A DNA stretch of 64,000 nucleotides, taken from contig JAWBRV010000007.1 in the NCBI GenBank assembly GCA_038843675.1, positions 1 to 64,000 of the forward strand, given 5' to 3'. The notes beneath the pieces were generated by a model. The model worked only from the letters and a program-made list of their open reading frames with translations, made no database searches and was not told where the DNA came from. This document shows, piece after piece, positions 1 through 64,000 of the stretch; positions within the stretch are counted from its first letter, which is position 1, and each line of letters begins with the position of its first letter. The translations under genes and the position numbers were made by a program. The stretch is from Candidatus Bathyarchaeia archaeon. GTDB lineage: Archaea > Thermoproteota > Bathyarchaeia > 40CM-2-53-6 > CALIRQ01.

Positions 1-304
1 CCGGATCGATGGTCCTCCCGACGGTCTCTTGGTCAACGCGATCGCCCCAGTAGTTCAGGACCATCGTCAGCGACGCGGGCCCGCACCAATTCCTCCGCTG
101 CCATACTATCGGGCCGAAGTCGATCCTATGAGAGGCTGGTAAACCGGATCCGATGGGATGCGTTGCGGGCGAGGGAATGGCCCATATGGGCCCCTCGAGG
201 GCTTGGACGGACGCGATCGGCCCGCCCCATAGGGCGATCAGCGCCATGCATATGAGGAATAGGGCTGGGGCATGGAGCCCTCTGGAGCCCCTCTCGGAAC
301 CCAT
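1..304 (-). CDS. Secreted C39-type papain-like peptidase, C-terminus truncated by window edge
   Basis: Reading the minus strand from an ATG at 304-302 gives an open frame that runs off the left edge (about 101 residues). It begins with a signal peptide: arginines in the first eight residues, a hydrophobic core ALFLICMALIALW, and a likely cleavage site after ASVQA near residue 35. At about residue 75 comes WCGPASLTMVLNYWG, the active-site cysteine block of C39-like/papain-fold peptidases (Cys followed by GPAS and an aromatic Trp/Gly stretch). The catalytic His and Asp would lie outside the window, so activity cannot be judged. It lies 16 bp downstream of the next minus-strand gene and is probably co-transcribed with it. 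An extracellular peptidase acting at the cell surface is the simplest reading. Confidence 0.6.
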   Translation of the reverse strand, partial: MGSERGSRGLHAPALFLICMALIALWGGPIASVQALEGPIWAIPSPATHPIGSGLPASHRIDFGPIVWQRRNWCGPASLTMVLNYWGDRVDQETVGRTIDP

Positions 305-320
305 CCCGGATCCGCCTCCC

Positions 321-1145
321 CTAGCCCCGCATCCGGGATCTCCCGAGCCTCCTCCATGCCAGCAGCGATGCCGCCAAGGCGATCATGGAGGCGAGGCCCA
401 GCCCCGGCGGGGAGAGCTCAGGGATCGGGACGGTGGAGAGGGTCAGGTCCCCCCATGTGGCTGGGACATCGCGCAAATAATCCTTCGGCCATGTCAAAAG
501 CACTTCGGCCGGGCTCTTCCGGAGAGGGTTATGCCAGACGGCCGCAGCGAAACCTATGGTCTCCGGGCTGGCGGCGAAGATCGCCTTCGGGATCTTGAAC
601 TCATAGATCATATGCGGGCTGGATGAGCGCGGGGAGGGGGCCAAGGAGCTCGCCGCTTGGCTGCCCGGCACGGGGACCAGCTCGGCGATATTGCCATCGG
701 CTTTTTGCCACCCATCGCCCGCTCCTTTCAACATATAGAATTTCGATGTCGTTGGGGTCGTCCAAAGGAAATTGAACCTATAATCGTCCGACTTGGGAAA
801 CGATCCACCATCATGGTTCGTATCAAACGAAACCCCGCAACCATCGTTCGCATCCAAACTCACATCCGAGACGAAGTCGATCAGGATGTAGATGTAATCG
901 CCATCATGCTTCGTGCAGAAGTAAGCCGTCCCATTCAACTCGCTGCTGAAGCTCTTGTAGAGCGGCGTTTCCAAGGCATCGCTCCATTCGTCTGGGCTCG
1001 TCCACTTCCCATCAACGGTCACGGGATTGAGGGATTGGTAGCAGGCGATTGGCGTCCCGAGATGGGCTTCAACGGGGCTTGCCAGGAGGCAGAGCAGGGA
1101 AAGGCATAAAATGGCCGATAAACCCTTCCTCAACTTCCCGCCCAT
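321..1145 (-). CDS. Secreted surface protein, CBM9/DOMON-like domain, C-terminal sorting-like tail
   Basis: 274 residues with a clear signal peptide (GLSAILCLSLLCLLASPVEA). The mature part opens with a TVDGKWTSPDEWSDA pattern and a later DANDGCGVSFDTNHDG stretch, typical of extracellular beta-sandwich domains of the CBM9/heme-binding DOMON group; sugar or heme binding cannot be decided. The last 35 residues read PIPELSPPGLG, then a hydrophobic segment, then WRRLGRSRMRG. This PE-motif/transmembrane/basic-cluster layout resembles PEF-CTERM-type signals processed by archaeosortases. No sortase gene is visible in the window. It is the upstream neighbour of the C39-type peptidase on the same strand. 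Confidence 0.6.
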   Translation of the reverse strand: MGGKLRKGLSAILCLSLLCLLASPVEAHLGTPIACYQSLNPVTVDGKWTSPDEWSDALETPLYKSFSSELNGTAYFCTKHDGDYIYILIDFVSDVSLDANDGCGVSFDTNHDGGSFPKSDDYRFNFLWTTPTTSKFYMLKGAGDGWQKADGNIAELVPVPGSQAASSLAPSPRSSSPHMIYEFKIPKAIFAASPETIGFAAAVWHNPLRKSPAEVLLTWPKDYLRDVPATWGDLTLSTVPIPELSPPGLGLASMIALAASLLAWRRLGRSRMRG

Positions 1146-1351
1146 GTTTCTGCTAATATAAATTCTTTAAAAAAACTTTCGGATGGCGCACCCAAAATTC
1201 ATCCGGATGCGCTGGGGGGTCGGCGATGGATGCCCCAAGGCTTGGGGAAGCCTCAAGGGGATCGTTGAAGCTTTGAAAAGGGGCCATCGAATCCATCTGG
1301 GAGGCTTGCGGAAGGCCGCGCCAAGCCGATCCCCGGCCATCGAAGCGCCCA

Positions 1352-2647
1352 TCAAAGCGGCAGCTTGAGGATCGCCCTTCCGTTCGGCAGAGCGCCGACG
1401 TACTCCCAGCCTTGGGCTATGTATCCCTCCACATCCCCCAAGTCGACGACCCTTTGCCTAGCGCCGTTGTTCGCCATCGCCCCCAGGAGCCTCTCCCTTA
1501 TCTTCGCCCTCACGGTCTCATCATCCATATTGGCAACGTCCATGGCCTCGACCTCCTCCTCCGAATACCCGGCCACGAGGAGGAGCTCCCTCTTGAAGGC
1601 CGCCTTCAAATCCCCCTCACCCCTCAGGCCCTTGGGGTTCGATATAACGTTGAGCAGCGGCTCCACCTTCCGATACTCATTCCTGAACCATTCCTCATCG
1701 TATTGGGGCGATTTATCGTAGCCCATCCTATCGATCCTATGGCCCAGGAAGAACTCCGATGCGACCGGGTTGACGCCGTTTAAGGTGCATAGGGATTTGA
1801 ATAAGTCCCTGAACTCATGCGCGTGGATATGATATCGGCCCAGGCCGTTCCGCCTTATCAGGCCGATCCTCTTCGCGATCCTCGTTATGGCATCCGCCAA
1901 GTTCCTGCCGCTCATCGGGACGTGCTCCCCCCTGCGCTTATCGAATACTATGAACAGCGCATCAGGTCCGCGCTCGGGCCTTATGGTTAGCCAATCCCTT
2001 ATGAGGGCCTTCGCATCCTCCCCTATGAACGTATAATAGGCCCTCACCTCCAGCCCGCTGGCCTTCCCCCTATAGAGGTCTATCCTCAAAGGCCCCGGCT
2101 CATCGAGCCTTTCGATGGCCCTCCTCCACCCGACCGCGTTAAATTCCATGAACTCGGCCAAGCCCATGGCGCCTTGGAAGGCGACCATGATCGCGGCCTT
2201 ATAGGGCTGGGGGGCATTGAGGATCAATTGGCGGACCTCGGATAGCTCGAGGGGCTTCATCTCCAATGCCCTGCGCTTATCGGCATCGGATGGCCCGAAT
2301 ATCTTGGATAGCTCGCTCCTATGGGGCTTCGGGAATTGGAGCCCATGGTATTCGTAGAAGCTCTTCACCGCGTACCAAGCGGCCCTTCGATCCCTCGACC
2401 CGGTCCCCATGGCCCTCAAATGCTCGGCCAGGATCCTCGCATGGCGATTGCGCCCCTCCGGATCGAGGCGCCTATAATCATCGAGCATTTCCCCGGCCGA
2501 TCCCCAATGGCCCCTCCCCTTGGCCCATTTCAAATACCTCAATAGGTAATACGCATAGCTCTTGGCCGTGGAAGGCCTTAGGCCCGAGGCCCATTCCCTG
2601 ATGCATTCCTCCTCAATCGGGAGGCTCTCCAACCCCTTATAGGGCAT
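1352..2647 (-). CDS. Archaeal tyrosine recombinase / integrase
   Basis: 431 residues. The N-terminal 110 residues look like a core-binding (SAM-like) domain; the catalytic domain follows from about residue 130. Box II is HEFRD (residues 277-281, the HxxR motif), then LGH (301-303), and the tyrosine nucleophile is probably Y325 in NEYRKVEP (Y310 and Y316 are alternatives). The first conserved arginine is not obvious: the aligned stretch is GAMGLAEF where GLRxSE is usual. A C-terminal extension of about 100 residues follows. The start codon lies 55 bp from the 3' end of a tRNA gene and the gene reads away from it, the usual arrangement of integrases that recombine at tRNA 3' ends. It probably mobilises the DNA lying to the left. 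Confidence 0.8.
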   Translation of the reverse strand: MPYKGLESLPIEEECIREWASGLRPSTAKSYAYYLLRYLKWAKGRGHWGSAGEMLDDYRRLDPEGRNRHARILAEHLRAMGTGSRDRRAAWYAVKSFYEYHGLQFPKPHRSELSKIFGPSDADKRRALEMKPLELSEVRQLILNAPQPYKAAIMVAFQGAMGLAEFMEFNAVGWRRAIERLDEPGPLRIDLYRGKASGLEVRAYYTFIGEDAKALIRDWLTIRPERGPDALFIVFDKRRGEHVPMSGRNLADAITRIAKRIGLIRRNGLGRYHIHAHEFRDLFKSLCTLNGVNPVASEFFLGHRIDRMGYDKSPQYDEEWFRNEYRKVEPLLNVISNPKGLRGEGDLKAAFKRELLLVAGYSEEEVEAMDVANMDDETVRAKIRERLLGAMANNGARQRVVDLGDVEGYIAQGWEYVGALPNGRAILKLPL

Positions 2648-2702
2648 ATTCGGCTCGGGGCCATATGAGGGCGGGCGCCTTATAAATGTTTAACCCATGA
2701 TT

Positions 2703-2844
2703 TGGCGGGCCCAACGGGATTTGAACCCGCGACCTCTCCCCGGGCCTTCAAGGCCCTTCGGGTGGCTCCCAACCCGATAAGAGCTTCAGCCCAGCGAGCG
2801 GAGCCTTACTGGTCCGCTGCTCTACCTGGCTGAGCTATGGGCCC
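2703..2844 (-). tRNA. tRNA gene interrupted by intron(s); anticodon not resolved
   Basis: On the minus strand the acceptor GGGCCCA (2844-2838) pairs with TGGGCCC (2713-2707), followed by discriminator G and an encoded CCA (2705-2703). TA and the D arm GCTC/GAGC, the variable AGGTC and the T arm GCGGG-TTCAAAT-CCCGT are clear. Between D arm and variable loop lie about 80 nt instead of about 17, so one or more introns are present. One probable intron hairpin forms from GGCC/GGCC and CCCG/CGGG with AAG and GAG bulges just before the variable loop, a bulge-helix-bulge. The anticodon is not certain; CTCTTA within the insert and the discriminator G would fit Lys(CTT). Class I by its short variable loop. 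The 3' end faces an integrase gene. Confidence 0.75.
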
Positions 2845-2869
2845 GCTTACAAGGCCATCGCGAGATTTC

Positions 2870-2881
2870 CTTAAATATTTT
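2870..2881. promoter_or_regulatory. Shared bidirectional TATA-like box
   Basis: The stretch CTTAAATATTTT is near-symmetrical and lies about 26-37 bp upstream of the tRNA 5' end on the minus strand and of the diphthine synthase start on the plus strand. It therefore probably serves both divergent genes. This also argues against starting the diphthine synthase at the TTG at 2880, which would lie inside the box. Confidence 0.5.
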
Positions 2882-2912
2882 GTTGGCCCGGGATCTGCCG
2901 GGGACCGTTTCA

Positions 2913-3710
2913 TTGCCGGAGCTGAAGTTCATAGGCCTAGGGCTTTACGACGAGCTTGGGATGAGCCTCAGGGGCTTGGAGGAGGCGAGGGCCGCGGGAG
3001 TGGTCTTCTTGGAGCTTTATACGAGCCCCATGCCCGGCCTATCGATCAAAAGGCTTGAGCGCCTCTTGGGGAAGCCGATCCGACCGTTGGGCAGGGGGGA
3101 TTTGGAGGAGCGCTTCCACGAGGCGGTCCTCGAGCCTGTTAAGGAGGCGGGCAGCGGCGCCCTCCTCGTGCCCGGGGATCCGATGGTCTTCACCACGCAC
3201 GCGGGCCTGAGGCTTGAGGCGGAGAGGGCGGGGATAAGGACTTCGATAATCCATGCTCCCTCGATCCTCTCGGCCGTATGCGGCGCCACGGGCCTTCACG
3301 GCTATAAATTCGGGAAGGCCGCGACGATCCCTATCCCCGAAGGGCCCTCGCCGCCCGAATCGCCCTACGAATGCGTTCGCGATAACAGGGCGAGGGGCCT
3401 CCATACGCTCCTCCTGATGGACTTCAGGGCCGATGAGGGCGCCGCTATGACCATAAATGAGGCCTTGGGCCAACTATTGGCCATAGAATCCAAGCGGGGG
3501 GAGAGAGCCCTTACGCCGGATACGCTCGTGGTGGGGGTGGCGAGGATTGGCTCCCCGAATCAGCTGGTGAGGGGCGGGCGGGCAAAGAGGATGCTCGGGG
3601 AGGAATTCGGCCCGCCCCCCCATTGCCTCGTAATTCCAGGGGTGCTCCATTTCGTGGAAAGGGACTATCTGAGGACCTTCGCTGGGGTTAAAGAGGAGGA
3701 CTTCCCATGA
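2913..3710 (+). CDS. dphB: Diphthine synthase
   Basis: SAM-dependent methyltransferase of the tetrapyrrole-methylase fold that methylates the modified histidine of elongation factor 2 during diphthamide synthesis. The family opening LKFIGLGLYDE, the central VPGDPMVFTTHAGL and the IIHAPSILSAVCGATGLHGYKFGK block are all present. I choose TTG at 2913 (protein opening MPELKFIGLG, 265 aa): it follows a GGGGA ribosome-binding-like stretch and fits the TATA box at about 2875, whereas the earlier TTG at 2880 falls in the TATA box and adds residues the family lacks. The stop overlaps the ATG of the next gene by 4 nt. Confidence 0.9.
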   Translation: MPELKFIGLGLYDELGMSLRGLEEARAAGVVFLELYTSPMPGLSIKRLERLLGKPIRPLGRGDLEERFHEAVLEPVKEAGSGALLVPGDPMVFTTHAGLRLEAERAGIRTSIIHAPSILSAVCGATGLHGYKFGKAATIPIPEGPSPPESPYECVRDNRARGLHTLLLMDFRADEGAAMTINEALGQLLAIESKRGERALTPDTLVVGVARIGSPNQLVRGGRAKRMLGEEFGPPPHCLVIPGVLHFVERDYLRTFAGVKEEDFP

Positions 3711-3982
3711 GCGGGCCCAAGGATTGCGCGGCGCTCGCCTCCAAATACGCCGAAACCCTCGCTGAGGTCCTTGGGATGATCGAGCGAAGGGGAGCGCCCC
3801 CAAAGGTCCTCGAGGTCTTGGAGCAGGCCGAGAACTACCTGAGGGATTCCAGATTTTATTTGGAAAGGGGGGAAGGGGCCGTGGCCTTGGCCTCCGCGGC
3901 CTATGCCGAGGGCCTATTGGATGCCCTTAGGCTCTTGGGGCTTGTGAGCTTCGATTGGCCGAAGCCCAAAGGCCTATGCTAG
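3707..3982 (+). CDS. DUF357 family protein
   Basis: 91-residue helical archaeal protein of unknown function. The second half carries the family pattern: YLRDSRFYLERGEGAVALA then YAEGLLDALRLLG. It starts with ATGA overlapping the stop of dphB, so the two are translationally coupled. No catalytic motif is visible. Confidence 0.75.
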   Translation: MSGPKDCAALASKYAETLAEVLGMIERRGAPPKVLEVLEQAENYLRDSRFYLERGEGAVALASAAYAEGLLDALRLLGLVSFDWPKPKGLC

Positions 3983-4032
3983 GCGGGGCCAAGCTTATTA
4001 GGGGTTTAACGCGTCTCCACGGCGTTGGGAAA

Positions 4033-4707
4033 ATGGGCGATCAAGACCCCCTTAGGAAGGAATTGTTGCGGCAGGCCCTCGCCCTTCAAATATCCTCGGG
4101 ACCCTTCCGGCCCGAGGAGCTCTCCCGCCGCTGCGGCATCGAGGCAAAGCGTTGTGAGGAACTGTTGGAGGCCTTGGCGGCGGAGGGCCTCCTCGAGCGC
4201 GCCGAGGCGGAGGGGGGGCGCGGGGCGCTTTACAGGGTCTCCGATAAGGGAAGGGCCTCCGTTAAGGTGGTCCTGACGGGCGGGGTCTTCGATACGATCC
4301 ATATGGGGCACCTCTTCGCCCTGAGCGAGGCTAAGAGGCTAGGCGACCTTTTGATCGTGGTCGTTGCGAGGGATTCGACCGCGGAGGAGCAGAAGGGCAA
4401 GAGGCCGATCTTCCCCGAGGGCGAGAGGAGGGCGTTAATAGAGGCGATGAAGCCCGTAGATGTGGCCTTGCTTGGCCAAGAGGGGCTCAACCTAAGGGGG
4501 TTCCTCGATCTGATAAGGCCCGATGTCTTGGCGGTCGGATACGATCAATGCCGGATCGAGGAGGCAGTTCGAAGGATCATCTCGGAGATGGGCCTTCGCA
4601 CCGAGGTCGTGCGCCTCCCAAAGCGCGATGGCCCCGGGCTAGCGAGCTCCACGGAGGTCAAGTTGAAGGTCGTTGAGGGTTGGGGGAGGGGAAGATCCGG
4701 ACCCTAA
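4033..4707 (+). CDS. ribL: FAD synthase (RibL-type nucleotidyltransferase) with N-terminal winged helix
   Basis: The C-terminal 140 residues are a cytidylyltransferase-fold FAD synthase, which transfers AMP to FMN. Visible are GGVFDTIHMGH (the HxGH nucleotide-binding motif), VVVARDST and the late ASSTEVK, matching archaeal RibL. In front sits a winged-helix domain of about 75 residues (RPEELSRRCGIEAKRCEELL, then a wing ending at DKGRAS), which RibL normally lacks. An earlier in-frame start at 3955 overlaps the DUF357 gene; I prefer ATG at 4033, about 30 bp after a TTATTA box near 3995. The 3' end overlaps the convergent riboflavin kinase gene by 50 nt. Confidence 0.8.
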   Translation: MGDQDPLRKELLRQALALQISSGPFRPEELSRRCGIEAKRCEELLEALAAEGLLERAEAEGGRGALYRVSDKGRASVKVVLTGGVFDTIHMGHLFALSEAKRLGDLLIVVVARDSTAEEQKGKRPIFPEGERRALIEAMKPVDVALLGQEGLNLRGFLDLIRPDVLAVGYDQCRIEEAVRRIISEMGLRTEVVRLPKRDGPGLASSTEVKLKVVEGWGRGRSGP

Positions 4708-5341
4708 CGGTTTGGCCATCCTTAAGCCCCAGCGCCTCCCTCAGCCCGACCGGCGCGATCACTTCGATCACATCATCCCCATAATGGCCCCTCATGGCCA
4801 CTAGGACGGCGCCCTCGATCCTATCGGCCACTATGGCCCTGAAGCACTTCACCGGGCCGAAGCACCTGGATCCGTTCGCGAACCCCTCTATCATTATGGG
4901 ATCAATGCGATCCAGCAACGGCTTCCTCGATCGGCTTTGGCGATCTAGCCTCAGGTTCAAGGTCCCCGGATATGGATCGAAGCCCAGCCTTTCGACGAAT
5001 TGGCGCCTATAGCCCTCTTGGCTCATATAATAGGCGCCCTCGCCGAGGCCCGTGAAGAGCTTCCCCTCGAAGACCAGCTCGGCCTCCGGCCTCTCGAAGA
5101 AGCCCCTAAGGATCGCGTAAAGCTCGGCCAACCTCCTTGAGCCCTCTTCCGCGATCCTTATTCTCTCACCCTCCGGCGCCCTAGACCTATGAATGAGCCC
5201 GAGCCCCTCTAGCTCTATGAGATATCGGGAGGCGCTCTGCTGGGATACGCCCATCAGCTTGGCCAACTCGCGCGTCGTCACCAGCACCCCATCGGCGCCG
5301 GCCTTGGCGCTTAGATCCGCGAGCCTTATCAGCGCCATCAT
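4658..5341 (-). CDS. ribK: CTP-dependent riboflavin kinase with N-terminal HTH
   Basis: Archaeal riboflavin kinase, which makes FMN using CTP. The C-terminal domain shows the signature GLGEGAYYMSQEGYRRQF followed by YPGTLNLRL, and a late ECOL-type beta barrel ending GQTVRVRIF. The N-terminal 80 residues are a MarR-like helix-turn-helix (TTRELAKLMGVSQQSASRYL), a known arrangement in archaeal RibK that can double as a regulator. Two adjacent ATG codons (5341 and 5338) are candidate starts; the second overlaps the endonuclease V stop as TGATG. The longer frame to 5425 only adds sequence shared with that gene. It provides the substrate for the convergent RibL. Confidence 0.88.
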   Translation of the reverse strand: MMALIRLADLSAKAGADGVLVTTRELAKLMGVSQQSASRYLIELEGLGLIHRSRAPEGERIRIAEEGSRRLAELYAILRGFFERPEAELVFEGKLFTGLGEGAYYMSQEGYRRQFVERLGFDPYPGTLNLRLDRQSRSRKPLLDRIDPIMIEGFANGSRCFGPVKCFRAIVADRIEGAVLVAMRGHYGDDVIEVIAPVGLREALGLKDGQTVRVRIFPSPNPQRPST

Positions 5342-5961
5342 ATGGTATGGCTTGATGCCAATAGCTTCGCCCTCGCGAGCCTGTGGGCGATCGCCAGCGG
5401 GATTACCTCCCCCTCCCTCATGCAACGCCCCACCACCCTCAGGGCATCGAGAAGCGAGATCCTATGCCCAACGCTGACATAAAGCCTTCTGCCGGGCCCC
5501 GCTGGCAATATGGCGCCGATTACCTCGCCCGAGGTCCCTAGGATCCTATCCCCCTCCACGGCCCCGAAGAGCCTCCGCTTCGCAACGCCGATCGTTGGCA
5601 AATCCAAGGCCAAGCCCACTTGGCACGCGAGCCCGAACCCCCGGGGATGGGCCACTCCATGGCCGTCCACGATGCAAACGTCAGGCCTCGCCCCGAGCCC
5701 TTTGAACACCTCCACTAGGATCCGCGCCTCCCGGAGCGCGAATAGGCCCGGGATATAGGGGAAGGCGACCTTCCCGGAGGAGAAGTTCGCCTCCGCGACT
5801 TCCATGCCCCTCATATCGATCGATGCGGCGCATGCCACCGCGAAATCCCCCTTATACGCGGCATCGGCCCCAGCGACCAGCCCAACCTCCCCTAGGGTCA
5901 CCTCCGAATCCACGAGCCTCGAGAGTTCGCTCTGAAGCTTGAACAGCCTCTCAGGCGTCAT
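5338..5961 (-). CDS. nfi: Endonuclease V (deoxyinosine repair)
   Basis: 207 residues. Endonuclease V cuts the second phosphodiester 3' to deoxyinosine, starting repair of deaminated adenine. The metal-binding aspartate is in VAGADAAY (about residue 32), the PYIPGLFALRE strand follows, and the second acidic site is in VDGHGVAHPRGFGLA. The length is normal. Its stop overlaps the start of the riboflavin kinase gene, so the two form a minus-strand operon. Heat-promoted deamination makes this enzyme common in thermophiles. Confidence 0.9.
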   Translation of the reverse strand: MTPERLFKLQSELSRLVDSEVTLGEVGLVAGADAAYKGDFAVACAASIDMRGMEVAEANFSSGKVAFPYIPGLFALREARILVEVFKGLGARPDVCIVDGHGVAHPRGFGLACQVGLALDLPTIGVAKRRLFGAVEGDRILGTSGEVIGAILPAGPGRRLYVSVGHRISLLDALRVVGRCMREGEVIPLAIAHRLARAKLLASSHTI

Positions 5962-6015
5962 AACGCTCCCCGAACATTGCCTTGGACTCGAAACCCGCCG
6001 ATGGGCCTCTGGGGA

Positions 6016-6426
6016 TCAGGGAGACATGACCGACAACTTAAGTTGTTTAACGCCCCTCATCCCCACCAGTCCCTCGGCGAACTTCCTTATTTCCCTTGGG
6101 GACCCCCTAGTGGCCATAACCTCCAAGCAATTCCTTTCATCCAAGTGTATATGCATCGTGGAGATCACCAATGGGCCATGCTCATGGCCGGCCCGGATCA
6201 CGGTTTCCGATGCCCCCCTGAGTTCGTGGTCGTAGAGGAGCGATATCACAGCTACGACCTCCCTCCCCTCGCCCTCCGACCATCGATATTCCGCCAAATA
6301 ATTCCTTATGGCGTCGCAGATGACCTTGGAGCGCTTCTTATACCCCTTGGCCCTCATGACCTCTTCGAGCTCCCTCAAAAGGCCACGAGGTATCGAGAAG
6401 CTCGTCCTGACTATCCCCTCTCCCAA
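6016..6426 (-). CDS. nikR: NikR-family metal-responsive repressor
   Basis: 136 residues: an N-terminal ribbon-helix-helix (VRTSFSIPRGLLRELEEVM, with SKVICDAIRNYL) and a C-terminal ACT-like nickel-binding domain. The nickel ligands of NikR are all present: His in GHEHG (about 81-83), the HxH pair in STMHIHL (92 and 94) and the Cys in RNCLEV (100). It is expected to repress nickel uptake genes when nickel is bound; no nickel transporter is in the window. Divergent from the glycosyltransferase gene across a short AT-rich gap. Confidence 0.9.
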   Translation of the reverse strand: MGEGIVRTSFSIPRGLLRELEEVMRAKGYKKRSKVICDAIRNYLAEYRWSEGEGREVVAVISLLYDHELRGASETVIRAGHEHGPLVISTMHIHLDERNCLEVMATRGSPREIRKFAEGLVGMRGVKQLKLSVMSP

Positions 6427-6493
6427 TCCGCGAACCCCTCGGCCGCCCCGGAGCTATTTTAATGGCGCCCCTCATAAAATAGTAGTGTTTGAC

Positions 6494-7399
6494 ATGGGCC
6501 GCGGGATCACGATCGGGATCTGCGCCTATAACGAGGGGAGGAACATACGGCAGTTATTCACCAACCTCCTCCAGGATCAGGGGCTTGGCAACCTCGATGA
6601 GATCATAATCGTTTGCTCGGGCTGCACGGATGAGACCGTGCCGATCGCGGAGTTCTTCGCTAAGGCCGATGGCAGGATCAAGGTGCTCCTCGAGCCCGAG
6701 AGGCGCGGCAAGGCCTCGGCGGTCAACCTGATATTGAGGGAGGCGAAGGGGGAAATCATCGTCTTCATGGGGGCCGACGTCATCCCCGGGGAGCTGGCCA
6801 TAAGGAGGCTGGTCCAGCGGCTATCCTCTTGGGAGGATTTGGGGATCGTCAGCGGGACCCCGGAGCCGATTCGCAACGAAACCTTGGCCGAGAGGATTTC
6901 ATCCATAGTTTGGGCCCTTCACAATAGAACCCTTGAAGCGCTCTCGGATCGCCTCGTTTACGCATGCGGTGAGCTCTACGGCTTAAAGCGATCTATAGTG
7001 GGGTCTATACCGAAATGGGTTGTGAACGACGATGCCTATGTGGCTAAGAGGGCGGAGGAGATGGGGTATAGGTCGGAGATCTGCGGCGGAGCAAAGGTCT
7101 ACATAAGGGCGCCGCGCACGGTCCTCGATTACGTAGCTCAGAGGAGAAGGATTACCTTCGGCCATCTGCAGCTTTGGAGGAGGATCGGCCTTTATCCGGG
7201 TTGCGTTGAGAACGCCGCGCTGAAGTCCCCCTCCCTCCTCCTGAGGACAGCCATCCAAATGGTCCTCGGCCGCCCATCCGAATTGCCCTACCTCTTGGCA
7301 GGGATCATCTTGGAGGCTTTCGCGGCGATCCTCGCGTTAATCGATACTCTCAGGGGCAAATCCCATTCCCTTTGGGAGATCGCCCGTACGACCAAATAG
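6494..7399 (+). CDS. Family 2 glycosyltransferase
   Basis: 301 residues from ATG at 6494. The GT-A fold shows IGICAYNEGRNI at the start, IIIVCSGCTDET, the metal/UDP region VFMGADVIPGE (where a DxD variant would be expected) and a late NDDAYVAKRAEEMG, followed by a QRRRITFGHLQLWRR motif of the processive/membrane type. The C-terminus has one or two hydrophobic segments (LPYLLAGIILEAFAAILALID). An upstream extension to 6308 is open but overlaps nikR and lacks a promoter; the TATA-like CATAAAATAG at about 6473 supports 6494. Probably acts on surface polysaccharide or lipid-linked sugar; the substrate is not predictable. Confidence 0.85.
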   Translation: MGRGITIGICAYNEGRNIRQLFTNLLQDQGLGNLDEIIIVCSGCTDETVPIAEFFAKADGRIKVLLEPERRGKASAVNLILREAKGEIIVFMGADVIPGELAIRRLVQRLSSWEDLGIVSGTPEPIRNETLAERISSIVWALHNRTLEALSDRLVYACGELYGLKRSIVGSIPKWVVNDDAYVAKRAEEMGYRSEICGGAKVYIRAPRTVLDYVAQRRRITFGHLQLWRRIGLYPGCVENAALKSPSLLLRTAIQMVLGRPSELPYLLAGIILEAFAAILALIDTLRGKSHSLWEIARTTK

Positions 7400-7426
7400 G
7401 GATCGGATTGGGCCGAATTGAATGCT

Positions 7427-9109
7427 TTATTTGGCCTCCCCCCTCAAGGATATCAGGGCCGCCTCGATCTCCCTCTCGGCCTTCTCCCCGCGCTTCCTTG
7501 AGGCGGATAGGAGCGAATTATAAACTTCCTTAGAGATCCTCCCGCTCCTGTATTGGGCCCTGAGTTGGCTTTCGGAGGCCTTGGCGGCCTCTATCTCCGC
7601 TTCGGCCCTCTCGATGCCCCCTATGAGCTCGGCGTACCTCGGGTCGCCCTTCTTGAGCCCATCCTTGACCGGGGCTAAGGCCCTCTCTAGCTCCTTGATC
7701 CTCTCTTCCGCCACCTTCCTTCTTCGCTTATATTCGTTCTTCCCGATACCCCCCCTAAGCAACTCCTCCTCCATCCTCTTCAAATTGAGCCTGAGCGCGT
7801 TCTTCTCCCCATATAGGTCGACGAACTTCTTCAATAGCTCTGCCAAGGGCCCGGCCTTAGGCCGGGCGCCCCTCTTGGAAATGCCGACCGCGACTGCTCC
7901 AAGGAGGATCGCCTCGAGGGCGAAGGCCCATCCCAAGGGCTTAAGGGCCGACCAAAATGGGTTGAAGGAATATTCCAAGCGAACCCTCGGCTTGGATATC
8001 GGTGAGATCGGGCCGAGGCTGTAGATGAGGGTGCTCGCATAGGCCTCCTCGCGCATCCTTATGGGAGCCGGCTCCGCCGACCTTAAGCTGAAGCCTCTCG
8101 GAAGCGAAATTGTTGCACTGGCGCCCTCGGCGAAGCCGGGTATCGGCGGGATCAATTCAAGCTCTATCCCCCGGCTCTCGAAACCCTTCCCCCGCTTTAC
8201 CGCTTCCTCTTTGGGGATTCGGAACGATACCGTGAAGGAGAAGCCTTCCGAGAACCTCACGTTCTTGAACCTAGGCCTAACGGTGACGTTGAGGGAATCC
8301 CCCGGCCCCCTGTGGATCGTTTGAGGGAGGGCGCCCCCCGCATCTTCGGCAACCACCCGCTCGGCACCCTTGGCCAGAGGCACCATTACGCCATCGATGG
8401 ACCTTTGGCATAGGTTCCTAACGGAATAGGAATCCTTGACGATCAAATCGCCGGATTCCTCAAAGGTTATGCTCCTTTCCAAGGATTCCACCTTCAGCAG
8501 CCTCTGCTCATATGATGTGAAATCTATGACGAATTCCTTATCCAAGTATGGCTCCAAAGGGGCGAGCGAGGCCCTAAGGACTAAGGCCATACCCTCCCTG
8601 CTGACCGAGAATATGGGGCCCTCGCCGAGGGATACCTTGGCATCCCCAGGGAGGAATATCTGGACGGTGCAATTCTCGATGGGCGCCTTGAGCATTGGGA
8701 AGGGATTGAGGCGCAAATAGAACTTCAACGCCCCATACGAGAGGAGGCCATCGAAGGCCGAATAAAGCGTCAAGCTTCGGGATCCCCCGCCCCCGGATGG
8801 GGGCCTCGCGCTCAACCATCGCGCTCCCGCCTCGGCAACCTCCCGAACGGCCACTTCCACTCCGGAACTATCGATGGCCCTCCATTCCTTCATAGAGGAG
8901 GCCATGCTCCCGGGGAACCCTACCTCGATCGCTTCCAAAGCGCTCGCCTCCCCCTCAATCCTATCCGCTATCACGACGCTGCCCCAATTTGCCACGATGA
9001 CCTCCCTATGGATCCGAAGCGGCTCGGGATTGCCTTGGGCGCTCGCTTGGCTCAGGATTGAGCTGAATATGAGGACGATCGCGAGAACCATTCCCAATCT
9101 CTTCATCAA
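7427..9109 (-). CDS. Single-pass membrane protein resembling ribophorin I (OST subunit), with cytoplasmic coiled coil
   Basis: 560 residues: a signal peptide (VLAIVLIFSSILSQASAQ), an ectodomain of about 390 residues, one transmembrane helix (AFALEAILLGAVAVGI, about residue 400) and a charged C-terminal helical region with heptad character (about 415-555). The ectodomain has features reminiscent of eukaryotic ribophorin I: RSITFEESGDLIVKDSY, an ISLPRGF block, and a pre-membrane LEYSFNPFWSALKP. These are similarities by eye, not a proven homology. A role beside an oligosaccharyltransferase is a guess; no AglB gene is in the window, though glycosylation genes flank it. Otherwise a secreted protein of unknown function. 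Confidence 0.55.
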   Translation of the reverse strand: MMKRLGMVLAIVLIFSSILSQASAQGNPEPLRIHREVIVANWGSVVIADRIEGEASALEAIEVGFPGSMASSMKEWRAIDSSGVEVAVREVAEAGARWLSARPPSGGGGSRSLTLYSAFDGLLSYGALKFYLRLNPFPMLKAPIENCTVQIFLPGDAKVSLGEGPIFSVSREGMALVLRASLAPLEPYLDKEFVIDFTSYEQRLLKVESLERSITFEESGDLIVKDSYSVRNLCQRSIDGVMVPLAKGAERVVAEDAGGALPQTIHRGPGDSLNVTVRPRFKNVRFSEGFSFTVSFRIPKEEAVKRGKGFESRGIELELIPPIPGFAEGASATISLPRGFSLRSAEPAPIRMREEAYASTLIYSLGPISPISKPRVRLEYSFNPFWSALKPLGWAFALEAILLGAVAVGISKRGARPKAGPLAELLKKFVDLYGEKNALRLNLKRMEEELLRGGIGKNEYKRRRKVAEERIKELERALAPVKDGLKKGDPRYAELIGGIERAEAEIEAAKASESQLRAQYRSGRISKEVYNSLLSASRKRGEKAEREIEAALISLRGEAK

Positions 9110-9161
9110 AATCGGACGCCCTCCCCAATTCCTCCTAGGCGAATAATCCCCGCGATATATA

Positions 9162-9998
9162 TTACCTACGCTCCCTTAGGAGCGGCCTCCATCCCTCCGG
9201 GACCTCCCGGATCCCCTTGGCGGGGACCCCGAAGCAGATCGTCCTCTTGGGGACATCCCTATTGACGAGGGCTTGGGCTCCTATTATAGCGCCCTCCCCG
9301 ATCCTAACGCCGGCCATTATGACGGAGTTCGCCCCGATGCTGGCCCCGCTCTCGATAATCGGACCCTTGAGCTCAACCTCCCTCTGGGCTACATACTTAT
9401 CGTTTGTTAGGACGCAATAGGGCCCGAGGAATACGAAATCACCTATGATCGAATTTGCGCATATGTAAGCGCCCGTTTGAATGGATACCCCGGAGCCTAT
9501 CTTACAATTTCCATCGATCACCACGTTCGTCCCTATTAGCGAGCCACCCCCGATCTCCACCCTCTCCCTCACCAACACGTAATGCCCGAACTCAACGCCC
9601 TCTCCGATCGAAACCCCTTCGTAAAGCACGGAGCCGGATCGTATCACGCAACCGCGGCCGATCCTGAGGGGCTCTGGGCTACCGCCCTTCAATACCCTCC
9701 TGCTGGGATATCCGAGCGAGCAATGCGGCCCTATATTGGTCCCATCCCCGATTTCGGATGGGCCGTTTATGATCGTGTGGGGTCCAACCACGACTCGATC
9801 CCCCATCCTAACACCCTTCCCTACCACGACCCCAAACCCAAGCTCGCATCCGGATCCTATCTCCGAGGATGGATCGACCTTGACGCCATCGCCCCAATGA
9901 CGAGCCCCCATCCTCATTCCCATTCCATACATTGCGTATTGGGGAAGATATAAGGGTGCCCAAGGCCCCTTGGGGATACTCGTTAAAAAACCTCTCAA
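9162..9998 (-). CDS. Left-handed beta-helix (hexapeptide) acyltransferase
   Basis: 278 residues built almost entirely of hexapeptide repeats (for example IGSGCELGFGVVVGKGVRMG and IGGGSLIGTNVVIDGNCKIG), the fold of trimeric sugar N- or O-acetyltransferases. It ends with the usual VPAKGIREVP tail. Likely acetylates a nucleotide-amino sugar for surface glycans. The ATG at 9998 overlaps the previous gene's stop as ATGA; an internal ATG near 9923, about 25 nt after a TATATC box, would remove 25 residues with no repeat character, so the start is uncertain. Confidence 0.8.
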   Translation of the reverse strand: MRGFLTSIPKGPWAPLYLPQYAMYGMGMRMGARHWGDGVKVDPSSEIGSGCELGFGVVVGKGVRMGDRVVVGPHTIINGPSEIGDGTNIGPHCSLGYPSRRVLKGGSPEPLRIGRGCVIRSGSVLYEGVSIGEGVEFGHYVLVRERVEIGGGSLIGTNVVIDGNCKIGSGVSIQTGAYICANSIIGDFVFLGPYCVLTNDKYVAQREVELKGPIIESGASIGANSVIMAGVRIGEGAIIGAQALVNRDVPKRTICFGVPAKGIREVPEGWRPLLRERR

Positions 9999-10960
9999 AT
10001 GCTGGGGTGAGGGTTGCGCCCCCTAGCGCCTCTGGGTCTTCGGATCACCAATGCAAAAATAGCTAACGCTGAGATGGCGAGCAGGGTTGCGATGGACGAT
10101 AATGATTTGCCCCAATCCCCGGTCTCACCCCCCACTTCAATGCTAGCCATTGATCGCGTCCAAACCGCGGTCGAAGTTGGGCGCTCGGGTTTAGTCGTTG
10201 AAACGGTCACCGATTGGGTCATCGCCGAACTTGAGGCCTTCGTGGAGATCGCTGAAAGCGGGATCGCACCGGAAGCCCATGGCCCCGAATAGACTATCTC
10301 CAACCTAGGGACCGCCCTCTCCCCATCGACCGAGTGAACGCCCTCCTTCGAATCGAAAGCGGCGATCTCCCCATCGGCATCCCTCTCCTCCTCTATCCTC
10401 AAGGCTATCCCGAAGTTTGAAGAGGGATTCTTGATCCAAAGCTCCACATCGCGCGTTATATCCCAAGAGACCCAAACGAAGGCCTTCGTGCCCACGATGG
10501 CCTGAGCTGTGGGGGAATCGGCCATCGGCGGTTGATCGGCCCATTTCATCGTTTTATCGTCCCAAGGGCCAAGGACCCTGAAGGCCAAATACTTGAGCTC
10601 CCTCTTTGGCGCTTGATACATGAAAAGGCGGAGCTCGGCCCGTAGGATCTTAGCCCCCGCCGGCACCCCCAATATATCGAACCTCAAATAGGCCCTTCCG
10701 TGGCCGTAGATCTTGAAGGCCCTATCATAGGTGTTCCCTACAAAGAGCCCCTCCGAGGCCCCGTAGGGGCCCGGGTAGACTTTCTCCTTGCCCACCTCGT
10801 AGACGAAACTGCTCACGTAGGTATCGGCCGATGGCGGCTTTACGACGATCAACCAATCGCTGGGGCCCTGCCCCTTCGCGATCCGCCCGGCTGGCATGGC
10901 TACGAGCGCAATCATAAGCGCCGCTAGGGCCCACTCAACCAACCCATATCGCGCGGTCAT
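9995..10960 (-). CDS. Membrane-anchored surface protein with DNRLRE/CBM96-type domain
   Basis: 321 residues with an N-terminal signal segment (ALAALMIALVAMPAG), a beta-sandwich of about 190 residues, a Ser/Thr-rich stretch (about 225-275) suited to dense glycosylation, and a C-terminal transmembrane helix (LLAISALAIFALVI) followed by a basic tail. The beta domain carries the pattern ADTYVSS, GRAYLRFDILGVPAGAKILRAELRLF and the late GIALRIEEE, as in DNRLRE (carbohydrate-binding CBM96) domains. It probably displays a binding module at the cell surface and shares an operon with the hexapeptide acyltransferase. Confidence 0.7.
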   Translation of the reverse strand: MTARYGLVEWALAALMIALVAMPAGRIAKGQGPSDWLIVVKPPSADTYVSSFVYEVGKEKVYPGPYGASEGLFVGNTYDRAFKIYGHGRAYLRFDILGVPAGAKILRAELRLFMYQAPKRELKYLAFRVLGPWDDKTMKWADQPPMADSPTAQAIVGTKAFVWVSWDITRDVELWIKNPSSNFGIALRIEEERDADGEIAAFDSKEGVHSVDGERAVPRLEIVYSGPWASGAIPLSAISTKASSSAMTQSVTVSTTKPERPTSTAVWTRSMASIEVGGETGDWGKSLSSIATLLAISALAIFALVIRRPRGARGRNPHPSI

Positions 10961-11057
10961 TCCGCGCTGGTGAGCGCAGTCGCCGGTTTTAAGCGTTTTC
11001 CGACAGAAGATTTAATTAATCGAGCATTGGAAGGGGGCCGCTCGGGGCCACCTCAAA

Positions 11058-11522
11058 ATGCCGGAGTGGGGCTATTCCGTTAGGGAATTGGATCCCGAGA
11101 GGACCGTGAAATGCTCGGGTAGGGAGCTCAGGATATCTCCCAAACATGCGGTCGAGATATGCCGAACCATAAGGGGGATGAGGCTCGGCGAGGCCAAAGC
11201 CCTCCTCGAGGCCGTTATTAGAAAGGAGAGGCCGATAGCCTTCAGACGCTACAAGAAGGAGGTGCCCCATAGGGATCTGCCCGAGAGATGGCATTCCGGC
11301 AGATATCCGGTGAAGGCGGCGGGGGCGATCCTCCGCCTCCTAGAGGGGCTCGAATCCAACGCCGAATATAAGGGAATTGATCCCGAAAGGCTCAAGATAA
11401 TCCATGCGGCGGCCCAAAGGGGGATGAAGGTGAGGAGGTATATCCCTAGGGCCTTCGGGAGATCGACCCCTTCATTCGAGACACTGACCCACGTGGAGCT
11501 CGTTGGCTACGAGATCGAATAA
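11058..11522 (+). CDS. rpl22: 50S ribosomal protein uL22
   Basis: 154 residues with the archaeal L22 pattern: ISPKHAVEICRTIRGM at the start, the exit-tunnel loop region AFRRYKKEVPHR, and the conserved C-terminal KVRRYIPRAFGRSTP. It lines the peptide exit tunnel. In most archaea it is preceded by uL2 and uS19; here the genes before it belong to the surface-protein cluster, so the S10-type operon is broken just upstream. A TTTAATTAAT box near 11010 probably drives it. Confidence 0.95.
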   Translation: MPEWGYSVRELDPERTVKCSGRELRISPKHAVEICRTIRGMRLGEAKALLEAVIRKERPIAFRRYKKEVPHRDLPERWHSGRYPVKAAGAILRLLEGLESNAEYKGIDPERLKIIHAAAQRGMKVRRYIPRAFGRSTPSFETLTHVELVGYEIE

Positions 11523-11577
11523 ATGTGCTTTTTTAGCCTCGGGAGCCATTAGCCATCCGAGCCAGTGGGCGATATGA

Positions 11578-11622
11578 TTATATAAACCCTGTTGAATTGC
11601 ATTAGGAGCCCCTGATAGGGCT
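11578..11622 (+). promoter_or_regulatory. Promoter and leader hairpin before uS3
   Basis: A TATA box TTATATAAA at 11578-11586 lies about 100 bp before the uS3 start, which predicts a leader of about 70 nt. Near the expected transcript start the leader can form AGCCC-CTGATA-GGGCT (11607-11622). This could be a site of ribosomal-protein feedback, but that is inference only. Confidence 0.35.
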
Positions 11623-11679
11623 GAGGAAAATTGAGGTTTCCCAGCGCCATCGAACTAGGGCATTGCGCCGGCGGTTGAG

Positions 11680-12375
11680 ATGTCCGTCCAAAGGTACTTT
11701 ATCAAGGAGAATGCCCTGCGGACCGCGGTTCATGAATTCCTCTCCAAGGAATTGGAGAGAGCGGGCTATAGCAAAGTTGAGTTGATGAGGACTCCGCTTG
11801 GGGTCAGGGTCGTCGTATACGCCGCTAGGCCGGGCATGGTAATAGGGCGGAGGGGGCAGAGCATAAAGGAGCTGACGAAGTTGCTCGAGGAGAGATTCGG
11901 GCTCGAGAACCCTCAGATCTCGGTGGCCGAGATAGAGGCCCCCGAGCTCGATCCCGCCGTCATGGCGGCTCAAATAGCCTCCGCCCTTGAGAAGGGGGTC
12001 CATTTTAGGAGGGCCGCCTATTGGGCCCTCCGTAGGATCATGGAGGCCGGGGCACTGGGAGCCGAAATAAAGATAAGCGGCAAACTCACCACGGAGAGGG
12101 CTAGGTACGAGAAATACACCGAGGGCTACCTGCCCAAGGCCGGGGACCCCGTCCTAAAGCAGATGAGGGAGGCGACCCATTATACCCAATTGAAGCCAGG
12201 ATTATTCGGGATAAAGGTTAAGATACTGCCGCCCAACGCCGAGTTCCCGGATAGGGTGATCCCTAAGGAAGGGCCGGGGCCCGAGGGTGAGGCGGAGCCC
12301 ACGGAGGCTGGGGCGGGGGGAGAGGCGGAGGGGAAGGAGGTCGAGGATCGAATTGCCGATTCTGAGGATGAGTGA
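11680..12375 (+). CDS. rps3: 30S ribosomal protein uS3
   Basis: 231 residues. The KH domain with GMVIGRRGQSIKELTKLLEE is at about 50-70, and the C-terminal domain with ISGKLTTERARYEKYTEGYL follows. It helps form the mRNA entry channel. The last 40 residues form an acidic Glu/Gly-rich tail. Its 3' end overlaps the uL29 start by 8 nt. Confidence 0.95.
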   Translation: MSVQRYFIKENALRTAVHEFLSKELERAGYSKVELMRTPLGVRVVVYAARPGMVIGRRGQSIKELTKLLEERFGLENPQISVAEIEAPELDPAVMAAQIASALEKGVHFRRAAYWALRRIMEAGALGAEIKISGKLTTERARYEKYTEGYLPKAGDPVLKQMREATHYTQLKPGLFGIKVKILPPNAEFPDRVIPKEGPGPEGEAEPTEAGAGGEAEGKEVEDRIADSEDE

Positions 12376-12550
12376 AATAAGATCGATGAAGCCCGAGGAG
12401 AGGGTCAAGAAGCTGGAGGAATTGAGGACCGAGTTGTTCAGGCTGAGGACGGCATCCGCAATGGGCAACGTGGAGAACCCGGCTAGGATCAGGGAGATAA
12501 GGAGGGCAATAGCTAGGCTGCTGACCGTCGAAAGGGAGGGCGAATCCTAA
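12368..12550 (+). CDS. rpl29: 50S ribosomal protein uL29
   Basis: 60 residues of two antiparallel helices (MKPEERVKKLEELRTELFRL, then NPARIREIRRAIARLLT). An open frame extends back to 12287 inside uS3, but the family length and conserved opening fit ATG at 12368. The stop TAA overlaps the next start as TAATG. Confidence 0.93.
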   Translation: MSEIRSMKPEERVKKLEELRTELFRLRTASAMGNVENPARIREIRRAIARLLTVEREGES

Positions 12551-12834
12551 TGGCGCCGATAACCCCCCAGAACCTATTGAAGCATGAGCTGATAGGCCTC
12601 GAGGCGAAGGTCGTTGGGAGCCCAAATGGATCGCTGATAGGGCTAGAAGGCCGGATAATGGATGAAACGAAGAAGACGTTGATATTGAATGTTGATGGCA
12701 AGAGAAAGACCGTCCCGAAGGACGTCGCCATCCTCCGCTTGAAGCTCCCCGATGGGCGCGCCGTCGAGGTCGATGGGAGGAAGCTCCTCGGAAGGCCGGA
12801 GGATAGAATAAAGCTTAAGGTGAGCAGATGGTGA
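12550..12834 (+). CDS. rnp1: RNase P protein component 1 (Rpp29/Pop4)
   Basis: 94 residues of an Sm-like beta barrel: [29 protein letters not shown], with a later [15 protein letters not shown] and GRPEDRIK. Rpp29 partners Rpp21 on the RNase P RNA during tRNA 5' maturation. Placement between uL29 and uS17 is the normal archaeal order. Overlaps are TAATG upstream and 7 nt into uS17 downstream. Confidence 0.93.
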
Positions 12835-13154
12835 CGAGGAACATAGGCCTCCCAGTGAAGCCCCCGGCCAAGGATTGCGAGGATCCCCTTTGCCCATTCC
12901 ACGGCGATCTGAGGGTGAGGGGAAAGGTCTTGGAGGGAATCGTCGCGAGCGATAAGATGAGGAATACGATCACCGTCGAGAGGGAGTACTTCCACTACAT
13001 AAAGAAATACAACCGATATGAAAGAAGGAGGAGCAAGATATCCGCCCATAGCCCGCCCTGCATGGAGGTCAAGGTCGGGGATAGGGTTAGGATAGCGGAA
13101 TGCAGACCCATCAGTAAAACCGTTTCCTTCGTGGTCGTGGAGAAGTTGGGGTGA
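12828..13154 (+). CDS. rps17: 30S ribosomal protein uS17
   Basis: 108 residues. The archaeal N-terminal extension carries a Cys pair in [10 protein letters not shown], then the OB-fold core [19 protein letters not shown] and [22 protein letters not shown] primary 16S rRNA binder. Confidence 0.95.
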
Positions 13155-13162
13155 TTTGATCG

Positions 13163-13600
13163 ATGCCGGCTCCGAAGACCAGGGCCGTCTCGGCCAAGGG
13201 GATGGTGGAATACCGCCCCAAGATCTCTAGGGGGCTGGTCCCCGGTACCATGCTCGTATGCGCCGACAATAGCGGAGCGAAGGAACTGAAGCTCATAAAC
13301 GTCATGGGCTACAGGGGGAGACATCGAAGATATCCCTCCGGAGCGGTGGGCGATATGGTCGTCGTCTCCGTAAGGAAGGGGACCCCGGAGCTTAGGAAGC
13401 AGATGTTCCACGCCGTAGTGATAAGGCAGAGGATGCCCTATAGGAGGCCCGATGGGATAAGGATTCAATTCGAGGACAACGCAGCGGTCTTGGTGACGCC
13501 GGAAGGGGAGCTGAAGGGCACCGAGATCAGGGGGCCGGTCGCCAAAGAGGCCGCGGAGAGGTGGCCAAGAGTGGCCAACTTGGCGAGCATGATACTATGA
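13163..13600 (+). CDS. rpl14: 50S ribosomal protein uL14
   Basis: 145 residues. It shows the universal core [58 protein letters not shown] and the end [12 protein letters not shown]. It sits at the subunit interface and the translational GTPase site. Confidence 0.96.
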
Positions 13601-13601
13601 G

Positions 13602-13988
13602 GTGGCGAGGGGCTTGAGGGTGAGCTCGAGGAAACCGCGCGCTCAAAGAAAGGCGATGGCCAATGCGCCACACCACAGGAGGCGAAAATTCCTCTCCGCG
13701 CCACTATCGGATGAGTTGAGGGCCAAATATGGTCTGAGAAGCCTTCCGGTGAGGAAGGGGGATACCGTCAGGGTGATGAGAGGGGATTTCTCCGGTATAG
13801 AGGGCAAGGTTATACGGGTCGATCGGGATCGGGGGAGGATCTTCGTAGAGGGGATAACTAGGGAGAGCGTTTCCGGGGAAGCGAAGAATGTGCCGATCCA
13901 CGCATCGAAGGTCATGATAACCTCCTTGGATTTAAGCGATAAATGGAGGGCTGAGGCCTTAGAGGCTAGGGCTAGGGCGAGCGCGTGA
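13602..13988 (+). CDS. rpl24: 50S ribosomal protein uL24
   Basis: 128 residues starting at GTG 13602, one base after the uL14 stop. The KOW motif is RKGDTVRVMRGDFSGIEGKV, preceded by the archaeal N-terminal stretch HHRRRKFLSAPLS. Assembly-initiating 23S rRNA binder. It overlaps eS4 by 4 nt. Confidence 0.95.
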   Translation: MARGLRVSSRKPRAQRKAMANAPHHRRRKFLSAPLSDELRAKYGLRSLPVRKGDTVRVMRGDFSGIEGKVIRVDRDRGRIFVEGITRESVSGEAKNVPIHASKVMITSLDLSDKWRAEALEARARASA

Positions 13989-14740
13989 TGGGAAAGAAGG
14001 GCGGCTTGAAGCATCTGAAGCGCTACAAGGCGCCGGGATATTGGCCGATTAGCAAAAAGGCGTTCGTATGGGCGCCTAGGCCAAGCCCGGGACCGCATCC
14101 CATAGCGAATTGCATCCCGCTCCTGTTGTTGATAAGGGACGTCTTGGGATATGCTCATACCTCTAGGGAGGCCAAGTTGATAATCTCGCGCGGGGCGGTC
14201 AGGGTCGATGGGCGCGTTAGGAGGGATGAGGGATACCCCGTCGGCCTCATGGACGTTGTGGAGATACCCGAGGCGAACATCAGGCTCAGGATGGTCCCCG
14301 CGCCGAAGGAAGTCTTGGCCCCCGTTGAGATAGATGAATCCGAAGCATCCTTCAAGCTCTGCAAGGTGATCAATAAAACGACGCTCAAAGGGGGAAACGT
14401 CCAACTCAACCTCCATGATGGGCGGAACGTGGTTCTCAGGATATCGGATCCCAAGAATCCCATTGAAGACGGCTACTCGAGCCGGGACGTTATAAAGCTC
14501 TCCATTCCCGATCAATCGATATTGGATCATTTCAAATTCGAAATCGGATCCCTCGCGATAGTTATCGATGGGAAGAACATCGGGGCTAGGGGGAGGATAG
14601 CGAGCATAGAGCCGGGGACGGCCCTTAGGCCCGCGATCGCCTCCTTGGAATGCGAAGGCGGCGCCATCGTAAGGACCCTAGCGGATTACGTCTTCGTCGT
14701 GGGAAGGGAGGCGCCTGCGATAAAGCTCTACGGTGATTGA
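13985..14740 (+). CDS. rps4e: 30S ribosomal protein eS4
   Basis: 251 residues, an archaeal/eukaryotic protein. It opens KGGLKHLKRYKAPGYWPI, then has an S4-like RNA-binding domain (SREAKLIISRGAVRVDGRVRRD) and a C-terminal KOW-like domain. The start ATG overlaps the uL24 stop. Confidence 0.95.
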   Translation: MMGKKGGLKHLKRYKAPGYWPISKKAFVWAPRPSPGPHPIANCIPLLLLIRDVLGYAHTSREAKLIISRGAVRVDGRVRRDEGYPVGLMDVVEIPEANIRLRMVPAPKEVLAPVEIDESEASFKLCKVINKTTLKGGNVQLNLHDGRNVVLRISDPKNPIEDGYSSRDVIKLSIPDQSILDHFKFEIGSLAIVIDGKNIGARGRIASIEPGTALRPAIASLECEGGAIVRTLADYVFVVGREAPAIKLYGD

Positions 14741-15281
14741 GTTGCAAGTACAAAAACTCGAGGGGAATCAGAACCCCATGCGCCGGATCCGCGTTGGGAA
14801 GGTCGTAGTGAATATGGCGATAGGGAAATCGGGCGATCCATTGGAGAGGGCTAGGAAGGTCCTCGAGGGCCTTGTTGGCCAGCGCCCATGCCTCCGAAAA
14901 GCCAAGAAGACCATTAAGGACTTTGGCATAAGGAAGGGGGAGCCGATCGCCTGCATGGTGACGCTGAGGGGCCATAAGGCGCTTGAGTTCTTGAGGAGGG
15001 CACTCGCGGCTATAGGGAATAGGATAAAGGCTTCGAGCTTCGATGAGAAGGGGAACTTCGCCTTCGGCATAAAGGAGCATATAGAGATCCCAGGGACCAA
15101 ATACGACCCGGAGCTCGGGATATTTGGATTGGACGTCATCGTTGCGCTAGAGAGGCCAGGGTTCAGGGTTAAGAGGAGGGCCTATAAGAGATCCGATGTG
15201 GGGAAATCGCATGAGATCGGCAAGGAGGAGGCGATCGCATTCGCTAGGGAGGGGCTCGGGATAGAGGTCGTGGAGGGGTGA
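14733..15281 (+). CDS. rpl5: 50S ribosomal protein uL5
   Basis: 182 residues from GTG 14733, which overlaps the eS4 stop. Conserved blocks are [36 protein letters not shown] and the tip [16 protein letters not shown]. It binds 5S rRNA in the central protuberance. Confidence 0.95.
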
Positions 15282-15285
15282 TACC

Positions 15286-15450
15286 ATGGCGAAGATGAAG
15301 CCGAAGAAGGAGAGGAAATTCGGGAAGTCCGTTAGGCCATGCAAGCGCTGCGGACAAATGAATGCGGTTATACATAAGTACGGACTTGACCTCTGCAGGC
15401 AGTGCTTCAGAGAAGTCGCGAGATCATTGGGATTCGAGAAATATTCTTGA
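15286..15450 (+). CDS. rps14: 30S ribosomal protein uS14, zinc-binding type
   Basis: 54 residues from ATG 15286 to TGA 15450, read directly from the sequence. It carries a four-cysteine zinc knuckle: CKRC at about residues 19-22 and CRQC at about 37-40, followed by [14 protein letters not shown]. The stop TGA overlaps the ATG of uS8. Confidence 0.93.
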
Positions 15451-15851
15451 TGGTGACCGATATGCCCTCCGATCCCCTTTCCAACGCCCTCTCCACCATA
15501 TTCAACAACGAGATAAGGAGAAAGCGCGAATGCTTGATATCTCCGGCTTCGATGCTGATAGGCAAGGTCTTGGCTATAATGCAAAGGAATGGCTACATAG
15601 GTGAGTTCGAATATATAGACGATTCCAGATCCGGAAAGTTCAGAGTCCAGCTCTTGGGCCGGATAAACAAATGCGGAGCGATCAGGCCGAGGTTCCCAGT
15701 TAAGGCCGATGATATAGAGAAATGGGAGGCGAGATATCTGCCGGCTAGGGATATGGGCTTCCTCCTAATCAGCACGCCTAAGGGGGTGATGACCCACAAG
15801 GAGGCAAAGGAGAATAGGATCGGTGGGGTTCTCTTGGCCTATTTCTATTAG
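15450..15851 (+). CDS. rps8: 30S ribosomal protein uS8
   Basis: 133 residues. The start at ATG 15450 overlaps the uS14 stop by one base; the longer frame from 15402 lies within uS14. Conserved: [18 protein letters not shown], then [20 protein letters not shown]. Central-domain 16S rRNA binder. Confidence 0.94.
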
Positions 15852-15865
15852 GAGGGACTATCGCT

Positions 15866-16417
15866 ATGGCGAAGCAGGAATATGTGGAACGGATCGTGCA
15901 AATTCCGGAAGGGGTGAATGTGACCCTCAATGGAAAGGCGATAGAGGTGAACGGTCCCTTGGGGAGGATCGCGAAGGATTTCTCCCATATGCCCGTGGAC
16001 ATAGCGATCAAGGATTCCTCGGTGGTGATATCCGCCAAATGGCCCAAGAAGAGGGACCTTGGGATGGTGGGCACGGCCGCTGGCCACATCAGGAATATGA
16101 TAAAAGGCGTCACCAAGGGCTTCACTTACAAAATGAAGATAGTCTACGCCCATTTCCCGATGAGCGTCAAGTTCTCCAAGCCAGATGGCAAGGTATTCAT
16201 CGAGAACTTTTGCGGTGAGAAAACCCCTAGGGTTGCCAAGGTGGTCGGCGATGTGGATGTCGTTGTATCCGGGGATGACGTGATAATAAAGGGGATAAAC
16301 CTCGAGGAGGTTTCCCAGACAGCCGCCAACATAGAAGCCGCCACCAAGATCAAGGATAAGGATCTGAGAGTATTCCTCGACGGGATCTACCTATATGAGA
16401 AATCGGAGGGGATGTAG
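15866..16417 (+). CDS. rpl6: 50S ribosomal protein uL6
   Basis: 183 residues. Two L6 repeats are visible: VNGPLGRIAKDFSH with GTAAGHIRNMIKGVTKGF, and the C-terminal TAANIEAATKIKDKDLRVFLDGIY. A GGAGG ribosome-binding site precedes it. Confidence 0.95.
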   Translation: MAKQEYVERIVQIPEGVNVTLNGKAIEVNGPLGRIAKDFSHMPVDIAIKDSSVVISAKWPKKRDLGMVGTAAGHIRNMIKGVTKGFTYKMKIVYAHFPMSVKFSKPDGKVFIENFCGEKTPRVAKVVGDVDVVVSGDDVIIKGINLEEVSQTAANIEAATKIKDKDLRVFLDGIYLYEKSEGM

Positions 16418-16419
16418 GA

Positions 16420-16827
16420 ATGTCGAAAGCCATCCTCAGGCTTAGGGAGCGTTTGAGGTCTAGGGAGCCAAAGTTCCTGAGGCAAGAATCTTGGCGCTAC
16501 AAGAGGCTGGAGACCGGATGGAGGAAGCCCAAGGGCAAGACGAGCAAGATGCGAAGGAGGCTTAGGGGGTGGCCCAAGCTCGTCAAGGTTGGATATAAGC
16601 TCCCGAAGGAGGCCCGGGGCCTCCATCCCTCCGGATCCGTGGAGGTCTTGGTCAGGAGGCCGGAGGATCTCCAAGGCCTAGATCCGGCGAAGCATGTTGT
16701 AAGGATAGCTCATACGGTTGGCGAGAGGAAGAGGGTCGCCATAATCCAGAGGTCAGCCGAGTTGGGATTGCGCGTCCTGAACCTCAGGCGCGCGGAGATC
16801 CCGGAGGTCGGGGTAGGTGGGGAATGA
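16420..16827 (+). CDS. rpl32e: 50S ribosomal protein eL32
   Basis: 135 residues. It matches eL32 in KFLRQESWRYKRLETGWRKP and GYKLPKEARGLHPSG, with the typical RIAHTVGERKRVAIIQRSAE near the end. Archaeal/eukaryotic-specific. Confidence 0.94.
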   Translation: MSKAILRLRERLRSREPKFLRQESWRYKRLETGWRKPKGKTSKMRRRLRGWPKLVKVGYKLPKEARGLHPSGSVEVLVRRPEDLQGLDPAKHVVRIAHTVGERKRVAIIQRSAELGLRVLNLRRAEIPEVGVGGE

Positions 16828-16830
16828 GAT

Positions 16831-17265
16831 ATGAGCCTTAGGACCCAAAGGCGTATGGCCGCCGAGATATTGGGGGTCGGGATCGATAGGGTATGGATGA
16901 ATCCGGATGATATTGAGAAGATAGAATCGGCGATAACTAGGGAAGACGTTAGGAGGCTGATACACGAAGGAAGCATAAAGGCGATTCAGAAGAGGGGGAT
17001 AAGCGGGTCTAGGAGAAAGGAGAGGCTGGCGAAGGGGAGGAGAAAGGGCCCGGGGAGCAGGAAGGGCAGCAGGGGTGGCGGAAAGAGCGAATGGGTGAGC
17101 GGGATAAGGGCTATCAGGAAATGCCTCAAATCGATGAGGGACGGCCGCAGGATCACCAAGTCCGTTTACAGAAGGCTTATGCTCTTGGCGAAGGGGGGCT
17201 TCTTCAGAAGCGTATCGCACCTGAAGGAATATATAGAGGCCCATAAGCTCGCTAAAAGAAGGTAG
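16831..17265 (+). CDS. rpl19e: 50S ribosomal protein eL19
   Basis: 144 residues. The eL19 opening LRTQRRMAAEILGVGIDRVWM and a very basic middle (RKERLAKGRRKGPGSRKGS) are clear. Archaeal/eukaryotic-specific. Confidence 0.95.
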   Translation: MSLRTQRRMAAEILGVGIDRVWMNPDDIEKIESAITREDVRRLIHEGSIKAIQKRGISGSRRKERLAKGRRKGPGSRKGSRGGGKSEWVSGIRAIRKCLKSMRDGRRITKSVYRRLMLLAKGGFFRSVSHLKEYIEAHKLAKRR

Positions 17266-17276
17266 GGGCACTGAAC

Positions 17277-17861
17277 TTGGCCATAGGTCCGAGGTATAGG
17301 CTCGCGTTCAGGAGGAGGAGGGAGGGCAAGACCGATTATAGGAGGAGGAAAGCCCTGCTCCTCTCGGGCCTCCCTCGACTGGTCGTCAGGCCCACGCTCA
17401 AGAACATCCACGTACAGATCGTAGAAGCCGGGGAGGGAGGGGATCGCACGGTGGCCTCCGCCAGCTCGAAGGAGCTGAGGAAATTCGATTGGAAGGGCGG
17501 GATGGGGAACGTCCCGGCTGCCTACCTCACGGGCCTCTTGGCCGGCAAAAGGGCCATTGCAAAGGGGATATCCCGCGCCATATTGGATATCGGCCCTAGG
17601 AGGGCGACCGCGGGATCCAGGGCGTTCGCGGCCCTTAAGGGCGCGTTGGACGCGGGCCTCGAAATCCCGCACGGAGAAGGCGTATTGCCTCAAGAGTCTA
17701 GGATCAGGGGGGAGCATATAGCCTCTTATGCGAAATGGCTTCTGGAATCCAAAGGAGGATATGGCGGATTCTTCTCGCTCTATATCAAGGCCGGGCTGGA
17801 GCCCGAAAGGATCCCGGAGCAATTCGATCGGGTTAAAAGCGCCATATTGGCCGCGCCATAG
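17277..17861 (+). CDS. rpl18: 50S ribosomal protein uL18
   Basis: 194 residues from TTG 17277. Conserved RYRLAFRRRREGKTDYRRRK, AAYLTGLLAGKRAI and FAALKGALDAGLEIPHGEG match archaeal uL18, the 5S rRNA binder. Confidence 0.95.
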   Translation: MAIGPRYRLAFRRRREGKTDYRRRKALLLSGLPRLVVRPTLKNIHVQIVEAGEGGDRTVASASSKELRKFDWKGGMGNVPAAYLTGLLAGKRAIAKGISRAILDIGPRRATAGSRAFAALKGALDAGLEIPHGEGVLPQESRIRGEHIASYAKWLLESKGGYGGFFSLYIKAGLEPERIPEQFDRVKSAILAAP

Positions 17862-17874
17862 GGGAGATATTGAG

Positions 17875-18504
17875 ATGAGCCACACGGGCAGGGGAGGGGG
17901 GGAATGGATCCCTAGGACCAAGGTGGGGAGGATGGTCCAAGAGGGCAAGCTGGCCTCCTTGGCCGATATATTCACGCAGGGATTGAAGATAATGGAGCCG
18001 GAGATAGTGGACGTCCTCCTTCCAAACGTTAAGCACGAGGTCCTCGGCATAGGGATCGTTCAAAAGCAGACTGATGCTGGTGAGAAAACGAGGTTCAAAG
18101 CGGTGGTCTGCGTTGGGAACGAGGACGGATATGTCGGGGTCGGCTCCGGGAAGGCTAGGCAGGTAAGGATAGCGATAGATAAAGCCATCGCCGATGCGAA
18201 GCTCAACATAATCCCCATCCTAAGGGGTTGCGGGAGCTGGGAGTGCGCTTGCGATCAGCTCCATTCCCTCCCATTCAAGGTCAGGGGGAAATGCGGAAGC
18301 GTTTCGATTGAATTGATCCCCGGGCCGAGAGGACTCGGTTTGGTCGGCGGCGAGATCACCAAAGCCGTATTGAGGTTGGCCGGAGTGAAGGATTGCTGGA
18401 CTAGGACCTTCGGCTCCACATGCACGCTTAGCTCAATGGCATATGCGATATATGACGCGCTCAGAGGCACTTATCGCGTCATCCCACCCTCGGAATGGTC
18501 CTGA
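17875..18504 (+). CDS. rps5: 30S ribosomal protein uS5
   Basis: 209 residues from ATG 17875; an open frame reaching back to 17728 lies inside uL18. The dsRBD-like domain (QKQTDAGEKTRFKAVVCVGN, GYVGVGSGKARQV) and the GPRGLGLVGGEITKAVLRLAGVKD core are complete. Confidence 0.95.
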   Translation: MSHTGRGGGEWIPRTKVGRMVQEGKLASLADIFTQGLKIMEPEIVDVLLPNVKHEVLGIGIVQKQTDAGEKTRFKAVVCVGNEDGYVGVGSGKARQVRIAIDKAIADAKLNIIPILRGCGSWECACDQLHSLPFKVRGKCGSVSIELIPGPRGLGLVGGEITKAVLRLAGVKDCWTRTFGSTCTLSSMAYAIYDALRGTYRVIPPSEWS

Positions 18505-19013
18505 ATGGTTTAACGGTGATCTCGTTGTCGGCGGAGGTGCCCAGCGTGCTCTTGGCCATAAGGCTAAGGAGCGGGGTGAAGATGGGGGGCGAGATGGAAT
18601 ATGCCCTCAGGACGCTGAGGCTTGGGAGGAGATTCCACGCGGTCCTAGTCCCGAACAAGCCCGAGTTCGTTGGGATGTTGAGGAAGGTGAAGGACTTGGT
18701 GACATGGGGGGAGCCGAGCCCAGAGAGGTTGGCCCTCCTCTTGGAGAGGAGGGGAAGGATCACTGGCGCTGGAAGGCTTGATGGGGAGGCGCTCAAGAGG
18801 CTCGGCTATGGTTCGATCGAGGAGATCGCCCGAGGGATCCTCGAGGGGAGGATAAGCCCCAAGGAGCTTTATGGGAGGGGGTTGAAGCCCGTGTTCAGGC
18901 TCCATCCCCCGAAAGGAGGTTTTAAGGGGAGCATCAAGAAGCCGTATGGGTCTGGGGGGGAGCTCGGTTATAGGGGAAGGCAAATAGATGAGCTTATAGA
19001 GAAAATGTCCTGA
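18495..19013 (+). CDS. rpl30: 50S ribosomal protein uL30
   Basis: 172 residues, the long archaeal form. Core: AIRLRSGVKMGGEMEYALRTLRL, FVGMLRKVKDLVTWGEPS. The C-terminus reads FRLHPPKGGFKGSIKKPY. It starts within the last codons of uS5 (10-nt overlap). Confidence 0.92.
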   Translation: MVLNGLTVISLSAEVPSVLLAIRLRSGVKMGGEMEYALRTLRLGRRFHAVLVPNKPEFVGMLRKVKDLVTWGEPSPERLALLLERRGRITGAGRLDGEALKRLGYGSIEEIARGILEGRISPKELYGRGLKPVFRLHPPKGGFKGSIKKPYGSGGELGYRGRQIDELIEKMS

Positions 19014-19035
19014 ACCCTACCGGGGGACGGGGAGG

Positions 19036-19479
19036 ATGGCAACTAGGAAGAGGAAGATCAGGAAGCTCAGGGGGTCTAGGACCCATGGCTGGGGAGTATC
19101 GGGCCAGCATAGGAAGCATGGGAGCAAGGGCGGACGCGGGAACGCGGGCTGGTGCAAGCACAAATGGACTCTACTATTGAGCAAGGGCATTAGGAAGGGG
19201 AAGAAGGGATTCACACCGCCCTTGGCCAAGGAGGTCAGGGCGATAAACGTGGGCGAACTATCTGAGCTAATATCGAAACTGATCGATAGCGGCAGGATAA
19301 AGGCCGGCCAGCCAATAAGCTTTGATCTGGGGGAGTTGGGCTATTCCAAGATACTGGGGGAAGGGCAGATATCGATCCCAATAGAGGTCAAGGCCGAGGC
19401 CTGCTCTAGGTCGGCCTTGGAGAAGATAGAGGGGGCCGGGGGCAAGGTTATATTAAGCGCTCCCGGGGGATCGGCGTAA
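19036..19479 (+). CDS. rpl15: 50S ribosomal protein uL15
   Basis: 147 residues. Opening KRKIRKLRGSRTHGWGV, the glycine-rich HRKHGSKGGRGNAG and the end SRSALEKIEGAGG match archaeal uL15. The stop TAA is immediately followed by the secY ATG. Confidence 0.95.
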   Translation: MATRKRKIRKLRGSRTHGWGVSGQHRKHGSKGGRGNAGWCKHKWTLLLSKGIRKGKKGFTPPLAKEVRAINVGELSELISKLIDSGRIKAGQPISFDLGELGYSKILGEGQISIPIEVKAEACSRSALEKIEGAGGKVILSAPGGSA

Positions 19480-20898
19480 ATGGTCAGGTTCATAGAAATA
19501 TTCCAACCCTTCGCGAGATTCCTACCCGACGTGAAGAAGCCCGAGCGGAGGGTACCATTCAACGAGAAGCTTGTTTGGACCGCAGTGGCTCTGATAACAT
19601 ATTTGATCATGACTAGGATACCGCTTTACGGAATCGGGAAGGAAGGCCTTGCGGATCCCTTCGGGGCCATGAGAGTAATATTCGCCTCGAGCAGGGGCAC
19701 CCTCATGGAGCTAGGGATAGGTCCTATAGTGACGGGCGGCCTCATACTTCAGATATTATCCGGCTCGAAGATGATAGACGTTGATATGACGAAGCCCGAG
19801 GATAGGGCGCTCTTCACGGGCGCGAGCAAGGTCCTCGCCATAATAATGACGGTCTTTGAGGCCTTGGCCTACATAATCGGGGGGGCCTACGGCGCGATCT
19901 CAATCCAAAACCAGCTCATAATCTTGCTCCAATTGATCGCGGCCGGGATAGTGATAATGCTCTTGGATGAGCTATTGCAGAAGGGATGGGGGCTCGGGAG
20001 CGGCATAAGCCTCTTCATAGCGGCCGGAGTGGCTCAGAGGATTTGGTGGGATTCCATAGCCCCTGTCGGCCCGATGAGCGATGGGAAGTACTTGGGGGCC
20101 CTCGTGGCCTTTATACAATCCCTCATGATGCGCAGCCCATTGCAGGAGGCCTTCTATCGAGGTGAAGGCCTGCCGGATATGATAGGGTTCCTAACGACGC
20201 TTGCGGTATTCGTCTTGATCATATATGTGAACAGCCTTAGGGTGGAGATACCGATATCCCATTCGCAATATAGGGGATTCAGGGGGAAGTTTCCGATAAA
20301 ATTGCTCTATGTATCCAACATACCGGTGATCTTCGCCGCCGCACTCTTCGGGAACATATACTTCATCTCCCAGATAATTTGGTCGAGGTTCAATCCCACG
20401 GGGGCCAACTTCTGGATGAACCTGCTGGGCACGTTCGAAGTAGTTGGTAACTCCTATAGGCCGAGCGGCGGCTTGGTATATTATGTGACATCCCCGAAGA
20501 GCCTCTCCGAGGTCGCTCAGGACCCCATCAGATCCTTGGTGCACGTATTCCTCATGGTCCTTGCATGCGTATTCTTCGCGAAGACTTGGGTTGAGGTCAG
20601 CGGCATGGATGCGGGCACTGTTGCGAAGCAGCTCATAGATTCCGGCATGCAAGTCGGCGGCTTCAGGAGGGCCGATGTCCCGATAAGGCAATTGCTCTCC
20701 CGATATATACCGACCGTCACGATCTTGGGCGGGATAATAATCGGCCTCGTCGCAGCCCTTTCGGATTTCTTGGGAGCCTTCGGGTCCGGTACGGGCATCT
20801 TATTGACGGTCGGGATCCTCGAGCAATATTACCAGATCTTGGTCCGCGAAAGGGTTGCGGAGATGTACCCGGCCTTGAGCGGGATCCTTGGGAAGTGA
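19480..20898 (+). CDS. secY: Protein translocase subunit SecY
   Basis: 472 residues and about ten transmembrane helices. Conserved parts: the opening PEVKKP-like DVKKPERRVPFNEKLVWTAV, the plug/TM2 region GIGPIVTGGLILQILSGS, and GWGLGSGISLFIAAGV. Forms the Sec channel in the membrane. Its place between uL15 and adkA is the standard archaeal order. Confidence 0.97.
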   Translation: MVRFIEIFQPFARFLPDVKKPERRVPFNEKLVWTAVALITYLIMTRIPLYGIGKEGLADPFGAMRVIFASSRGTLMELGIGPIVTGGLILQILSGSKMIDVDMTKPEDRALFTGASKVLAIIMTVFEALAYIIGGAYGAISIQNQLIILLQLIAAGIVIMLLDELLQKGWGLGSGISLFIAAGVAQRIWWDSIAPVGPMSDGKYLGALVAFIQSLMMRSPLQEAFYRGEGLPDMIGFLTTLAVFVLIIYVNSLRVEIPISHSQYRGFRGKFPIKLLYVSNIPVIFAAALFGNIYFISQIIWSRFNPTGANFWMNLLGTFEVVGNSYRPSGGLVYYVTSPKSLSEVAQDPIRSLVHVFLMVLACVFFAKTWVEVSGMDAGTVAKQLIDSGMQVGGFRRADVPIRQLLSRYIPTVTILGGIIIGLVAALSDFLGAFGSGTGILLTVGILEQYYQILVRERVAEMYPALSGILGK

Positions 20899-20905
20899 GC
20901 CCGTC

Positions 20906-21490
20906 ATGTTAACGGTCATAGTTACGGGCCTGCCGGGGGTTGGTAAGACGACGGTCTTGAATGCCCTCAAGGGCGTATCGGAAAGGAATGGAATGAGCAT
21001 CTCCATAGTGAACTTTGGCACGACCATGTCCGAGATCCTCAGGAGGAAGGGATTGGCCTTGGATAGGGACGATATAAGGAGGCAGGATATGGCTTTGCAG
21101 AGGGAGGTCCAAGAGGAGGCCGCGAGGGAGATCTCCAAGATGGGGGGTGGCGAGATACTGGTAGTGGATACCCATATGTTCGTGAAGACCGATTGCGGCC
21201 TCTGGCCCGGCTTGCCGATGAACGTCCTCTCAAAGCTCTCGCCCTCGCTGTTGGTCCTCATCGAAGCCCCCCCGGAGGAGATATCCAATCGCAGGGCATC
21301 CGATAAGAGCAGGAGGAGGGACGAAGCATCGAGGATCGTCATAGAACAGGAGCTGAATTGGTCTAGGTCCTTGGCAGCGGCCTGCTCCGTGATGACTGGA
21401 GCCCCGGTGAAGATAATCAACAACGAGCCCGGCAAGCATTTGGAGGCCGCGGAGGAGCTATTCGGGATAATATCCAAGATGGTGAGGTGA
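20906..21490 (+). CDS. adkA: Archaeal adenylate kinase
   Basis: 194 residues. Converts AMP and ATP to two ADP. The P-loop VTGLPGVGKTTVLNAL is at the N-terminus, with VVDTHMFVKTDCGLWPGLP in the middle, as in archaeal-type AdkA rather than bacterial Adk. I take ATG 20906 because the earlier TTG at 20888 overlaps secY and adds residues before the first beta strand. Confidence 0.94.
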   Translation: MLTVIVTGLPGVGKTTVLNALKGVSERNGMSISIVNFGTTMSEILRRKGLALDRDDIRRQDMALQREVQEEAAREISKMGGGEILVVDTHMFVKTDCGLWPGLPMNVLSKLSPSLLVLIEAPPEEISNRRASDKSRRRDEASRIVIEQELNWSRSLAAACSVMTGAPVKIINNEPGKHLEAAEELFGIISKMVR

Positions 21491-21997
21491 TTGGATCCGA
21501 TCTCCGCGCTTTGGGAGGCATGCATGGAGGCGCTGAAGCCCTACTCCTCGATCCCGAACTCAACAATATTCATATTGGCCCTAGCCTTCCTACTTTCGTT
21601 GATAACTAACTTGGCCAACAGGTTGCTGGTCGACGTCCAAAAGCTGAGGAGGCTTTCGAAGGAGGTAGCGGCTTGGAGGGAGGAATTCGATAGGGCGAGG
21701 AAGAGTGGTGATAAACAGCTCATGGCCAAGGTCGCCAAGAAGCAACAATCCATAATGAAGCTTCAAAGCAAGATGATGTGGGATAGGATGAAGATAAGCT
21801 TCATATTCATAATCCCGTTCTGGATCATCTGGATAGTGCTGAGCGGCTTCTTCGGCAATGCCACAGTCGCCAAATCCCCCTTTACGATACCGTGGATCTT
21901 GGGGAGCGACCTCTCATTCGCCGCTTGGTATATCCTTTGCTCCTTCGCGATCAGCCTGCCTCTATCAAGGCTCTTCGGGCTCAACCCAGAAGATTGA
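21491..21997 (+). CDS. DUF106 / archaeal YidC-like membrane insertase (Ylp1/EMC3/TMCO1 group)
   Basis: 168 residues with three hydrophobic helices: IFILALAFLLSLITNLANRLL, ISFIFIIPFWIIWIVLSGFF and AAWYILCSFAISLPLSRLFG. A positively charged coiled hairpin (about 50-90, ending KLQSKMMWDRMK) lies between TM1 and TM2. This is the layout of the Oxa1-superfamily archaeal members. It follows secY and adkA as in most archaea, which fits membrane protein insertion. TTG start directly after the adkA stop. Confidence 0.88.
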   Translation: MDPISALWEACMEALKPYSSIPNSTIFILALAFLLSLITNLANRLLVDVQKLRRLSKEVAAWREEFDRARKSGDKQLMAKVAKKQQSIMKLQSKMMWDRMKISFIFIIPFWIIWIVLSGFFGNATVAKSPFTIPWILGSDLSFAAWYILCSFAISLPLSRLFGLNPED

Positions 21998-22013
21998 GGG
22001 TCGATGGCCTGAT

Positions 22014-22571
22014 TTGTGCAAAGTGATCGCGATCGGCGGGCTTCATGGGACGGGAAAATCGACTTACGCGAAGGCCATAGCGAGCGAATTCGGCCTCCGC
22101 CTCTCATCGGCCGGCAAATTGTTCAGGGAGATCGCGAGGGAAAGGGGGCTATCCTTGGAGGAGATGAGCGAACTCGCCAAGCGGGATCACTCCATAGACG
22201 AGGAGATCGATGCCCTCACCAAGAGGGAGGTGGAGAAGGGGTCTGTGGTGGTGGAGGGGCAATTGGTGGCTTGGATGGCGGGGGAGGCGGCCGATATGGG
22301 GATATATCTCTTCGCCCCGGATGAGCTGAGGTTCAAGAGGATAGCGGAGAGGGATGGCATCGACATGGAGAGGGCGAGGGAACAAACCCGAATCAGGGAG
22401 GAAGCCCAGAGGGAAAGATACCTCAACCTCTATGGGATTGATGTGGGCGATCTATCCGCATATGACTTGATAGCCGATACGAGCCTATTGCCCTTGGATG
22501 ATACCAAGGAGTTCCTCAAGAGGGCCGTGGAGGCCTTCGTCGGAAGATGTAAGGGGAGAAGATTAATTTAA
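22014..22571 (+). CDS. cmk: Cytidylate kinase
   Basis: About 185 residues. P-loop IAIGGLHGTGKSTYAKAIASEFGL, then RLSSAGKLFREIARERG and VVEGQLVAWMAG, the archaeal CMP kinase pattern. Phosphorylates CMP/dCMP. An open frame runs back to 21858 into DUF106, but the protein begins just before the first beta strand; TTG 22014 (MCKVIAIGG) or GTG 22023 are the realistic starts. Confidence 0.92.
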   Translation: MCKVIAIGGLHGTGKSTYAKAIASEFGLRLSSAGKLFREIARERGLSLEEMSELAKRDHSIDEEIDALTKREVEKGSVVVEGQLVAWMAGEAADMGIYLFAPDELRFKRIAERDGIDMERAREQTRIREEAQRERYLNLYGIDVGDLSAYDLIADTSLLPLDDTKEFLKRAVEAFVGRCKGRRLI

Positions 22572-22606
22572 CCCACTAGGCCCTACTGTCCGGCTGGGGA
22601 TGGCCG

Positions 22607-22954
22607 TTGACAGCCTTCGATATTGGCAGGATATGCGTTAAGACCTCCGGGAGGGAAGCGGGGAAGAGATGCGTCATAGTGGATATCATAGATAAGAACT
22701 TCGTCTTGGTGACCGGGCCCAAGGATTTGACGGGCGTGAAGAGGAGGAGGGCCAATGTGAAGCATCTATCCCCAACGGAGGAGAGGGTAGAGATCAAGAG
22801 GGGGGCATCGGACGAAGAGATAATGAAGATCCTCGGGAAGCCCAAGGCCAAGCGGAGGGCGAAGGCCGAGGCGGAGGAGGGGAAGCCAAAGGAGGAGAAG
22901 CCTAAGGCCAAGCCGAAGAGGGCGGCCAAGGGCCAAGCTTCCCCAGCCACTTGA
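22607..22954 (+). CDS. rpl14e: 50S ribosomal protein eL14
   Basis: 115 residues from TTG 22607. KOW-like core: [50 protein letters not shown] Lys/Ala/Glu-rich tail of about 35 residues follows. Standard position between cmk and cbf5. Confidence 0.92.
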
Positions 22955-23016
22955 TGGCCCGAAACGATCGCTCATCAATTTATAAGTCCCCTCGGCTGAG
23001 GCTCCGGCGATGCCAG

Positions 23017-24023
23017 ATGAAGCCCCCTTGGGCGATGCCAAGGGAGATCGTGGTGAAAAGCGAGGACACCACGGACCCGAACTACGGGTGGGATCCATAT
23101 AAAAGGCCGCTGGAGGAGCACCTTAGGTATGGCATGATAAATCTGGACAAGCCGCCCGGGCCCTCGAGCCACGAGGTCACCGCTTGGGTGAAGAGGATCC
23201 TCGGGGTCAGGAGGATCGGGCATGGCGGGACCCTAGGGCCGATCTACGGCGGGGCGATCCCAAGGTCACCGGGGTCCTCCCAATAGCCCTCGAGGAGGCA
23301 ACCAAGGTACTCAAGGCCTTCCTATTGTCTGGGAAGGAATACGTATGCCTCATGATACTCCATGGGGAATCCAGCGAAGGCGATATTAGAAGACTCTTTG
23401 AGGAATTCACCGGGCCGATCTTCCAAAAGCCGCCGCTCAGGGCATCGGTCAAGAGGGCCGTAAGGGTCAGGGAGATATACAGTTGCGAGTTGCTTGAGAT
23501 GGCTGGTAGGAAGGTCCTATTCAGGATAGCTTGCCAATCCGGGACGTACATAAGGAAGTTCTGTTCCGATCTGGGCCAAGTCCTCGGCTTCGGCGCTCAT
23601 ATGGCCGAGCTCAGGAGGATAAGATCCGGGCCGTTCGAGGAGGGGAAAAACCTTTACACGCTCCATGACTTAGTGAGGGCGAAGAACGAATATGAGAGGA
23701 ATGGCGATGAATCAGCCCTCAGGGAGGTCGTTAGGCCCCTGGAGGAGGCTTTGGAATATGTGCCCAAGGTATATATAAGGGATTCTGCGGTGGACGCGAT
23801 CTGCCATGGCGCCAACTTGGCAATACCTGGCATAGTGAAGTTGGATAAGCATATGGAAAAGGGGGCCACGGTGGCCATCATGACCCTGAAGGGGGAGGCT
23901 GTCGCCCTTGGCGAGGCCTTGATGAGCACGGAGGAGGTAATGGAGCTCGAGAAGGGAATCGCCGTGAAAACGGATAGGGTCGTGATGAGGAGGAACCTCT
24001 ACCCGCCTTGGAAGGGCAAATAG
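23017..24023 (+). CDS. cbf5: tRNA/rRNA pseudouridine synthase Cbf5, interrupted by a 20-nt intron
   Basis: Catalytic subunit of H/ACA RNPs and tRNA Psi55 synthase. Exon 1 (23017-23236) encodes the N-terminus, [20 protein letters not shown] and GHGGTL; exon 2 (23257-24023) continues with [14 protein letters not shown], the thumb, [13 protein letters not shown] and a PUA domain. Between them 20 nt put the two halves in different frames. Excision (23237-23256) joins CTA-GAT-CCC = Leu-Asp-Pro, so the catalytic Asp (residue 74 of 328) is rebuilt exactly at the splice. ATG 23017 is chosen because it follows the TATA box AATTTATAAG (22977-22986) by about 35 bp and matches the family opening PPWxxPRE. 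Introns in crenarchaeal cbf5 genes near this site are known; here the length is strikingly small. Confidence 0.93.
23237..23256 (+). other. 20-nt archaeal pre-mRNA intron with bulge-helix-bulge motif in cbf5
   Basis: The flanks and insert fold as a perfect BHB. Outer helix GGGA (23227-23230) pairs with TCCC (23258-23261). The central 4-bp helix is CCCT (23231-23234) with GGGG (23251-23254). The bulges are AGG (23235-23237) and CGA (23255-23257). The inner helix GCCG (23238-23241) pairs with CGGC (23247-23250), closed by the loop ATCTA. Cutting both bulges at the equivalent position removes 20 nt; a one-base shift (23236-23255) gives the same product. The tRNA-splicing endonuclease is the expected enzyme. 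Confidence 0.9.
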
Positions 24024-24066
24024 GCCTTCCGGCTTCCTGAGCGCTTCACCCTTCGCTGATCCGGGT

Positions 24067-24657
24067 CTAGAGCTTGGAGATGAGGAGGGCTATGGCCGGA
24101 GTTATGAAGGCCTCTATGAAGGCGGCGATCAATAGTAGGGGGACTATCCTCAGGAAGAAGAACCGCAATCCCCTCTTAAGCTCCCTAATGACGTTCCCGC
24201 CGGAGAAGATCTTCTTCAATGCCTCCCAAGCCAGCCTGAAGCCTATGGCGGAGCTGGCTATTATGGCCGGGACCTCCAAGATCCCATGGGGGAGCACGGC
24301 GGCGAGGGCAAAAGCGATTCCCCTCGACCCTATGACCCTCCCCATGGCCAACCCCAAGATCCCCCCGTTCATCACCGTGAAGAAGAGAGGCACTATTCCC
24401 AAGGCTGGGCCGAGCAATATTACCATGAAGCTCTTGACCGAATTATTGAAGAATATGAAGAGCATCAGCTGTATGGGATCGAACTCCTTCAGATCCCCGA
24501 ACGCCCTCCTGAAGACCTCGATTATGTCTATCGGTATCCTATCGCTGAAGCAATAGGCCGCTAGGGCGGATCCAAAGAATAGGATCGAGGAGAAGGCCAA
24601 CGAGGCCTTTATTGAGGAAACATAACCAACTCTCCCTTCGAACCTATCCAAGCCCAA
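24067..24657 (-). CDS. SpoIIM/DUF95 family membrane protein
   Basis: 196 residues and about five transmembrane helices. The family pattern is present: LFIFFNNSVKSFMVILLGPALGIV, VMNGGILG, and LPHGILEVPAIIASSAIG. Archaeal members are of unknown function, probably in membrane organisation or transport. It is convergent with cbf5 across about 40 bp. The gene ends near a likely shared terminator area that I cannot resolve. Confidence 0.85.
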   Translation of the reverse strand: MGLDRFEGRVGYVSSIKASLAFSSILFFGSALAAYCFSDRIPIDIIEVFRRAFGDLKEFDPIQLMLFIFFNNSVKSFMVILLGPALGIVPLFFTVMNGGILGLAMGRVIGSRGIAFALAAVLPHGILEVPAIIASSAIGFRLAWEALKKIFSGGNVIRELKRGLRFFFLRIVPLLLIAAFIEAFITPAIALLISKL

Positions 24658-24778
24658 GGCCTCCGTATGACCAACAAGGGCTGCCCCTCCCGGATATAAA
24701 AATATTCAAGGCGAAAATCAGCGATCCGCGCCCGATGCCGGGAAATCTTCATAAGCCGGTTTTCGCCAGTCCCAATGG

Positions 24779-24895
24779 GCCGGGATTCCCGAGCCTGGTA
24801 CGGGGCAGATCCCGCAGGGGCCCATGCCTGGAGACCAAGCTCGTTAGCCTGTGGCCCTTCGGGCCTCGTGGGTTCAAATCCCACTCCCGGCGCCA
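24779..24895 (+). tRNA. tRNA-Ser(GGA) with two introns
   Basis: Acceptor GCCGGGA (24779-24785) pairs with TCCCGGC (24885-24891), followed by discriminator G and encoded CCA. The D arm is CCCG/CGGG. The long variable arm GGCCC-TTC-GGGCC is class II, and the T arm is GTGGG-TTCAAAT-CCCAC. The anticodon stem CAGGC/GCCTG forms only after removal of 17 nt (24809-24825) between positions 29 and 30. Removing a further 12 nt (24834-24845) at the canonical 37/38 site leaves the loop CTGGAGA, anticodon GGA. The first intron has a GGGC/GCCC central helix, a BHB-like fold. Confidence 0.85.
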
Positions 24896-25641
24896 CATCC
24901 TCCCAATAAACGATTCATGTTTTTGGAACATCAGCCACTGATGGATGGGAATCATGGATCCATCTAGCGCCTAATCGGAAAGCTTAAGCCAATATCGCCG
25001 TTTCCATATATTCAAAAAGTTTTTACATCTCCATGCGGGCAAGTCATCCTATTAATGGATTGTCTTCGGCAAAGATGCCAAATACTCCGGGTGAATAGCT
25101 CCCAGATACCGAGCCAACCCCTTCCAAAATCGCGATCAGCTACCTCACCGATCCGATGGGCTTGATCCTTAACCAGTTCCCGTCCATTCAATATCACAAT
25201 TTGATCTCAATTTGGTCAAAAAGTGCTTCTCCAAGGATCCCCTTGAAAACCTGGCTCGATGGATTTCGATTTGGGAAATGCCCTTGGCTTCATATACGTC
25301 CAGATCGAGCCTATTATGATCGGAATCGTTGAAAAGATTTTAGCATCCCACTCCAAGATGTTATGACTAATATCGGAAGCGCTATGACCCCGTCAGCCCC
25401 CCGAAGGGTTTGCGCATAAATCCTCATCGAGCTCAAATATTTCTAAAATTCCTTTCGAACTCCACATTCGTTCCTACTGATCGACTTCATGAACCAGTTC
25501 GTGATTCATCATGAATCCGGCGCTTGTAGCTATTGGGGGAGTGTAGCCTTATTTCGTCAAGAAGGCACAGACCAATTCCCAAGCTTGGGATAAGGCCGCG
25601 TTGCCCTCAACCTTCTTTGTCCGATCGGGGTAGTTAAGGGC
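24896..25641. other. Intergenic region, no supportable gene
   Basis: About 750 bp between tRNA-Ser and the end of gatB with many stops in all frames and a lower GC feel than its neighbours. The only open frame of note (25012-25197, minus, 61 codons) shows no family pattern. A perfect 15-nt inverted repeat GATTCATCATGAATC lies at 25503-25517. The region may be the scar of a lost gene or element; I cannot identify one. Confidence 0.5.
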
Positions 25642-27108
25642 TTATAACAGCTTTCCCAGCTCCCTTTTGATGATCTCATACGTTAATTTCGGGTCGGCCT
25701 TACCCCTCGTCTTCTTCATCACTTGGCCTATCAGGAAATTAACGACCTCCTCATCGCGCAGGGCCTCCTTGACGGCCTCCTCATTCTCCTCGAATACCTC
25801 CTCGATCACGCGCTGAAGTAGGGCCTCGTCGGATATCTTCAGCAAGCCCCTCTTCCTCACAATCTCTTCGGGCGATTCATCGGACCTCAGGGATTCCATA
25901 AGCACCTCCTTCGCGATCTTCGTGCTTATCGATCCCGATCTTATCAAATTTACCAGTTCGACTATCTTCCTCGGGCTAACGCGCGGATCGGTTAGCTCCA
26001 TCCCGAGCTCCCTCGTGAAAGATATCAAATCCCCAACCAACCAGTTGCTCACCTCAATGGGATCCCCGCCCATTTTAACGCATTCCTCGAAGAGCCTTGA
26101 AAGGGCGTTATCGGAGCTTATGAGCTCGGCGTTATGCTCCTTCAGGCCGAACTGCCTTATGTATCTCTCCTTCTTTTGATCCGGGAGCTCCGGCAACCGC
26201 CTTCTTATCTCCTCTATGAAATCCTCCGTTATTTCTATCGGGACTATATCGGGCTCGGGAAAGTACCTATAATCCTCTTCCTCCTCCTTGGCCCTTAGGG
26301 ATACCGTTATCTTCCTCACCTCGTCCCAATGCCTCGTCTCGCGCCTAACCTTGATATCTCTCGACAGCAATTGCCTCTGCCTAGTTATCTCGAATGCGAG
26401 GGCCCTCTCGACTTCCTTGAAGCTCGATATGTTCTTTATCTCGACCCTCGTTCCCCCGCCGAGCGATATGTTCGCATCGCACCTCATGGCGCCCTCCAGC
26501 TCCCCATTGGAAACCCCTAAGCATTCTAAGATCCCCCTTAACTTCTCCAAGAATGCCCTAGCCTCCCTTGGATCCTCCATATCCGGCTCGGTGACTATCT
26601 CCAATAGGGCGATCCCAGCCCTGTTGTTGTCGACAAGTGTGGCCGTTGAATCGTCTATAGTCCCTTCATAAGCCAACTTGGCCGGATCCTCCTCGATCTG
26701 TATCCTCCTTATCCTGATCCTCTTCCCCCCCTCTATGCTCAGGAATCCCCCTTTGGCCAGCGGAACACCTCCTCCACCGTCGTATTGGCTTATCTGGAAA
26801 TTCTTCGGTAAGTCCGGATAGAAATAGTTCTTCCTGAAGAAGGTCATCCGCTTGGATATCTCCGAGTTAAGGGCTATGGCGACCGCCACGCCATCTTCTA
26901 TGGCCCTCCTATTCGGAGAGGGCAGCGATCCCGGGAGCCCCATGCAGATTGGGCAAATATGCGTATTCGGCGGGGAACTCCTATAATCCGCGGGGCATCC
27001 GCAGAATAGCTTAGTCCTGAGATTGGTCAGCTGACAATGTATCTCCAAGCCTATCCTTATGCCCGCATCGCTCAATCCCGCGCTCACCAGCTCACGCGAG
27101 CTCCTCAA
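25642..27108 (-). CDS. gatB: Asp-tRNA(Asn)/Glu-tRNA(Gln) amidotransferase subunit B
   Basis: 488 residues. GatB phosphorylates the misacylated tRNA-bound Asp/Glu before amidation. The cradle domain shows RIGLEIHCQLTN, the zinc site FCGCP...ICPICMG (four Cys), LPKNFQISQYD, ALLEIVTEPD and CDANISL. The C-terminal YqeY tail ends FLIGQVMKKTRGKADPK. It overlaps gatA by 17 nt and is last in the gatC-gatA-gatB order, downstream of aspS. Confidence 0.96.
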   Translation of the reverse strand: MRSSRELVSAGLSDAGIRIGLEIHCQLTNLRTKLFCGCPADYRSSPPNTHICPICMGLPGSLPSPNRRAIEDGVAVAIALNSEISKRMTFFRKNYFYPDLPKNFQISQYDGGGGVPLAKGGFLSIEGGKRIRIRRIQIEEDPAKLAYEGTIDDSTATLVDNNRAGIALLEIVTEPDMEDPREARAFLEKLRGILECLGVSNGELEGAMRCDANISLGGGTRVEIKNISSFKEVERALAFEITRQRQLLSRDIKVRRETRHWDEVRKITVSLRAKEEEEDYRYFPEPDIVPIEITEDFIEEIRRRLPELPDQKKERYIRQFGLKEHNAELISSDNALSRLFEECVKMGGDPIEVSNWLVGDLISFTRELGMELTDPRVSPRKIVELVNLIRSGSISTKIAKEVLMESLRSDESPEEIVRKRGLLKISDEALLQRVIEEVFEENEEAVKEALRDEEVVNFLIGQVMKKTRGKADPKLTYEIIKRELGKLL

Positions 27109-28498
27109 CGATCCTCCCGGCCCTGAATAGGAGCGCCTCCCCGAAGGGAGGCGCCATTAGCTGCAATCCAACGGGTAGCCCTTGGGACATCCCACATGGG
27201 ACTGAGATCGCTGGTATCCCGGCTAAATTGGCAGGAACGGTTTCAATATCGCACATATATATCTCCAGCGGATCCAGCTTCTCCCCGATCTTGAAGGGCA
27301 GCACGGGCATCGTTGGTCCAGCTATCAAATCAAATTTCTTGAAGGCCTTCCCGAAATCCTCCCTTATCAGGGTCCTGATCTTCTGGGCCCTTATGTAGTA
27401 CCTGTCCCTATAGCCGGCGGAGAGCGCATAGGTCCCTAGGATTATCCTCCTCTTGACCTCTCTCCCAAATCCCATACCCCTGTTATTGCAATACATATCG
27501 TTCCAATCCGAGCCATCCTCTCCCCTGAGGCCATATCTGAGACCATCATATCTCGCTAAGTTAGAACTGGCCTCCGACATGGCTATTATATAATATGTGG
27601 GCAGCGCATACGCCAAACTCGGAAGGCTTATTTCCTCGATGTCCACGAGGCTGCCCATCTTATCCAAGAAATCCCGCACGTGCTTCTCCACGGCCTCCTG
27701 CACTCCCTCCATGAAGAACTCCTTTGGGACACCAATTCTTATTCTCCCCTCCTTAATCTCGATATCCCTTTGGGGCAATGAGGTATTATCCCTTGGGTCG
27801 TATCCCCTTATCGCCTTGAATAAGAGCTCGCAATCCTCGATATTTGAGGCCATGGGCCCGATCTGCTCCAAGCTATTGGCATAGGATATCAGCCCATATC
27901 TGCTCACGGCGCCATAGGTGGGCTTCAGTCCGACGATCGAGCAGAAGCTCGCCGGGCATCGGATGGATCCGCCCGTATCCGAGCCGAGGGCTAGGGGGGC
28001 TAAGCCTCCGGCCACCGCAGCCGCGCTCCCACCGGAGGATCCCCCAGGAACCCTCGTGGGATCCAAGGGGTTCCTTGTGGGTCCGAAATGGCTGTTCTCG
28101 GTAGAGGAGCCCATGGCGAACTCATCCATGTTGGTCTTGCCAATCACTACGGCATCGGCCTCCCTCAGCCTCTTTATTACGGTTGCGTCGTAGGGCGGCA
28201 CGAAGCTCTCAAGCATTTTCGAACCACACGTCGTCCTCACGCCTTTGGTGCATATGTTATCCTTAACGGCCACGGCTAGGCCGAAGAGCGGCCCGAGCTT
28301 TTCCCCCTCCCTTCGCTTCCTATCGAGGGCCTTGGCAGACTCGATCGCCGATCCTTCGCAAACGGTTATGAAGGAGTTGAGCTCGGGATCCCTCTCCCTT
28401 ATCCTCTCCAAGAGGGAGAGGATATATTCCTCAACCGAGGCGCCGCCGGCCAGCTCATCCCTTGTTTCGATGGCGGATTTTTGGATCACTCGGCCCAC
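27092..28498 (-). CDS. gatA: Glutamyl/aspartyl-tRNA amidotransferase subunit A
   Basis: 468 residues. Amidase-signature enzyme that releases ammonia from glutamine or asparagine. The Ser-cisSer-Lys triad is visible: Lys in AVAVKDNICTKG, then the GGSSGGSAAAVAGG block and GSDTGGSIRCPASFC. The longer frame to 28564 runs into gatC. GTG 28498 follows a GAGG Shine-Dalgarno stretch overlapping the gatC stop and gives the usual N-terminal length (MGRVIQKSAIETRDEL). Confidence 0.96.
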   Translation of the reverse strand: MGRVIQKSAIETRDELAGGASVEEYILSLLERIRERDPELNSFITVCEGSAIESAKALDRKRREGEKLGPLFGLAVAVKDNICTKGVRTTCGSKMLESFVPPYDATVIKRLREADAVVIGKTNMDEFAMGSSTENSHFGPTRNPLDPTRVPGGSSGGSAAAVAGGLAPLALGSDTGGSIRCPASFCSIVGLKPTYGAVSRYGLISYANSLEQIGPMASNIEDCELLFKAIRGYDPRDNTSLPQRDIEIKEGRIRIGVPKEFFMEGVQEAVEKHVRDFLDKMGSLVDIEEISLPSLAYALPTYYIIAMSEASSNLARYDGLRYGLRGEDGSDWNDMYCNNRGMGFGREVKRRIILGTYALSAGYRDRYYIRAQKIRTLIREDFGKAFKKFDLIAGPTMPVLPFKIGEKLDPLEIYMCDIETVPANLAGIPAISVPCGMSQGLPVGLQLMAPPFGEALLFRAGRIVEELA

Positions 28499-28499
28499 C

Positions 28500-28787
28500 T
28501 CATATGATCCTGGGGGCCAATATGTACCGCCCCTTCCTTCGGGGGGCGAGCTCGAGGATTTCATCCGGCCGAGGCTCCTCCACCTCGTCCTCCCTGAGGA
28601 CGCTCGTCAGATCCACGACGTGGTGGGTCGGGGGGACCCCTTCCACATCGATCTCATCTATCTTCTTGAAGTATTCTAATACCTTGTTCAACTGGCTTAG
28701 GAACGCCTCCTTCTCCTCTTGGGAGAGGCGCAGCCTTGAGAGCCAGCAAAGTCTCTCCAGATCCTCAGGGGTTATCCTTTCCCCCAT
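28500..28787 (-). CDS. gatC: Glutamyl/aspartyl-tRNA amidotransferase subunit C
   Basis: 95 residues. Family pattern ITPEDLERLCWLSRLRLSQEEKEAFLSQLNKVLEYFKKIDEIDVEGVPP begins the protein (quoted in parts: LERLCWLSRLRLSQEE; LEYFKKIDEID). It wraps around GatA and stabilises the GatAB complex. It lies 12 bp downstream of aspS. Confidence 0.93.
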   Translation of the reverse strand: MGERITPEDLERLCWLSRLRLSQEEKEAFLSQLNKVLEYFKKIDEIDVEGVPPTHHVVDLTSVLREDEVEEPRPDEILELAPRRKGRYILAPRII

Positions 28788-28799
28788 CCCCAGCCCCCC

Positions 28800-30131
28800 T
28801 CACGGGACCAGCCTCGATGGGTCCCTTGGGAAGAACGCCACCTCCCGTATGTTCTCCCTCCTCGTGATGACCATTAATAGTCTCTCCAAGCCCATGCCGA
28901 ACCCGGCATGGGGAGGCATGCCATAATCGAATATATCTAGGTGATATCGGAAGGAAGCTGGGTTCAATCCGCTCTCTATCAAGCGGGACCTGAGCAGTTC
29001 CCCGGAGTCCACCCTCGTCCCCCCCGAGGCTATCTCCATGGATCCGAAGAAGAGATCAAACCCCTCACATATCTTGGGATCCTCCTTCTTCGGTTTTATG
29101 TAGAAGGCCTTCGATTTGGTTGGCCAATCCTTAACGAAAAAGAAGCCGCTCCTCTCTTCGAGCGCGGATCTGATCTGCGCGGCGGATAGATCATCCCCCC
29201 AAGATATGGATACGCCCTTCGCCCTTAAGTCCTCGAATATCTCTTTATAGCTGAACCGCTCGAAGGGCCCATCCAAGGCCATGGGCTCCACCCCGATCAA
29301 TTCGAATTCGCCCTTGCATTCCTCACTCGACCTCTTCACGACATATTTGATGAGCTCTTCCAAGAGATCCATGACGTCATTATAATCCACATAGGCCACC
29401 TCCACATCAACCGATGTCGACTCGCTCAAATGCCTATCCGTGCTGAACTTCTCGGCCCTGAATATCGGGCCTATCTCATAGACCTTCTCGAACGAACCAA
29501 CGAGTTGCTCCTTGTAAAGCTGGGGGCTTTGGGCTAGGAAGGCCTCTTTATCATAATATAGTATGGGGAAGAGGGCCGATCCGCCCTCCGTGGCGGAGCT
29601 TATCAGCTTAGGGGTATTCACCTCCATGAACCCCCTCTCGCATAGGAAGGCCCTTATCCCCCTGACCACGGAGTCCCTTATCTTGAATATGGCCTTGACG
29701 TGCGGCCTCCTCATATCGACGGCCCTTATATCCAACCTCTTCTCTAAGCTCGGGGTCCTGCGGCCGAACATATCGAAGGGCGGATCCTTTAATGGGACGG
29801 ATAGGATCTTGAGCTCAGTTGGGACGATCTCCACCCCGCGCGGCGCCTTATCCATCGCCCTCGCCCTGCCCTTGACGCCGACGAAGGAGTACCTCTTCAG
29901 GCTCTTCGCCTTTCGCACCAATTCTTGGTCGGCATTTGGATCGATCACGATTTGGATGAGGCCCTTGCAATCGGAGAGTATGAGGAAGTTTATCGCTCCC
30001 TGCCTCCTTACGCTGGCCACGATCCCGAAGAGGATTACCTCCTCCCCATCGCTCTCCGGCGACAAATCTGTAGAATAATGGGTTCTCCTCCAGCCTCCCA
30101 GATCGTCAAGGGCACTCTTTTCGGCCTCCAT
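28800..30131 (-). CDS. aspS: Aspartyl-tRNA synthetase, probably non-discriminating
   Basis: 443 residues from ATG 30131, about 30 bp after a GCTAAAAAG TATA-like box; the frame extends to 30185 without family residues. An N-terminal OB fold is followed by class II motifs: FMEVNTPKLISSATEGGS, FLAQSPQLYKEQ, IFRAEKFSTDRHLSE and the motif 3 GFGMGLERLLM. Two positions that set tRNA discrimination in Thermococcus AspRS (Trp26, Lys85) align here with Ala and Pro (KAPRG). Pro at the second site is the non-discriminating state. With gatCAB directly downstream, the operon reads as the Asp-tRNA(Asn) transamidation route to Asn-tRNA. Confidence 0.92.
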   Translation of the reverse strand: MEAEKSALDDLGGWRRTHYSTDLSPESDGEEVILFGIVASVRRQGAINFLILSDCKGLIQIVIDPNADQELVRKAKSLKRYSFVGVKGRARAMDKAPRGVEIVPTELKILSVPLKDPPFDMFGRRTPSLEKRLDIRAVDMRRPHVKAIFKIRDSVVRGIRAFLCERGFMEVNTPKLISSATEGGSALFPILYYDKEAFLAQSPQLYKEQLVGSFEKVYEIGPIFRAEKFSTDRHLSESTSVDVEVAYVDYNDVMDLLEELIKYVVKRSSEECKGEFELIGVEPMALDGPFERFSYKEIFEDLRAKGVSISWGDDLSAAQIRSALEERSGFFFVKDWPTKSKAFYIKPKKEDPKICEGFDLFFGSMEIASGGTRVDSGELLRSRLIESGLNPASFRYHLDIFDYGMPPHAGFGMGLERLLMVITRRENIREVAFFPRDPSRLVP

Positions 30132-30185
30132 GGGAAGTCGCGGGAAGGTATGGCCAACCCTCTTTTTAGCGTTTTGAATGTTCAT

Positions 30186-30591
30186 GAGGATTCATCCCGA
30201 CTCGATCAGGATCTAATCAAATAACCAAATTGGAGCTCCAAAATCCCCTTAGCGCGGCCCCGTCAAGGGGTTCCGAACAACGAGGTCGCGCATGAATGGG
30301 GGATATCCGGAGCGCGGTATGGGTCAGAAAAGCTCTCCCGCTTTTATTTCGGCGACCCTCCAATAGGCGCGGGCGAGGGGATCGTTGCTAGAGGATACAG
30401 AGGCCCAAAATGGTAGGTCGCTGTGCCGCAATTTCCCGGGCGGAATGCAAAAGGCGGGGAAGATTGGATTGTATTGGCCGATTTGGAGCCGCATACGAAT
30501 CCTTATCCCTACGTCGAAGCGGGTAAGCAGGACCTTCTATACTTATTTTTGAGTTAAGACTTATTTATCATCACATGGAGCCTTCGGGCTC
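30186..30591. other. Intergenic region with promoters only
   Basis: About 400 bp between the divergent aspS and TrpD-like genes. It holds the aspS promoter side and, at its right end, AT-rich boxes (TTATTTTTGAG near 30543, CTTATTTATC near 30560) that fit a near-leaderless start for the next gene. No ORF with coding character, tRNA or repeat was recognised. Confidence 0.5.
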
Positions 30592-31743
30592 ATGGTGGAA
30601 CGGGAGGCCTCTGAGCGAGCTGGGGATTGGATACGCGAGCTCAAGGGAGCTATAGAAAAGCTTTCGAGGAAAGAGGACCTGAGCTTTGAGGAGTCGAAGG
30701 CCTGCGCCCGATGGATCTTCGAGCTCCTCTCCAAGGGCTCCCCAGATGCCCACTTGGCTTCCTTGGCTTTCTTCGGACCTCTCTCCATGAAGGGCTTGTC
30801 CGAGGGCGAGCTGATGGGGATAGCGCTCGCCATGAAGGAGACGAAGGCCGTTGCGCTAAACCTCGATGCCTCGAAACCCATGGTAACAGCTGGGGGAACC
30901 GGGGGGGACACAATCCCGACCATGAACGTCACAACCCCCTCGGTATTGGTGGCCGCCTCGGCTGGGTCGATAGCCCTCAAGAGCGGCTCCAGATCTTTCT
31001 CCTCTAGAACGGGGGCCATCGATCTATCGATGGAGCTCGGCATAAACCCGGATCTATCCCCCGCCGAGGTCGAGAAATGCGTGAGCGAAGTAGGAACGGT
31101 CGTGTGGTCCTCCCATCGCGCCTATCCTTGGATGAGCCGCCTAATAGGCCTCAAGGATCGCGAGGCGTTCCCGATCATAGTCCCCCTGATGAGTTCCCTA
31201 AGGCTTGTGATTGCGACAGCCCTCAACCCGTTCTCATTGAGGAGGCAGGTGCGCGGCACGGCCGTCGGGGGGACGGAGCTTATAGCCAAGATATTGAAGG
31301 GTATGGGATATGAGAGGGCCCTCGTCCCAATGGGCTTAGGGGATGGGGGGAGCATAGTGATCGACGAGTTCTCCAACATCGGTAAAACGATAGTATCCGA
31401 ATTGCGGGGGGAGCGAATAGAAACCTACGAGGTGACCCCGGAGGAGGTTGGGATCGGGAGGGGGAAGCCCGATGATATAATCTCCGGGAGGTCCCATAAG
31501 GAGAACGCCCTCAAGGCTCTAGCGGTCTTGGCCGGGAGGGATAGGGGGCCGCGAAGGGATCTGATACTGATAAACTCGGCAGCCATACTTTATGTCGGAG
31601 GAGCTTGTGGGGATTTGAAGGATGGCGTTGAATTATCGAGGGCCGCGATAGACTCCGGGATGGCCTTGGAGAAGTTGAGGAAGCTCGTGGCCGTTAGCGG
31701 TGGGAACCCCAGTAGATTGGAGGCGCTCCTCCGGGAAGTCTAA
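30592..31743 (+). CDS. TrpD-like (family GT3) phosphoribosyltransferase
   Basis: 383 residues. Anthranilate phosphoribosyltransferase fold: GGTGGDTIPTMNVTT (PRPP-binding GTGGD), SGSRSFSSRTGAIDL, IKPDLSP-like INPDLSPAEVE, and GDGGSIVIDEFSNIGKT, where TrpD has the acidic DE pair. The extended C-terminus and the absence of other trp genes suggest a TrpD2-like paralogue with a different substrate. Its stop overlaps that of the convergent riboflavin-pathway reductase by 4 nt. A TATA-like box at 30560 supports ATG 30592. Confidence 0.75.
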   Translation: MVEREASERAGDWIRELKGAIEKLSRKEDLSFEESKACARWIFELLSKGSPDAHLASLAFFGPLSMKGLSEGELMGIALAMKETKAVALNLDASKPMVTAGGTGGDTIPTMNVTTPSVLVAASAGSIALKSGSRSFSSRTGAIDLSMELGINPDLSPAEVEKCVSEVGTVVWSSHRAYPWMSRLIGLKDREAFPIIVPLMSSLRLVIATALNPFSLRRQVRGTAVGGTELIAKILKGMGYERALVPMGLGDGGSIVIDEFSNIGKTIVSELRGERIETYEVTPEEVGIGRGKPDDIISGRSHKENALKALAVLAGRDRGPRRDLILINSAAILYVGGACGDLKDGVELSRAAIDSGMALEKLRKLVAVSGGNPSRLEALLREV

Positions 31744-32402
31744 CGCTCCACAAAGTATCTTAGAACAAGGGTGCCATCCACGACCTCGAAGCTAGCCAGC
31801 TTTAAGCGAATCGCCTCCTTCGAATCCATAAACCCTTCCCCATCCACAAGCGTTGGCGCGTTGGACCCGCCTATTATCATCGGGGTTACGTAAAGGAAGA
31901 GCTCATCAACGACCCCTTCCTTGAAGAAGCTCCACCTCATCCTCCCCCCTCCCTCCACCAAAACCCTCCTCAAGCCCATTTCGGAGATAATCCCCAGCGC
32001 CCTCGATACATCCACCCTATCTGAACCGCACTCCAACACCTTCACGCCCTTGGCCTCCAAGGCTTTTACCCGCTCCCTAGGGGCGCTTCGCGAAACGAAT
32101 ATGATTGTCTCCGCCTCCTCGACATCGACCACATGGGCGCCCAAGGGCGTCCTAGCCATGCTATCGAATACTATCCTCATCGGGTTCCTTCCCTCGACAG
32201 CCCTCACGGTCAACCGAGGGTCGTTCTTAATGATCGTCTCTATCCCGACGATGACGGCATCGACGGAGCTCCTTAGGAGATGTAATCTTCGAACGAGCTC
32301 CGCCCCCATGCTTCTCGCTAGGATCGATCCATCCCCAGTTACCGTTGCGGTCTTCCCATCCACGCTCATGTTCCCCCCGACTATTACGTATGGCCTTTGC
32401 AT
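31740..32402 (-). CDS. 2,5-diamino-6-ribosylamino-pyrimidinone 5'-phosphate reductase
   Basis: 220 residues, the stand-alone RibD C-terminal (DHFR-like) domain of archaea. It reduces the ribosyl side chain in riboflavin synthesis using NADPH. Visible: YVIVGGNMSVDGKTA, IVGIETIIKNDPRLTVR (substrate/NADP contact), VLVEGGGRMRWSFF and the end DGTLVLRYF. It supplies the pathway that RibK and RibL complete earlier in the window. Confidence 0.9.
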   Translation of the reverse strand: MQRPYVIVGGNMSVDGKTATVTGDGSILARSMGAELVRRLHLLRSSVDAVIVGIETIIKNDPRLTVRAVEGRNPMRIVFDSMARTPLGAHVVDVEEAETIIFVSRSAPRERVKALEAKGVKVLECGSDRVDVSRALGIISEMGLRRVLVEGGGRMRWSFFKEGVVDELFLYVTPMIIGGSNAPTLVDGEGFMDSKEAIRLKLASFEVVDGTLVLRYFVER

Positions 32403-32580
32403 TTCGTGGCACCGCGCATGGATCCCTCGATCAAAATTCGCAACTCCCCTATAATCATAATCTTTTTATTACTTGGTTAAGAAAATTCCCAAAAAGAGGT
32501 GAGATCGAACGAGGAAGAGGAAGGCCGGGAGGAGGCCCAAGAGGGGCAGGCCATCTGAGGCCGAGAAACTTAAGGAGAGG

Positions 32581-32910
32581 TTGAAGAAGCTCCGCTCAAA
32601 GTTGCGAGAATCGATTCCCAAGTCGGAACATGAGGCCAAGATCGGGGAGCTCCAAGCTAAGATAAACGATTTGACCGAGAGGATGAAGGAGCTCATCCCC
32701 AAGTCCGAGCTCCTAAAGATCAAGTCAAAAGCCGAGGAGCTGGAGAAGAAATTGGCTTCCTATGTGCCCAGCTCTGAGGTGGAGAAGCTTGAGGCTAGGA
32801 TCCGGGAGCTCGAGCGGGAGCTCGCTGAGGCAAGATCGGAGCTCGAGCGGGCAAGGGCGAGGATATCGGAGCTTGAGTCCAAGCAAGCAGGAGCCCAACC
32901 GGCGCAATGA
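32581..32910 (+). CDS. Coiled-coil protein of unknown function
   Basis: From TTG 32581 there are 109 residues, almost entirely heptad-patterned (LQAKINDLTERMKELI, LEARIRELERELAEARSELE) with two SIPKSE/LIPKSE repeats that look like repeated units. The frame stays open and coding-like upstream to 32503, encoding a very basic stretch (RKRKAGRRPKRGRPSEAEK). It has no ATG, GTG or TTG there; a strong GAGGTGA Shine-Dalgarno stretch (32496-32502) sits 7 nt before an in-frame ACG at 32509. The basic N-terminus suggests nucleic-acid binding. Confidence 0.65.
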   Translation: MKKLRSKLRESIPKSEHEAKIGELQAKINDLTERMKELIPKSELLKIKSKAEELEKKLASYVPSSEVEKLEARIRELERELAEARSELERARARISELESKQAGAQPAQ

Positions 32911-33004
32911 TCGCCGTTGGCCAAAAGGGAGATCCCTCGGCCGCTGGGGAATCGAGGGGTTTAAATAAGCGCCAAAGGCCCTATAAGGGCTCGCCGAACG
33001 GAGA

Positions 33005-33487
33005 ATGAGCATGTTAAGGGAGTATAGGCATATAGTGAGGGTCCTCGGAACCGATATCGAGGGCCAAAGAAGGCTGATAAACGGCCTGACTAAGATCAAG
33101 GGCATAGGGGTTAGCTTCGCAAATGCCATCATAAGGGCCGCGGGCCTAAAACCCGACATGAGATTTGGTCAATTATCGGACTCCGATGTACAAAAGATCG
33201 AATCAATAGCATCCGATCCCCAGAGGTTTGGAATCCCGCCTAGGCTATTCAATAGGCGGAAGGATCCCGAGAGCGGGAGGGATCTCCACCTTATAGGCTC
33301 GGACTTAATGCTCAAGGTAAAGTCGGATATAGAGCTAATGAAGTCCATAAAGTGTTGGAAGGGGGTGAGGCACTCCTTAGGGCTCAAGGTTAGGGGGCAG
33401 CGCACTAGGACGACTGGCAGAACGGGAAAGACCGTAGGAGTTAAAAAGAAGGCCGCCGCCAAGCCCGCCAAGTCCGCCGCCTCTTGA
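33005..33487 (+). CDS. rps13: 30S ribosomal protein uS13
   Basis: 160 residues. Helix-two-turn-helix opening HIVRVLGTDIEGQRRLINGL with KIKGIGVSFANAI, and the C-terminal RGQRTRTTGRTGKTVGV. A Lys/Ala tail follows. First gene of the second ribosomal/RNA polymerase operon; ATG preceded by a GGAGAA site. Confidence 0.95.
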   Translation: MSMLREYRHIVRVLGTDIEGQRRLINGLTKIKGIGVSFANAIIRAAGLKPDMRFGQLSDSDVQKIESIASDPQRFGIPPRLFNRRKDPESGRDLHLIGSDLMLKVKSDIELMKSIKCWKGVRHSLGLKVRGQRTRTTGRTGKTVGVKKKAAAKPAKSAAS

Positions 33488-33498
33488 GCTGATGGAAT

Positions 33499-33993
33499 AT
33501 GGGGGATCCGAAGAGGCAAAGGAAGAAGTATAAAACCCCGAGGCACCCTTGGAGGGCGGAGATCCTCCAAGAGGAGCTTAAGCTATTGGGGGAATATGGC
33601 CTAAGGAACAAGAGGGAGCTTTGGCGATATAAGACTATGCTCTCCAAGATCAGGGGAATGGCCAGATCCATGCTCGGGATGAGGGCCGAGGAGAGGGAGA
33701 AGATGGAGGGCAAGCTTTTGAAGAAGCTATCGAGGTTGGGGTTGATACCGGAGGACGCGACCCTCGACGACGTCCTAGACCTCTCCGTGAGGGATATATT
33801 GGAGAGGAGGTTGCAGACGATCTCCTTTAAACGCGGGTTGGCGAAGAGCATCAATCAGGCAAGGCAACTGGTTTCCCACGGCCATATAGCGATAGGCGAT
33901 AGGATCGTCTCCGTCCCGGGATACTTGGTAACCAAGGAGGAGGAATCGAGAATAGGGTATTCGCCGAATAGCCCATTCTCGAAAGCCGGGTAG
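33499..33993 (+). CDS. rps4: 30S ribosomal protein uS4
   Basis: 164 residues. Opening GDPKRQRKKYKTPRHPW, S4 RNA-binding domain RRLQTISFKRGLAKSINQARQ with VSHGHIAIGDRIVSVPGYLV. Small-subunit assembly initiator. uS11, which normally comes next, is not here. Confidence 0.95.
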   Translation: MGDPKRQRKKYKTPRHPWRAEILQEELKLLGEYGLRNKRELWRYKTMLSKIRGMARSMLGMRAEEREKMEGKLLKKLSRLGLIPEDATLDDVLDLSVRDILERRLQTISFKRGLAKSINQARQLVSHGHIAIGDRIVSVPGYLVTKEEESRIGYSPNSPFSKAG

Positions 33994-34007
33994 GGCTCGC
34001 GCCCCCT

Positions 34008-34568
34008 TTGGGATGGAGGATGTACCGAGCGCTTTTGGATCAAGCGATTTCGCTATTGGTGGCCAATTTCCCGCAAATCCTCATAATCTCGGGGATATGT
34101 GCCTTTTCAAGGGCCTTCCGTAGCAGGCCCGCGATCGAGAGGGCTCTGACATCCTTGGGGTTCTTCCTTGGTATGGCCCTCTTGGCCGGCTCGATCCATA
34201 TGTTCTTAGCCGGGCCGAGGGATGCGGCAACGATCCTGATAGGGGGCATATTGGGGCTTGGGATATTCCTAAGGCCGATAAGGGGCTTAAGGTGGGCCGC
34301 CCTTTTGGCCCTCTTGGTGGGCTTGACATCCTCCTATATGCTGATCAGATACCTAATGGTTTCCTCCGCGCTAGTGATAGCGTTCGGGTTCTTGGTGCCG
34401 GCCTTGCTGACATACATCGCCCTTAAATTCTTAGAGGACCTGCTCCAAGTCATAGGGGGGATCCTCTCCTTCCCGCCTTTCGCCTTCGCGCTGGGGGCCT
34501 TGGGAATGGTGCAGGGATTGCTCTTGCTCTTGGGGAGGAGCTTGGCGCCATTGCTTCCCAAGCTTTAA
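34008..34568 (+). CDS. Polytopic membrane protein of unknown function
   Basis: 186 residues (TTG 34008 or ATG 34020), mostly hydrophobic: about five to six helices such as LLVANFPQILIISGICAFS, LTSLGFFLGMALLAGSIHMF and LVIAFGFLVPALLTYIALKF. No catalytic motif. It lies between uS4 and rpoD on the same strand, where archaea normally carry uS11, so it has been inserted into, or replaced, part of a highly conserved operon. Confidence 0.65.
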   Translation: MGWRMYRALLDQAISLLVANFPQILIISGICAFSRAFRSRPAIERALTSLGFFLGMALLAGSIHMFLAGPRDAATILIGGILGLGIFLRPIRGLRWAALLALLVGLTSSYMLIRYLMVSSALVIAFGFLVPALLTYIALKFLEDLLQVIGGILSFPPFAFALGALGMVQGLLLLLGRSLAPLLPKL

Positions 34569-34600
34569 ATTCGCCTCCCCCAGAATGCGCGTGAAAGGGA

Positions 34601-34852
34601 TTGCGCGAGATCAGGATCAAGGACGCCTCCGATGCGCAATCGGCCGCGATAAGGTACCTCGAAGCCAACTACGCCGATAGGATAGCCGAGATTAGGATAA
34701 GCAAGGTTTGGTACTCCACCGGGAGGGCCATGGACGTTTGGGAGGTGGAGGGGATCGTTTCCCTCAAAAAGGCGGTCCTGAGGAAGGAGAGGAGGCACTT
34801 CAAGTTCCAGATAGATCCGTTGACGGGGGACGTGATCGGCTTCGAGCATTAG
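34601..34852 (+). CDS. Small protein of unknown function
   Basis: 83 residues from TTG 34601, in the pattern of a small alpha/beta fold: SDAQSAAIRYLEANY, then alternating strands with RHFKFQIDPLTGDVIGFE. The last strand resembles the end of PepSY-like domains, but this is weak. It sits with the membrane protein between uS4 and rpoD and may be its partner. Confidence 0.55.
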   Translation: MREIRIKDASDAQSAAIRYLEANYADRIAEIRISKVWYSTGRAMDVWEVEGIVSLKKAVLRKERRHFKFQIDPLTGDVIGFEH

Positions 34853-34916
34853 GGCGCCTTTTGAAAATATTTAAAAAGTCCGTGGGCTCAAGCGGAGCCG
34901 CGAGGAATCGGATGGA

Positions 34917-35723
34917 TTGGAGCTAAAGATACTCCATATGGATCCCCAAGAGATGAGGTTCCTGCTCACGGGGGTTGGGCCAAGGCTAGCGAACGCCATA
35001 AGGAGGGCCATGATATCCGAGGTCCCAACGATGGCCATAGACGACGTAGTAATATTGGAGAACTATTCCAGTATGTACGATGAAATATTGGCCCATAGGT
35101 TGGGCCTAATCCCCCTGATTACTGATTTGAATTCCTATGTCCCGAGGGAGGTTTGCGGATGCGGAAGCGACCTCGGCTGTTCTAGATGCACTGCCACTTT
35201 GACCTTGGAGGCTGAGGCCAAGGAGGGGCCGATCACCGTTTATTCCGGAGATCTCAAATCCGAGTCGGGGGTCAGGCCCGTGAGCGAGAGGATCCCAATA
35301 TTGAAGCTGGCCCCGGGGCAGAGGATAAAGCTCGAGGCATATGCTAGGCTTGGGAAGGGGAAGGAGCATGCGAAGTGGCAGCCCACGTCCACCTGCAGTT
35401 ATAAGAACCTCCCCCGGATAAAAATCGATGGCAAGCGATGCGATGCTTGCGGGCGATGCGTTGCGATCTGCCCCAAGGGGGTTCTTGGGATCGAGGGACC
35501 CAAGCTCGTGGTAAAGAACGAGATGGCCTGCACGCTATGCGGAGATTGCGTCAGGGCCTGCCCGATATCCCCGTCCCCCATCACCATAGCTTGGGATAGA
35601 AACTCCTTCATATTCACGGTCAGATCCGTGGGCTCCCTGAGCCTAGGGGAGATATTTAGGGAATCCTGCAAGGCGATCAAGGAGAAGGCCATGGAGATGA
35701 GTCAAGCCCTATCGACCATCTAA
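34917..35723 (+). CDS. rpoD: DNA-directed RNA polymerase subunit Rpo3 (RpoD) with two ferredoxin-like clusters
   Basis: 268 residues from TTG 34917, about 45 bp after a TATA box AAATATTTAAAA. The alpha-like fold shows NAIRRAMISEVPTMAID and AHRLGLIPL. An inserted domain carries two complete 4Fe-4S motifs, C175-C178-C181-C185 and C205-C208-C211-C215, each of CxxCxxCxxxCP type. A further set C80, C82, C88, C91 could bind zinc. It pairs with Rpo11 to nucleate polymerase assembly. Clusters are kept only in part of the archaea, so two intact ones are informative. Confidence 0.96.
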   Translation: MELKILHMDPQEMRFLLTGVGPRLANAIRRAMISEVPTMAIDDVVILENYSSMYDEILAHRLGLIPLITDLNSYVPREVCGCGSDLGCSRCTATLTLEAEAKEGPITVYSGDLKSESGVRPVSERIPILKLAPGQRIKLEAYARLGKGKEHAKWQPTSTCSYKNLPRIKIDGKRCDACGRCVAICPKGVLGIEGPKLVVKNEMACTLCGDCVRACPISPSPITIAWDRNSFIFTVRSVGSLSLGEIFRESCKAIKEKAMEMSQALSTI

Positions 35724-35732
35724 AGCGGTGAG

Positions 35733-36083
35733 ATGATGAAATCCCCTGAGATCGAGGAGCTGATATCGTTCCTGAGGAGGAAGTCGAAGGAGAACAAGGC
35801 CCCAATATGGGAGGATATCGCGGATAGGCTATCCAAGCCTAGGAGGAACATCCCGGCCGTGAACCTGAGCCGGATCAGGAGGTATTCCACGAACGGCGAA
35901 ACGATCCTAGTCCCCGGGAAGCTATTGGGGGCCGGATCCTTGGAGCATAAGGTCAAGGTGGCGGCCATGAAGTTCAGCGAAAGCGCGAGGCGGAAGATCG
36001 AAAGGGCCGGCGGGGAATGCCTCTCAATCCCAGAGTTGGTTAACGAGAACCCGAAGGGATCTGGGGTCAAGATATTGGGGTGA
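35733..36083 (+). CDS. rpl18e: 50S ribosomal protein eL18
   Basis: 116 residues: APIWEDIADRLSKPRRNIPAVN, VVPGKLLGAGSL-type ILVPGKLLGAGSLEHKVKVAA, and an end with SIPELVNENPKGSGVKIL. Archaeal/eukaryotic-specific; normal place after rpoD. Confidence 0.94.
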   Translation: MMKSPEIEELISFLRRKSKENKAPIWEDIADRLSKPRRNIPAVNLSRIRRYSTNGETILVPGKLLGAGSLEHKVKVAAMKFSESARRKIERAGGECLSIPELVNENPKGSGVKILG

Positions 36084-36532
36084 AGGGCATGGCCGAGGCG
36101 CCTAGGGAATGCGTGTATTTGGATGCCGCGGGAATGATCTGCGGGAGGTTGGCCTCCTATGCCGCAAAGGAGGCGATAAGGGGGAAGGAAGTCGTAATAG
36201 TCAATGCGGAAAAGGCCGTCATCTCCGGAACGAAGAGCAGGGCCTTGGCCAGGCTCTTAAAGAAGCTCCAGACTAGGACGTTGGCCTCTCAGGAGAAGGC
36301 CCCCAAGCATCCAAGGAGGCCGGATACTTATCTGAGGAGGGTTATAAGGTCCATGTTGCCTAGGAAGAAGCCCAAAGGCAGGGACTCATATAGGAGGGTC
36401 AAGGTATATATTGGAATCCCCCAAGAGCTCTCCGGCGTGAAGCTCCTGCGCTTGGAGGAGGCCAGCGCCTCGAGGCTTAAGTGCCCCTTCGTGACCTTGA
36501 AGGAACTGATGGGGGAGATCGGTGGGAAATGA
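36080..36532 (+). CDS. rpl13: 50S ribosomal protein uL13
   Basis: 150 residues from GTG 36080, overlapping the eL18 stop; ATG 36089 is an alternative. Core: [55 protein letters not shown]. It overlaps uS9 by 4 nt. Confidence 0.95.
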
Positions 36533-36939
36533 GTGAGAGGAAGAAAGTGCTCCTAAGCGTCGGGAAGAGGAAGACCGCCATCGCGAGGGCGGTGATTGAG
36601 CCGGGATCGGGCAGGGTGACGATCAACAACTTCCCATTGGAGATTATATCGCCCGAGGTGGCTCGGTATAAGATCTTGGAACCAATCCTGCTCGCCGGCG
36701 ATAAGGCAAAGGGGGTGGATATATCGGTGAGCGTTTCCGGCGGAGGGTTCATGGGCCAAGCCGAGGCCTGCAGGATCGCCATCGCGAGGGGCTTGGTGGA
36801 ATGGACGAAGAGCTCGGAATTGAGGAGGATATTCGCGGCCTACGATAGGACAATGCTCGCGGGGGATCCGAGGCGCACGGAGCCGAAGAAATTCGGCGGC
36901 CCTGGGCCTAGGAGGAGGAGGCAGAAATCGTATAGGTAG
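36529..36939 (+). CDS. rps9: 30S ribosomal protein uS9
   Basis: 136 residues from ATG 36529, which overlaps the uL13 stop; an open frame to 36481 lies in uL13. Core: [41 protein letters not shown], and the basic tail [14 protein letters not shown] that reaches the P site. Confidence 0.96.
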
Positions 36940-36948
36940 CGATCCCAT

Positions 36949-37167
36949 ATGATGATCCCGGTAAGATGTTTCACTTGCGGGGAAGTCGTGGGGGATAAAT
37001 GGGAGGAATACATCTCGAGGCTGAACAGGGGGGAGGATCCCTCGAGGATACTCGACGACCTCGGCCTGAAGAAGTACTGTTGCAGGAGGACCTTGATATC
37101 CCATGTGGAGGTCATCGATGAGGTATTGAAATATGCGGAGCATATGAAGGAGCCGGGAGGTCGGTAG
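36949..37167 (+). CDS. rpoN: DNA-directed RNA polymerase subunit Rpo10 (RpoN)
   Basis: 72 residues. The zinc-bundle motif [15 protein letters not shown] near the N-terminus and the CC pair in [14 protein letters not shown] match Rpo10/RPB10. The usual next gene rpoK is not found before uS2. Confidence 0.95.
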
Positions 37168-37170
37168 GGG

Positions 37171-37809
37171 ATGACAATGGAAGACTCCGAGAAACAGGAG
37201 GCGGAATCGAAGGAGCTCCTCCTCCCATTGGAGGAGCTCCTCGCGGCGGGCCTGCATATAGGCACGAAGATGAAGACGAAGGATATGAGACCGTATATAT
37301 ATCGGATCAGGCCCGACGGCCTTTTGATATTGGATATAGGGAAGATCGATGAGAGGATCAGGGTGGCCGCGAAGTTCATATCCCAATATGAGCCTCAGAA
37401 AGTATACGTGATCTCCTCTAGGCTCTATGGGAAGACCCCGGTTGAGATGTTCTGCGAGGTATGCGGGTGCGTACCGGTGACCGGGAGGTTCATCCCGGGC
37501 ATGATATCCAACCCGCTTCACCCGAAGCACGCGGAGCCCGGGCTTGCCGTAATAACGGATCCGAGGGCCGATTCGCAGGCGATGGAGGAATGCTCGGCCC
37601 ATGGGATACCGGTGATAGCGCTTTGCGATACCGATAATGTCTTCTCCGGGGTCGATCTGGCCATACCGGTGAATAACAAGGGCAGAAGGGCGCTGGCTAT
37701 GGTGTATTGGCTGCTGGCTAGGCAGGTCCTCAGGGAGCGCGGGACAATCCCCCCGGATGGGAGCATAGATAAGACCGTGGACGATTTCGAAACGAAGTTG
37801 GCGGCTTAA
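37171..37809 (+). CDS. rps2: 30S ribosomal protein uS2
   Basis: 212 residues from ATG 37171. Core: GLHIGTKMKTKDMRPYIYRIRPDG (in parts: LHIGTKMKTKDM; YIYRIRPDGL), FIPGMISNPLHP, VITDPRADSQAMEE and LCDTDNVFSGVDLAIPVNNKG. Archaeal-type length without the bacterial coiled-coil insert. Confidence 0.96.
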   Translation: MTMEDSEKQEAESKELLLPLEELLAAGLHIGTKMKTKDMRPYIYRIRPDGLLILDIGKIDERIRVAAKFISQYEPQKVYVISSRLYGKTPVEMFCEVCGCVPVTGRFIPGMISNPLHPKHAEPGLAVITDPRADSQAMEECSAHGIPVIALCDTDNVFSGVDLAIPVNNKGRRALAMVYWLLARQVLRERGTIPPDGSIDKTVDDFETKLAA

Positions 37810-37825
37810 TATAGCGTGAATACAA

Positions 37826-38671
37826 TTGAGGATAAGGCATCCTGCGCATGCCGGATCGTTCTATCCCAGCGCTCCCGATTCGCTGAGGAGGGAGATAAGG
37901 AGGTGCTTCCTCCATGAGCTCGGCCCCGGGAGGATCCCGGAGGCCAAGGGGGGCCCGGGTAGGGTCGTTGGGCTTATCTGCCCTCATGCCGGGTATATGT
38001 ATTCCGGCCACATAGCGGCCCATGCCTATTGTCGCTTGGGCGAGGACAGGATCCCTGAGTCGGTCGTTATACTCGGCCCGGATCACACGGGCTCATGCGG
38101 AATGGCTTCGATGATGATCGAGGGCGCTTGGAGAACCCCGATCGGGGATTTGGCGATCGATTCGGACCTAGCAAGGGCCATCAGGGATAATTCCGATATA
38201 ATAGACGTTAACGATTTCGCCCTGAAGTATGAACACTCCATAGAGGTCCAGCTCCCATTCCTTATTTTCCTATTTGGCAGCAGACTTAAATTCGTCCCAA
38301 TATGTATGGGGTTGCAAGATCTGAACACGAGCCGCGAGATAGCGGAGTCGATAGCCAGCGCCCGCGCCGATAGGGAAATAGTCGTGATAGCGTCCTCGGA
38401 TATGAGCCACTACGAGCCCAAGTGGATCGCCGAGGAGAACGATAGGGCCGCGATAGACATGATCCTTCGGATGGATGAGGAGGCCTTCCAAGGGATGGTG
38501 GAATCGAGGGGACTATCGATCTGCGGATACGGCCCCATAACCGCCCTGATCCATTATTCGAAACTTATCGGCTCGAGGAACGCGAATTTGCTCGCCTATG
38601 GGACGAGTGGGGATGTAACGGGGGATTACGGGAGCGTTGTTGGATACGTTGCGATCTCCTTCGAATTGTGA
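37826..38671 (+). CDS. MEMO1-family protein
   Basis: 281 residues from TTG 37826. It begins RHPAHAGSFYPS, then LICPHAGYMYSGHIAAHAY (metal-binding His region), VILGPDHTG, and VIASSDMSHYEP. The MEMO fold resembles class III extradiol dioxygenases; the archaeal function is not established. It commonly follows uS2 and precedes mevalonate kinase in archaea, as here. Confidence 0.93.
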   Translation: MRIRHPAHAGSFYPSAPDSLRREIRRCFLHELGPGRIPEAKGGPGRVVGLICPHAGYMYSGHIAAHAYCRLGEDRIPESVVILGPDHTGSCGMASMMIEGAWRTPIGDLAIDSDLARAIRDNSDIIDVNDFALKYEHSIEVQLPFLIFLFGSRLKFVPICMGLQDLNTSREIAESIASARADREIVVIASSDMSHYEPKWIAEENDRAAIDMILRMDEEAFQGMVESRGLSICGYGPITALIHYSKLIGSRNANLLAYGTSGDVTGDYGSVVGYVAISFEL

Positions 38672-38960
38672 TATCGAAGTTATGGTATCCTCACTCGCCC
38701 GATTTGGCAAGCCTTTTAACCGCGTAATTATAACGCCGGACTTGAAGAGGATCCAAAAGGAAGGTCATGATTAAATCAAGCGAAATCAACTGAATCAAAT
38801 TCTGGCTGAATGGGGCTCCATTCAGATGGGGATGGGATCGGCACTCGCGGGATTGATCGGGAAATTGGGGAGGGCTTAAGTAGCGGCCATTCGACGATAT
38901 CGGGCGCGGTAAATGATTTACGCTGGATCCGGGTTCGATACTGGAGGAGGGGGGAAGATT

Positions 38961-39908
38961 GTGAGAATTGGGCCAGCCCGATCCACTGGATTGGCCCCCG
39001 CCAAGGCCATATTGATTGGTGAGCACTTCGTCGTGAGCGGGGCCACAGCTATCGCGATCGCCATAAACCTTTACGCCAAGGCCAGCGCCAGCTTGGCGCC
39101 GCGGGGCTCGATATCGATATCGGCCCAAGGCTTAAACATGCGCGATGAGAGGGCGGGAGCGTTCGATCCGCTGATTTCGATGACGAAGGCCTTTCTCGAG
39201 CGCTATGGGATCGACCAAGGCATTAGCATTTGGTTGAGCTCTGAGATCCCGCTATCGGCCGGGTTGGGATCCTCAGCGGCCATAGCCGTTTCAATCCTCG
39301 CGGCCCTATCAAGCCTATTCGGGATAAGGCTAAGGCGAGAGGAGATGTTCGATCTGGCATTCGTTTCGGAGAGGATCCTGCACGGGAGCCCCTCGGGGAT
39401 AGATCACGCGACATCCATCTACGGAGGAGCCATCGCCTACTCGCCCTCGAGGGGTTTCCGAAGGCTCTCCGTCGACAAGGAGATCTCCTTGGTGATCGGG
39501 GATACCTTGAAGAGGAGGTCGACGAGGGAGCAGGTCCTTAAGGTCCAAGATTTTTTAAGGAGGAACCCAGAGATCGCGAGGGAGGCATTCGAGAAGATCC
39601 GGGAGATCTCGGAGGGCGCGATCTCCTGCTTGGAGGGGGGAGATATGGAGGGGCTCGGGGAATTGATGAACGAGAACCAAGCTTTGTTGTCCAAGATCGG
39701 GGCCTCCTCCGAGGAGCTCGATAGGTTAATAGAAGCCTCCCTCAAAGCCGGGGCCCTCGGGGCGAAGCTCACTGGGGCCGGAGGGGGCGGTTGCATGATA
39801 GCCCTCGGCCCGCCAGAGGCCTTGGGGGCGATCGAGGAATCGATAAGGAGGGCCGGGGGAATCCCTTATAGGGTTAGGATGGACAGGGTGGGCTTTAGGG
39901 CGATCTGA
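38961..39908 (+). CDS. mvk: Mevalonate kinase
   Basis: GHMP kinase making phosphomevalonate. ATP loop ASPLSAGLGSSAA-type IPLSAGLGSSAAIAVSILA, N-terminal APAKAILIGEHFVVSG, SPSGIDHATSIYGGAI and C-terminal KLTGAGGGGCMIAL. The frame opens at 38913, but GTG 38961 (MRIGPARSTG, about 315 aa) has a strong GGAGGAGGGG ribosome-binding site at 38943 and starts just before the first strand. It leads the isoprenoid group. Confidence 0.93.
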   Translation: MRIGPARSTGLAPAKAILIGEHFVVSGATAIAIAINLYAKASASLAPRGSISISAQGLNMRDERAGAFDPLISMTKAFLERYGIDQGISIWLSSEIPLSAGLGSSAAIAVSILAALSSLFGIRLRREEMFDLAFVSERILHGSPSGIDHATSIYGGAIAYSPSRGFRRLSVDKEISLVIGDTLKRRSTREQVLKVQDFLRRNPEIAREAFEKIREISEGAISCLEGGDMEGLGELMNENQALLSKIGASSEELDRLIEASLKAGALGAKLTGAGGGGCMIALGPPEALGAIEESIRRAGGIPYRVRMDRVGFRAI

Positions 39909-39911
39909 GAT

Positions 39912-41012
39912 TTGCCGGCCAAATCTAGGACGGAGATCAGGAAGATCGATCACTTGGATATAGCCCTTAGGGAGGACGTTGGGTTCCGATCGTCCAATTG
40001 GCTGGATGAAGCGCATCTGATCCACAGGGCATTGCCGGAGCTGGATCTTGAGGACGTTAGGCTTGACTTGGAGTTCCTCGGCCATCGCATACGCGCTCCA
40101 ATAATGATCGAATCCATGACCGGTGGCACGGAGAGGGCCTCTAGGCTGAACGAGATCTTAGCCAAGACCGCGGAGAAGTTCGGGATCCCGTTGGGATTGG
40201 GGAGCCAAAGGGCGGCCCTCGAATCCCCGCGCCTCGCGCGAACGTTCAAGGTGGCCCGGGAGGTCGCCCCTTCGATCCCAATATTTGCCAATATTGGCAT
40301 CCCGCAACTCAAGGGGAAGGATGGCTTGGAGATCGCCAGCTCGGTCGTGGAGATGATCGACGCCGATGCCCTTTGCATACACCTCAACGCGCTCCAAGAG
40401 GCCATCCAGCCCGAAGGGGAGCCAACGTTTTCGAGGGGCCTAGAGGTGATAGCCTCAATTGCCAAATCGCTCAAGGTCCCGGTGATAGCCAAGGAGACCG
40501 GATGTGGGATCTCCGGGGATATGGCGAAATCCTTGGAGGAAGCGGGGGTGGCTTGCATAGATGTGGGCGGGGCTGGCGGGACGAGTTGGTCGGCCGTGGA
40601 ATGCCATAGGGCCAAGAGGATGAGGATGAGGGACAGGGAGCGGATCGGCCTAACCTTTTGGGATTGGGGGATACCGACGGGGGCGAGCCTCTTGGAGGTA
40701 TCGAACTCCACTGGACTCCCCTTGATATCCTCTGGCGGCCTCAGGGATGGATTGGACGTGGCCAAATCCATAGCCTTGGGAGCATCGCTGGGCGGATTCG
40801 CGCGCAAGCTCCTCTTGGCCGCCAAAGCCGGTCCGAGGCAATTGGAGGAAGCCGTGGGGATACTGCTAGAGGAGCTGAGGATCGCCATGTTCCTAACGGG
40901 CTGTAAAGATATCGGGGAACTGAAGAGGGCACCAGTCATCCTATCCGGAAGGCTTTTGGAATGGGCCAAGCTGAGGGGGATAGATCCCGAGAAATACTCC
41001 ATGCGCCGTTAG
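39912..41012 (+). CDS. fni: Isopentenyl-diphosphate delta-isomerase, type 2 (FMN/NADPH)
   Basis: 366 residues from TTG 39912, 3 bp after mvk. TIM barrel with RKIDHLDIALREDV at the start, IMIESMTGGTERASRLN, GLGSQRAALE, HLNALQEAIQPEG and VDVGGAGGTSWSAVE. FMN-dependent interconversion of IPP and DMAPP. The isopentenyl phosphate kinase often found between these genes is absent here. Confidence 0.95.
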   Translation: MPAKSRTEIRKIDHLDIALREDVGFRSSNWLDEAHLIHRALPELDLEDVRLDLEFLGHRIRAPIMIESMTGGTERASRLNEILAKTAEKFGIPLGLGSQRAALESPRLARTFKVAREVAPSIPIFANIGIPQLKGKDGLEIASSVVEMIDADALCIHLNALQEAIQPEGEPTFSRGLEVIASIAKSLKVPVIAKETGCGISGDMAKSLEEAGVACIDVGGAGGTSWSAVECHRAKRMRMRDRERIGLTFWDWGIPTGASLLEVSNSTGLPLISSGGLRDGLDVAKSIALGASLGGFARKLLLAAKAGPRQLEEAVGILLEELRIAMFLTGCKDIGELKRAPVILSGRLLEWAKLRGIDPEKYSMRR

Positions 41013-41121
41013 GGATTTGGCCGGGTCCCCATTCAACGGCCCTAGCCAACCTTGGATTCCTTGGCTTGCGATCAGATTTGGCAAATGATATAAATTCCGC
41101 CTTGGCGATCCTAACTGGGGA

Positions 41122-42402
41122 TTGGGTTTGTCAAAGTCGTCCGAATGCCATGGCTTCTATAAATTGAGCATAGAGGAGAGACTCAAGTTCCTCAAGGAGT
41201 TCTCCGGGCTGACGGATGAGGAAGTGAGCTTGTTGAGGAAGGAGGGGGGATTGAGCTTAGACCGCGCCGAGAGGATGATCGAGAACGTCGTCGGCTTCAT
41301 GCCGATCCCATTGGGCATAGCCGTAAACTTCCTGATCAATGGGAAGGATTACCTGATCCCGATGGCGATCGAGGAGCCATCGGTCGTCGCCGCCGCGAGC
41401 AACGCCGCTAGGATGGCTAGGCCGAGCGGGGGCTTTTGGACCTGCAGCACTGAGCCCATAATGATCGCCCAAATACAGGCGGTTGGCATAAAGAATCCGC
41501 ATTTCGCCAAGGTATCCGTCCTATCCTCGAGGGATGAGATATTGAGGCTCGCGAACGAGCAGGATCCGGTGCTGACATCGCTTGGGGGCGGCGCGAGGGA
41601 TATTGATTGTAAGGTGCTCAACACGCCCGTTGGCAAAATGCTGGTGACGGAGCTCTACGTGGATTGCAGGGATGCGATGGGCGCAAACGTTGTGAATACA
41701 ATGGCGGAGGCGGTTGCCCCACTGATAGAGCGGATAACGGGCGGTAAGGTCTACCTGAGGATAATATCGAACTTGGCCACTAGGAGGTTGGCGAGGGCGA
41801 AGGTCACGATCGCTAAGGAGGATGTCGGGGGGGAGGAAGTCGTCGATGGTATAGTGAGCGCTTATGAATTCGCCGCAGCCGATCCATATAGATGCGCCAC
41901 TCATAATAAGGGTATAATGAACGGCGTGATAGCCGTCGCGCTCGCCACAGGGAACGATACGAGGGCCTTGGAAGCGGGGGCGCACGCCTACGCCGCTAGG
42001 TCGGGCCGATACTCCCCATTGACGGTATGGGAGAAGGACTCGAGGGGAAATCTATCGGGATCCATAGAGCTTCCTATGGCCGTCGGCATAGTCGGTGGAG
42101 CCACGCACGCCCATCCGATAGCCAAGATAGCCCTCAAGATACTCGGCGTCAAATCGGCTAGGGAGCTCGCGGAGGTAATGGCGGCGGTCGGCTTGGCTCA
42201 GAACCTCGCCGCCCTGAGGGCATTGGCCGCGGAAGGCATACAAAAGGGCCATATGGCCCTCCACGCTAGGAACATCGCGGTCATGGCGGGCGCAACGGGG
42301 GATCTCGCTGATAAGATAGCCGAGAGGATGGTCTCTGAGAGGAAGATCAGGTTGGATAGGGCTAGGGAATTGTTGAGGGAGCTCGGTGGCCAGCCGGCCT
42401 AG
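41122..42402 (+). CDS. hmgA: HMG-CoA reductase, class II type
   Basis: 426 residues. Reduces HMG-CoA to mevalonate. Opening residues IENVVGFMPIPLGIAVNFL and the catalytic Glu in AIEEPSVVAAASNAARMA, Lys in THNKGIMNGVIAVALATGND (with Asp in GNDTRA) and the catalytic His in GHMALHARNIA are all present. These spacings fit the class II (Pseudomonas mevalonii/Archaeoglobus) type rather than the class I enzyme of most archaea. A TATA box AATGATATAAATT near 41083 precedes it, with the start near 41122. Confidence 0.93.
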   Translation: MGLSKSSECHGFYKLSIEERLKFLKEFSGLTDEEVSLLRKEGGLSLDRAERMIENVVGFMPIPLGIAVNFLINGKDYLIPMAIEEPSVVAAASNAARMARPSGGFWTCSTEPIMIAQIQAVGIKNPHFAKVSVLSSRDEILRLANEQDPVLTSLGGGARDIDCKVLNTPVGKMLVTELYVDCRDAMGANVVNTMAEAVAPLIERITGGKVYLRIISNLATRRLARAKVTIAKEDVGGEEVVDGIVSAYEFAAADPYRCATHNKGIMNGVIAVALATGNDTRALEAGAHAYAARSGRYSPLTVWEKDSRGNLSGSIELPMAVGIVGGATHAHPIAKIALKILGVKSARELAEVMAAVGLAQNLAALRALAAEGIQKGHMALHARNIAVMAGATGDLADKIAERMVSERKIRLDRARELLRELGGQPA

Positions 42403-42412
42403 CTCCTCCCCT

Positions 42413-42736
42413 TTATGAATCCTCCATCTCCGCCTTCCTAAGCTTTGGGATGAACTCCTTCTCCATCCAATCGGAAACCCTATCGTAAAGCTTTTGATAA
42501 TACTTCTTCGTCGAATGCTTTATTATGCCCATGCTCTCCATCTTCCTAAGGTATTTCCACTTCATGCTCCTCGAGATCCGATCCCCGAGTTGCTTATCTA
42601 TATCAGGCTTCTTGAAAACCCTCGGCAACTTGGCGAAGGCCCTCACAACTTCCCTTGGGAAGCCCTCGAGCATCGATTTGGATAACTTCCTCTTCCCCCT
42701 CCCCCCACCGGCCTTTCGTCCCTCTCCTTCGGCCAA
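42413..42736 (-). CDS. Small basic protein, probable winged helix, unknown function
   Basis: 107 residues with a Lys/Gly-rich N-terminus followed by a helical region that reads like a winged helix (LPRVFKKPDIDKQLGDRI, WKYLRKMESMGIIKHSTKKYYQ). Probably nucleic-acid binding. It lies between hmgA and the divergent geranylgeranyl reductase; the TATA box CTTATAAAAG at 42783-42792 may serve either direction. Confidence 0.6.
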   Translation of the reverse strand: MAEGEGRKAGGGRGKRKLSKSMLEGFPREVVRAFAKLPRVFKKPDIDKQLGDRISRSMKWKYLRKMESMGIIKHSTKKYYQKLYDRVSDWMEKEFIPKLRKAEMEDS

Positions 42737-42853
42737 TTGATCATCCTCCGAGCTTGGAGGCCGGCACCTTTATCCGGGAACGCTTATAAAAGTTTTGGGC
42801 TCCACATGTTTTTAATCCCGAATTCCTTATCGCTCTTGGGAAGGGTCCTGGGA

Positions 42854-44038
42854 ATGGATAAGTTCGACGTGGTGATAGTTGGAGCGGGGCCGGCCGGTTG
42901 CGCGGCAGCCAGAAGGGCCGCTTCAGGAGGGGCTAGGACCTTGGTCTTGGAAAGGGAGGATGGCCTCGGGAAGAGGGTCTGCGGGGAGGCCATATCTGAG
43001 GGCGCGCTCGCGGACGCGGGGATTGGGAGGTCTCCCGATTTCATAGCGAACGAGATAGAGCGCGTCAGGATCCACGCGCCCGACCGGAGCAAGTTCATAG
43101 AGTTCTCGAGGAGGGATGTGGATATGGGCGCTGGATTCATAATAAGGAAGGACGCATTCTTGAGGAAGATGGCCGAAGCCGCCATGAGAGAGGGAGCGGA
43201 GATCAGGCTGAGGTCCCCCGCCTTGGATATATCCGGGGAGGCCGGGGATTGGAGGATAAGGGTCGGCGGCGATTGTGGGAGTTATGAGATCGCCGCTAAT
43301 TTGATCATCGGATGCGATGGTGCCAACTCAATGATCGCGAAGAAATTCTTCGATAGGAGCGGGTATGGGGTGATAGGATGCGTCCAATACACGCTATCGC
43401 AATGCTCGATCGAGGAGGATACACTCGAATTCTTCTTAGGCAAGGAGGTCGCTCCTGGGGGATACGCTTGGATATTCCCGAAGGGGAACGGGATCGCAAA
43501 CGTGGGCTTGGGCTCTAGGGGAAGGCCAGCGAAGGAATTGCTCGAGGCATTCATAGAGTCCTGCCCCGAGAAGTTCTCGGGATCGAGGAAGATCAAGGAG
43601 GGTGCAGCCCCAGTCCCGATAAGCGGGCAACTTAGGAATGTGGTGCGGGATGGCTTAATGATATGCGGCGACAGCGCGGGGCAAGTGATCCCACTAACCG
43701 GAGCGGGAATTCACTCCAGCATAGTAGCGGGATCGATCGCCGGAGAGGTGGCTTCGAAGGCCGTGATGGAGGGGGACGTCAGCGCTAGGAGGCTGGCGGA
43801 GTATGAGGAGGAGTTCGGGAGGGTATGGGGGCGTCGTATATCCAAGAGCCTGAGGGCCCTTCGGGTCATTGAGAGCCTCTCGGATGAGGACCTAAACGAA
43901 TTGGCCGGCATGCTTAAGGCTGAGGATGTACTCGATCTCGCGAACGGATTGAATGTGGAAAGGGTCGCCAAATATCTCCTCAAGCATCCCATATTCGCGG
44001 CCAAGATAGCTAACAAACTGCTCTTCCAAAGGGGTTGA
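42854..44038 (+). CDS. Geranylgeranyl reductase family flavoprotein
   Basis: 394 residues from ATG 42854. Rossmann FAD motif FDVVIVGAGPAGCAAARRAAS, CGEAISEG (Cys region of the GGR family), IIGCDGANSMIAKKF and ICGDSAGQVIPLTGAGI. Saturates isoprenoid chains of archaeal lipids. Close linkage to GGGP synthase and G1P dehydrogenase supports membrane lipid synthesis. The frame to 42737 has no support. Confidence 0.93.
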   Translation: MDKFDVVIVGAGPAGCAAARRAASGGARTLVLEREDGLGKRVCGEAISEGALADAGIGRSPDFIANEIERVRIHAPDRSKFIEFSRRDVDMGAGFIIRKDAFLRKMAEAAMREGAEIRLRSPALDISGEAGDWRIRVGGDCGSYEIAANLIIGCDGANSMIAKKFFDRSGYGVIGCVQYTLSQCSIEEDTLEFFLGKEVAPGGYAWIFPKGNGIANVGLGSRGRPAKELLEAFIESCPEKFSGSRKIKEGAAPVPISGQLRNVVRDGLMICGDSAGQVIPLTGAGIHSSIVAGSIAGEVASKAVMEGDVSARRLAEYEEEFGRVWGRRISKSLRALRVIESLSDEDLNELAGMLKAEDVLDLANGLNVERVAKYLLKHPIFAAKIANKLLFQRG

Positions 44039-44045
44039 TCGTTTG

Positions 44046-44819
44046 ATGAATCCTCCATCGCCCGGGAAGGTCGAACGCCGCCTCCTCGATGGGATAACCA
44101 ATAATGGGGCCATACATTTGGCATTGCTCGATCCGGAGGAGTTCGATCCGGAGCGGGCATCATCGATCGTCAAGGCCTTGGAGCGGGCTGGCTCGGCGGC
44201 GGTAATGCTGGGCGGCTCTACCGTATCCCTCCCAAGCCAAATAAGCGACCTCGCCAAGCGCATAAGGGCCGAATCCGGACTTCCGATCATATTGTTCCCC
44301 AACGGGATATCGGGGGTAGTCGGGGAGGCCGATGCCATTTTCTTCATGTCCCTGATGAACTCCACGAACCCCTATTACATAGTGGGGGCCCAAGCCTTGG
44401 CCGCGCCGCTCGTTAAGAGATTCGGGTTGGAGGCGATCCCGATGGGATATATAATAATCGGCGGGGCCCAGACCTCCGTGAGCTTCATAGGGCAAGCCAA
44501 TCCGATACCCCAAGATAAGCCGGATATCGCCGCCATGTACGCGCTCGCTGCCCAATACATGGGGATGAGATTCGTATACCTCGAGGCGGGCTCAGGGGCG
44601 AAGGAGCCCGTGAGGCCGGAGGTCATAAAGAGGGTCAAGGAGGTGGTCGATATACCGGTGATAGTGGGCGGGGGGATATCTACCCCAGAGCTCGCCGAGA
44701 AGGCCGTTGGGGCGGGCGCGGACGCGATCGTGACCGGGACGGCCATCGAGGGGGGCGACCTCAGGAGGATAGTGGAGATAATAGGAGCAGTGAGGAGATA
44801 TAGGGCACTCAGAGGCTAA
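44046..44819 (+). CDS. Geranylgeranylglyceryl phosphate synthase
   Basis: 257 residues. Forms the first ether bond between sn-glycerol-1-phosphate and geranylgeranyl diphosphate. TIM barrel with HLALLDPEEF at the start, VMLGGSTVSLPSQIS, PIILFPNGISG, MNSTNPYYIVGAQA, YLEAGSGAKEPV and VIVGGGIST for phosphate binding. Starts at TTG 44043 or ATG 44046. Its substrate is made by the G1P dehydrogenase encoded two genes downstream. Confidence 0.95.
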   Translation: MNPPSPGKVERRLLDGITNNGAIHLALLDPEEFDPERASSIVKALERAGSAAVMLGGSTVSLPSQISDLAKRIRAESGLPIILFPNGISGVVGEADAIFFMSLMNSTNPYYIVGAQALAAPLVKRFGLEAIPMGYIIIGGAQTSVSFIGQANPIPQDKPDIAAMYALAAQYMGMRFVYLEAGSGAKEPVRPEVIKRVKEVVDIPVIVGGGISTPELAEKAVGAGADAIVTGTAIEGGDLRRIVEIIGAVRRYRALRG

Positions 44820-44958
44820 AAGGGGCTCGATATACGCCGAAATAAAGGGGGCTACCAAATATTATAACATAGCTAGAGGGCTGACCTTCCCATCCGGCCG
44901 AAGGATTGCGATATACATCGCGCTCGCTTCCCTATACGGGGGACTCCTTTGGTACCCC

Positions 44959-46620
44959 TTGGAGGAAGGGCTTTGGGGGGCGGGGAGCTCCATCCCCCCC
45001 GCGGCATTCGGCGCGTTGGCGCTTCTTCTCCCCTCGATTCTATCCTCGATCTTTGTTGAGGGAGCCCTGTTGAGGGGGGATGGGCTCTTCCATATGAGGA
45101 GGCGGATGGCGCTATCGTTGGTCTCCTTAATCGTATGGGATCTGGGGATGACCGCGGAGCGCTTGATATCGAATGGGCCCCCTGTGGCTTCGTTCCTATT
45201 GGCTACTATGTTCGCGATCTTCCTTCGAACCCTTTCCCTATTCGCCATCTCATCCAAGGGCTTGGCGATGAAAATCTTGGCGGCGATCGGCCAGCCGGCG
45301 ATCTCGGGCCTCATCGCCGCAAGACTCTTCGGCTTGCCATTCGATAAGCTCTCAACCTCCTTCATGATCGGGGCGGTGCTCTCGATCTCATATTCCTCGC
45401 TCATCTTGGTTTACATCGAAAGGACCGGGAAGGCCAAGCTGGGATCATCCCCTATCCTAGCCTTCCGAGCCCTCCTATCTGATTGGCTGGGCTTGGATCG
45501 CGCGCCCTTGGAGGCCTTCATGGAGGGCCTCGGGGAGCGCTCAGAGATCTCAATATCGACGATTGCCTTCCGGAGAAAGGGAGGAGGCGAGCTCCTCGGG
45601 ATAATGGTCGTTTCGAACTTTCATCCCGGCCCATTCCTCAACGTCGGGAGCAGCGCCCTCCCGTACGCGATCCAAAGGATCCTCAAGGAGCTCACGGGGG
45701 CCGTTGTTTGCGTCCCCCACGGGATCTCCGGGCACGACCTGAATACGTCCTCTTCCCTTCAAAACAGGGTATTGATTGAGAGGGTTTTGGAATCCCTGAA
45801 CTTCGAAAGATTCCATGAGGCGTCATCGCCCCAGATCGAGGTCGCGCTTGGGGATGCCCGATGCAAATGCCAAGTCCTTGGCGATTGTTTATTGATGATC
45901 ATTACGACGGCCCCGAAGGAGATGGAGGATATACCCCCGAGCGCTGTATCGAGGGCCCTAAATGCCATAGAATCGATCGGCTTAAAACCGGCTTTGATAG
46001 ATTCCCACAATTGCATGGATGACTCGGGGACGATCGGGGCGGGGGATCCGGGACCCTTGGGGGATTGCGCATTGGCCGCGGTATCGATGGCGATTCGCGA
46101 GGGGCGCCATCGATTCAAATTCGGGGCCGCCGAGGCTCGGCCAATCGGGATGGGCCCGAGGGAGGGAATCGGGCCCGGCGGGGTGGTGGTCTTCGTCTTG
46201 GAGATCCTCTCTAAGAAGGTCGCGTATGTGGTGGTGGATGGGAACAACATGAAGCGGGGCTTGAGGGAGGAGATCCTTAAGGTCCTTTCCGAGATCGGTA
46301 TATCCTCCGGCGAGGTGATGACCACGGATACCCATATCGTAAACGGCTTAGCCCCCTCGAAGCTCGGGTACCCGGTCGTTGGGGACGTCGGCCGGGATGG
46401 GATAATAGGGGCCGTGAAGGAGGCGGCCATCCAAGCCCAATCTAGGCTTGAGGAGGCGGAAGTTGCGTGTGAGCGAAGGAAGGTAGAGGTCAAAACCCTC
46501 GGCCAATTCGCGCTGGAATCCTTGGTCAGGTCCATATGGGGGTTCTCGAGGGCGGTCGCGTATTCCGCGGCGATATTCGCAGTGGCCCTAACGCTGATGG
46601 GCCTCTGGGCGATCCTATGA
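44959..46620 (+). CDS. DUF2070 family membrane protein
   Basis: 553 residues from TTG 44959: about six transmembrane helices in the first 170 residues, then a large soluble domain (VVSNFHPGPFLNVGSSALP, VCVPHGISGHDLNTSS, LIDSHNCMDDSG, TTDTHIV) and a C-terminal helix. DUF2070 is archaeal and of unknown function; the soluble part has metal-ligand-like His/Asp motifs. The frame continues upstream of 44959 to about 44794 with coding-like residues (KYYNIARGLTFPSGRRIA) that fit the usual family N-terminus, but no standard start codon is present there. It lies between GGGPS and egsA, as often in archaea. Confidence 0.85.
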   Translation: MEEGLWGAGSSIPPAAFGALALLLPSILSSIFVEGALLRGDGLFHMRRRMALSLVSLIVWDLGMTAERLISNGPPVASFLLATMFAIFLRTLSLFAISSKGLAMKILAAIGQPAISGLIAARLFGLPFDKLSTSFMIGAVLSISYSSLILVYIERTGKAKLGSSPILAFRALLSDWLGLDRAPLEAFMEGLGERSEISISTIAFRRKGGGELLGIMVVSNFHPGPFLNVGSSALPYAIQRILKELTGAVVCVPHGISGHDLNTSSSLQNRVLIERVLESLNFERFHEASSPQIEVALGDARCKCQVLGDCLLMIITTAPKEMEDIPPSAVSRALNAIESIGLKPALIDSHNCMDDSGTIGAGDPGPLGDCALAAVSMAIREGRHRFKFGAAEARPIGMGPREGIGPGGVVVFVLEILSKKVAYVVVDGNNMKRGLREEILKVLSEIGISSGEVMTTDTHIVNGLAPSKLGYPVVGDVGRDGIIGAVKEAAIQAQSRLEEAEVACERRKVEVKTLGQFALESLVRSIWGFSRAVAYSAAIFAVALTLMGLWAIL

Positions 46621-47681
46621 GTGCGAATCTTAGGGCACCCCATTATATGCAATTGCCTAGGGAGGTCGTGGTCGGCGACGGCTCGATACGGGAGATCGCC
46701 CCCATGTGCGATAGGCTGGGCTTGGGGAGGGAGGTCCTAATAGTATCCGGCCCCAAGACCTATGGCTTAATCGGGGAATTGATATCCGACCTCTTGGTCG
46801 AGAGGGGCTACTCCGTCCGCCACGCGATAGTCGAATCGGCGGAGGCATCGGAGGTTGAGAGAATTAAGGCCTTAATGGGCCGGGAGGGGATCCGGCTGGT
46901 CCTTGGAGTCGGCGGGGGGAAGAGCATCGATGTCGCGAAGCTCTCCTCGGCCGGTTGCGGGGCCCACCTCATCAGCGTCCCCACGGCCGCTTCCCACGAT
47001 GGCATAGCCAGCCCCTACGCTTCCATCAAGGGATCCGAGAGGCCATATTCCATAAGGGCCCAAGCGCCGATAGGGATAGTGGCCGATACGGAAATCATCG
47101 GCAAATCGCCCTTCAGATTGCTCGCGAGCGGCTGCGGCGACTCCATAGCCAAATACACGGCCGTGAGGGATTGGAGGCTGGCCCACGAGGTGAAGGGTGA
47201 ATATTACGGCGAATATGCGGCAAACCTCGCCCTGATGAGCTCAAAACTGGTTATGGAGAGGGCCACATCCATAGCCAGAAGGGATCCCGATGCCATAAGG
47301 ACCGTCGTCGAGGCGCTCATAAGCTGCGGGGTCGCGATGAGCATAGCGGGCAACACGAGGCCCTGCAGCGGATCGGAGCATTTGTTCGCCCATGCGCTGG
47401 AGCTCGTGGCCAAGGACCCCGGCCTCCACGGCGAGCGCTGCGGCCTAGGGACCATAATGATGGCGAAGCTCCACGGCCTGAATTGGCGGCGCATAAGGGC
47501 CGTTTTGGAGAGGATAGGTTGCCCCACGACGGCGAGCCAGCTGGGCGTGAGGGAGGAGGAGGTTGTGGAGGCGCTGTCGATGGCCCATAAGATAAGGCCG
47601 GAGAGGTTCACGATATTGGGCGAGAGGGGCTTGAGCAGGGAGGAAGCGAGGAGGCTGGCCGAGGAGACGGGCGTGATATAG
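46617..47681 (+). CDS. egsA: Glycerol-1-phosphate dehydrogenase
   Basis: 354 residues from ATG 46617, which overlaps the DUF2070 stop. Makes sn-glycerol-1-phosphate, setting archaeal lipid stereochemistry. LGVGGGKSIDVAKLSS (NAD loop), SVPTAASHDGIASPYAS, GCGDSIAKYTAVRDW and the zinc-ligand region GSEHLFAHALE and HGERCGLGTIMMAKLHG are intact. Confidence 0.95.
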   Translation: MSANLRAPHYMQLPREVVVGDGSIREIAPMCDRLGLGREVLIVSGPKTYGLIGELISDLLVERGYSVRHAIVESAEASEVERIKALMGREGIRLVLGVGGGKSIDVAKLSSAGCGAHLISVPTAASHDGIASPYASIKGSERPYSIRAQAPIGIVADTEIIGKSPFRLLASGCGDSIAKYTAVRDWRLAHEVKGEYYGEYAANLALMSSKLVMERATSIARRDPDAIRTVVEALISCGVAMSIAGNTRPCSGSEHLFAHALELVAKDPGLHGERCGLGTIMMAKLHGLNWRRIRAVLERIGCPTTASQLGVREEEVVEALSMAHKIRPERFTILGERGLSREEARRLAEETGVI

Positions 47682-49433
47682 ATGGGAACGATGGGCTTGG
47701 AGGAGATACGGGAGCTCGCGAGGAAGCTGGCCCTTCAAAACGCCGTTAAGCATGGCGGGAGGGCCGACGCGAGGGCGACATTGGGCAAGCTCTTGGCCGA
47801 GAGGGGGGAGCTGAGGCCTAGGGCCAAGGAGATCGCTGAACTCGTTAAAGGGGTCGTGGAGGAGGTCAACAAGATGGGATTCGAGGAGCAGATGCGGGAG
47901 CTGGGGCCGTTGGGAGGGATCGAGGCCGAGCGGAAGCGAAAGGAGGAGGCAAGGGCCCTGCCCCCGCTTCCCAATGCCGATAAATATCCCCGGATAGTCA
48001 CTAGGTTCTCCCCGAACCCGGATTGCGTCCTGCACTTGGGCTCGGTTAGGGCCGCCATCCTGAGCCACGAATACGCTAGGATCTATGGCGGGAAGTTCAT
48101 CCTGAGGTTCGAGGACACGGATCCGAGGCTGAAGAGATCCTCGTTGGAGTTCTATGAGGCCATACGCTCCGACCTGCGCTGGCTCGGATGCGAATGGGAT
48201 GAGGAGTATATACAGAGCGATAGGCTCCGGATCTATTATGACCTAGCGGAGGAATTAATCGAGCGCGGGGGAGCATACGTTTGTACATGCGATAGGGAGG
48301 CCTTCAGATCGCTCGCCTTGGCCGGGAGGGCATGCCCATGCAGGGATCTGGGGCCGGGGGCCCATTTGGAGCGATGGGGGAGGATGCTCTCGGGCGAATA
48401 TGGGGAGGGCGATGCGATCGTCAGGGTCAAAACGGACCTCGGGCATCCGAACCCGGCCGTGAGGGATTGGCCGGCCTTGAGGATAATAGACCCCGAGAGA
48501 TATCCACATCCTAGGGTCGGGAGCGCTTACAGGGTTTGGCCGCTTTACAACTTCGCTTGCGGCATAGACGACCATCTGATGGCCGTTACGCACGTCATAA
48601 GGGGGAAGGAGCATTACACGAACATGGTGAGGCAGAAGTACATGTATGCCCATTTCGGCTGGGAGTACCCGGAGGCGATCCACTACGGAAGGCTGAAGGT
48701 TAGTGGGGCGGAGCTCAGCAAATCGAAGATATTGAAGGCCGTGGAGGCCGGCCTAGTGGAGGGCTTCGGGGATCCGAGGCTGCCGACCTTGGCGGCCCTC
48801 AGGAGGCGAGGGATATTGCCCGAGGCCCTCAGGAGGCTGGCGATCGAGGTCGGGCCGAAGCCCGTCGACGCCACGATAAGCTGGGAGAACTTATACGCGC
48901 AGAATAGGAAGCTCATCGATCCGATCGCCAACAGGTATTTCTTCATTCCGGATCCAGTCTTGGTGAGGATTAGGCGGATGCCCGGGCCGATCGAGGCGAT
49001 GTTGCCGCTCCACCCGGAATTTCCGGATCGCGGCCATAGGGTGATAAGGGCGGAGCCCGAGAACGGCACCGCAGAGCTCCTCATGCCCAAGTCGGACATA
49101 TGCCGCTTAGGAGCAGGCGCGATCGTGAGGCTCATGGGCTTGATGAACGTGAGGATCCTGAGCGTTTGGGGCGATGGGGCCGAGGCTGAATACGAGGGGA
49201 GATCGCCCGAGCCCGCCAAGAGGGCGGGCGTTCAGATAATTCAGTGGCTTCCCAAGAGGGAGAACCTGAAGGTCGAGCTCGTTAAGGAGGATGCCGAAAG
49301 GCTTACAGGGGTCGGGGAGGTTGGGCTATCCGGCGAACCCGTTGGAGCGATCATCCAACTCGTCAGGATCGGATTTGGGAGGATCGACGAAAAGGGCCAC
49401 ATGGGCGTTAGGATATACTTAGCCCACGCTTAA
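47682..49433 (+). CDS. gltX: Glutamyl-tRNA synthetase, archaeal type
   Basis: 583 residues. N-terminal archaeal extension of about 100 residues, then the class I HIGH variant in FSPNPDCVLHLGSVRAA, FEDTDPR, and the KMSKS-equivalent GAELSKSKI; the C-terminal part is the beta-barrel anticodon domain of archaeal/eukaryotic GluRS. The Cys/His cluster CTCDREAF...ACPCRDLG suggests a zinc site. ATG follows directly on the egsA stop. Confidence 0.95.
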   Translation: MGTMGLEEIRELARKLALQNAVKHGGRADARATLGKLLAERGELRPRAKEIAELVKGVVEEVNKMGFEEQMRELGPLGGIEAERKRKEEARALPPLPNADKYPRIVTRFSPNPDCVLHLGSVRAAILSHEYARIYGGKFILRFEDTDPRLKRSSLEFYEAIRSDLRWLGCEWDEEYIQSDRLRIYYDLAEELIERGGAYVCTCDREAFRSLALAGRACPCRDLGPGAHLERWGRMLSGEYGEGDAIVRVKTDLGHPNPAVRDWPALRIIDPERYPHPRVGSAYRVWPLYNFACGIDDHLMAVTHVIRGKEHYTNMVRQKYMYAHFGWEYPEAIHYGRLKVSGAELSKSKILKAVEAGLVEGFGDPRLPTLAALRRRGILPEALRRLAIEVGPKPVDATISWENLYAQNRKLIDPIANRYFFIPDPVLVRIRRMPGPIEAMLPLHPEFPDRGHRVIRAEPENGTAELLMPKSDICRLGAGAIVRLMGLMNVRILSVWGDGAEAEYEGRSPEPAKRAGVQIIQWLPKRENLKVELVKEDAERLTGVGEVGLSGEPVGAIIQLVRIGFGRIDEKGHMGVRIYLAHA

Positions 49434-49523
49434 ACCAACGGCACCTCGGGGCGCCTAGCGGCATTTAAGGCATTTAAATATCCGATACCTTCCTCCGCCG
49501 GTTGAATCCGGAATCATCGAAAG

Positions 49524-49533
49524 TAATAAATAT
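49524..49533 (+). promoter_or_regulatory. TATA box of the transporter operon
   Basis: TAATAAATAT at 49524-49533 lies about 40-55 bp before the candidate starts of the small membrane protein (GTG 49567, ATG 49582). An AAGGGTGA ribosome-binding stretch follows at 49563-49570. Confidence 0.45.
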
Positions 49534-49566
49534 CGGATGGGCCCATCACGATAGACAAGGAAAAGG

Positions 49567-49803
49567 GTGAGTGATGCAACTATGTCCGAGGAGAAGCTTA
49601 ACCACTTGATCCCTTGGACGACTAGGGGCAAGCTGCTCGTTATTTACGCGGTGGTCTTCGAATTCCTCCTTATGGTCGTGGCGCCAATGGTCGCCAACGT
49701 TCCTCATTCGATCGGGGGCTTCCCAGGGCTTTGGGTCTTCACCAACGCGGTCGGCTGGCTTTGGATAATCTTGGGCATAGCGACCGGATATATGAAGAGG
49801 TGA
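49567..49803 (+). CDS. Small membrane subunit accompanying an SSS transporter
   Basis: 78 residues (73 from ATG 49582) with two hydrophobic helices, GKLLVIYAVVFEFLLMVVAPMV and GLWVFTNAVGWLWIILGIATGY. Small two-helix proteins of this kind are often encoded just upstream of sodium:solute symporters and are thought to be accessory subunits. It lies 6 bp before the symporter gene. Confidence 0.7.
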   Translation: MSDATMSEEKLNHLIPWTTRGKLLVIYAVVFEFLLMVVAPMVANVPHSIGGFPGLWVFTNAVGWLWIILGIATGYMKR

Positions 49804-49809
49804 GCCGCG

Positions 49810-51384
49810 ATGGATATTAGGCAAGCGGTAGTGCTCGGATGCGTGGTGGCCTATATCGCGTTGATATTCATAATCGGCGGGGTTGGGAAATTCGTGAGGC
49901 TCAAGGAGAAGACCATAGCGGAGTACTTCAGGCCATCGAAATTCGCGCCGTTCTGGGCGATGTGGTTCGCCATGGGAGCGAATATGCATACGGCCTTCTG
50001 CATACCGGGCTCCATGGGATTCTACTATACGCATGGGGTGGCCTTCACGGTCCATTGGGTCTGGACCGTTGGGACGGCGATGATATTCATGTACCTAGTT
50101 GGCCCGAGGATGCACTTGCTATCGGCCAAGTATGGCCACGTGACCCTCTCCGAGATGATCGGGGACTTTTACAAGAGCAAGGGCCTGGCGGCCTTCGTGG
50201 CGCTCTTCGTATCCGCCGCCAACATCGCCTACTTCACGGCCAACACGATTGGTCCGGCCACGCTGCTATCCTTCGGGACCGGCGGCCTCATACCCTTCGA
50301 TTGGGCCGTTTGGCTGGTCGTCCTAATAGTGATGGCTTATACGATCCCGTTCGGCTTCAGGTCCGTCTTCTACACGGACATCCTTCAAGGCGCGGTCATG
50401 CTCTTGGCGACTTGGGGCTCGGCCTTCTTCATACTCTCCATGTTCGGCTGGAATACCGGAGCGCTCTTCAGCAAGGTCGCTGAGATCTCCCCGAAACATT
50501 TAACGATACCCGGCGGAGTGGGGATGGCAACTCCGGCTTGGTGGTTCACTTGGCCCTTCTTCGCCATAACGATCCACTGGGGCATCCAGCCTAGGAATTA
50601 TCAATACTACCAAACTGCCAAGTCCGCCGAGGACGTCAGGAAGATGTGCCTCTGGATCCCGATCTACCTGAGCGCCATCTATGTGCCCGTTGTCATCTTG
50701 GGCTTGGGGACGAAGGCCTTGATGCCCGAGCCGCCCAAGGTGGGCGCTTGGACCGGGCCCGACGCGGCCTTCCCGACCATTATGGCCCAATACGCGCCCG
50801 CGCTCCTTTGGGGCATATTGATCGCCGGATCCATTGCGGCCGGCCAATCCACGATGGACTCGGACCTCGTCGCCCATAGCGGCATGCTCATCAACGATGT
50901 CTACAAGGCCTTCCTCAAGAGGGACGCCTCCCAAACGCATTATTTGGTCGCTGGGAGGGTTCTGGTCTTGGTATTGGGCATCGTGGCCGGAATAATATCG
51001 ATCAACGCAGCTCGACTCCCCATAGTTACCATGTTGGTAGGCGTATCGGGCACGTTCGTCATGGTATTATTGCCAACGGTCCTCGGGGCCATATTGCCCA
51101 TGGGCGGGTTCAGGATAACGAAGTGGGGTGCCTTCTTGAGCATATTGATCGGCGGCATCGTTGGCTTTGTGACGACCTTCCCGGTTCAGCTGGGCCTTCC
51201 GAGATATCTCTTGAACCCCTATGGCTTCCACAGCGCCTTCTGGGCCTTCATAGCCACATGGATCGTCGCCATAGTCGTCAGCTTGGTGACGCCCCCGCCG
51301 CCGCGGGACAGCATCGAGCGATTCCACGTCTTCTTGGACAGGGAGCTGAAGGCCCTATATCCGCCTGCGAAGGCTAAGGCCTGA
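49810..51384 (+). CDS. Sodium:solute symporter (SSS) family transporter
   Basis: 524 residues and about 13 transmembrane helices, with the SSS core including ATYASAS-type helix breaks (FAMGANMHTAFCIPGSMGFYY), GFRSVFYTDILQGAVML and AGSIAAGQSTMDSDLVAHSGMLINDVY. It should import an organic solute with Na+. The substrate cannot be read from the sequence; the downstream redox and hydrolase genes suggest a carboxylic or amino compound. In an operon with the small subunit. Confidence 0.88.
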   Translation: MDIRQAVVLGCVVAYIALIFIIGGVGKFVRLKEKTIAEYFRPSKFAPFWAMWFAMGANMHTAFCIPGSMGFYYTHGVAFTVHWVWTVGTAMIFMYLVGPRMHLLSAKYGHVTLSEMIGDFYKSKGLAAFVALFVSAANIAYFTANTIGPATLLSFGTGGLIPFDWAVWLVVLIVMAYTIPFGFRSVFYTDILQGAVMLLATWGSAFFILSMFGWNTGALFSKVAEISPKHLTIPGGVGMATPAWWFTWPFFAITIHWGIQPRNYQYYQTAKSAEDVRKMCLWIPIYLSAIYVPVVILGLGTKALMPEPPKVGAWTGPDAAFPTIMAQYAPALLWGILIAGSIAAGQSTMDSDLVAHSGMLINDVYKAFLKRDASQTHYLVAGRVLVLVLGIVAGIISINAARLPIVTMLVGVSGTFVMVLLPTVLGAILPMGGFRITKWGAFLSILIGGIVGFVTTFPVQLGLPRYLLNPYGFHSAFWAFIATWIVAIVVSLVTPPPPRDSIERFHVFLDRELKALYPPAKAKA

Positions 51385-51561
51385 GAAGCCGAGAGGTACA
51401 GTAGCCGAAAATTCCACTTCCTCTTTTTATATTCAATGAATCGATCAGAGATTCCGGATACCTTCCGGATGGGATTTCGAGAGTTCGCCCATACCTCATT
51501 GAAGCCGCGAAATTATAAATATCGAGCTTGCTTGGGTACTATAAGGTTGGGTTGAAAGGCG

Positions 51562-52716
51562 ATGGTAAAATTCTTGAATTACGGAAGGAAGGTGAAAAGG
51601 CTTCAATCGCTGATGGATGAAAGGGGGTTCGACATCGCTATCCTCAATAGCAATAAATCACTTGACTATTTCGTTGGCGCGGAGATCTCCACGGCCGCGC
51701 TTAATACATGCCTCATAATCCCCAAGGACGGGGAACCCATAATGATCTATTATGCGGCCGATGCCGACCGCATCAGGAACGATTGGCATACGGGGGGCAA
51801 CGTGGCCCTCATAAAGGAGTGGAGCCTCGAGCTGGGGGGAAGGCACCGGGAGGTCAAATATGAGGATCGGGTCGGGGAGGCCCTGAAGGAGGCGGGCGCG
51901 AACAGCCGCTCCGTTATAGGGATCGAGTATAACTTCATGACTCTGGCGGAGCTCGAGGTCCTGAAGAGGGTCCTGCCATCTCAAAACATCAAGGACATAG
52001 CGCCCACCTTGGACGACTTAATGGTCATAAAGGATGAGGAGGAGATCCAATACCTGAGGCGGGCGGCCGATATAGCCACGATAGGCATAGAGGCCGCCTT
52101 CGAGGCCATTCGCCCAAGCATAAGGGAGGTTGAGCTGGCCGCAGAGGCGGAGAGGGCCATGGGCTATGCGGGCATGGACCATATATGGATATGCACCCAA
52201 GTCGGGTCCGGGATCAGGAACAGCTTCTTCGAGGCCCCCGCCTCGGAGAAGCCGATCCAAAGGGGCGAGATGGTCAGGGTTGACGTCCATCCCATGTACA
52301 AGCGCTACCTATCCGATATGGCTAGGAACGCGTTCCTCGGCAGGCTCGATGGCGAATATAGGAGGATCTGCGAGGTAGTCGTGGAGGCGGCGAACGTGGC
52401 CGTCGATGCGATGGTCCCGGGGGCCGTCGTTGCCGACGTCTACGAGGCCTATCACGAGGTCATCGAGAGGGCCGGCATCGAGGATCACCCCGGCCCCCCG
52501 CTGGGCCATGGGTTGGGGACGATAAACTTCAGGGCGCCTTGGATACACGCGAAGAACCGATCGGTCCTGAGGGAGAACATGGTCATAGCCATAGCTCCTT
52601 GCCTCTTCAAGCCAAGGTTCGGGGGGCTCGTCGTGGAATCGCCCGTCCTCGTCAAGAAGCCCAAGGCTGAGGTTCTCACGAACCTGCCCTTCGAGCCGGT
52701 CGAGATCCCGCCCTAA
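51562..52716 (+). CDS. M24-fold (Xaa-Pro peptidase/creatinase-like) hydrolase with altered metal site
   Basis: 384 residues: a creatinase N-domain (about 1-155), then the pita-bread fold. Metal ligands D241 (VRVDVHP), D252 (LSDMARN), H316 (PLGHGLG) and E359 (VVESPVLV) are present, but the glutamate of the usual EPG motif is Ala345 (IAIAPCLF). The early catalytic-pocket His is also absent (GSGIRNSFFEAP). This suggests a non-peptidase member such as a creatinase- or DddP/DoeA-like enzyme, though that is inference. Preceded by an AAATTATAAATAT box; it lies downstream of the transporter. Confidence 0.75.
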   Translation: MVKFLNYGRKVKRLQSLMDERGFDIAILNSNKSLDYFVGAEISTAALNTCLIIPKDGEPIMIYYAADADRIRNDWHTGGNVALIKEWSLELGGRHREVKYEDRVGEALKEAGANSRSVIGIEYNFMTLAELEVLKRVLPSQNIKDIAPTLDDLMVIKDEEEIQYLRRAADIATIGIEAAFEAIRPSIREVELAAEAERAMGYAGMDHIWICTQVGSGIRNSFFEAPASEKPIQRGEMVRVDVHPMYKRYLSDMARNAFLGRLDGEYRRICEVVVEAANVAVDAMVPGAVVADVYEAYHEVIERAGIEDHPGPPLGHGLGTINFRAPWIHAKNRSVLRENMVIAIAPCLFKPRFGGLVVESPVLVKKPKAEVLTNLPFEPVEIPP

Positions 52717-52765
52717 GCTCCTCAAGGCCATGGGCATGCTTTGGATCTTGAGGGCCCTTTGACCC

Positions 52766-53806
52766 CTAGGGCTTGACCACGACCTTCATGGCGTCCCCGA
52801 GCCTCTTGACGGCCGTTTCCAAGGCCCTCGGGAACTCGGAGAGCGGGAACTGATGCGTTATGAGGGGCCTCCCCTTTATCAAGCCTCTGGCCAGAAGATC
52901 CGTGGCCCTCCCACAGGCCCTCATCCCCTCCGCCCTCGAGCCCACGATCCTTATGCCGTCCACGACGGCCCTATTCAGGTTCAGGGCGACGTCCTCCGAG
53001 AAGAAGCCTATCAGAGCGATCCGGCCATTCTTCCTGACCGACTCCAAGAGTTGCTTGGCGGCCAAGGGTGCCCCGGATGCCTCGACGCCCACGTCGGCCC
53101 CCCTCCCGCCTGTCAACTCCAAGACCCCCTTCACCGGATCCTCAAATTTTGAGTTGATGACATGATCCGCCCCTAGGGCCTTCGCCATCTCCAGCCTCGA
53201 TCCCCTAGTCCCAACGACGATCACCTTTCCCGCGCCCAGCGCCTTCGCAATCTGGGCCGCCATTATGCCTATCGGCCCGGGCCCGTATACGGCGACGGAA
53301 TCTCCGGCGTAAAGGCCAACCCTCTCTAGGGCGTATAGGGAGGTCCCCGCGGTCGTTATGATCGTGCCCTCCTCGAAGGATATCCCTTGGGGCATCGGGT
53401 GGAGGCATTGGACGGGCACCTTGCAATACTCCGCGTAACCGCCATCGCTCGTGAACCCTATATGCATATGGCCCTTCTCGGGCCTCCCATAGTTTTCGCA
53501 AAGGGTATAATTCCCGGTCGCGCATTGGAAACACGTCCCACAGCCCTTATGGGGTTCGACCGATACCCTATCCCCCGGGGAGAACTCGTCAACGCCCTCG
53601 CCGACCTCCTCGACCACTCCGGTCCATTCATGCCCGGGTATCATCGGATATCTGGTCCATTTCCATTTCCCGGCTATCACCTTGGGGTCGCTCCCACAAA
53701 TGGCGCAGGCCTTCACGCGGCATAGGACCTCGCCCCGGCCGGGTTTGGGGGTCTCGCGCTCCTCGAGCCTGAAATCGTTGGGCCCGTACAACACTATGGC
53801 CTTCAT
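52766..53806 (-). CDS. Zinc-dependent medium-chain alcohol/polyol dehydrogenase
   Basis: 346 residues. Catalytic zinc region CAICGSDPKVI and GHEWTGVVEEVGEGV, structural zinc loop with four Cys in GCGTCFQCATGNYTLC, and the Rossmann motif VAVYGPGPIGIMAAQIAKALGA. Closest in layout to threonine/sorbitol dehydrogenases. Likely oxidises a secondary alcohol with NAD(P). Divergent from the GlcD-like gene with a shared AT-rich promoter region. Confidence 0.9.
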   Translation of the reverse strand: MKAIVLYGPNDFRLEERETPKPGRGEVLCRVKACAICGSDPKVIAGKWKWTRYPMIPGHEWTGVVEEVGEGVDEFSPGDRVSVEPHKGCGTCFQCATGNYTLCENYGRPEKGHMHIGFTSDGGYAEYCKVPVQCLHPMPQGISFEEGTIITTAGTSLYALERVGLYAGDSVAVYGPGPIGIMAAQIAKALGAGKVIVVGTRGSRLEMAKALGADHVINSKFEDPVKGVLELTGGRGADVGVEASGAPLAAKQLLESVRKNGRIALIGFFSEDVALNLNRAVVDGIRIVGSRAEGMRACGRATDLLARGLIKGRPLITHQFPLSEFPRALETAVKRLGDAMKVVVKP

Positions 53807-53843
53807 CTTTAAAACCCCGTTAACCGACTCTTATCTGGGGGGA

Positions 53844-53855
53844 AAATATATATAT
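53844..53855. promoter_or_regulatory. TATA-like box between divergent ADH and GlcD-like genes
   Basis: AAATATATATAT at 53844-53855 is almost symmetrical and lies 37-50 bp from each of the two divergent starts, so both genes could use it. Confidence 0.4.
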
Positions 53856-53890
53856 GTTGCGGTTCAATCCTTAAGGCTTCCAAGGGTTGG

Positions 53891-55336
53891 GTGCGTCGCG
53901 AGATGACGAAGGCCAGTTTGGAAGCGGCCCTGAGCGAGATACTAACGGAGAAATATTTCTCTAACGACCCGAACGTTGCGATCGCCTATGTGAGGGATAC
54001 GGGCATATTCGAGGGGTTCCCGCCCGAGGAAGTCGTCAGGCCCGGGAGCGCGGAGGAGGTCTCGGAAATCCTGAAGGTAGCTAACGCGGAGCGGAAGCCC
54101 GTGGTCATAAGGGGAGGGGGCTCCACCTACACTGGGTCCTGCGTCCCCTTGAGGGAGGGGACGATCCTCATGGATCTGACAAGGTTGGATGACGTCATCG
54201 AGATCGACGAGGGCGCTAGGTCCATAACGGTTCAAGCCGGCATAAATTGGGGCAAGATGATGACGATCCTTAGGCAAAGGGGCTATACCCCGGGCATGAC
54301 GGGTCCGGGGAGCGGTTGGACGGCTACAGTCGGCGGATCGGCATCTGTTGCCAGCACAGGCGGGGGTAGGGCCAAGTTCGGGGGCATTTGTGATCAAATA
54401 CTGGGCCTACAAGTCGTCCTCCCGACGGGCGAGATAATAAGGACGGGCTCGAGGGTGAATCCCTACGCCAAGGCCTTCTGCCGATATGGCCTTGGGCCCG
54501 ATATGACGGGCCTCTTCTTGGGCGATCACGGCATATTCGGCGTTAAGACGGAGGTCACAATGAGGATCCATCCATTGGCCAAATCCATAGCCCATTTCGA
54601 ATATGCATTCAGATCCGAGGAGAAGGCCATAGAGGCATTCGCTGAGATCGGCAAGGTCAATGAATTGGCGACGAGCATAAACCTCTATGATGCCGACTAC
54701 GTCTCCTACTCGGCCAAGAGGCCCGGATATGCCTATCTCTCCGGAGTCGAGGGGGAGGTCCTCGGGACGATAACCGCCCAAAGCGAGAAGCTCGCGCTGG
54801 CGCAGAAGGAGATATTTGATGAAATCGCGAGGAAGCACGGCGGGGAGGAATTGGAGCCGAAGAGGGCAAAGCATGCCTACGAGAACACATTCTTCCCCTA
54901 TAATACCTATTTCTGGATGAGGCGTGATAGCGGGATATACCTTTGCCTCGCGAACCAGAACAGCGCCGATAGCCTCTTGAGGGTGATAAAGGGATATAGG
55001 GATTTCCTTAAGGCCCATAGGGACGTGGTCGATAAATACTTCGAATATCAGGGCATAACCGTCCAGACCTATATGAGGCACATTACCATGTCCGCTAGGA
55101 GATACCTCCCATGGAAGTTCGATATGGATCCCGAGGCTAGGAGGATAGCGATGGACTTTTGGACTAAGGAGATAGACTTCTTCATAAGGAATGGCGCCGT
55201 GCATTACTGGATCGGGAAGATCGTCGGGGATAGGCTTTACATACTAGTTTCCAAGGAGTATCATGAGTTCCTCAAGAAGGTCAAGAGGGTCCTCGATCCG
55301 AACGGGATACTGAACCCGGGATTGTTCCTGCTTTAG
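53891..55336 (+). CDS. FAD-linked oxidase, GlcD/lactate dehydrogenase-like
   Basis: 481 residues (GTG 53891 or ATG 53903). FAD-binding type 4 domain: VVIRGGGSTYTGSCVPLREG, GSGWTATVGGSASVASTGGG, YGLGPDMTGLFLGDHGIFGV. The C-terminal cap ends RVLDPNGILNPGLF, as in GlcD and D-lactate dehydrogenases. It probably oxidises a 2-hydroxy acid and passes electrons to the Fe-S protein encoded just downstream. Confidence 0.88.
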   Translation: MRREMTKASLEAALSEILTEKYFSNDPNVAIAYVRDTGIFEGFPPEEVVRPGSAEEVSEILKVANAERKPVVIRGGGSTYTGSCVPLREGTILMDLTRLDDVIEIDEGARSITVQAGINWGKMMTILRQRGYTPGMTGPGSGWTATVGGSASVASTGGGRAKFGGICDQILGLQVVLPTGEIIRTGSRVNPYAKAFCRYGLGPDMTGLFLGDHGIFGVKTEVTMRIHPLAKSIAHFEYAFRSEEKAIEAFAEIGKVNELATSINLYDADYVSYSAKRPGYAYLSGVEGEVLGTITAQSEKLALAQKEIFDEIARKHGGEELEPKRAKHAYENTFFPYNTYFWMRRDSGIYLCLANQNSADSLLRVIKGYRDFLKAHRDVVDKYFEYQGITVQTYMRHITMSARRYLPWKFDMDPEARRIAMDFWTKEIDFFIRNGAVHYWIGKIVGDRLYILVSKEYHEFLKKVKRVLDPNGILNPGLFLL

Positions 55337-55352
55337 GGGGAGGTTGATGCGC

Positions 55353-56561
55353 ATGGCAAAATTAAAGAACCTAGAAAAATACAAGGAAATGGTTTATACA
55401 TGCCTCAGGTGCGGCTCCTGCAGGGACCTATGGGATCCGAAGGAGAACGTCTATGGGACATGCCCGATAAGGGAGCACACGGGGGGATTCGACGTATACT
55501 TCATGAGGGGGAAGCTGATGCTCGCCAGAAAGGCCCTCGAGGGCGTCATAGAGCCAAGCGAGGATATGGCCAAGTACATATACCTTTGTAGCACCTGCGG
55601 GAACTGCGAGGCGCATTGCAGGATCTCCCAAACGTCCCCCGGGAAGGTCGATAGGGAAAAGACAAAGCTGGATCAGATAAAGGTGATAGAGGCCTTCAGG
55701 GCTGACTTGGTCGATCTTGGCCTCGCCCTCCCGAGGCATAAGGCATTCGCCGATAGCATATCCAAGAACCATAACCCATATGGCGAGCCCCATGAGGCGA
55801 GGCTGGCTTGGATGCCGGAGGGCTTCGAGATGCCAAAGGGCGATCCGGAGATGATATACTTCGTTGGCTGCACATCGGCCTATAGGAGGACCGAGCTGGC
55901 GAAGGCGACCGTGGACGTCCTGCGGAAGGCAGGCGTGCCCTTCAAAATAATGCATCCGGATGAATGGTGCTGTGGCTCGCCATTGCTTCGTACCGGGCAG
56001 CGGAGGCTGGCTGAGGAGGTCGCGGGGCATAACATCGATGCCATAAGGCGGTCCGGAATCGGGACTGTGGTCACATCCTGCGCCGGATGCTATAGGACCC
56101 TGAAGCTTGATTACAAGGAGCTGTTCGGGGAACTTGGCTTCGAGGTGAAGCATATATCCGAGGTGGTCAACGACCTCCTCAAGGACGGAAGGTTGACGTT
56201 GAAGAGGCCTTTGGCCATTAAGGCGACTTATCATGACCCATGCCATTTGGGGAGACATTGCGATTACTACGATCCGCCAAGGGAGCTGATCGCGAAGCTG
56301 AAGGGCGTGGAGTTCGTAGAGATGCCTAGGACTAGATCCGGGGCTTGGTGCTGCGGATCCGGAGGCGGCGTTAAATCCGCCTTCGGGGAGCTGGCGACCG
56401 AGATAGCGACCGATAGGCTCAAGGAGGCGAAGGAGGTCGGGGCAGAGTATCTCCTATCCTGTTGCCCATTCTGCAAGCACAACTTCTTGGATGCCAAGAG
56501 GGCAATGGGTTCGGATCTTGAGATATACGACCTGATAGAGCTTGTCTCCCAAGCGACCTGA
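55353..56561 (+). CDS. Fe-S oxidoreductase, GlcF/HdrD-like with two CCG domains
   Basis: 402 residues from ATG 55353 (ribosome-binding site GGGGGAGG at 55336). Two N-terminal cluster motifs: CLRCGSC with later TCP, and CSTCGNCEAHC. Two CCG domains follow (WCCGSPLLRTG and WCCGSGGG, each with a later Cys pair such as SCAGCYR and SCCPFCKHN). Electron-transfer partner of the GlcD-like oxidase, probably feeding a membrane or Hdr-type acceptor. Confidence 0.88.
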   Translation: MAKLKNLEKYKEMVYTCLRCGSCRDLWDPKENVYGTCPIREHTGGFDVYFMRGKLMLARKALEGVIEPSEDMAKYIYLCSTCGNCEAHCRISQTSPGKVDREKTKLDQIKVIEAFRADLVDLGLALPRHKAFADSISKNHNPYGEPHEARLAWMPEGFEMPKGDPEMIYFVGCTSAYRRTELAKATVDVLRKAGVPFKIMHPDEWCCGSPLLRTGQRRLAEEVAGHNIDAIRRSGIGTVVTSCAGCYRTLKLDYKELFGELGFEVKHISEVVNDLLKDGRLTLKRPLAIKATYHDPCHLGRHCDYYDPPRELIAKLKGVEFVEMPRTRSGAWCCGSGGGVKSAFGELATEIATDRLKEAKEVGAEYLLSCCPFCKHNFLDAKRAMGSDLEIYDLIELVSQAT

Positions 56562-56672
56562 CTCCCGGGGGCGGCCCCTCTAGGGAATCGCCCTTCCCAT
56601 CCATTTTTAGCCCATTGGGGTTTGGGATAAGCTATTAAGCGGGATTCATGGGATCCAATCGAGCGGATCCGC

Positions 56673-57134
56673 ATGGCCGAGGGCTTTGAGATCGATTGGA
56701 GGGAGGCGATGAGCTCGCTGAAGGGGAGGACCCTGAGGCTCTATTGGATCATCCAGAAAGAATACGATGGCTTGGGGATCGATGGGATAATGGAAAGGGG
56801 GAGGTTCAAGAAGAGATCGGATATCGACCCCCATCTCGCCACCCTCAGGAGGCTGAAGATCATATCTAGGAGCGGGGATGGGAGGTATTTCGTTCCGCCG
56901 GAGATAAAGGAAAGGCTGAACTTCGCCATAAGATCCTTCGTCTATTTCAGGGGAAGGTTGATCCCGAGGGCGCTAATCGGGGCCATCGCCTTCACGGCTT
57001 TCTTCGCCGCCTATCTAACCTTCCTCATCCCAAGGGGGCCCGCTTGGACCCCATCGCTGGCCCTTGGCCTAGGCCTATGCGCCGTGAATTGGATCTGGGC
57101 GATCTCGAATTGGCTGAGGAGACCATTCAAGTGA
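56673..57134 (+). CDS. Winged-helix protein with C-terminal transmembrane helices
   Basis: 153 residues: the first 85 read as a winged-helix domain (RTLRLYWIIQKEYDGLGIDG, HLATLRRLKIISRSGDGRYF), then two hydrophobic helices (ALIGAIAFTAFFAAYLTFLI, SLALGLGLCAVNWIWAI) and a basic end. Possibly a membrane-tethered regulator of the neighbouring oxidase or hydro-lyase genes. Unknown function. Confidence 0.6.
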   Translation: MAEGFEIDWREAMSSLKGRTLRLYWIIQKEYDGLGIDGIMERGRFKKRSDIDPHLATLRRLKIISRSGDGRYFVPPEIKERLNFAIRSFVYFRGRLIPRALIGAIAFTAFFAAYLTFLIPRGPAWTPSLALGLGLCAVNWIWAISNWLRRPFK

Positions 57135-57182
57135 TAGATTTAATACGACCGCAGGATCATTTCGGGGCAATGGTGCGCGGCG

Positions 57183-57674
57183 TTGGAGTATGAGCAGTTC
57201 TCGGTTTATGGCCTGAGCATCGAATATCCAGCGGGATGGCGCGTTGAGCTCCCGAGGAGGTTGGAGAGGGATAATGGGGATGTATCCTTCAGGTCCCCCG
57301 AGGGGCCCTCCATATCGGTCTTTTGGGGGCCGTTGGAAAGGCTTAGGGCCAAATTCCAAACCCCAGCGGAATACGCCTCGGACATATTCGACAAGATAAA
57401 GAAGAGCAGGGGAATTAAATCCCTCGAGGTCCTGGAGGAGGCCACGATGTTCATCGGGGGCCATGAGGGGGCCTTTTACAAGACCGAAGAAACGATCTCC
57501 TACGGCATATTCATTAGGAGGACGGAGTTCAAGCAGAGGACGATCGCTGCCCATTTCTTCTGTGGGGAATCAAAGCGCTATTTCACGATATATGGTACCA
57601 TCTCCCCCCAAAAGGCTGAGGAGCAAGAAGGGATCATAAGGCATATGATCAAATCGATAAGGTGCCATCCCTAA
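57183..57674 (+). CDS. PsbP/DUF1795-like protein of unknown function
   Basis: 163 residues from TTG 57183. The start YGLSIEYPAGWRVELPR and the later VSFRSPEGPSISVFWGP recall the PsbP-like fold used by secreted lipid- or surface-associated proteins, but no signal peptide is visible. The 3' end overlaps the frame of the fumarase-alpha gene only if that gene started at 57662, which I reject. Confidence 0.6.
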   Translation: MEYEQFSVYGLSIEYPAGWRVELPRRLERDNGDVSFRSPEGPSISVFWGPLERLRAKFQTPAEYASDIFDKIKKSRGIKSLEVLEEATMFIGGHEGAFYKTEETISYGIFIRRTEFKQRTIAAHFFCGESKRYFTIYGTISPQKAEEQEGIIRHMIKSIRCHP

Positions 57675-57709
57675 ACCATTTGGAGGATCCTGATTCGGGG
57701 GTGGCCGCA

Positions 57710-58585
57710 ATGCCGATAACGCGCGATCTCCTATTCGATGTTGCGGTAAAGCTTTTCGAGAAGGCTACCAGATCCGTGCCGAGGGATACCTTGAGGGCCT
57801 TGGAGGAATCCCTTAAGTCGGAGAGAAACGAGCTGGCCAGATATGTCTTGGCCATGATGCTGAAGAACGCGAGGATGGCCGAGGAGACCAACATGGTGGT
57901 TTGCCAAGATACGGGGCTCCCCGCCTTCTTCCTGAGGATCGGGACTGGTGCTAGGATAGAGGCGGACATCAAGAAGGTCTTGGCGGAGGCGATTGAAAAG
58001 GTCTCGCTCGAGTTCCCCTATAGGGCGGCATTCGTCCATCCGATCTTCAGGGATTCGACCCCGCTAATTGTGGGCGGAGGCGTCCCATTCGTGATCTGCG
58101 ATACCTTGGCCGGGGCGGATTTCTTGGAGATCGTTATGTCCCCGCAGGCCTCCGGCCCGGAGTTCTGGAGCAGGGTCGAGATGATCTCTCCCCCGAGCGA
58201 TCCTTGGGCGGCAGTTAAGGAGTTCGTCTTGGAAGCTGTGAAGAGGGCCGGCGGGGCTGCTTGTCCCCCGATGGTGGTGGGCGTGGGCTTGGGAGGGGAT
58301 ATTGAGGAGGTGGCGAAGCTGGCGAAGCTGGCCTCCATAAGGCCCATAGATGAGAGGAACCCGGACCCCAAGGTGGCCTCCTTGGAAGAGGAGATGAGGG
58401 CCCTTTTGAACGGCACGGGCATAGGCCCGATGGGCCTTGGGGGCGATACGACCGTTCTGGCAGTCAATATCGAGGTCGAATATTGCATGAAGGCTTGGTT
58501 ACCCATGGCCGTATGCCTCCGGTGCTGGACCAATAGGCGGGCTAGGGCTAGGATCTATAACGATGGCAGGGTGGAATATCTATGA
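57710..58585 (+). CDS. Class I fumarase-type hydro-lyase, alpha subunit
   Basis: 291 residues from ATG 57710. Fe-S hydro-lyase N-terminal half (FumA/TtdA type). The cluster cysteines are in VVCQDTGLPAFF, GAACPPMVVGVGLGGD and AVCLRCWTNRRA. YRAAFVHPIFRDSTPLIVGGG fits the family. It could be fumarase or a related tartrate- or mesaconate-type dehydratase. The stop overlaps the next start (ATGA). Confidence 0.9.
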   Translation: MPITRDLLFDVAVKLFEKATRSVPRDTLRALEESLKSERNELARYVLAMMLKNARMAEETNMVVCQDTGLPAFFLRIGTGARIEADIKKVLAEAIEKVSLEFPYRAAFVHPIFRDSTPLIVGGGVPFVICDTLAGADFLEIVMSPQASGPEFWSRVEMISPPSDPWAAVKEFVLEAVKRAGGAACPPMVVGVGLGGDIEEVAKLAKLASIRPIDERNPDPKVASLEEEMRALLNGTGIGPMGLGGDTTVLAVNIEVEYCMKAWLPMAVCLRCWTNRRARARIYNDGRVEYL

Positions 58586-59160
58586 AGGCGATCGGGATGG
58601 GGAGGGAGGTTAGGCTGAGGACCCCGCTTGAGGAGGACGCGATCCGAGATTTGGGCATAGGGGATATAGTCTACTTGGATGGCAAGGCCTTCGCCATAGC
58701 CTACGCCTTCCAATTCCAAAGGGCCCTCGATGAGTTGAACTCCGGAAAATCGCTCCCGATGGATTTCGGAGGATCCGCGATCCTTCACTTTCCCACATGC
58801 TTCAAGGAGGAGGGCGGGAGATGGAGGATCGTATACTTCGGCCCCACGACTAGCTCCAAGTTCAACAAAGTAACGCCCGAGTTCGTTAGGAGGTTTAAGA
58901 TCAGGGCCATCGTGGGGAAGGGGGGAATGGACGATGCCGTCATGGCGGCCATGAGGGAGGTCGGCTGCGTATTCCTCCAAGCCATAGGGGGATGCTCCGT
59001 CATATATACCAAGGGCGTCGATGAGATAACGAACGTTTATTGGCAGGAGAGGCATTGGACCTATGCCGTGGTGGAGCTCAAGCTAAGGGATTTCGGCCCA
59101 TTAATCGTTACAATGGATGCGAAGGGCAGGAGGCTCGGGAAGGAGGAGCGGGGGCCTTGA
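58582..59160 (+). CDS. Class I fumarase-type hydro-lyase, beta subunit (divergent)
   Basis: 192 residues, the C-terminal half of the two-subunit enzyme. Recognisable: RLRTPLEEDAIRDLGIGDIVYLDG, GPTTSSKFNKVTP (family GPTTSxRM), GKGGMDDAVMAA and LQAIGGCSVIYTKGV. The usual TARDAAH segment is replaced by AIAYAFQFQRAL, and the Arg after GPTTS is Lys. This makes a canonical fumarase less certain and an altered substrate likely. Confidence 0.85.
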   Translation: MKAIGMGREVRLRTPLEEDAIRDLGIGDIVYLDGKAFAIAYAFQFQRALDELNSGKSLPMDFGGSAILHFPTCFKEEGGRWRIVYFGPTTSSKFNKVTPEFVRRFKIRAIVGKGGMDDAVMAAMREVGCVFLQAIGGCSVIYTKGVDEITNVYWQERHWTYAVVELKLRDFGPLIVTMDAKGRRLGKEERGP

Positions 59161-59804
59161 TAAGGAACGTATTCTTCGATCTGATCTACACGCTCGTGCA
59201 CTTTGATATGGAATCGCACTCACAAAGATGTTGCGAGATCCTATCCGAGCTCGGCCGCGTGGAGCCGAGGAGGTATGCGGAAGAGTTCCGGAGGGCTTGG
59301 GTTGGATATAGCGAGCGTAGGATCGAGGGCGATGAATCCTTCTATTCCCAAATCCTAAGCGGGCTCGGGCTCCCCTTCAGGCGTGATCTCGTCCCGGCCC
59401 TGAGGGAGGCGTATATGGATTCTTTGAGCCTCTACCGGGACTCCATATGGGCTTTGAAAGACCTCCTTGGGCGTTACAAGCTGGGCCTAATCACCAACGG
59501 CGTATCCTCTTGGTACGAGCGCGTTCTTGAGAAATTCTCCCTTAAGGGATATTTCGATTCCATAATAATATCTTCCGCTGTGGGCTGCAGGAAGCCCTGC
59601 AGGAGGATATATGAAGCGGCCTTGGAATCCCTCAACGCCAAGGCCGAGGAGTCGTTCTTCATCAGCGATGAATACGAGGAGGACCTGCTCCCGGCGATGG
59701 GGATCGGGATGAGGGTTTGCCTCCTGAACAGGGGCGGAGGGCCCGCCCCGGGCCCCGTTGCCGTAGCGAGGGATCTCCTTGAGGCGCTCGCCCTCATAGG
59801 GTGA
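59157..59804 (+). CDS. HAD-superfamily hydrolase
   Basis: 215 residues from TTG 59157, which overlaps the beta-subunit stop. Motif I FFDLIYTLV keeps the first Asp, but the second (general acid) Asp is Ile; motif II LGLITNGVSSWY; motif III Lys in GCRKPCRRIY; motif IV ISDEYEEDL. A helical cap lies between I and II. Loss of the second Asp is seen in dehalogenase-type members. The longer frame to 59040 overlaps the hydro-lyase gene. Confidence 0.8.
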   Translation: MIRNVFFDLIYTLVHFDMESHSQRCCEILSELGRVEPRRYAEEFRRAWVGYSERRIEGDESFYSQILSGLGLPFRRDLVPALREAYMDSLSLYRDSIWALKDLLGRYKLGLITNGVSSWYERVLEKFSLKGYFDSIIISSAVGCRKPCRRIYEAALESLNAKAEESFFISDEYEEDLLPAMGIGMRVCLLNRGGGPAPGPVAVARDLLEALALIG

Positions 59805-59810
59805 TGGCGA

Positions 59811-61133
59811 TCAGGCCGAGGGCCTCCCGCCCCATTCCAAGGCACGGGCCAACTCCCTGTGGGATTTGGCCGCTTCCTCCAAAGGCCTTCCCTCAATCAG
59901 GGCCCGAGCCGCTTGCATCATGGCCTTCGCCCCGGCCGTGGAGCCATCCGGATGCCCATGGATCCCGCCACCCGCCAAGAAGAGCGCATCCCTCCCGGCA
60001 ACCTCAAAGTTCGCTCCTAGATTTGCTGGGGAGATCCCGGCCGCTATGACGGGCAGGGTTCTCTTGAAGCCTTCCCAAGGCGCCTTCATGGCCGCGATGC
60101 ACTTCCTCGCATCTAGCGCGTCGAATATGAACTTCCCGGTCCTGCTCCCCACGTGGAGCTCGTCGGCGCCGCAGATCCTCGCCAGCTTCGACATCAAGGC
60201 CGATTCGATCCCGTGCTTTGGATCTCTCGTGAAGGCTCCGTGGCCGCACCTATGGACGTGGATCGGGACGTTTATCGACGGATCTTCGGCCAAGGCTTGG
60301 ATGGCCCCGTATCCTGCGTAGGTCATGCAAACCATCAAGTGGTTTGCCCCGCCCTCGATGGCCCTATCCGCGAGCTCCAATATTTCATCCGCCCTATGGG
60401 TTATGTTCAACGCGTATAGGACCTTCTTCCCAGTTTCCTGTCTCGCTTTATCTAAGGCCTCCATGACGGCGGAGAGCCTATCGAAGAGCGGGCAATATTT
60501 GGGATTGACGAGGGCCTCATCGTCCTTTATGAAATCCAATCCGCCGAGCGCCGTTTCATATGCCAGCTTCGCGTACGTCCTCGTATCCAACCCTAAGTTT
60601 GGCTTCATTATGGCCCCTATCAATGGCCTACCGTCCTCCGCGCCCGCCAGCTCCCTGACGCCCTCTATCCCGAACTTGGGCCCGGGATGGGCCCTCGCCC
60701 AATGACTCGGGAGCCATATGTCCATCAGCTTCACCTTATCCACTATGTTCATATCGAATAAGTTGCCCGCTATATCCGACAAGAGGTTCGCTATCCCGCC
60801 GATCTCCGGATCGTAATTTGAGGCATTATAGGCTATTTCTATGAACCCGGATCCACCCGTCCCCATGATCCTCAATATCTTGGCCCCGTACCTCTCTCTC
60901 ACCTCAAGCGTTTCATATCCAACGGGCGTCCAAGTCCCGGTCGAGCATTCTATCGCTATCTCCTCGGCGATCTTCTCGAGGGGCTTAGATCCCTCAACGA
61001 AGTAGGTGGCTATTATATGCTCCTCCGGATCCACGGCCTCTGGGCTCGAGTACATGAGCTCCCTGAGAATCGCATCGGAAGCCCCTCCCTTGATCCCGGT
61101 CCCCATCGCGCTCTTCCCATCCATATAGATCAT
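59811..61133 (-). CDS. RuBisCO-superfamily protein (divergent form III or RuBisCO-like)
   Basis: 440 residues from ATG 61133. Carboxylase counterparts present: E62 and T65 (IECSTGTW), N124, K177 (spinach Lys175), carbamyl-Lys K203 with D205/E206 (FIKDDE), H294/R295 (HVHRCGH), H327 and loop-6 K334 (TGKF). Changed: Lys177 is Asn179 (IMKPNLGL), and the Ser379/Gly380 phosphate-site pair is Ala364/Ala365 (VIAAGIS). A strong TATATA box 24 nt upstream predicts a leaderless start at 61133, so the frame to 61232 is excluded. AMP phosphorylase and ribose-1,5-bisphosphate isomerase are not in the window. Confidence 0.88.
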   Translation of the reverse strand: MIYMDGKSAMGTGIKGGASDAILRELMYSSPEAVDPEEHIIATYFVEGSKPLEKIAEEIAIECSTGTWTPVGYETLEVRERYGAKILRIMGTGGSGFIEIAYNASNYDPEIGGIANLLSDIAGNLFDMNIVDKVKLMDIWLPSHWARAHPGPKFGIEGVRELAGAEDGRPLIGAIMKPNLGLDTRTYAKLAYETALGGLDFIKDDEALVNPKYCPLFDRLSAVMEALDKARQETGKKVLYALNITHRADEILELADRAIEGGANHLMVCMTYAGYGAIQALAEDPSINVPIHVHRCGHGAFTRDPKHGIESALMSKLARICGADELHVGSRTGKFIFDALDARKCIAAMKAPWEGFKRTLPVIAAGISPANLGANFEVAGRDALFLAGGGIHGHPDGSTAGAKAMMQAARALIEGRPLEEAAKSHRELARALEWGGRPSA

Positions 61134-61154
61134 CAAATATCTCTCGCAAATCGC

Positions 61155-61165
61155 GAATATATAAA
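61155..61165 (-). promoter_or_regulatory. TATA box of the RuBisCO-like gene
   Basis: TTTTATATATT on the minus strand, with its centre about 24 nt before ATG 61133. The spacing predicts a leaderless transcript and decides the start. Confidence 0.55.
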
Positions 61166-61224
61166 ACAGGCCCATCGAGGGACTGAGGAAGCCAAGAAGG
61201 CAATCCCCCTTGATGGTTTGCGGC

Positions 61225-61660
61225 TTAATCACCCAATCGATTCGGCGCGGCCCTCAACCATTCGGCGATATATCTCGAGAACTCTTCGAAATCGCGAACC
61301 CTCCTCTGGATGAACTCGTATACTGGGGCCACATCTATCAGGGCATAATCATGCACCAAGAGGTTCCTGAAGCCTATCATCGAGGCGACAGACTCGGCGA
61401 AGCCCTCCGGGATGACCTTCGCCTCCGCCAAGATGACGGGGACATCCCTATAGCGCTCCGGCCTTCGGAGCCCGAGGGAGGATATTATCTCATTGCCGAT
61501 ATCCTATTACGCATTCTATAGAAACTTAAAGATATCTTTCGGCAGCGCTCTTGGCCATGAAATCACTCTTCAAGCGATCCAAGGGGATCGCTTGTAACTC
61601 TCTCAAATACCCTCAATTTGCTCAGCTTGCGCAGGATCAGGCCCCTCTCCGAATCAGGGA
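61225..61660 (-). pseudogene. Decayed HepT-type HEPN toxin
   Basis: Three frames must be joined to read a HepT protein. The parts are LILRKLSKLR; then YLRELQAIPLDRLKSDF and MAKSAAERYL; then VSIECVI; then DIGNEIISSLGLRRPERYRD and on to the end. This needs a frameshift after LSKLR, a TAA codon after AERYL and another frameshift before DIGNEII. The HEPN active motif RNLLVHDY is intact in the last open part (61225-61431). It sits directly behind the partner nucleotidyltransferase in the usual order. Confidence 0.7.
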
Positions 61661-61662
61661 TC

Positions 61663-62043
61663 TCAGGAGGCATTCGTCATACCTCGCAGCCGCTCTGCTG
61701 AAATCCAGATATTCGTCTTGGCCCTCGCTTCAAACTCGACCCTCGCCCTTCCATCCCTGCAGTAAATCACCCTCCCATGCTTTATCACCTGATGCTTGAG
61801 CAACGGAGGGGCCTCGTTGAGGATGATGAGGTCGACCTCTTCCCTCAGCATTTTCGAGAGCTCATCGCTCAGGCGGAGATAGAGCTCAAGCGAACCCCGA
61901 GGGGGTTCGGCCAAGAGGAAGGCTATATCGATATCGCTATCCGCGATGGCATTCCTCTGCTCCTTGAGCCGAATTAAGTAAACTAGGACGCATCCCTCTC
62001 TCTCGAAGTAGGCCTTCAAAGCCCCGCTCGCAATATCTCGCAA
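61663..62043 (-). pseudogene. MntA-type nucleotidyltransferase antitoxin with scrambled GS motif
   Basis: 126-codon open frame with the minimal-nucleotidyltransferase layout: FEREGCVLVYL, then ADSDIDIAFLL (the two catalytic Asp). Where FGSxxRG should stand the frame reads IRLKEQR, but the next frame over the same bases reads FGSRSRG. One extra base before and one missing base after shift the motif out of frame while the rest stays open. The active site is therefore lost, and with its HepT partner also broken I treat it as decayed. In active pairs MntA AMPylates or otherwise silences HepT. Confidence 0.65.
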
Positions 62044-62095
62044 TCTTCCCCTGAATGATCCAATGCGGGCCTTTATTTTAGCTTTGGGTGATTGA

Positions 62096-62727
62096 GTCGA
62101 TCGACCTTGAAATGGAAAGGGCTAGGAAGGGGTGGCGAAAAGACGAGAAGCCCCGAGATGCGGGCTTCGTGAAGTAAAGGAATGCGAAATCGCGAGGAGG
62201 GGAGATCGCCATTCGCGAGGGTTTGCGATCAATATGATCCCAATGCCGAAATTATCAAGTTTGGCTGAAGTGGTATAAGGGCCTATTCAAGGGCAGTAAC
62301 CCGTGAGAGGGTTCGAAGCCATGGGGGGTGAACGACGGAATTTGAGAATTGCATTCGGAAAGAAGATCCTTTTGGACAAGCAGCTGCTTGAGCCGAGGAG
62401 GGTTGGGCGGTTCGGGAGGCCCCATCTGGGGCGGAGGCCGGGGATAGGATGGGCCGACTTGGCCTTATAGAGATCCCAATGGATGAAGATTCTTTTGAAG
62501 GCTGAAGGTTGGATATAACGTTCCGATGACTGATGCCATCATGGCGGCAACATATTTTAAAATAAGGATCCGGATTTCGCGGTTATGCCAAGCTTTTGAT
62601 AAAAAGGGAACTGCGGGGGAATGAGGGGGCATGAGGCGTTGGACGATGCAACCTTCCCAATGGAAGGGGGTGAATGGCATAAAGAGCCGTTGCCAACCTC
62701 CCAATGGATTTCAAGGGTCGCGGGACT
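62096..62727 (+). pseudogene. Gene-poor stretch with a possible transposase remnant
   Basis: About 630 bp without an intact gene. Between about 62267 and 62469 two plus-strand frames contain pieces like the C-terminus of a DDE transposase/integrase core: KWYKGLFKGSNP, then GFEAMGGERRNLRIAFG and GRPHLGRRPGIGW, where YNxxRPHxxLGGxTPA is usual. The pieces are interrupted by a stop and frameshifts and no terminal repeats were found. Low confidence; otherwise simply non-coding. Confidence 0.25.
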
Positions 62728-63501
62728 CTAGATATCGATCGCCGATAAATCCTTGGGGAGTATGACCTCCCCGCCGAACCTCGCCGCCGCCTGCCTCCTT
62801 ATCAATCTCTCCTTCCCGAAGCAGGCGCTCCCGATGTGGAATAGGGCGAGCCTCCTCGCCCCAGCCCTTTCGGCATCATCGCCCGCATCCCCCGCCGTCG
62901 AATGGCCTTGGGAGTGGGCCTCCTCGGCCCGATCGTCCGGGTAGGTGGAGTCGTGGAAGAATATATCGGCCCTCCTGCCCAAGGCGACCGCGTTCGAGCA
63001 GGGCCTAGTATCGCCCGTATAAGCGAATATCCTCCTCGGCCTCTCGGCCTCGACCCTTATGCCGTTCGCCGCGACCTTATGGTCGACCCTCAGGCATGAG
63101 GCCCTGAGCCCCTCCTCTATGAAAGGCTCGCCATCGCCCGGGAGGCCCTTGAGCTCTATTCGGAATCGGCCCGGTTTGTTAAATAGGGAGAAGGCCTCGA
63201 GGAGGCGAACGGCCCTCCATTCCTCGCCGAGCGGCAAATAAATCGGGAGCGCCTCCCTGCGCCCCTTTCTCCCGAGGAGGTGCACTAGGGCCGGCAGGCC
63301 ATATATGTGCTCTGGATGGGCATGGGTTATGAATATGCCCCATATCTCGAGCGGGCTTAGGGATAGCCTCGCCATCTTATGGGCCACCGAGCCCGGGCAA
63401 TCTATGAGTAAGTATCTGCCCCCCGCATCAAGCAGCAGGGAGGCGTTGTCCCTCCTTGGGGCCGTGGTGGCGGCCGAGGTCCCGAGCACGTAGGCCCTCA
63501 T
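62728..63501 (-). CDS. RNase Z-like metallo-beta-lactamase fold hydrolase
   Basis: 257 residues. Begins YVLGTSAATTAPRRDNASLLLDAGG as in RNase Z-like proteins; metal motif THAHPEHIYGL (HxHxDH with Glu for Asp), FAYTGDTRPC, FFHDSTYPDD, then HSTAGDAGDDAERAGARRLALFHIG. Missing parts of the RNase Z exosite suggest a related arylsulfatase- or PqqB-like enzyme rather than tRNA 3' processing. Substrate unknown. Confidence 0.8.
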   Translation of the reverse strand: MRAYVLGTSAATTAPRRDNASLLLDAGGRYLLIDCPGSVAHKMARLSLSPLEIWGIFITHAHPEHIYGLPALVHLLGRKGRREALPIYLPLGEEWRAVRLLEAFSLFNKPGRFRIELKGLPGDGEPFIEEGLRASCLRVDHKVAANGIRVEAERPRRIFAYTGDTRPCSNAVALGRRADIFFHDSTYPDDRAEEAHSQGHSTAGDAGDDAERAGARRLALFHIGSACFGKERLIRRQAAARFGGEVILPKDLSAIDI

Positions 63502-63581
63502 GGCGCCCGTATCACTCGCCTACGGATCCCCTCGCTCCCCGATGCCGAATATCGCCATCGCCGAGGCCGAATGGGGCAAAT

Positions 63582-64000
63582 TTAGGGATAAACCTCCCTC
63601 TCGAAGACCTTCATTTCATGCCCGGGCAGGATGAAGTCGGCTATTTCGGCGATCCTCTCGAAGCTCTCCCAGACCTTGCCTATATCATAATACCGCCCTA
63701 TCGGCCAGAACCTCATCTTCCTCTCCGGATCCCCTTCCCAGTTCTCATAGACGAATACCGCGTCTCCCGTTATCACGTAGACGCCCTTATCCGTTTCCAC
63801 GGCGACCGATTGATGGCCCGGGGAATGGCCGGGCGTTGGGAAAACCGTTACGCCCTTCGTCACCTCCTTCTCCTTTGTTATGGTTTCGAACGGTATCTCC
63901 AAGAACGGCGGCTTCAGGCCTATGGCCAGCGCCTCGTAGGATCTATAATATGGCGGTATCGGGGCGATGGCGAAGCTTAGCTCATCCCTATGGACTATGA
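63582..64000 (-). CDS. Metallo-beta-lactamase fold hydrolase (AHL lactonase-like), N-terminus cut by window edge
   Basis: The frame is open from 63582 to the right edge (at least 139 codons). Visible: VHRDELSFAIAPIPPYYRSYEAL, then PTPGHSPGHQSVAVETDKG with the metal-binding His, TGDAVFVYENW and the final FILPGHEMKVFE. This matches N-acyl-homoserine-lactonase-like members of the fold. The HxHxDH motif lies beyond the window. Confidence 0.75.
   Translation of the reverse strand, partial: IVHRDELSFAIAPIPPYYRSYEALAIGLKPPFLEIPFETITKEKEVTKGVTVFPTPGHSPGHQSVAVETDKGVYVITGDAVFVYENWEGDPERKMRFWPIGRYYDIGKVWESFERIAEIADFILPGHEMKVFEREVYP

Follow-up and report, generated by a model that had tools for sequence, protein, structure and literature searches.

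A predicted 20-nt bulge-helix-bulge intron in the catalytic Asp codon of a bathyarchaeal cbf5 gene and its counterparts in other archaea

Introns in the pre-mRNA of cbf5, which encodes an RNA-modifying enzyme that is essential, have been described for Sulfolobales and Desulfurococcales, in which they are located between letters 1 and 2 of an Asp codon and measure 16-44 nt, the Acidianus intron being 20 nt long (Yokobori 2009; PMC2738675). At the identical position, cDNA of spliced RNA or cleavage in vitro was reported for Sulfolobus, Aeropyrum and others, and the 2009 survey dated the gain of the intron to the common ancestor of the two orders and raised the ideas of a regulatory function and of precise loss by way of spliced RNA (PMC2738675). 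A 2020 paper names the crenarchaeal cbf5 intron as the only additional bulge-helix-bulge (BHB) intron reported and describes, as an addition of its own, a haloarchaeal 5' UTR that undergoes BHB processing (PMC7714728). In the open-access papers found, cbf5 introns are the only archaeal coding-sequence introns with confirmed splicing. No open-access paper was found on such introns in Bathyarchaeia, Asgard or Aigarchaeota; subscription or preprint reports may exist.

We analysed a cbf5 gene with a 20-nt insert in a stretch of 64,000 nucleotides (the window; contig JAWBRV010000007.1, positions 1 to 64,000). The host is a bathyarchaeon (Bathyarchaeia) whose genome assembly comprises 1.36 Mb in 20 contigs and is 97.7% complete. 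Upstream of cbf5 are secY and genes for an adenylate-kinase-like protein, an EMC3/TMCO1-like protein, a cytidylate kinase and a small KOW protein, the last of which is read as ribosomal protein L14e. The features of the locus are listed in Table 1; the start codon was assigned from homologues, and those of the same genus begin likewise.

Table 1. Features of cbf5 and its predicted intron in the window (a slash marks the predicted cut).
Feature	Position	Strand	Details	Basis
cbf5 exon 1	23017..23236	+	ATG 23017 to letter 1 of catalytic Asp codon	sequence; TIGR00425 and Pfam DKCLD and TruB_N on spliced protein
Outer helix, 5' strand GGGA	23227..23230	+	pairs with 23258-23261	RNAfold
Central 4-bp helix, 5' strand CCCT	23231..23234	+	in exon; pairs with 23251-23254	fold and covariation
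5' bulge AG/G	23235..23237	+	predicted cut 23236/23237	known cbf5 intron position rule; fold
Predicted 20-nt BHB intron GGCCGATCTACGGCGGGGCG	23237..23256	+		frame restoration; BHB fold; same-position introns in relatives
Inner helix and loop	23238..23250	+	GCCG 23238-23241 / CGGC 23247-23250; 5-nt loop ATCTA 23242-23246	fold; same-genus comparison
Central helix, 3' strand GGGG	23251..23254	+	in intron	RNAfold
3' bulge CG/A	23255..23257	+	predicted cut 23256/23257	fold; known cbf5 intron position rule
cbf5 exon 2	23257..24023	+	Asp codon letters 2-3 to stop TAG 24021-24023	
Outer helix, 3' strand TCCC	23258..23261	+	in exon 2	RNAfold

The gene is split after letter 1 of the catalytic Asp codon and, as an earlier note on this DNA had observed, its two parts occupy different frames. 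Excision of 23237-23256, with cuts after nucleotide 2 of each bulge, gives ACC-CTA-GAT-CCC-AAG (TLDPK) and thereby the Leu-Asp-Pro junction that the note had proposed; the boundaries AG/G and CG/A, between nucleotides 2 and 3 of each 3-nt bulge, restore the cbf5 frame. The spliced protein is a full-length Cbf5 of 328 aa (...GHGGTL-D-PKVTG...), matches TIGR00425 as a single stretch (residues 10-323, 457.9 bits) and contains the Pfam domains DKCLD, TruB_N, TruB_C_2 and PUA. It aligns without a gap at the junction to archaeal Cbf5 structures, and the junction Asp aligns with TLDP of Pyrococcus-type Cbf5 structures. With the intron retained, translation stops 16 codons past the preceding Leu codon and without the catalytic Asp, so that splicing would be needed for any active Cbf5. 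A search of the host genome for a second intact cbf5 found none, and the gene is single-copy.

All coordinates that the note had assigned to a BHB at 23227-23261 are exact, and the minimum free energy (MFE) structure from RNAfold is identical to the one it drew. Its description of the BHB as perfect is right in that the hBHBh' is complete and slightly generous in that one of the four central pairs (CCCT/GGGG) is a U-G wobble. The comparison it made with crenarchaeal cbf5 introns was well chosen, since those introns also interrupt the Asp codon after its first letter (Yokobori 2009; PMC2738675).

RNAfold predicted the complete hBHBh' as the MFE structure of the 35-mer 23227-23261 (-14.8 kcal/mol, 68% of the ensemble), and the BHB also stands within the MFE structure of a 55-nt segment. 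With flanks of about 30 nt or more the ensemble at 37 °C favours another fold and the probability of the central helix is about 0 in most contexts, whereas at 60-75 °C the BHB is back at about 0.4-0.7 in nearly all flank contexts. Folding during transcription would favour the local BHB hairpin. The fold z-score of the 35-nt segment is only -0.65 and uninformative as proof of an intron. Nor does the frequency of the motif serve as proof, strict motifs being common by chance in the window: the plus strand has eight strict 4/4/4 hBHBh' structures compared to 2-5 per block-shuffled copy. Other strict hBHBh'-like structures on this strand are located at 7843-7878, 26866-26904, 39466-39501, 49118-49151, 54111-54147 and 63255-63290, and their number is close to that expected by chance. 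The BHB of cbf5 on its own is thus not beyond chance in this window. When the 20 nt of the intron were shuffled, a central helix together with an inner helix of at least 4 bp was obtained in 0.2% of the shuffles. What stands above chance is the coincidence of the BHB with the frame break in the catalytic codon, together with conservation and covariation in relatives.

Conservation was assessed in a census of 299 cbf5 loci in which calls were made by protein motif alone and RNA structure or a BHB was not a requirement. The exon 1 motif was G-x-[GA]-G-T-L with upstream DKP/SHE, and the exon 2 motif was P-x-V-T-G-x-L-P followed by K-x-Y. Calls were obtained for 291 loci; of the eight non-calls, which include L105, inspection by eye showed five to be intronless and two to be intron-bearing (L312, L324). 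The comparison of cbf5 in related genomes that the note had suggested yielded 176 introns (157 distinct) at the identical Asp-codon position, with lengths of 13-41 nt plus a single one of 76 nt, and all three phases are represented. An insert in this codon is present in 34 of the 35 sampled genomes of the host's order and in 29 of the 38 from the rest of the class, and the Bathyarchaeota records JAGTQO010000078 and VBBD01000025, probably from the same order as the host, carry the same intron. Across these sampled genomes the intron is therefore a clade-wide trait and not peculiar to the host genome. Intron-bearing genomes comprise most Bathyarchaeia, members of Caldarchaeales and of many other families of Thermoproteota, and representatives of at least three Asgard lineages; genomes were partly picked for likely introns, and fractions outside Bathyarchaeia are not prevalences. 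Caldarchaeales-type introns include those of Terraquivivens (L044, 20 nt) and Pelearchaeum (L104, 22 nt). Among Asgard, introns were found in Jordarchaeia (L039, 31 nt; L040, 32 nt; L062, 35 nt), Freyarchaeota (L033, 32 nt), Borrarchaeum (L076, 31 nt) and other members of that phylum (L198-L206); many of these introns (L033, L039, L040, L062, L076, L198-L206) have compensated CACT/AGTG-type central helices, and many Asgard intron-bearing genes encode GHAGTL in place of GHGGTL. No intron was found in the sampled Euryarchaeota, in Methanomethylicia-type genomes or in most of the sampled Asgard.

Introns of 13 nt at the same codon were observed in L285, L286, L293, L296, L307, L321, L323 and L325. 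They occur in several non-bathyarchaeal families of Thermoproteota, are shorter than the 16-nt minimum of the 2009 survey, and keep the central helix with essentially no inner helix; 17-nt introns in the census have inner helices of 3 bp. The earlier suggestion that the insert of 20 nt is close to the smallest that can form a full BHB does not hold, as published introns go down to 16 nt, Acidianus has one of 20 nt, and the census contains introns of 17 and 13 nt. The longest intron by far, 76 nt in L225 (G102:C70), is possibly an older or expanded form. Two intron-bearing genes, L197 (G404:C131) and L207 (G435:C57), each lie on a second contig of an Asgard MAG. In the Cbf5 tree both are placed apart from the other Asgard rows, L207 inside Bathyarchaeia; they are probably on misbinned contigs and were excluded from the counts of representative introns and from the Asgard evidence.

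Of the 157 distinct introns, 147 have an intact central helix of 4 bp. Shuffling the introns left a mean of 5.7 of 157 intact (maximum 15), swapping them among exons left 98.7 of 157 on average (maximum 108), and when the partner was slid by one base, no more than 4 of the 126 representatives, down from 117, kept a complete helix. On the tree, central pairs 2 and 3 switch type at least 8 and at least 11 times, respectively, nearly always on both sides (CG/TA/AT). The central helix between exon 1 and the intron is thus kept by covariation. Of 128 genes with an intron, 106 use CTA for the Leu codon that contributes its last base to the 5' bulge; among 81 intronless genes, 9 do. The outer helix is complete in the intron of the window; across the census it is frequently lacking, with 0-1 bp in 74 of the 157 introns, and in this the census introns resemble the relaxed motifs described for crenarchaea. 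Retention of any of the 126 representative introns would ruin the protein, through a frame shift in 99 and an in-frame stop in 27. Where the exons of the three same-genus genomes differ, they do so mostly at the third position of a codon (in exon 2, 86 of the 112 differences between the host and G001), and both exons are under purifying selection. The introns of these genomes vary only in the loop, which is distinct in each of the three, and the stems are constant.

On the basis of this anatomy and conservation, 23237-23256 is almost certainly a cbf5-type BHB pre-mRNA intron that is removed by the tRNA-splicing endonuclease. In the mechanism that we propose, the nascent cbf5 transcript would fold locally into a BHB with the two bulges straddling the splice sites. 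An EndA alpha/beta heterotetramer would then cut after nucleotide 2 of each 3-nt bulge and free the 20 nt, after which the exons would be ligated, most likely by RtcB, rebuilding the catalytic Asp codon G/AT. Two proteins with PF01974 were found in the host genome. G000:C19 aligned nearly end to end with the catalytic EndA subunit of A. pernix (3p1z) with identical Tyr, His and Lys, and in G000:C2 both EndA domains are present and the His and Lys are absent. Judged by these alignments, the host encodes an EndA alpha (G000:C19) and a structural-type beta subunit (G000:C2), with the heterotetramer as the predicted assembly, which is the type of set tied to cbf5 splicing in crenarchaea. RtcB was sought in the host MAG and not found; it was found in 38 of the 41 genomes searched, including both same-genus genomes. 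Since the host genome is 97.7% complete, its lack of RtcB is probably an assembly gap. In five genomes (G020, G022, G023, G037 and G038) the RtcB frame is about 1000 aa long and the domain is interrupted near profile columns 46-59, which suggests an intein in the RNA ligase.

The history of the intron was examined on Cbf5 trees, on which its state changes at least 22 times (FastTree, 209 rows) or at least 14 times (IQ-TREE quick, 89 rows). Within Bathyarchaeia at least 8 changes are needed. Rows that lack the intron sit within groups that have it (L003 next to L015, and also L037, L066, L069 and L094), and the tree therefore makes it very probable that the intron was present in the ancestor of Bathyarchaeia and was precisely lost several times. 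With the exception of L197 and L207, the Asgard intron-bearing genes join other Asgard sequences or form separate deep lineages outside Bathyarchaeia, and are thus not simple contamination. The deep forks of the tree are weak, no single branch separates the Euryarchaeota rows from the rest, and the Cbf5 trees thus do not separate one ancient gain from several. As the same codon is interrupted in Bathyarchaeia, Caldarchaeales and Asgard, either the gain lies much deeper, on the side leading to eukaryotes, or insertion was repeated. At somewhat less than even odds, the intron is one inherited element that predates the TACK/Asgard split, was repeatedly lost by precise deletion and shrank to 13 nt in some lineages; the alternative, a series of independent insertions into a single codon, would be just as strange. 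If the element is indeed that old, the cbf5 intron would be among the oldest known protein-coding introns.

The overlapping frames and the hairpin superficially look like a recoding site, at which programmed frameshifting or bypassing would read cbf5 across the insert and the stem would serve as a signal for recoding, not as a substrate for splicing. Frameshifting had at one time been the mistaken reading of the first three cbf5 examples (PMC2738675). Spliced cDNAs at the corresponding position have been reported from other archaea. The inserts of relatives measure 13-76 nt, fall in all three phases and in many cases contain in-frame stops, so that no single shift decodes them; a programmed ribosomal frameshift site was set aside, there being no fixed frame offset common to the homologues. 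Moreover, conservation falls on the 4-bp helix between exon and intron and on the pair of 3-nt bulges, all of them features of an endonuclease substrate, and recoding is accordingly very improbable. A pseudogene, or an assembly or sequencing error, would be suspected from a MAG contig in which automatic annotation would call a frameshift. This reading has next to no likelihood given that both other genomes of the genus carry the same insert with different loops, that nearly all sampled genomes of the order have it at the same codon, and that the genome has no other cbf5 while both exons are under purifying selection. In such MAGs, annotation may well treat cbf5 as broken, and ordinary gene finders miss intron-bearing genes.

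The intron might also be kept as a regulatory switch, in which unspliced cbf5 mRNA lowers the output of pseudouridine synthase and ties rRNA and tRNA modification to the capacity of the splicing enzyme; this would add a function to the intron explanation and replace nothing in it. A role as negative regulator was put forward by the discoverers (PMC2738675), and the precise position of the intron in the catalytic codon even among very distant lineages and the temperature-dependent competition of alternative folds with the BHB in longer contexts are in line with it. Against this, the repeated losses in Bathyarchaeia and the absence from many archaea indicate that the intron is dispensable, and its persistence could reflect the mere lack of a deletion mechanism. 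We consider such a switch unlikely.

The intron described here has the same gene, position, BHB-type boundaries and size range as the cbf5 intron of Sulfolobales and Desulfurococcales (Watanabe 2002; Yoshinari 2006; Yokobori 2009). It differs in its bathyarchaeal host, whereas the open-access papers confine theirs to two crenarchaeal orders, and in its complete hBHBh', most of the crenarchaeal structures drawn in the 2009 paper being unconventional (PMC2738675). With the hBHBh' introns of archaeal tRNAs it shares the 4-bp central helix, the two 3-nt bulges and the cuts after bulge nucleotide 2, but it lies in an mRNA, outside a tRNA body, and has to leave an intact reading frame when removed. 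The introns of archaeal rRNAs likewise have BHB boundaries and depend on the splicing endonuclease; they often contain homing endonuclease genes and are mobile, whereas the cbf5 intron of the window is far too short to encode anything. The type of intron is therefore already known, and its range over Bathyarchaeia, Caldarchaeales and Asgard exceeds the open-access literature found.
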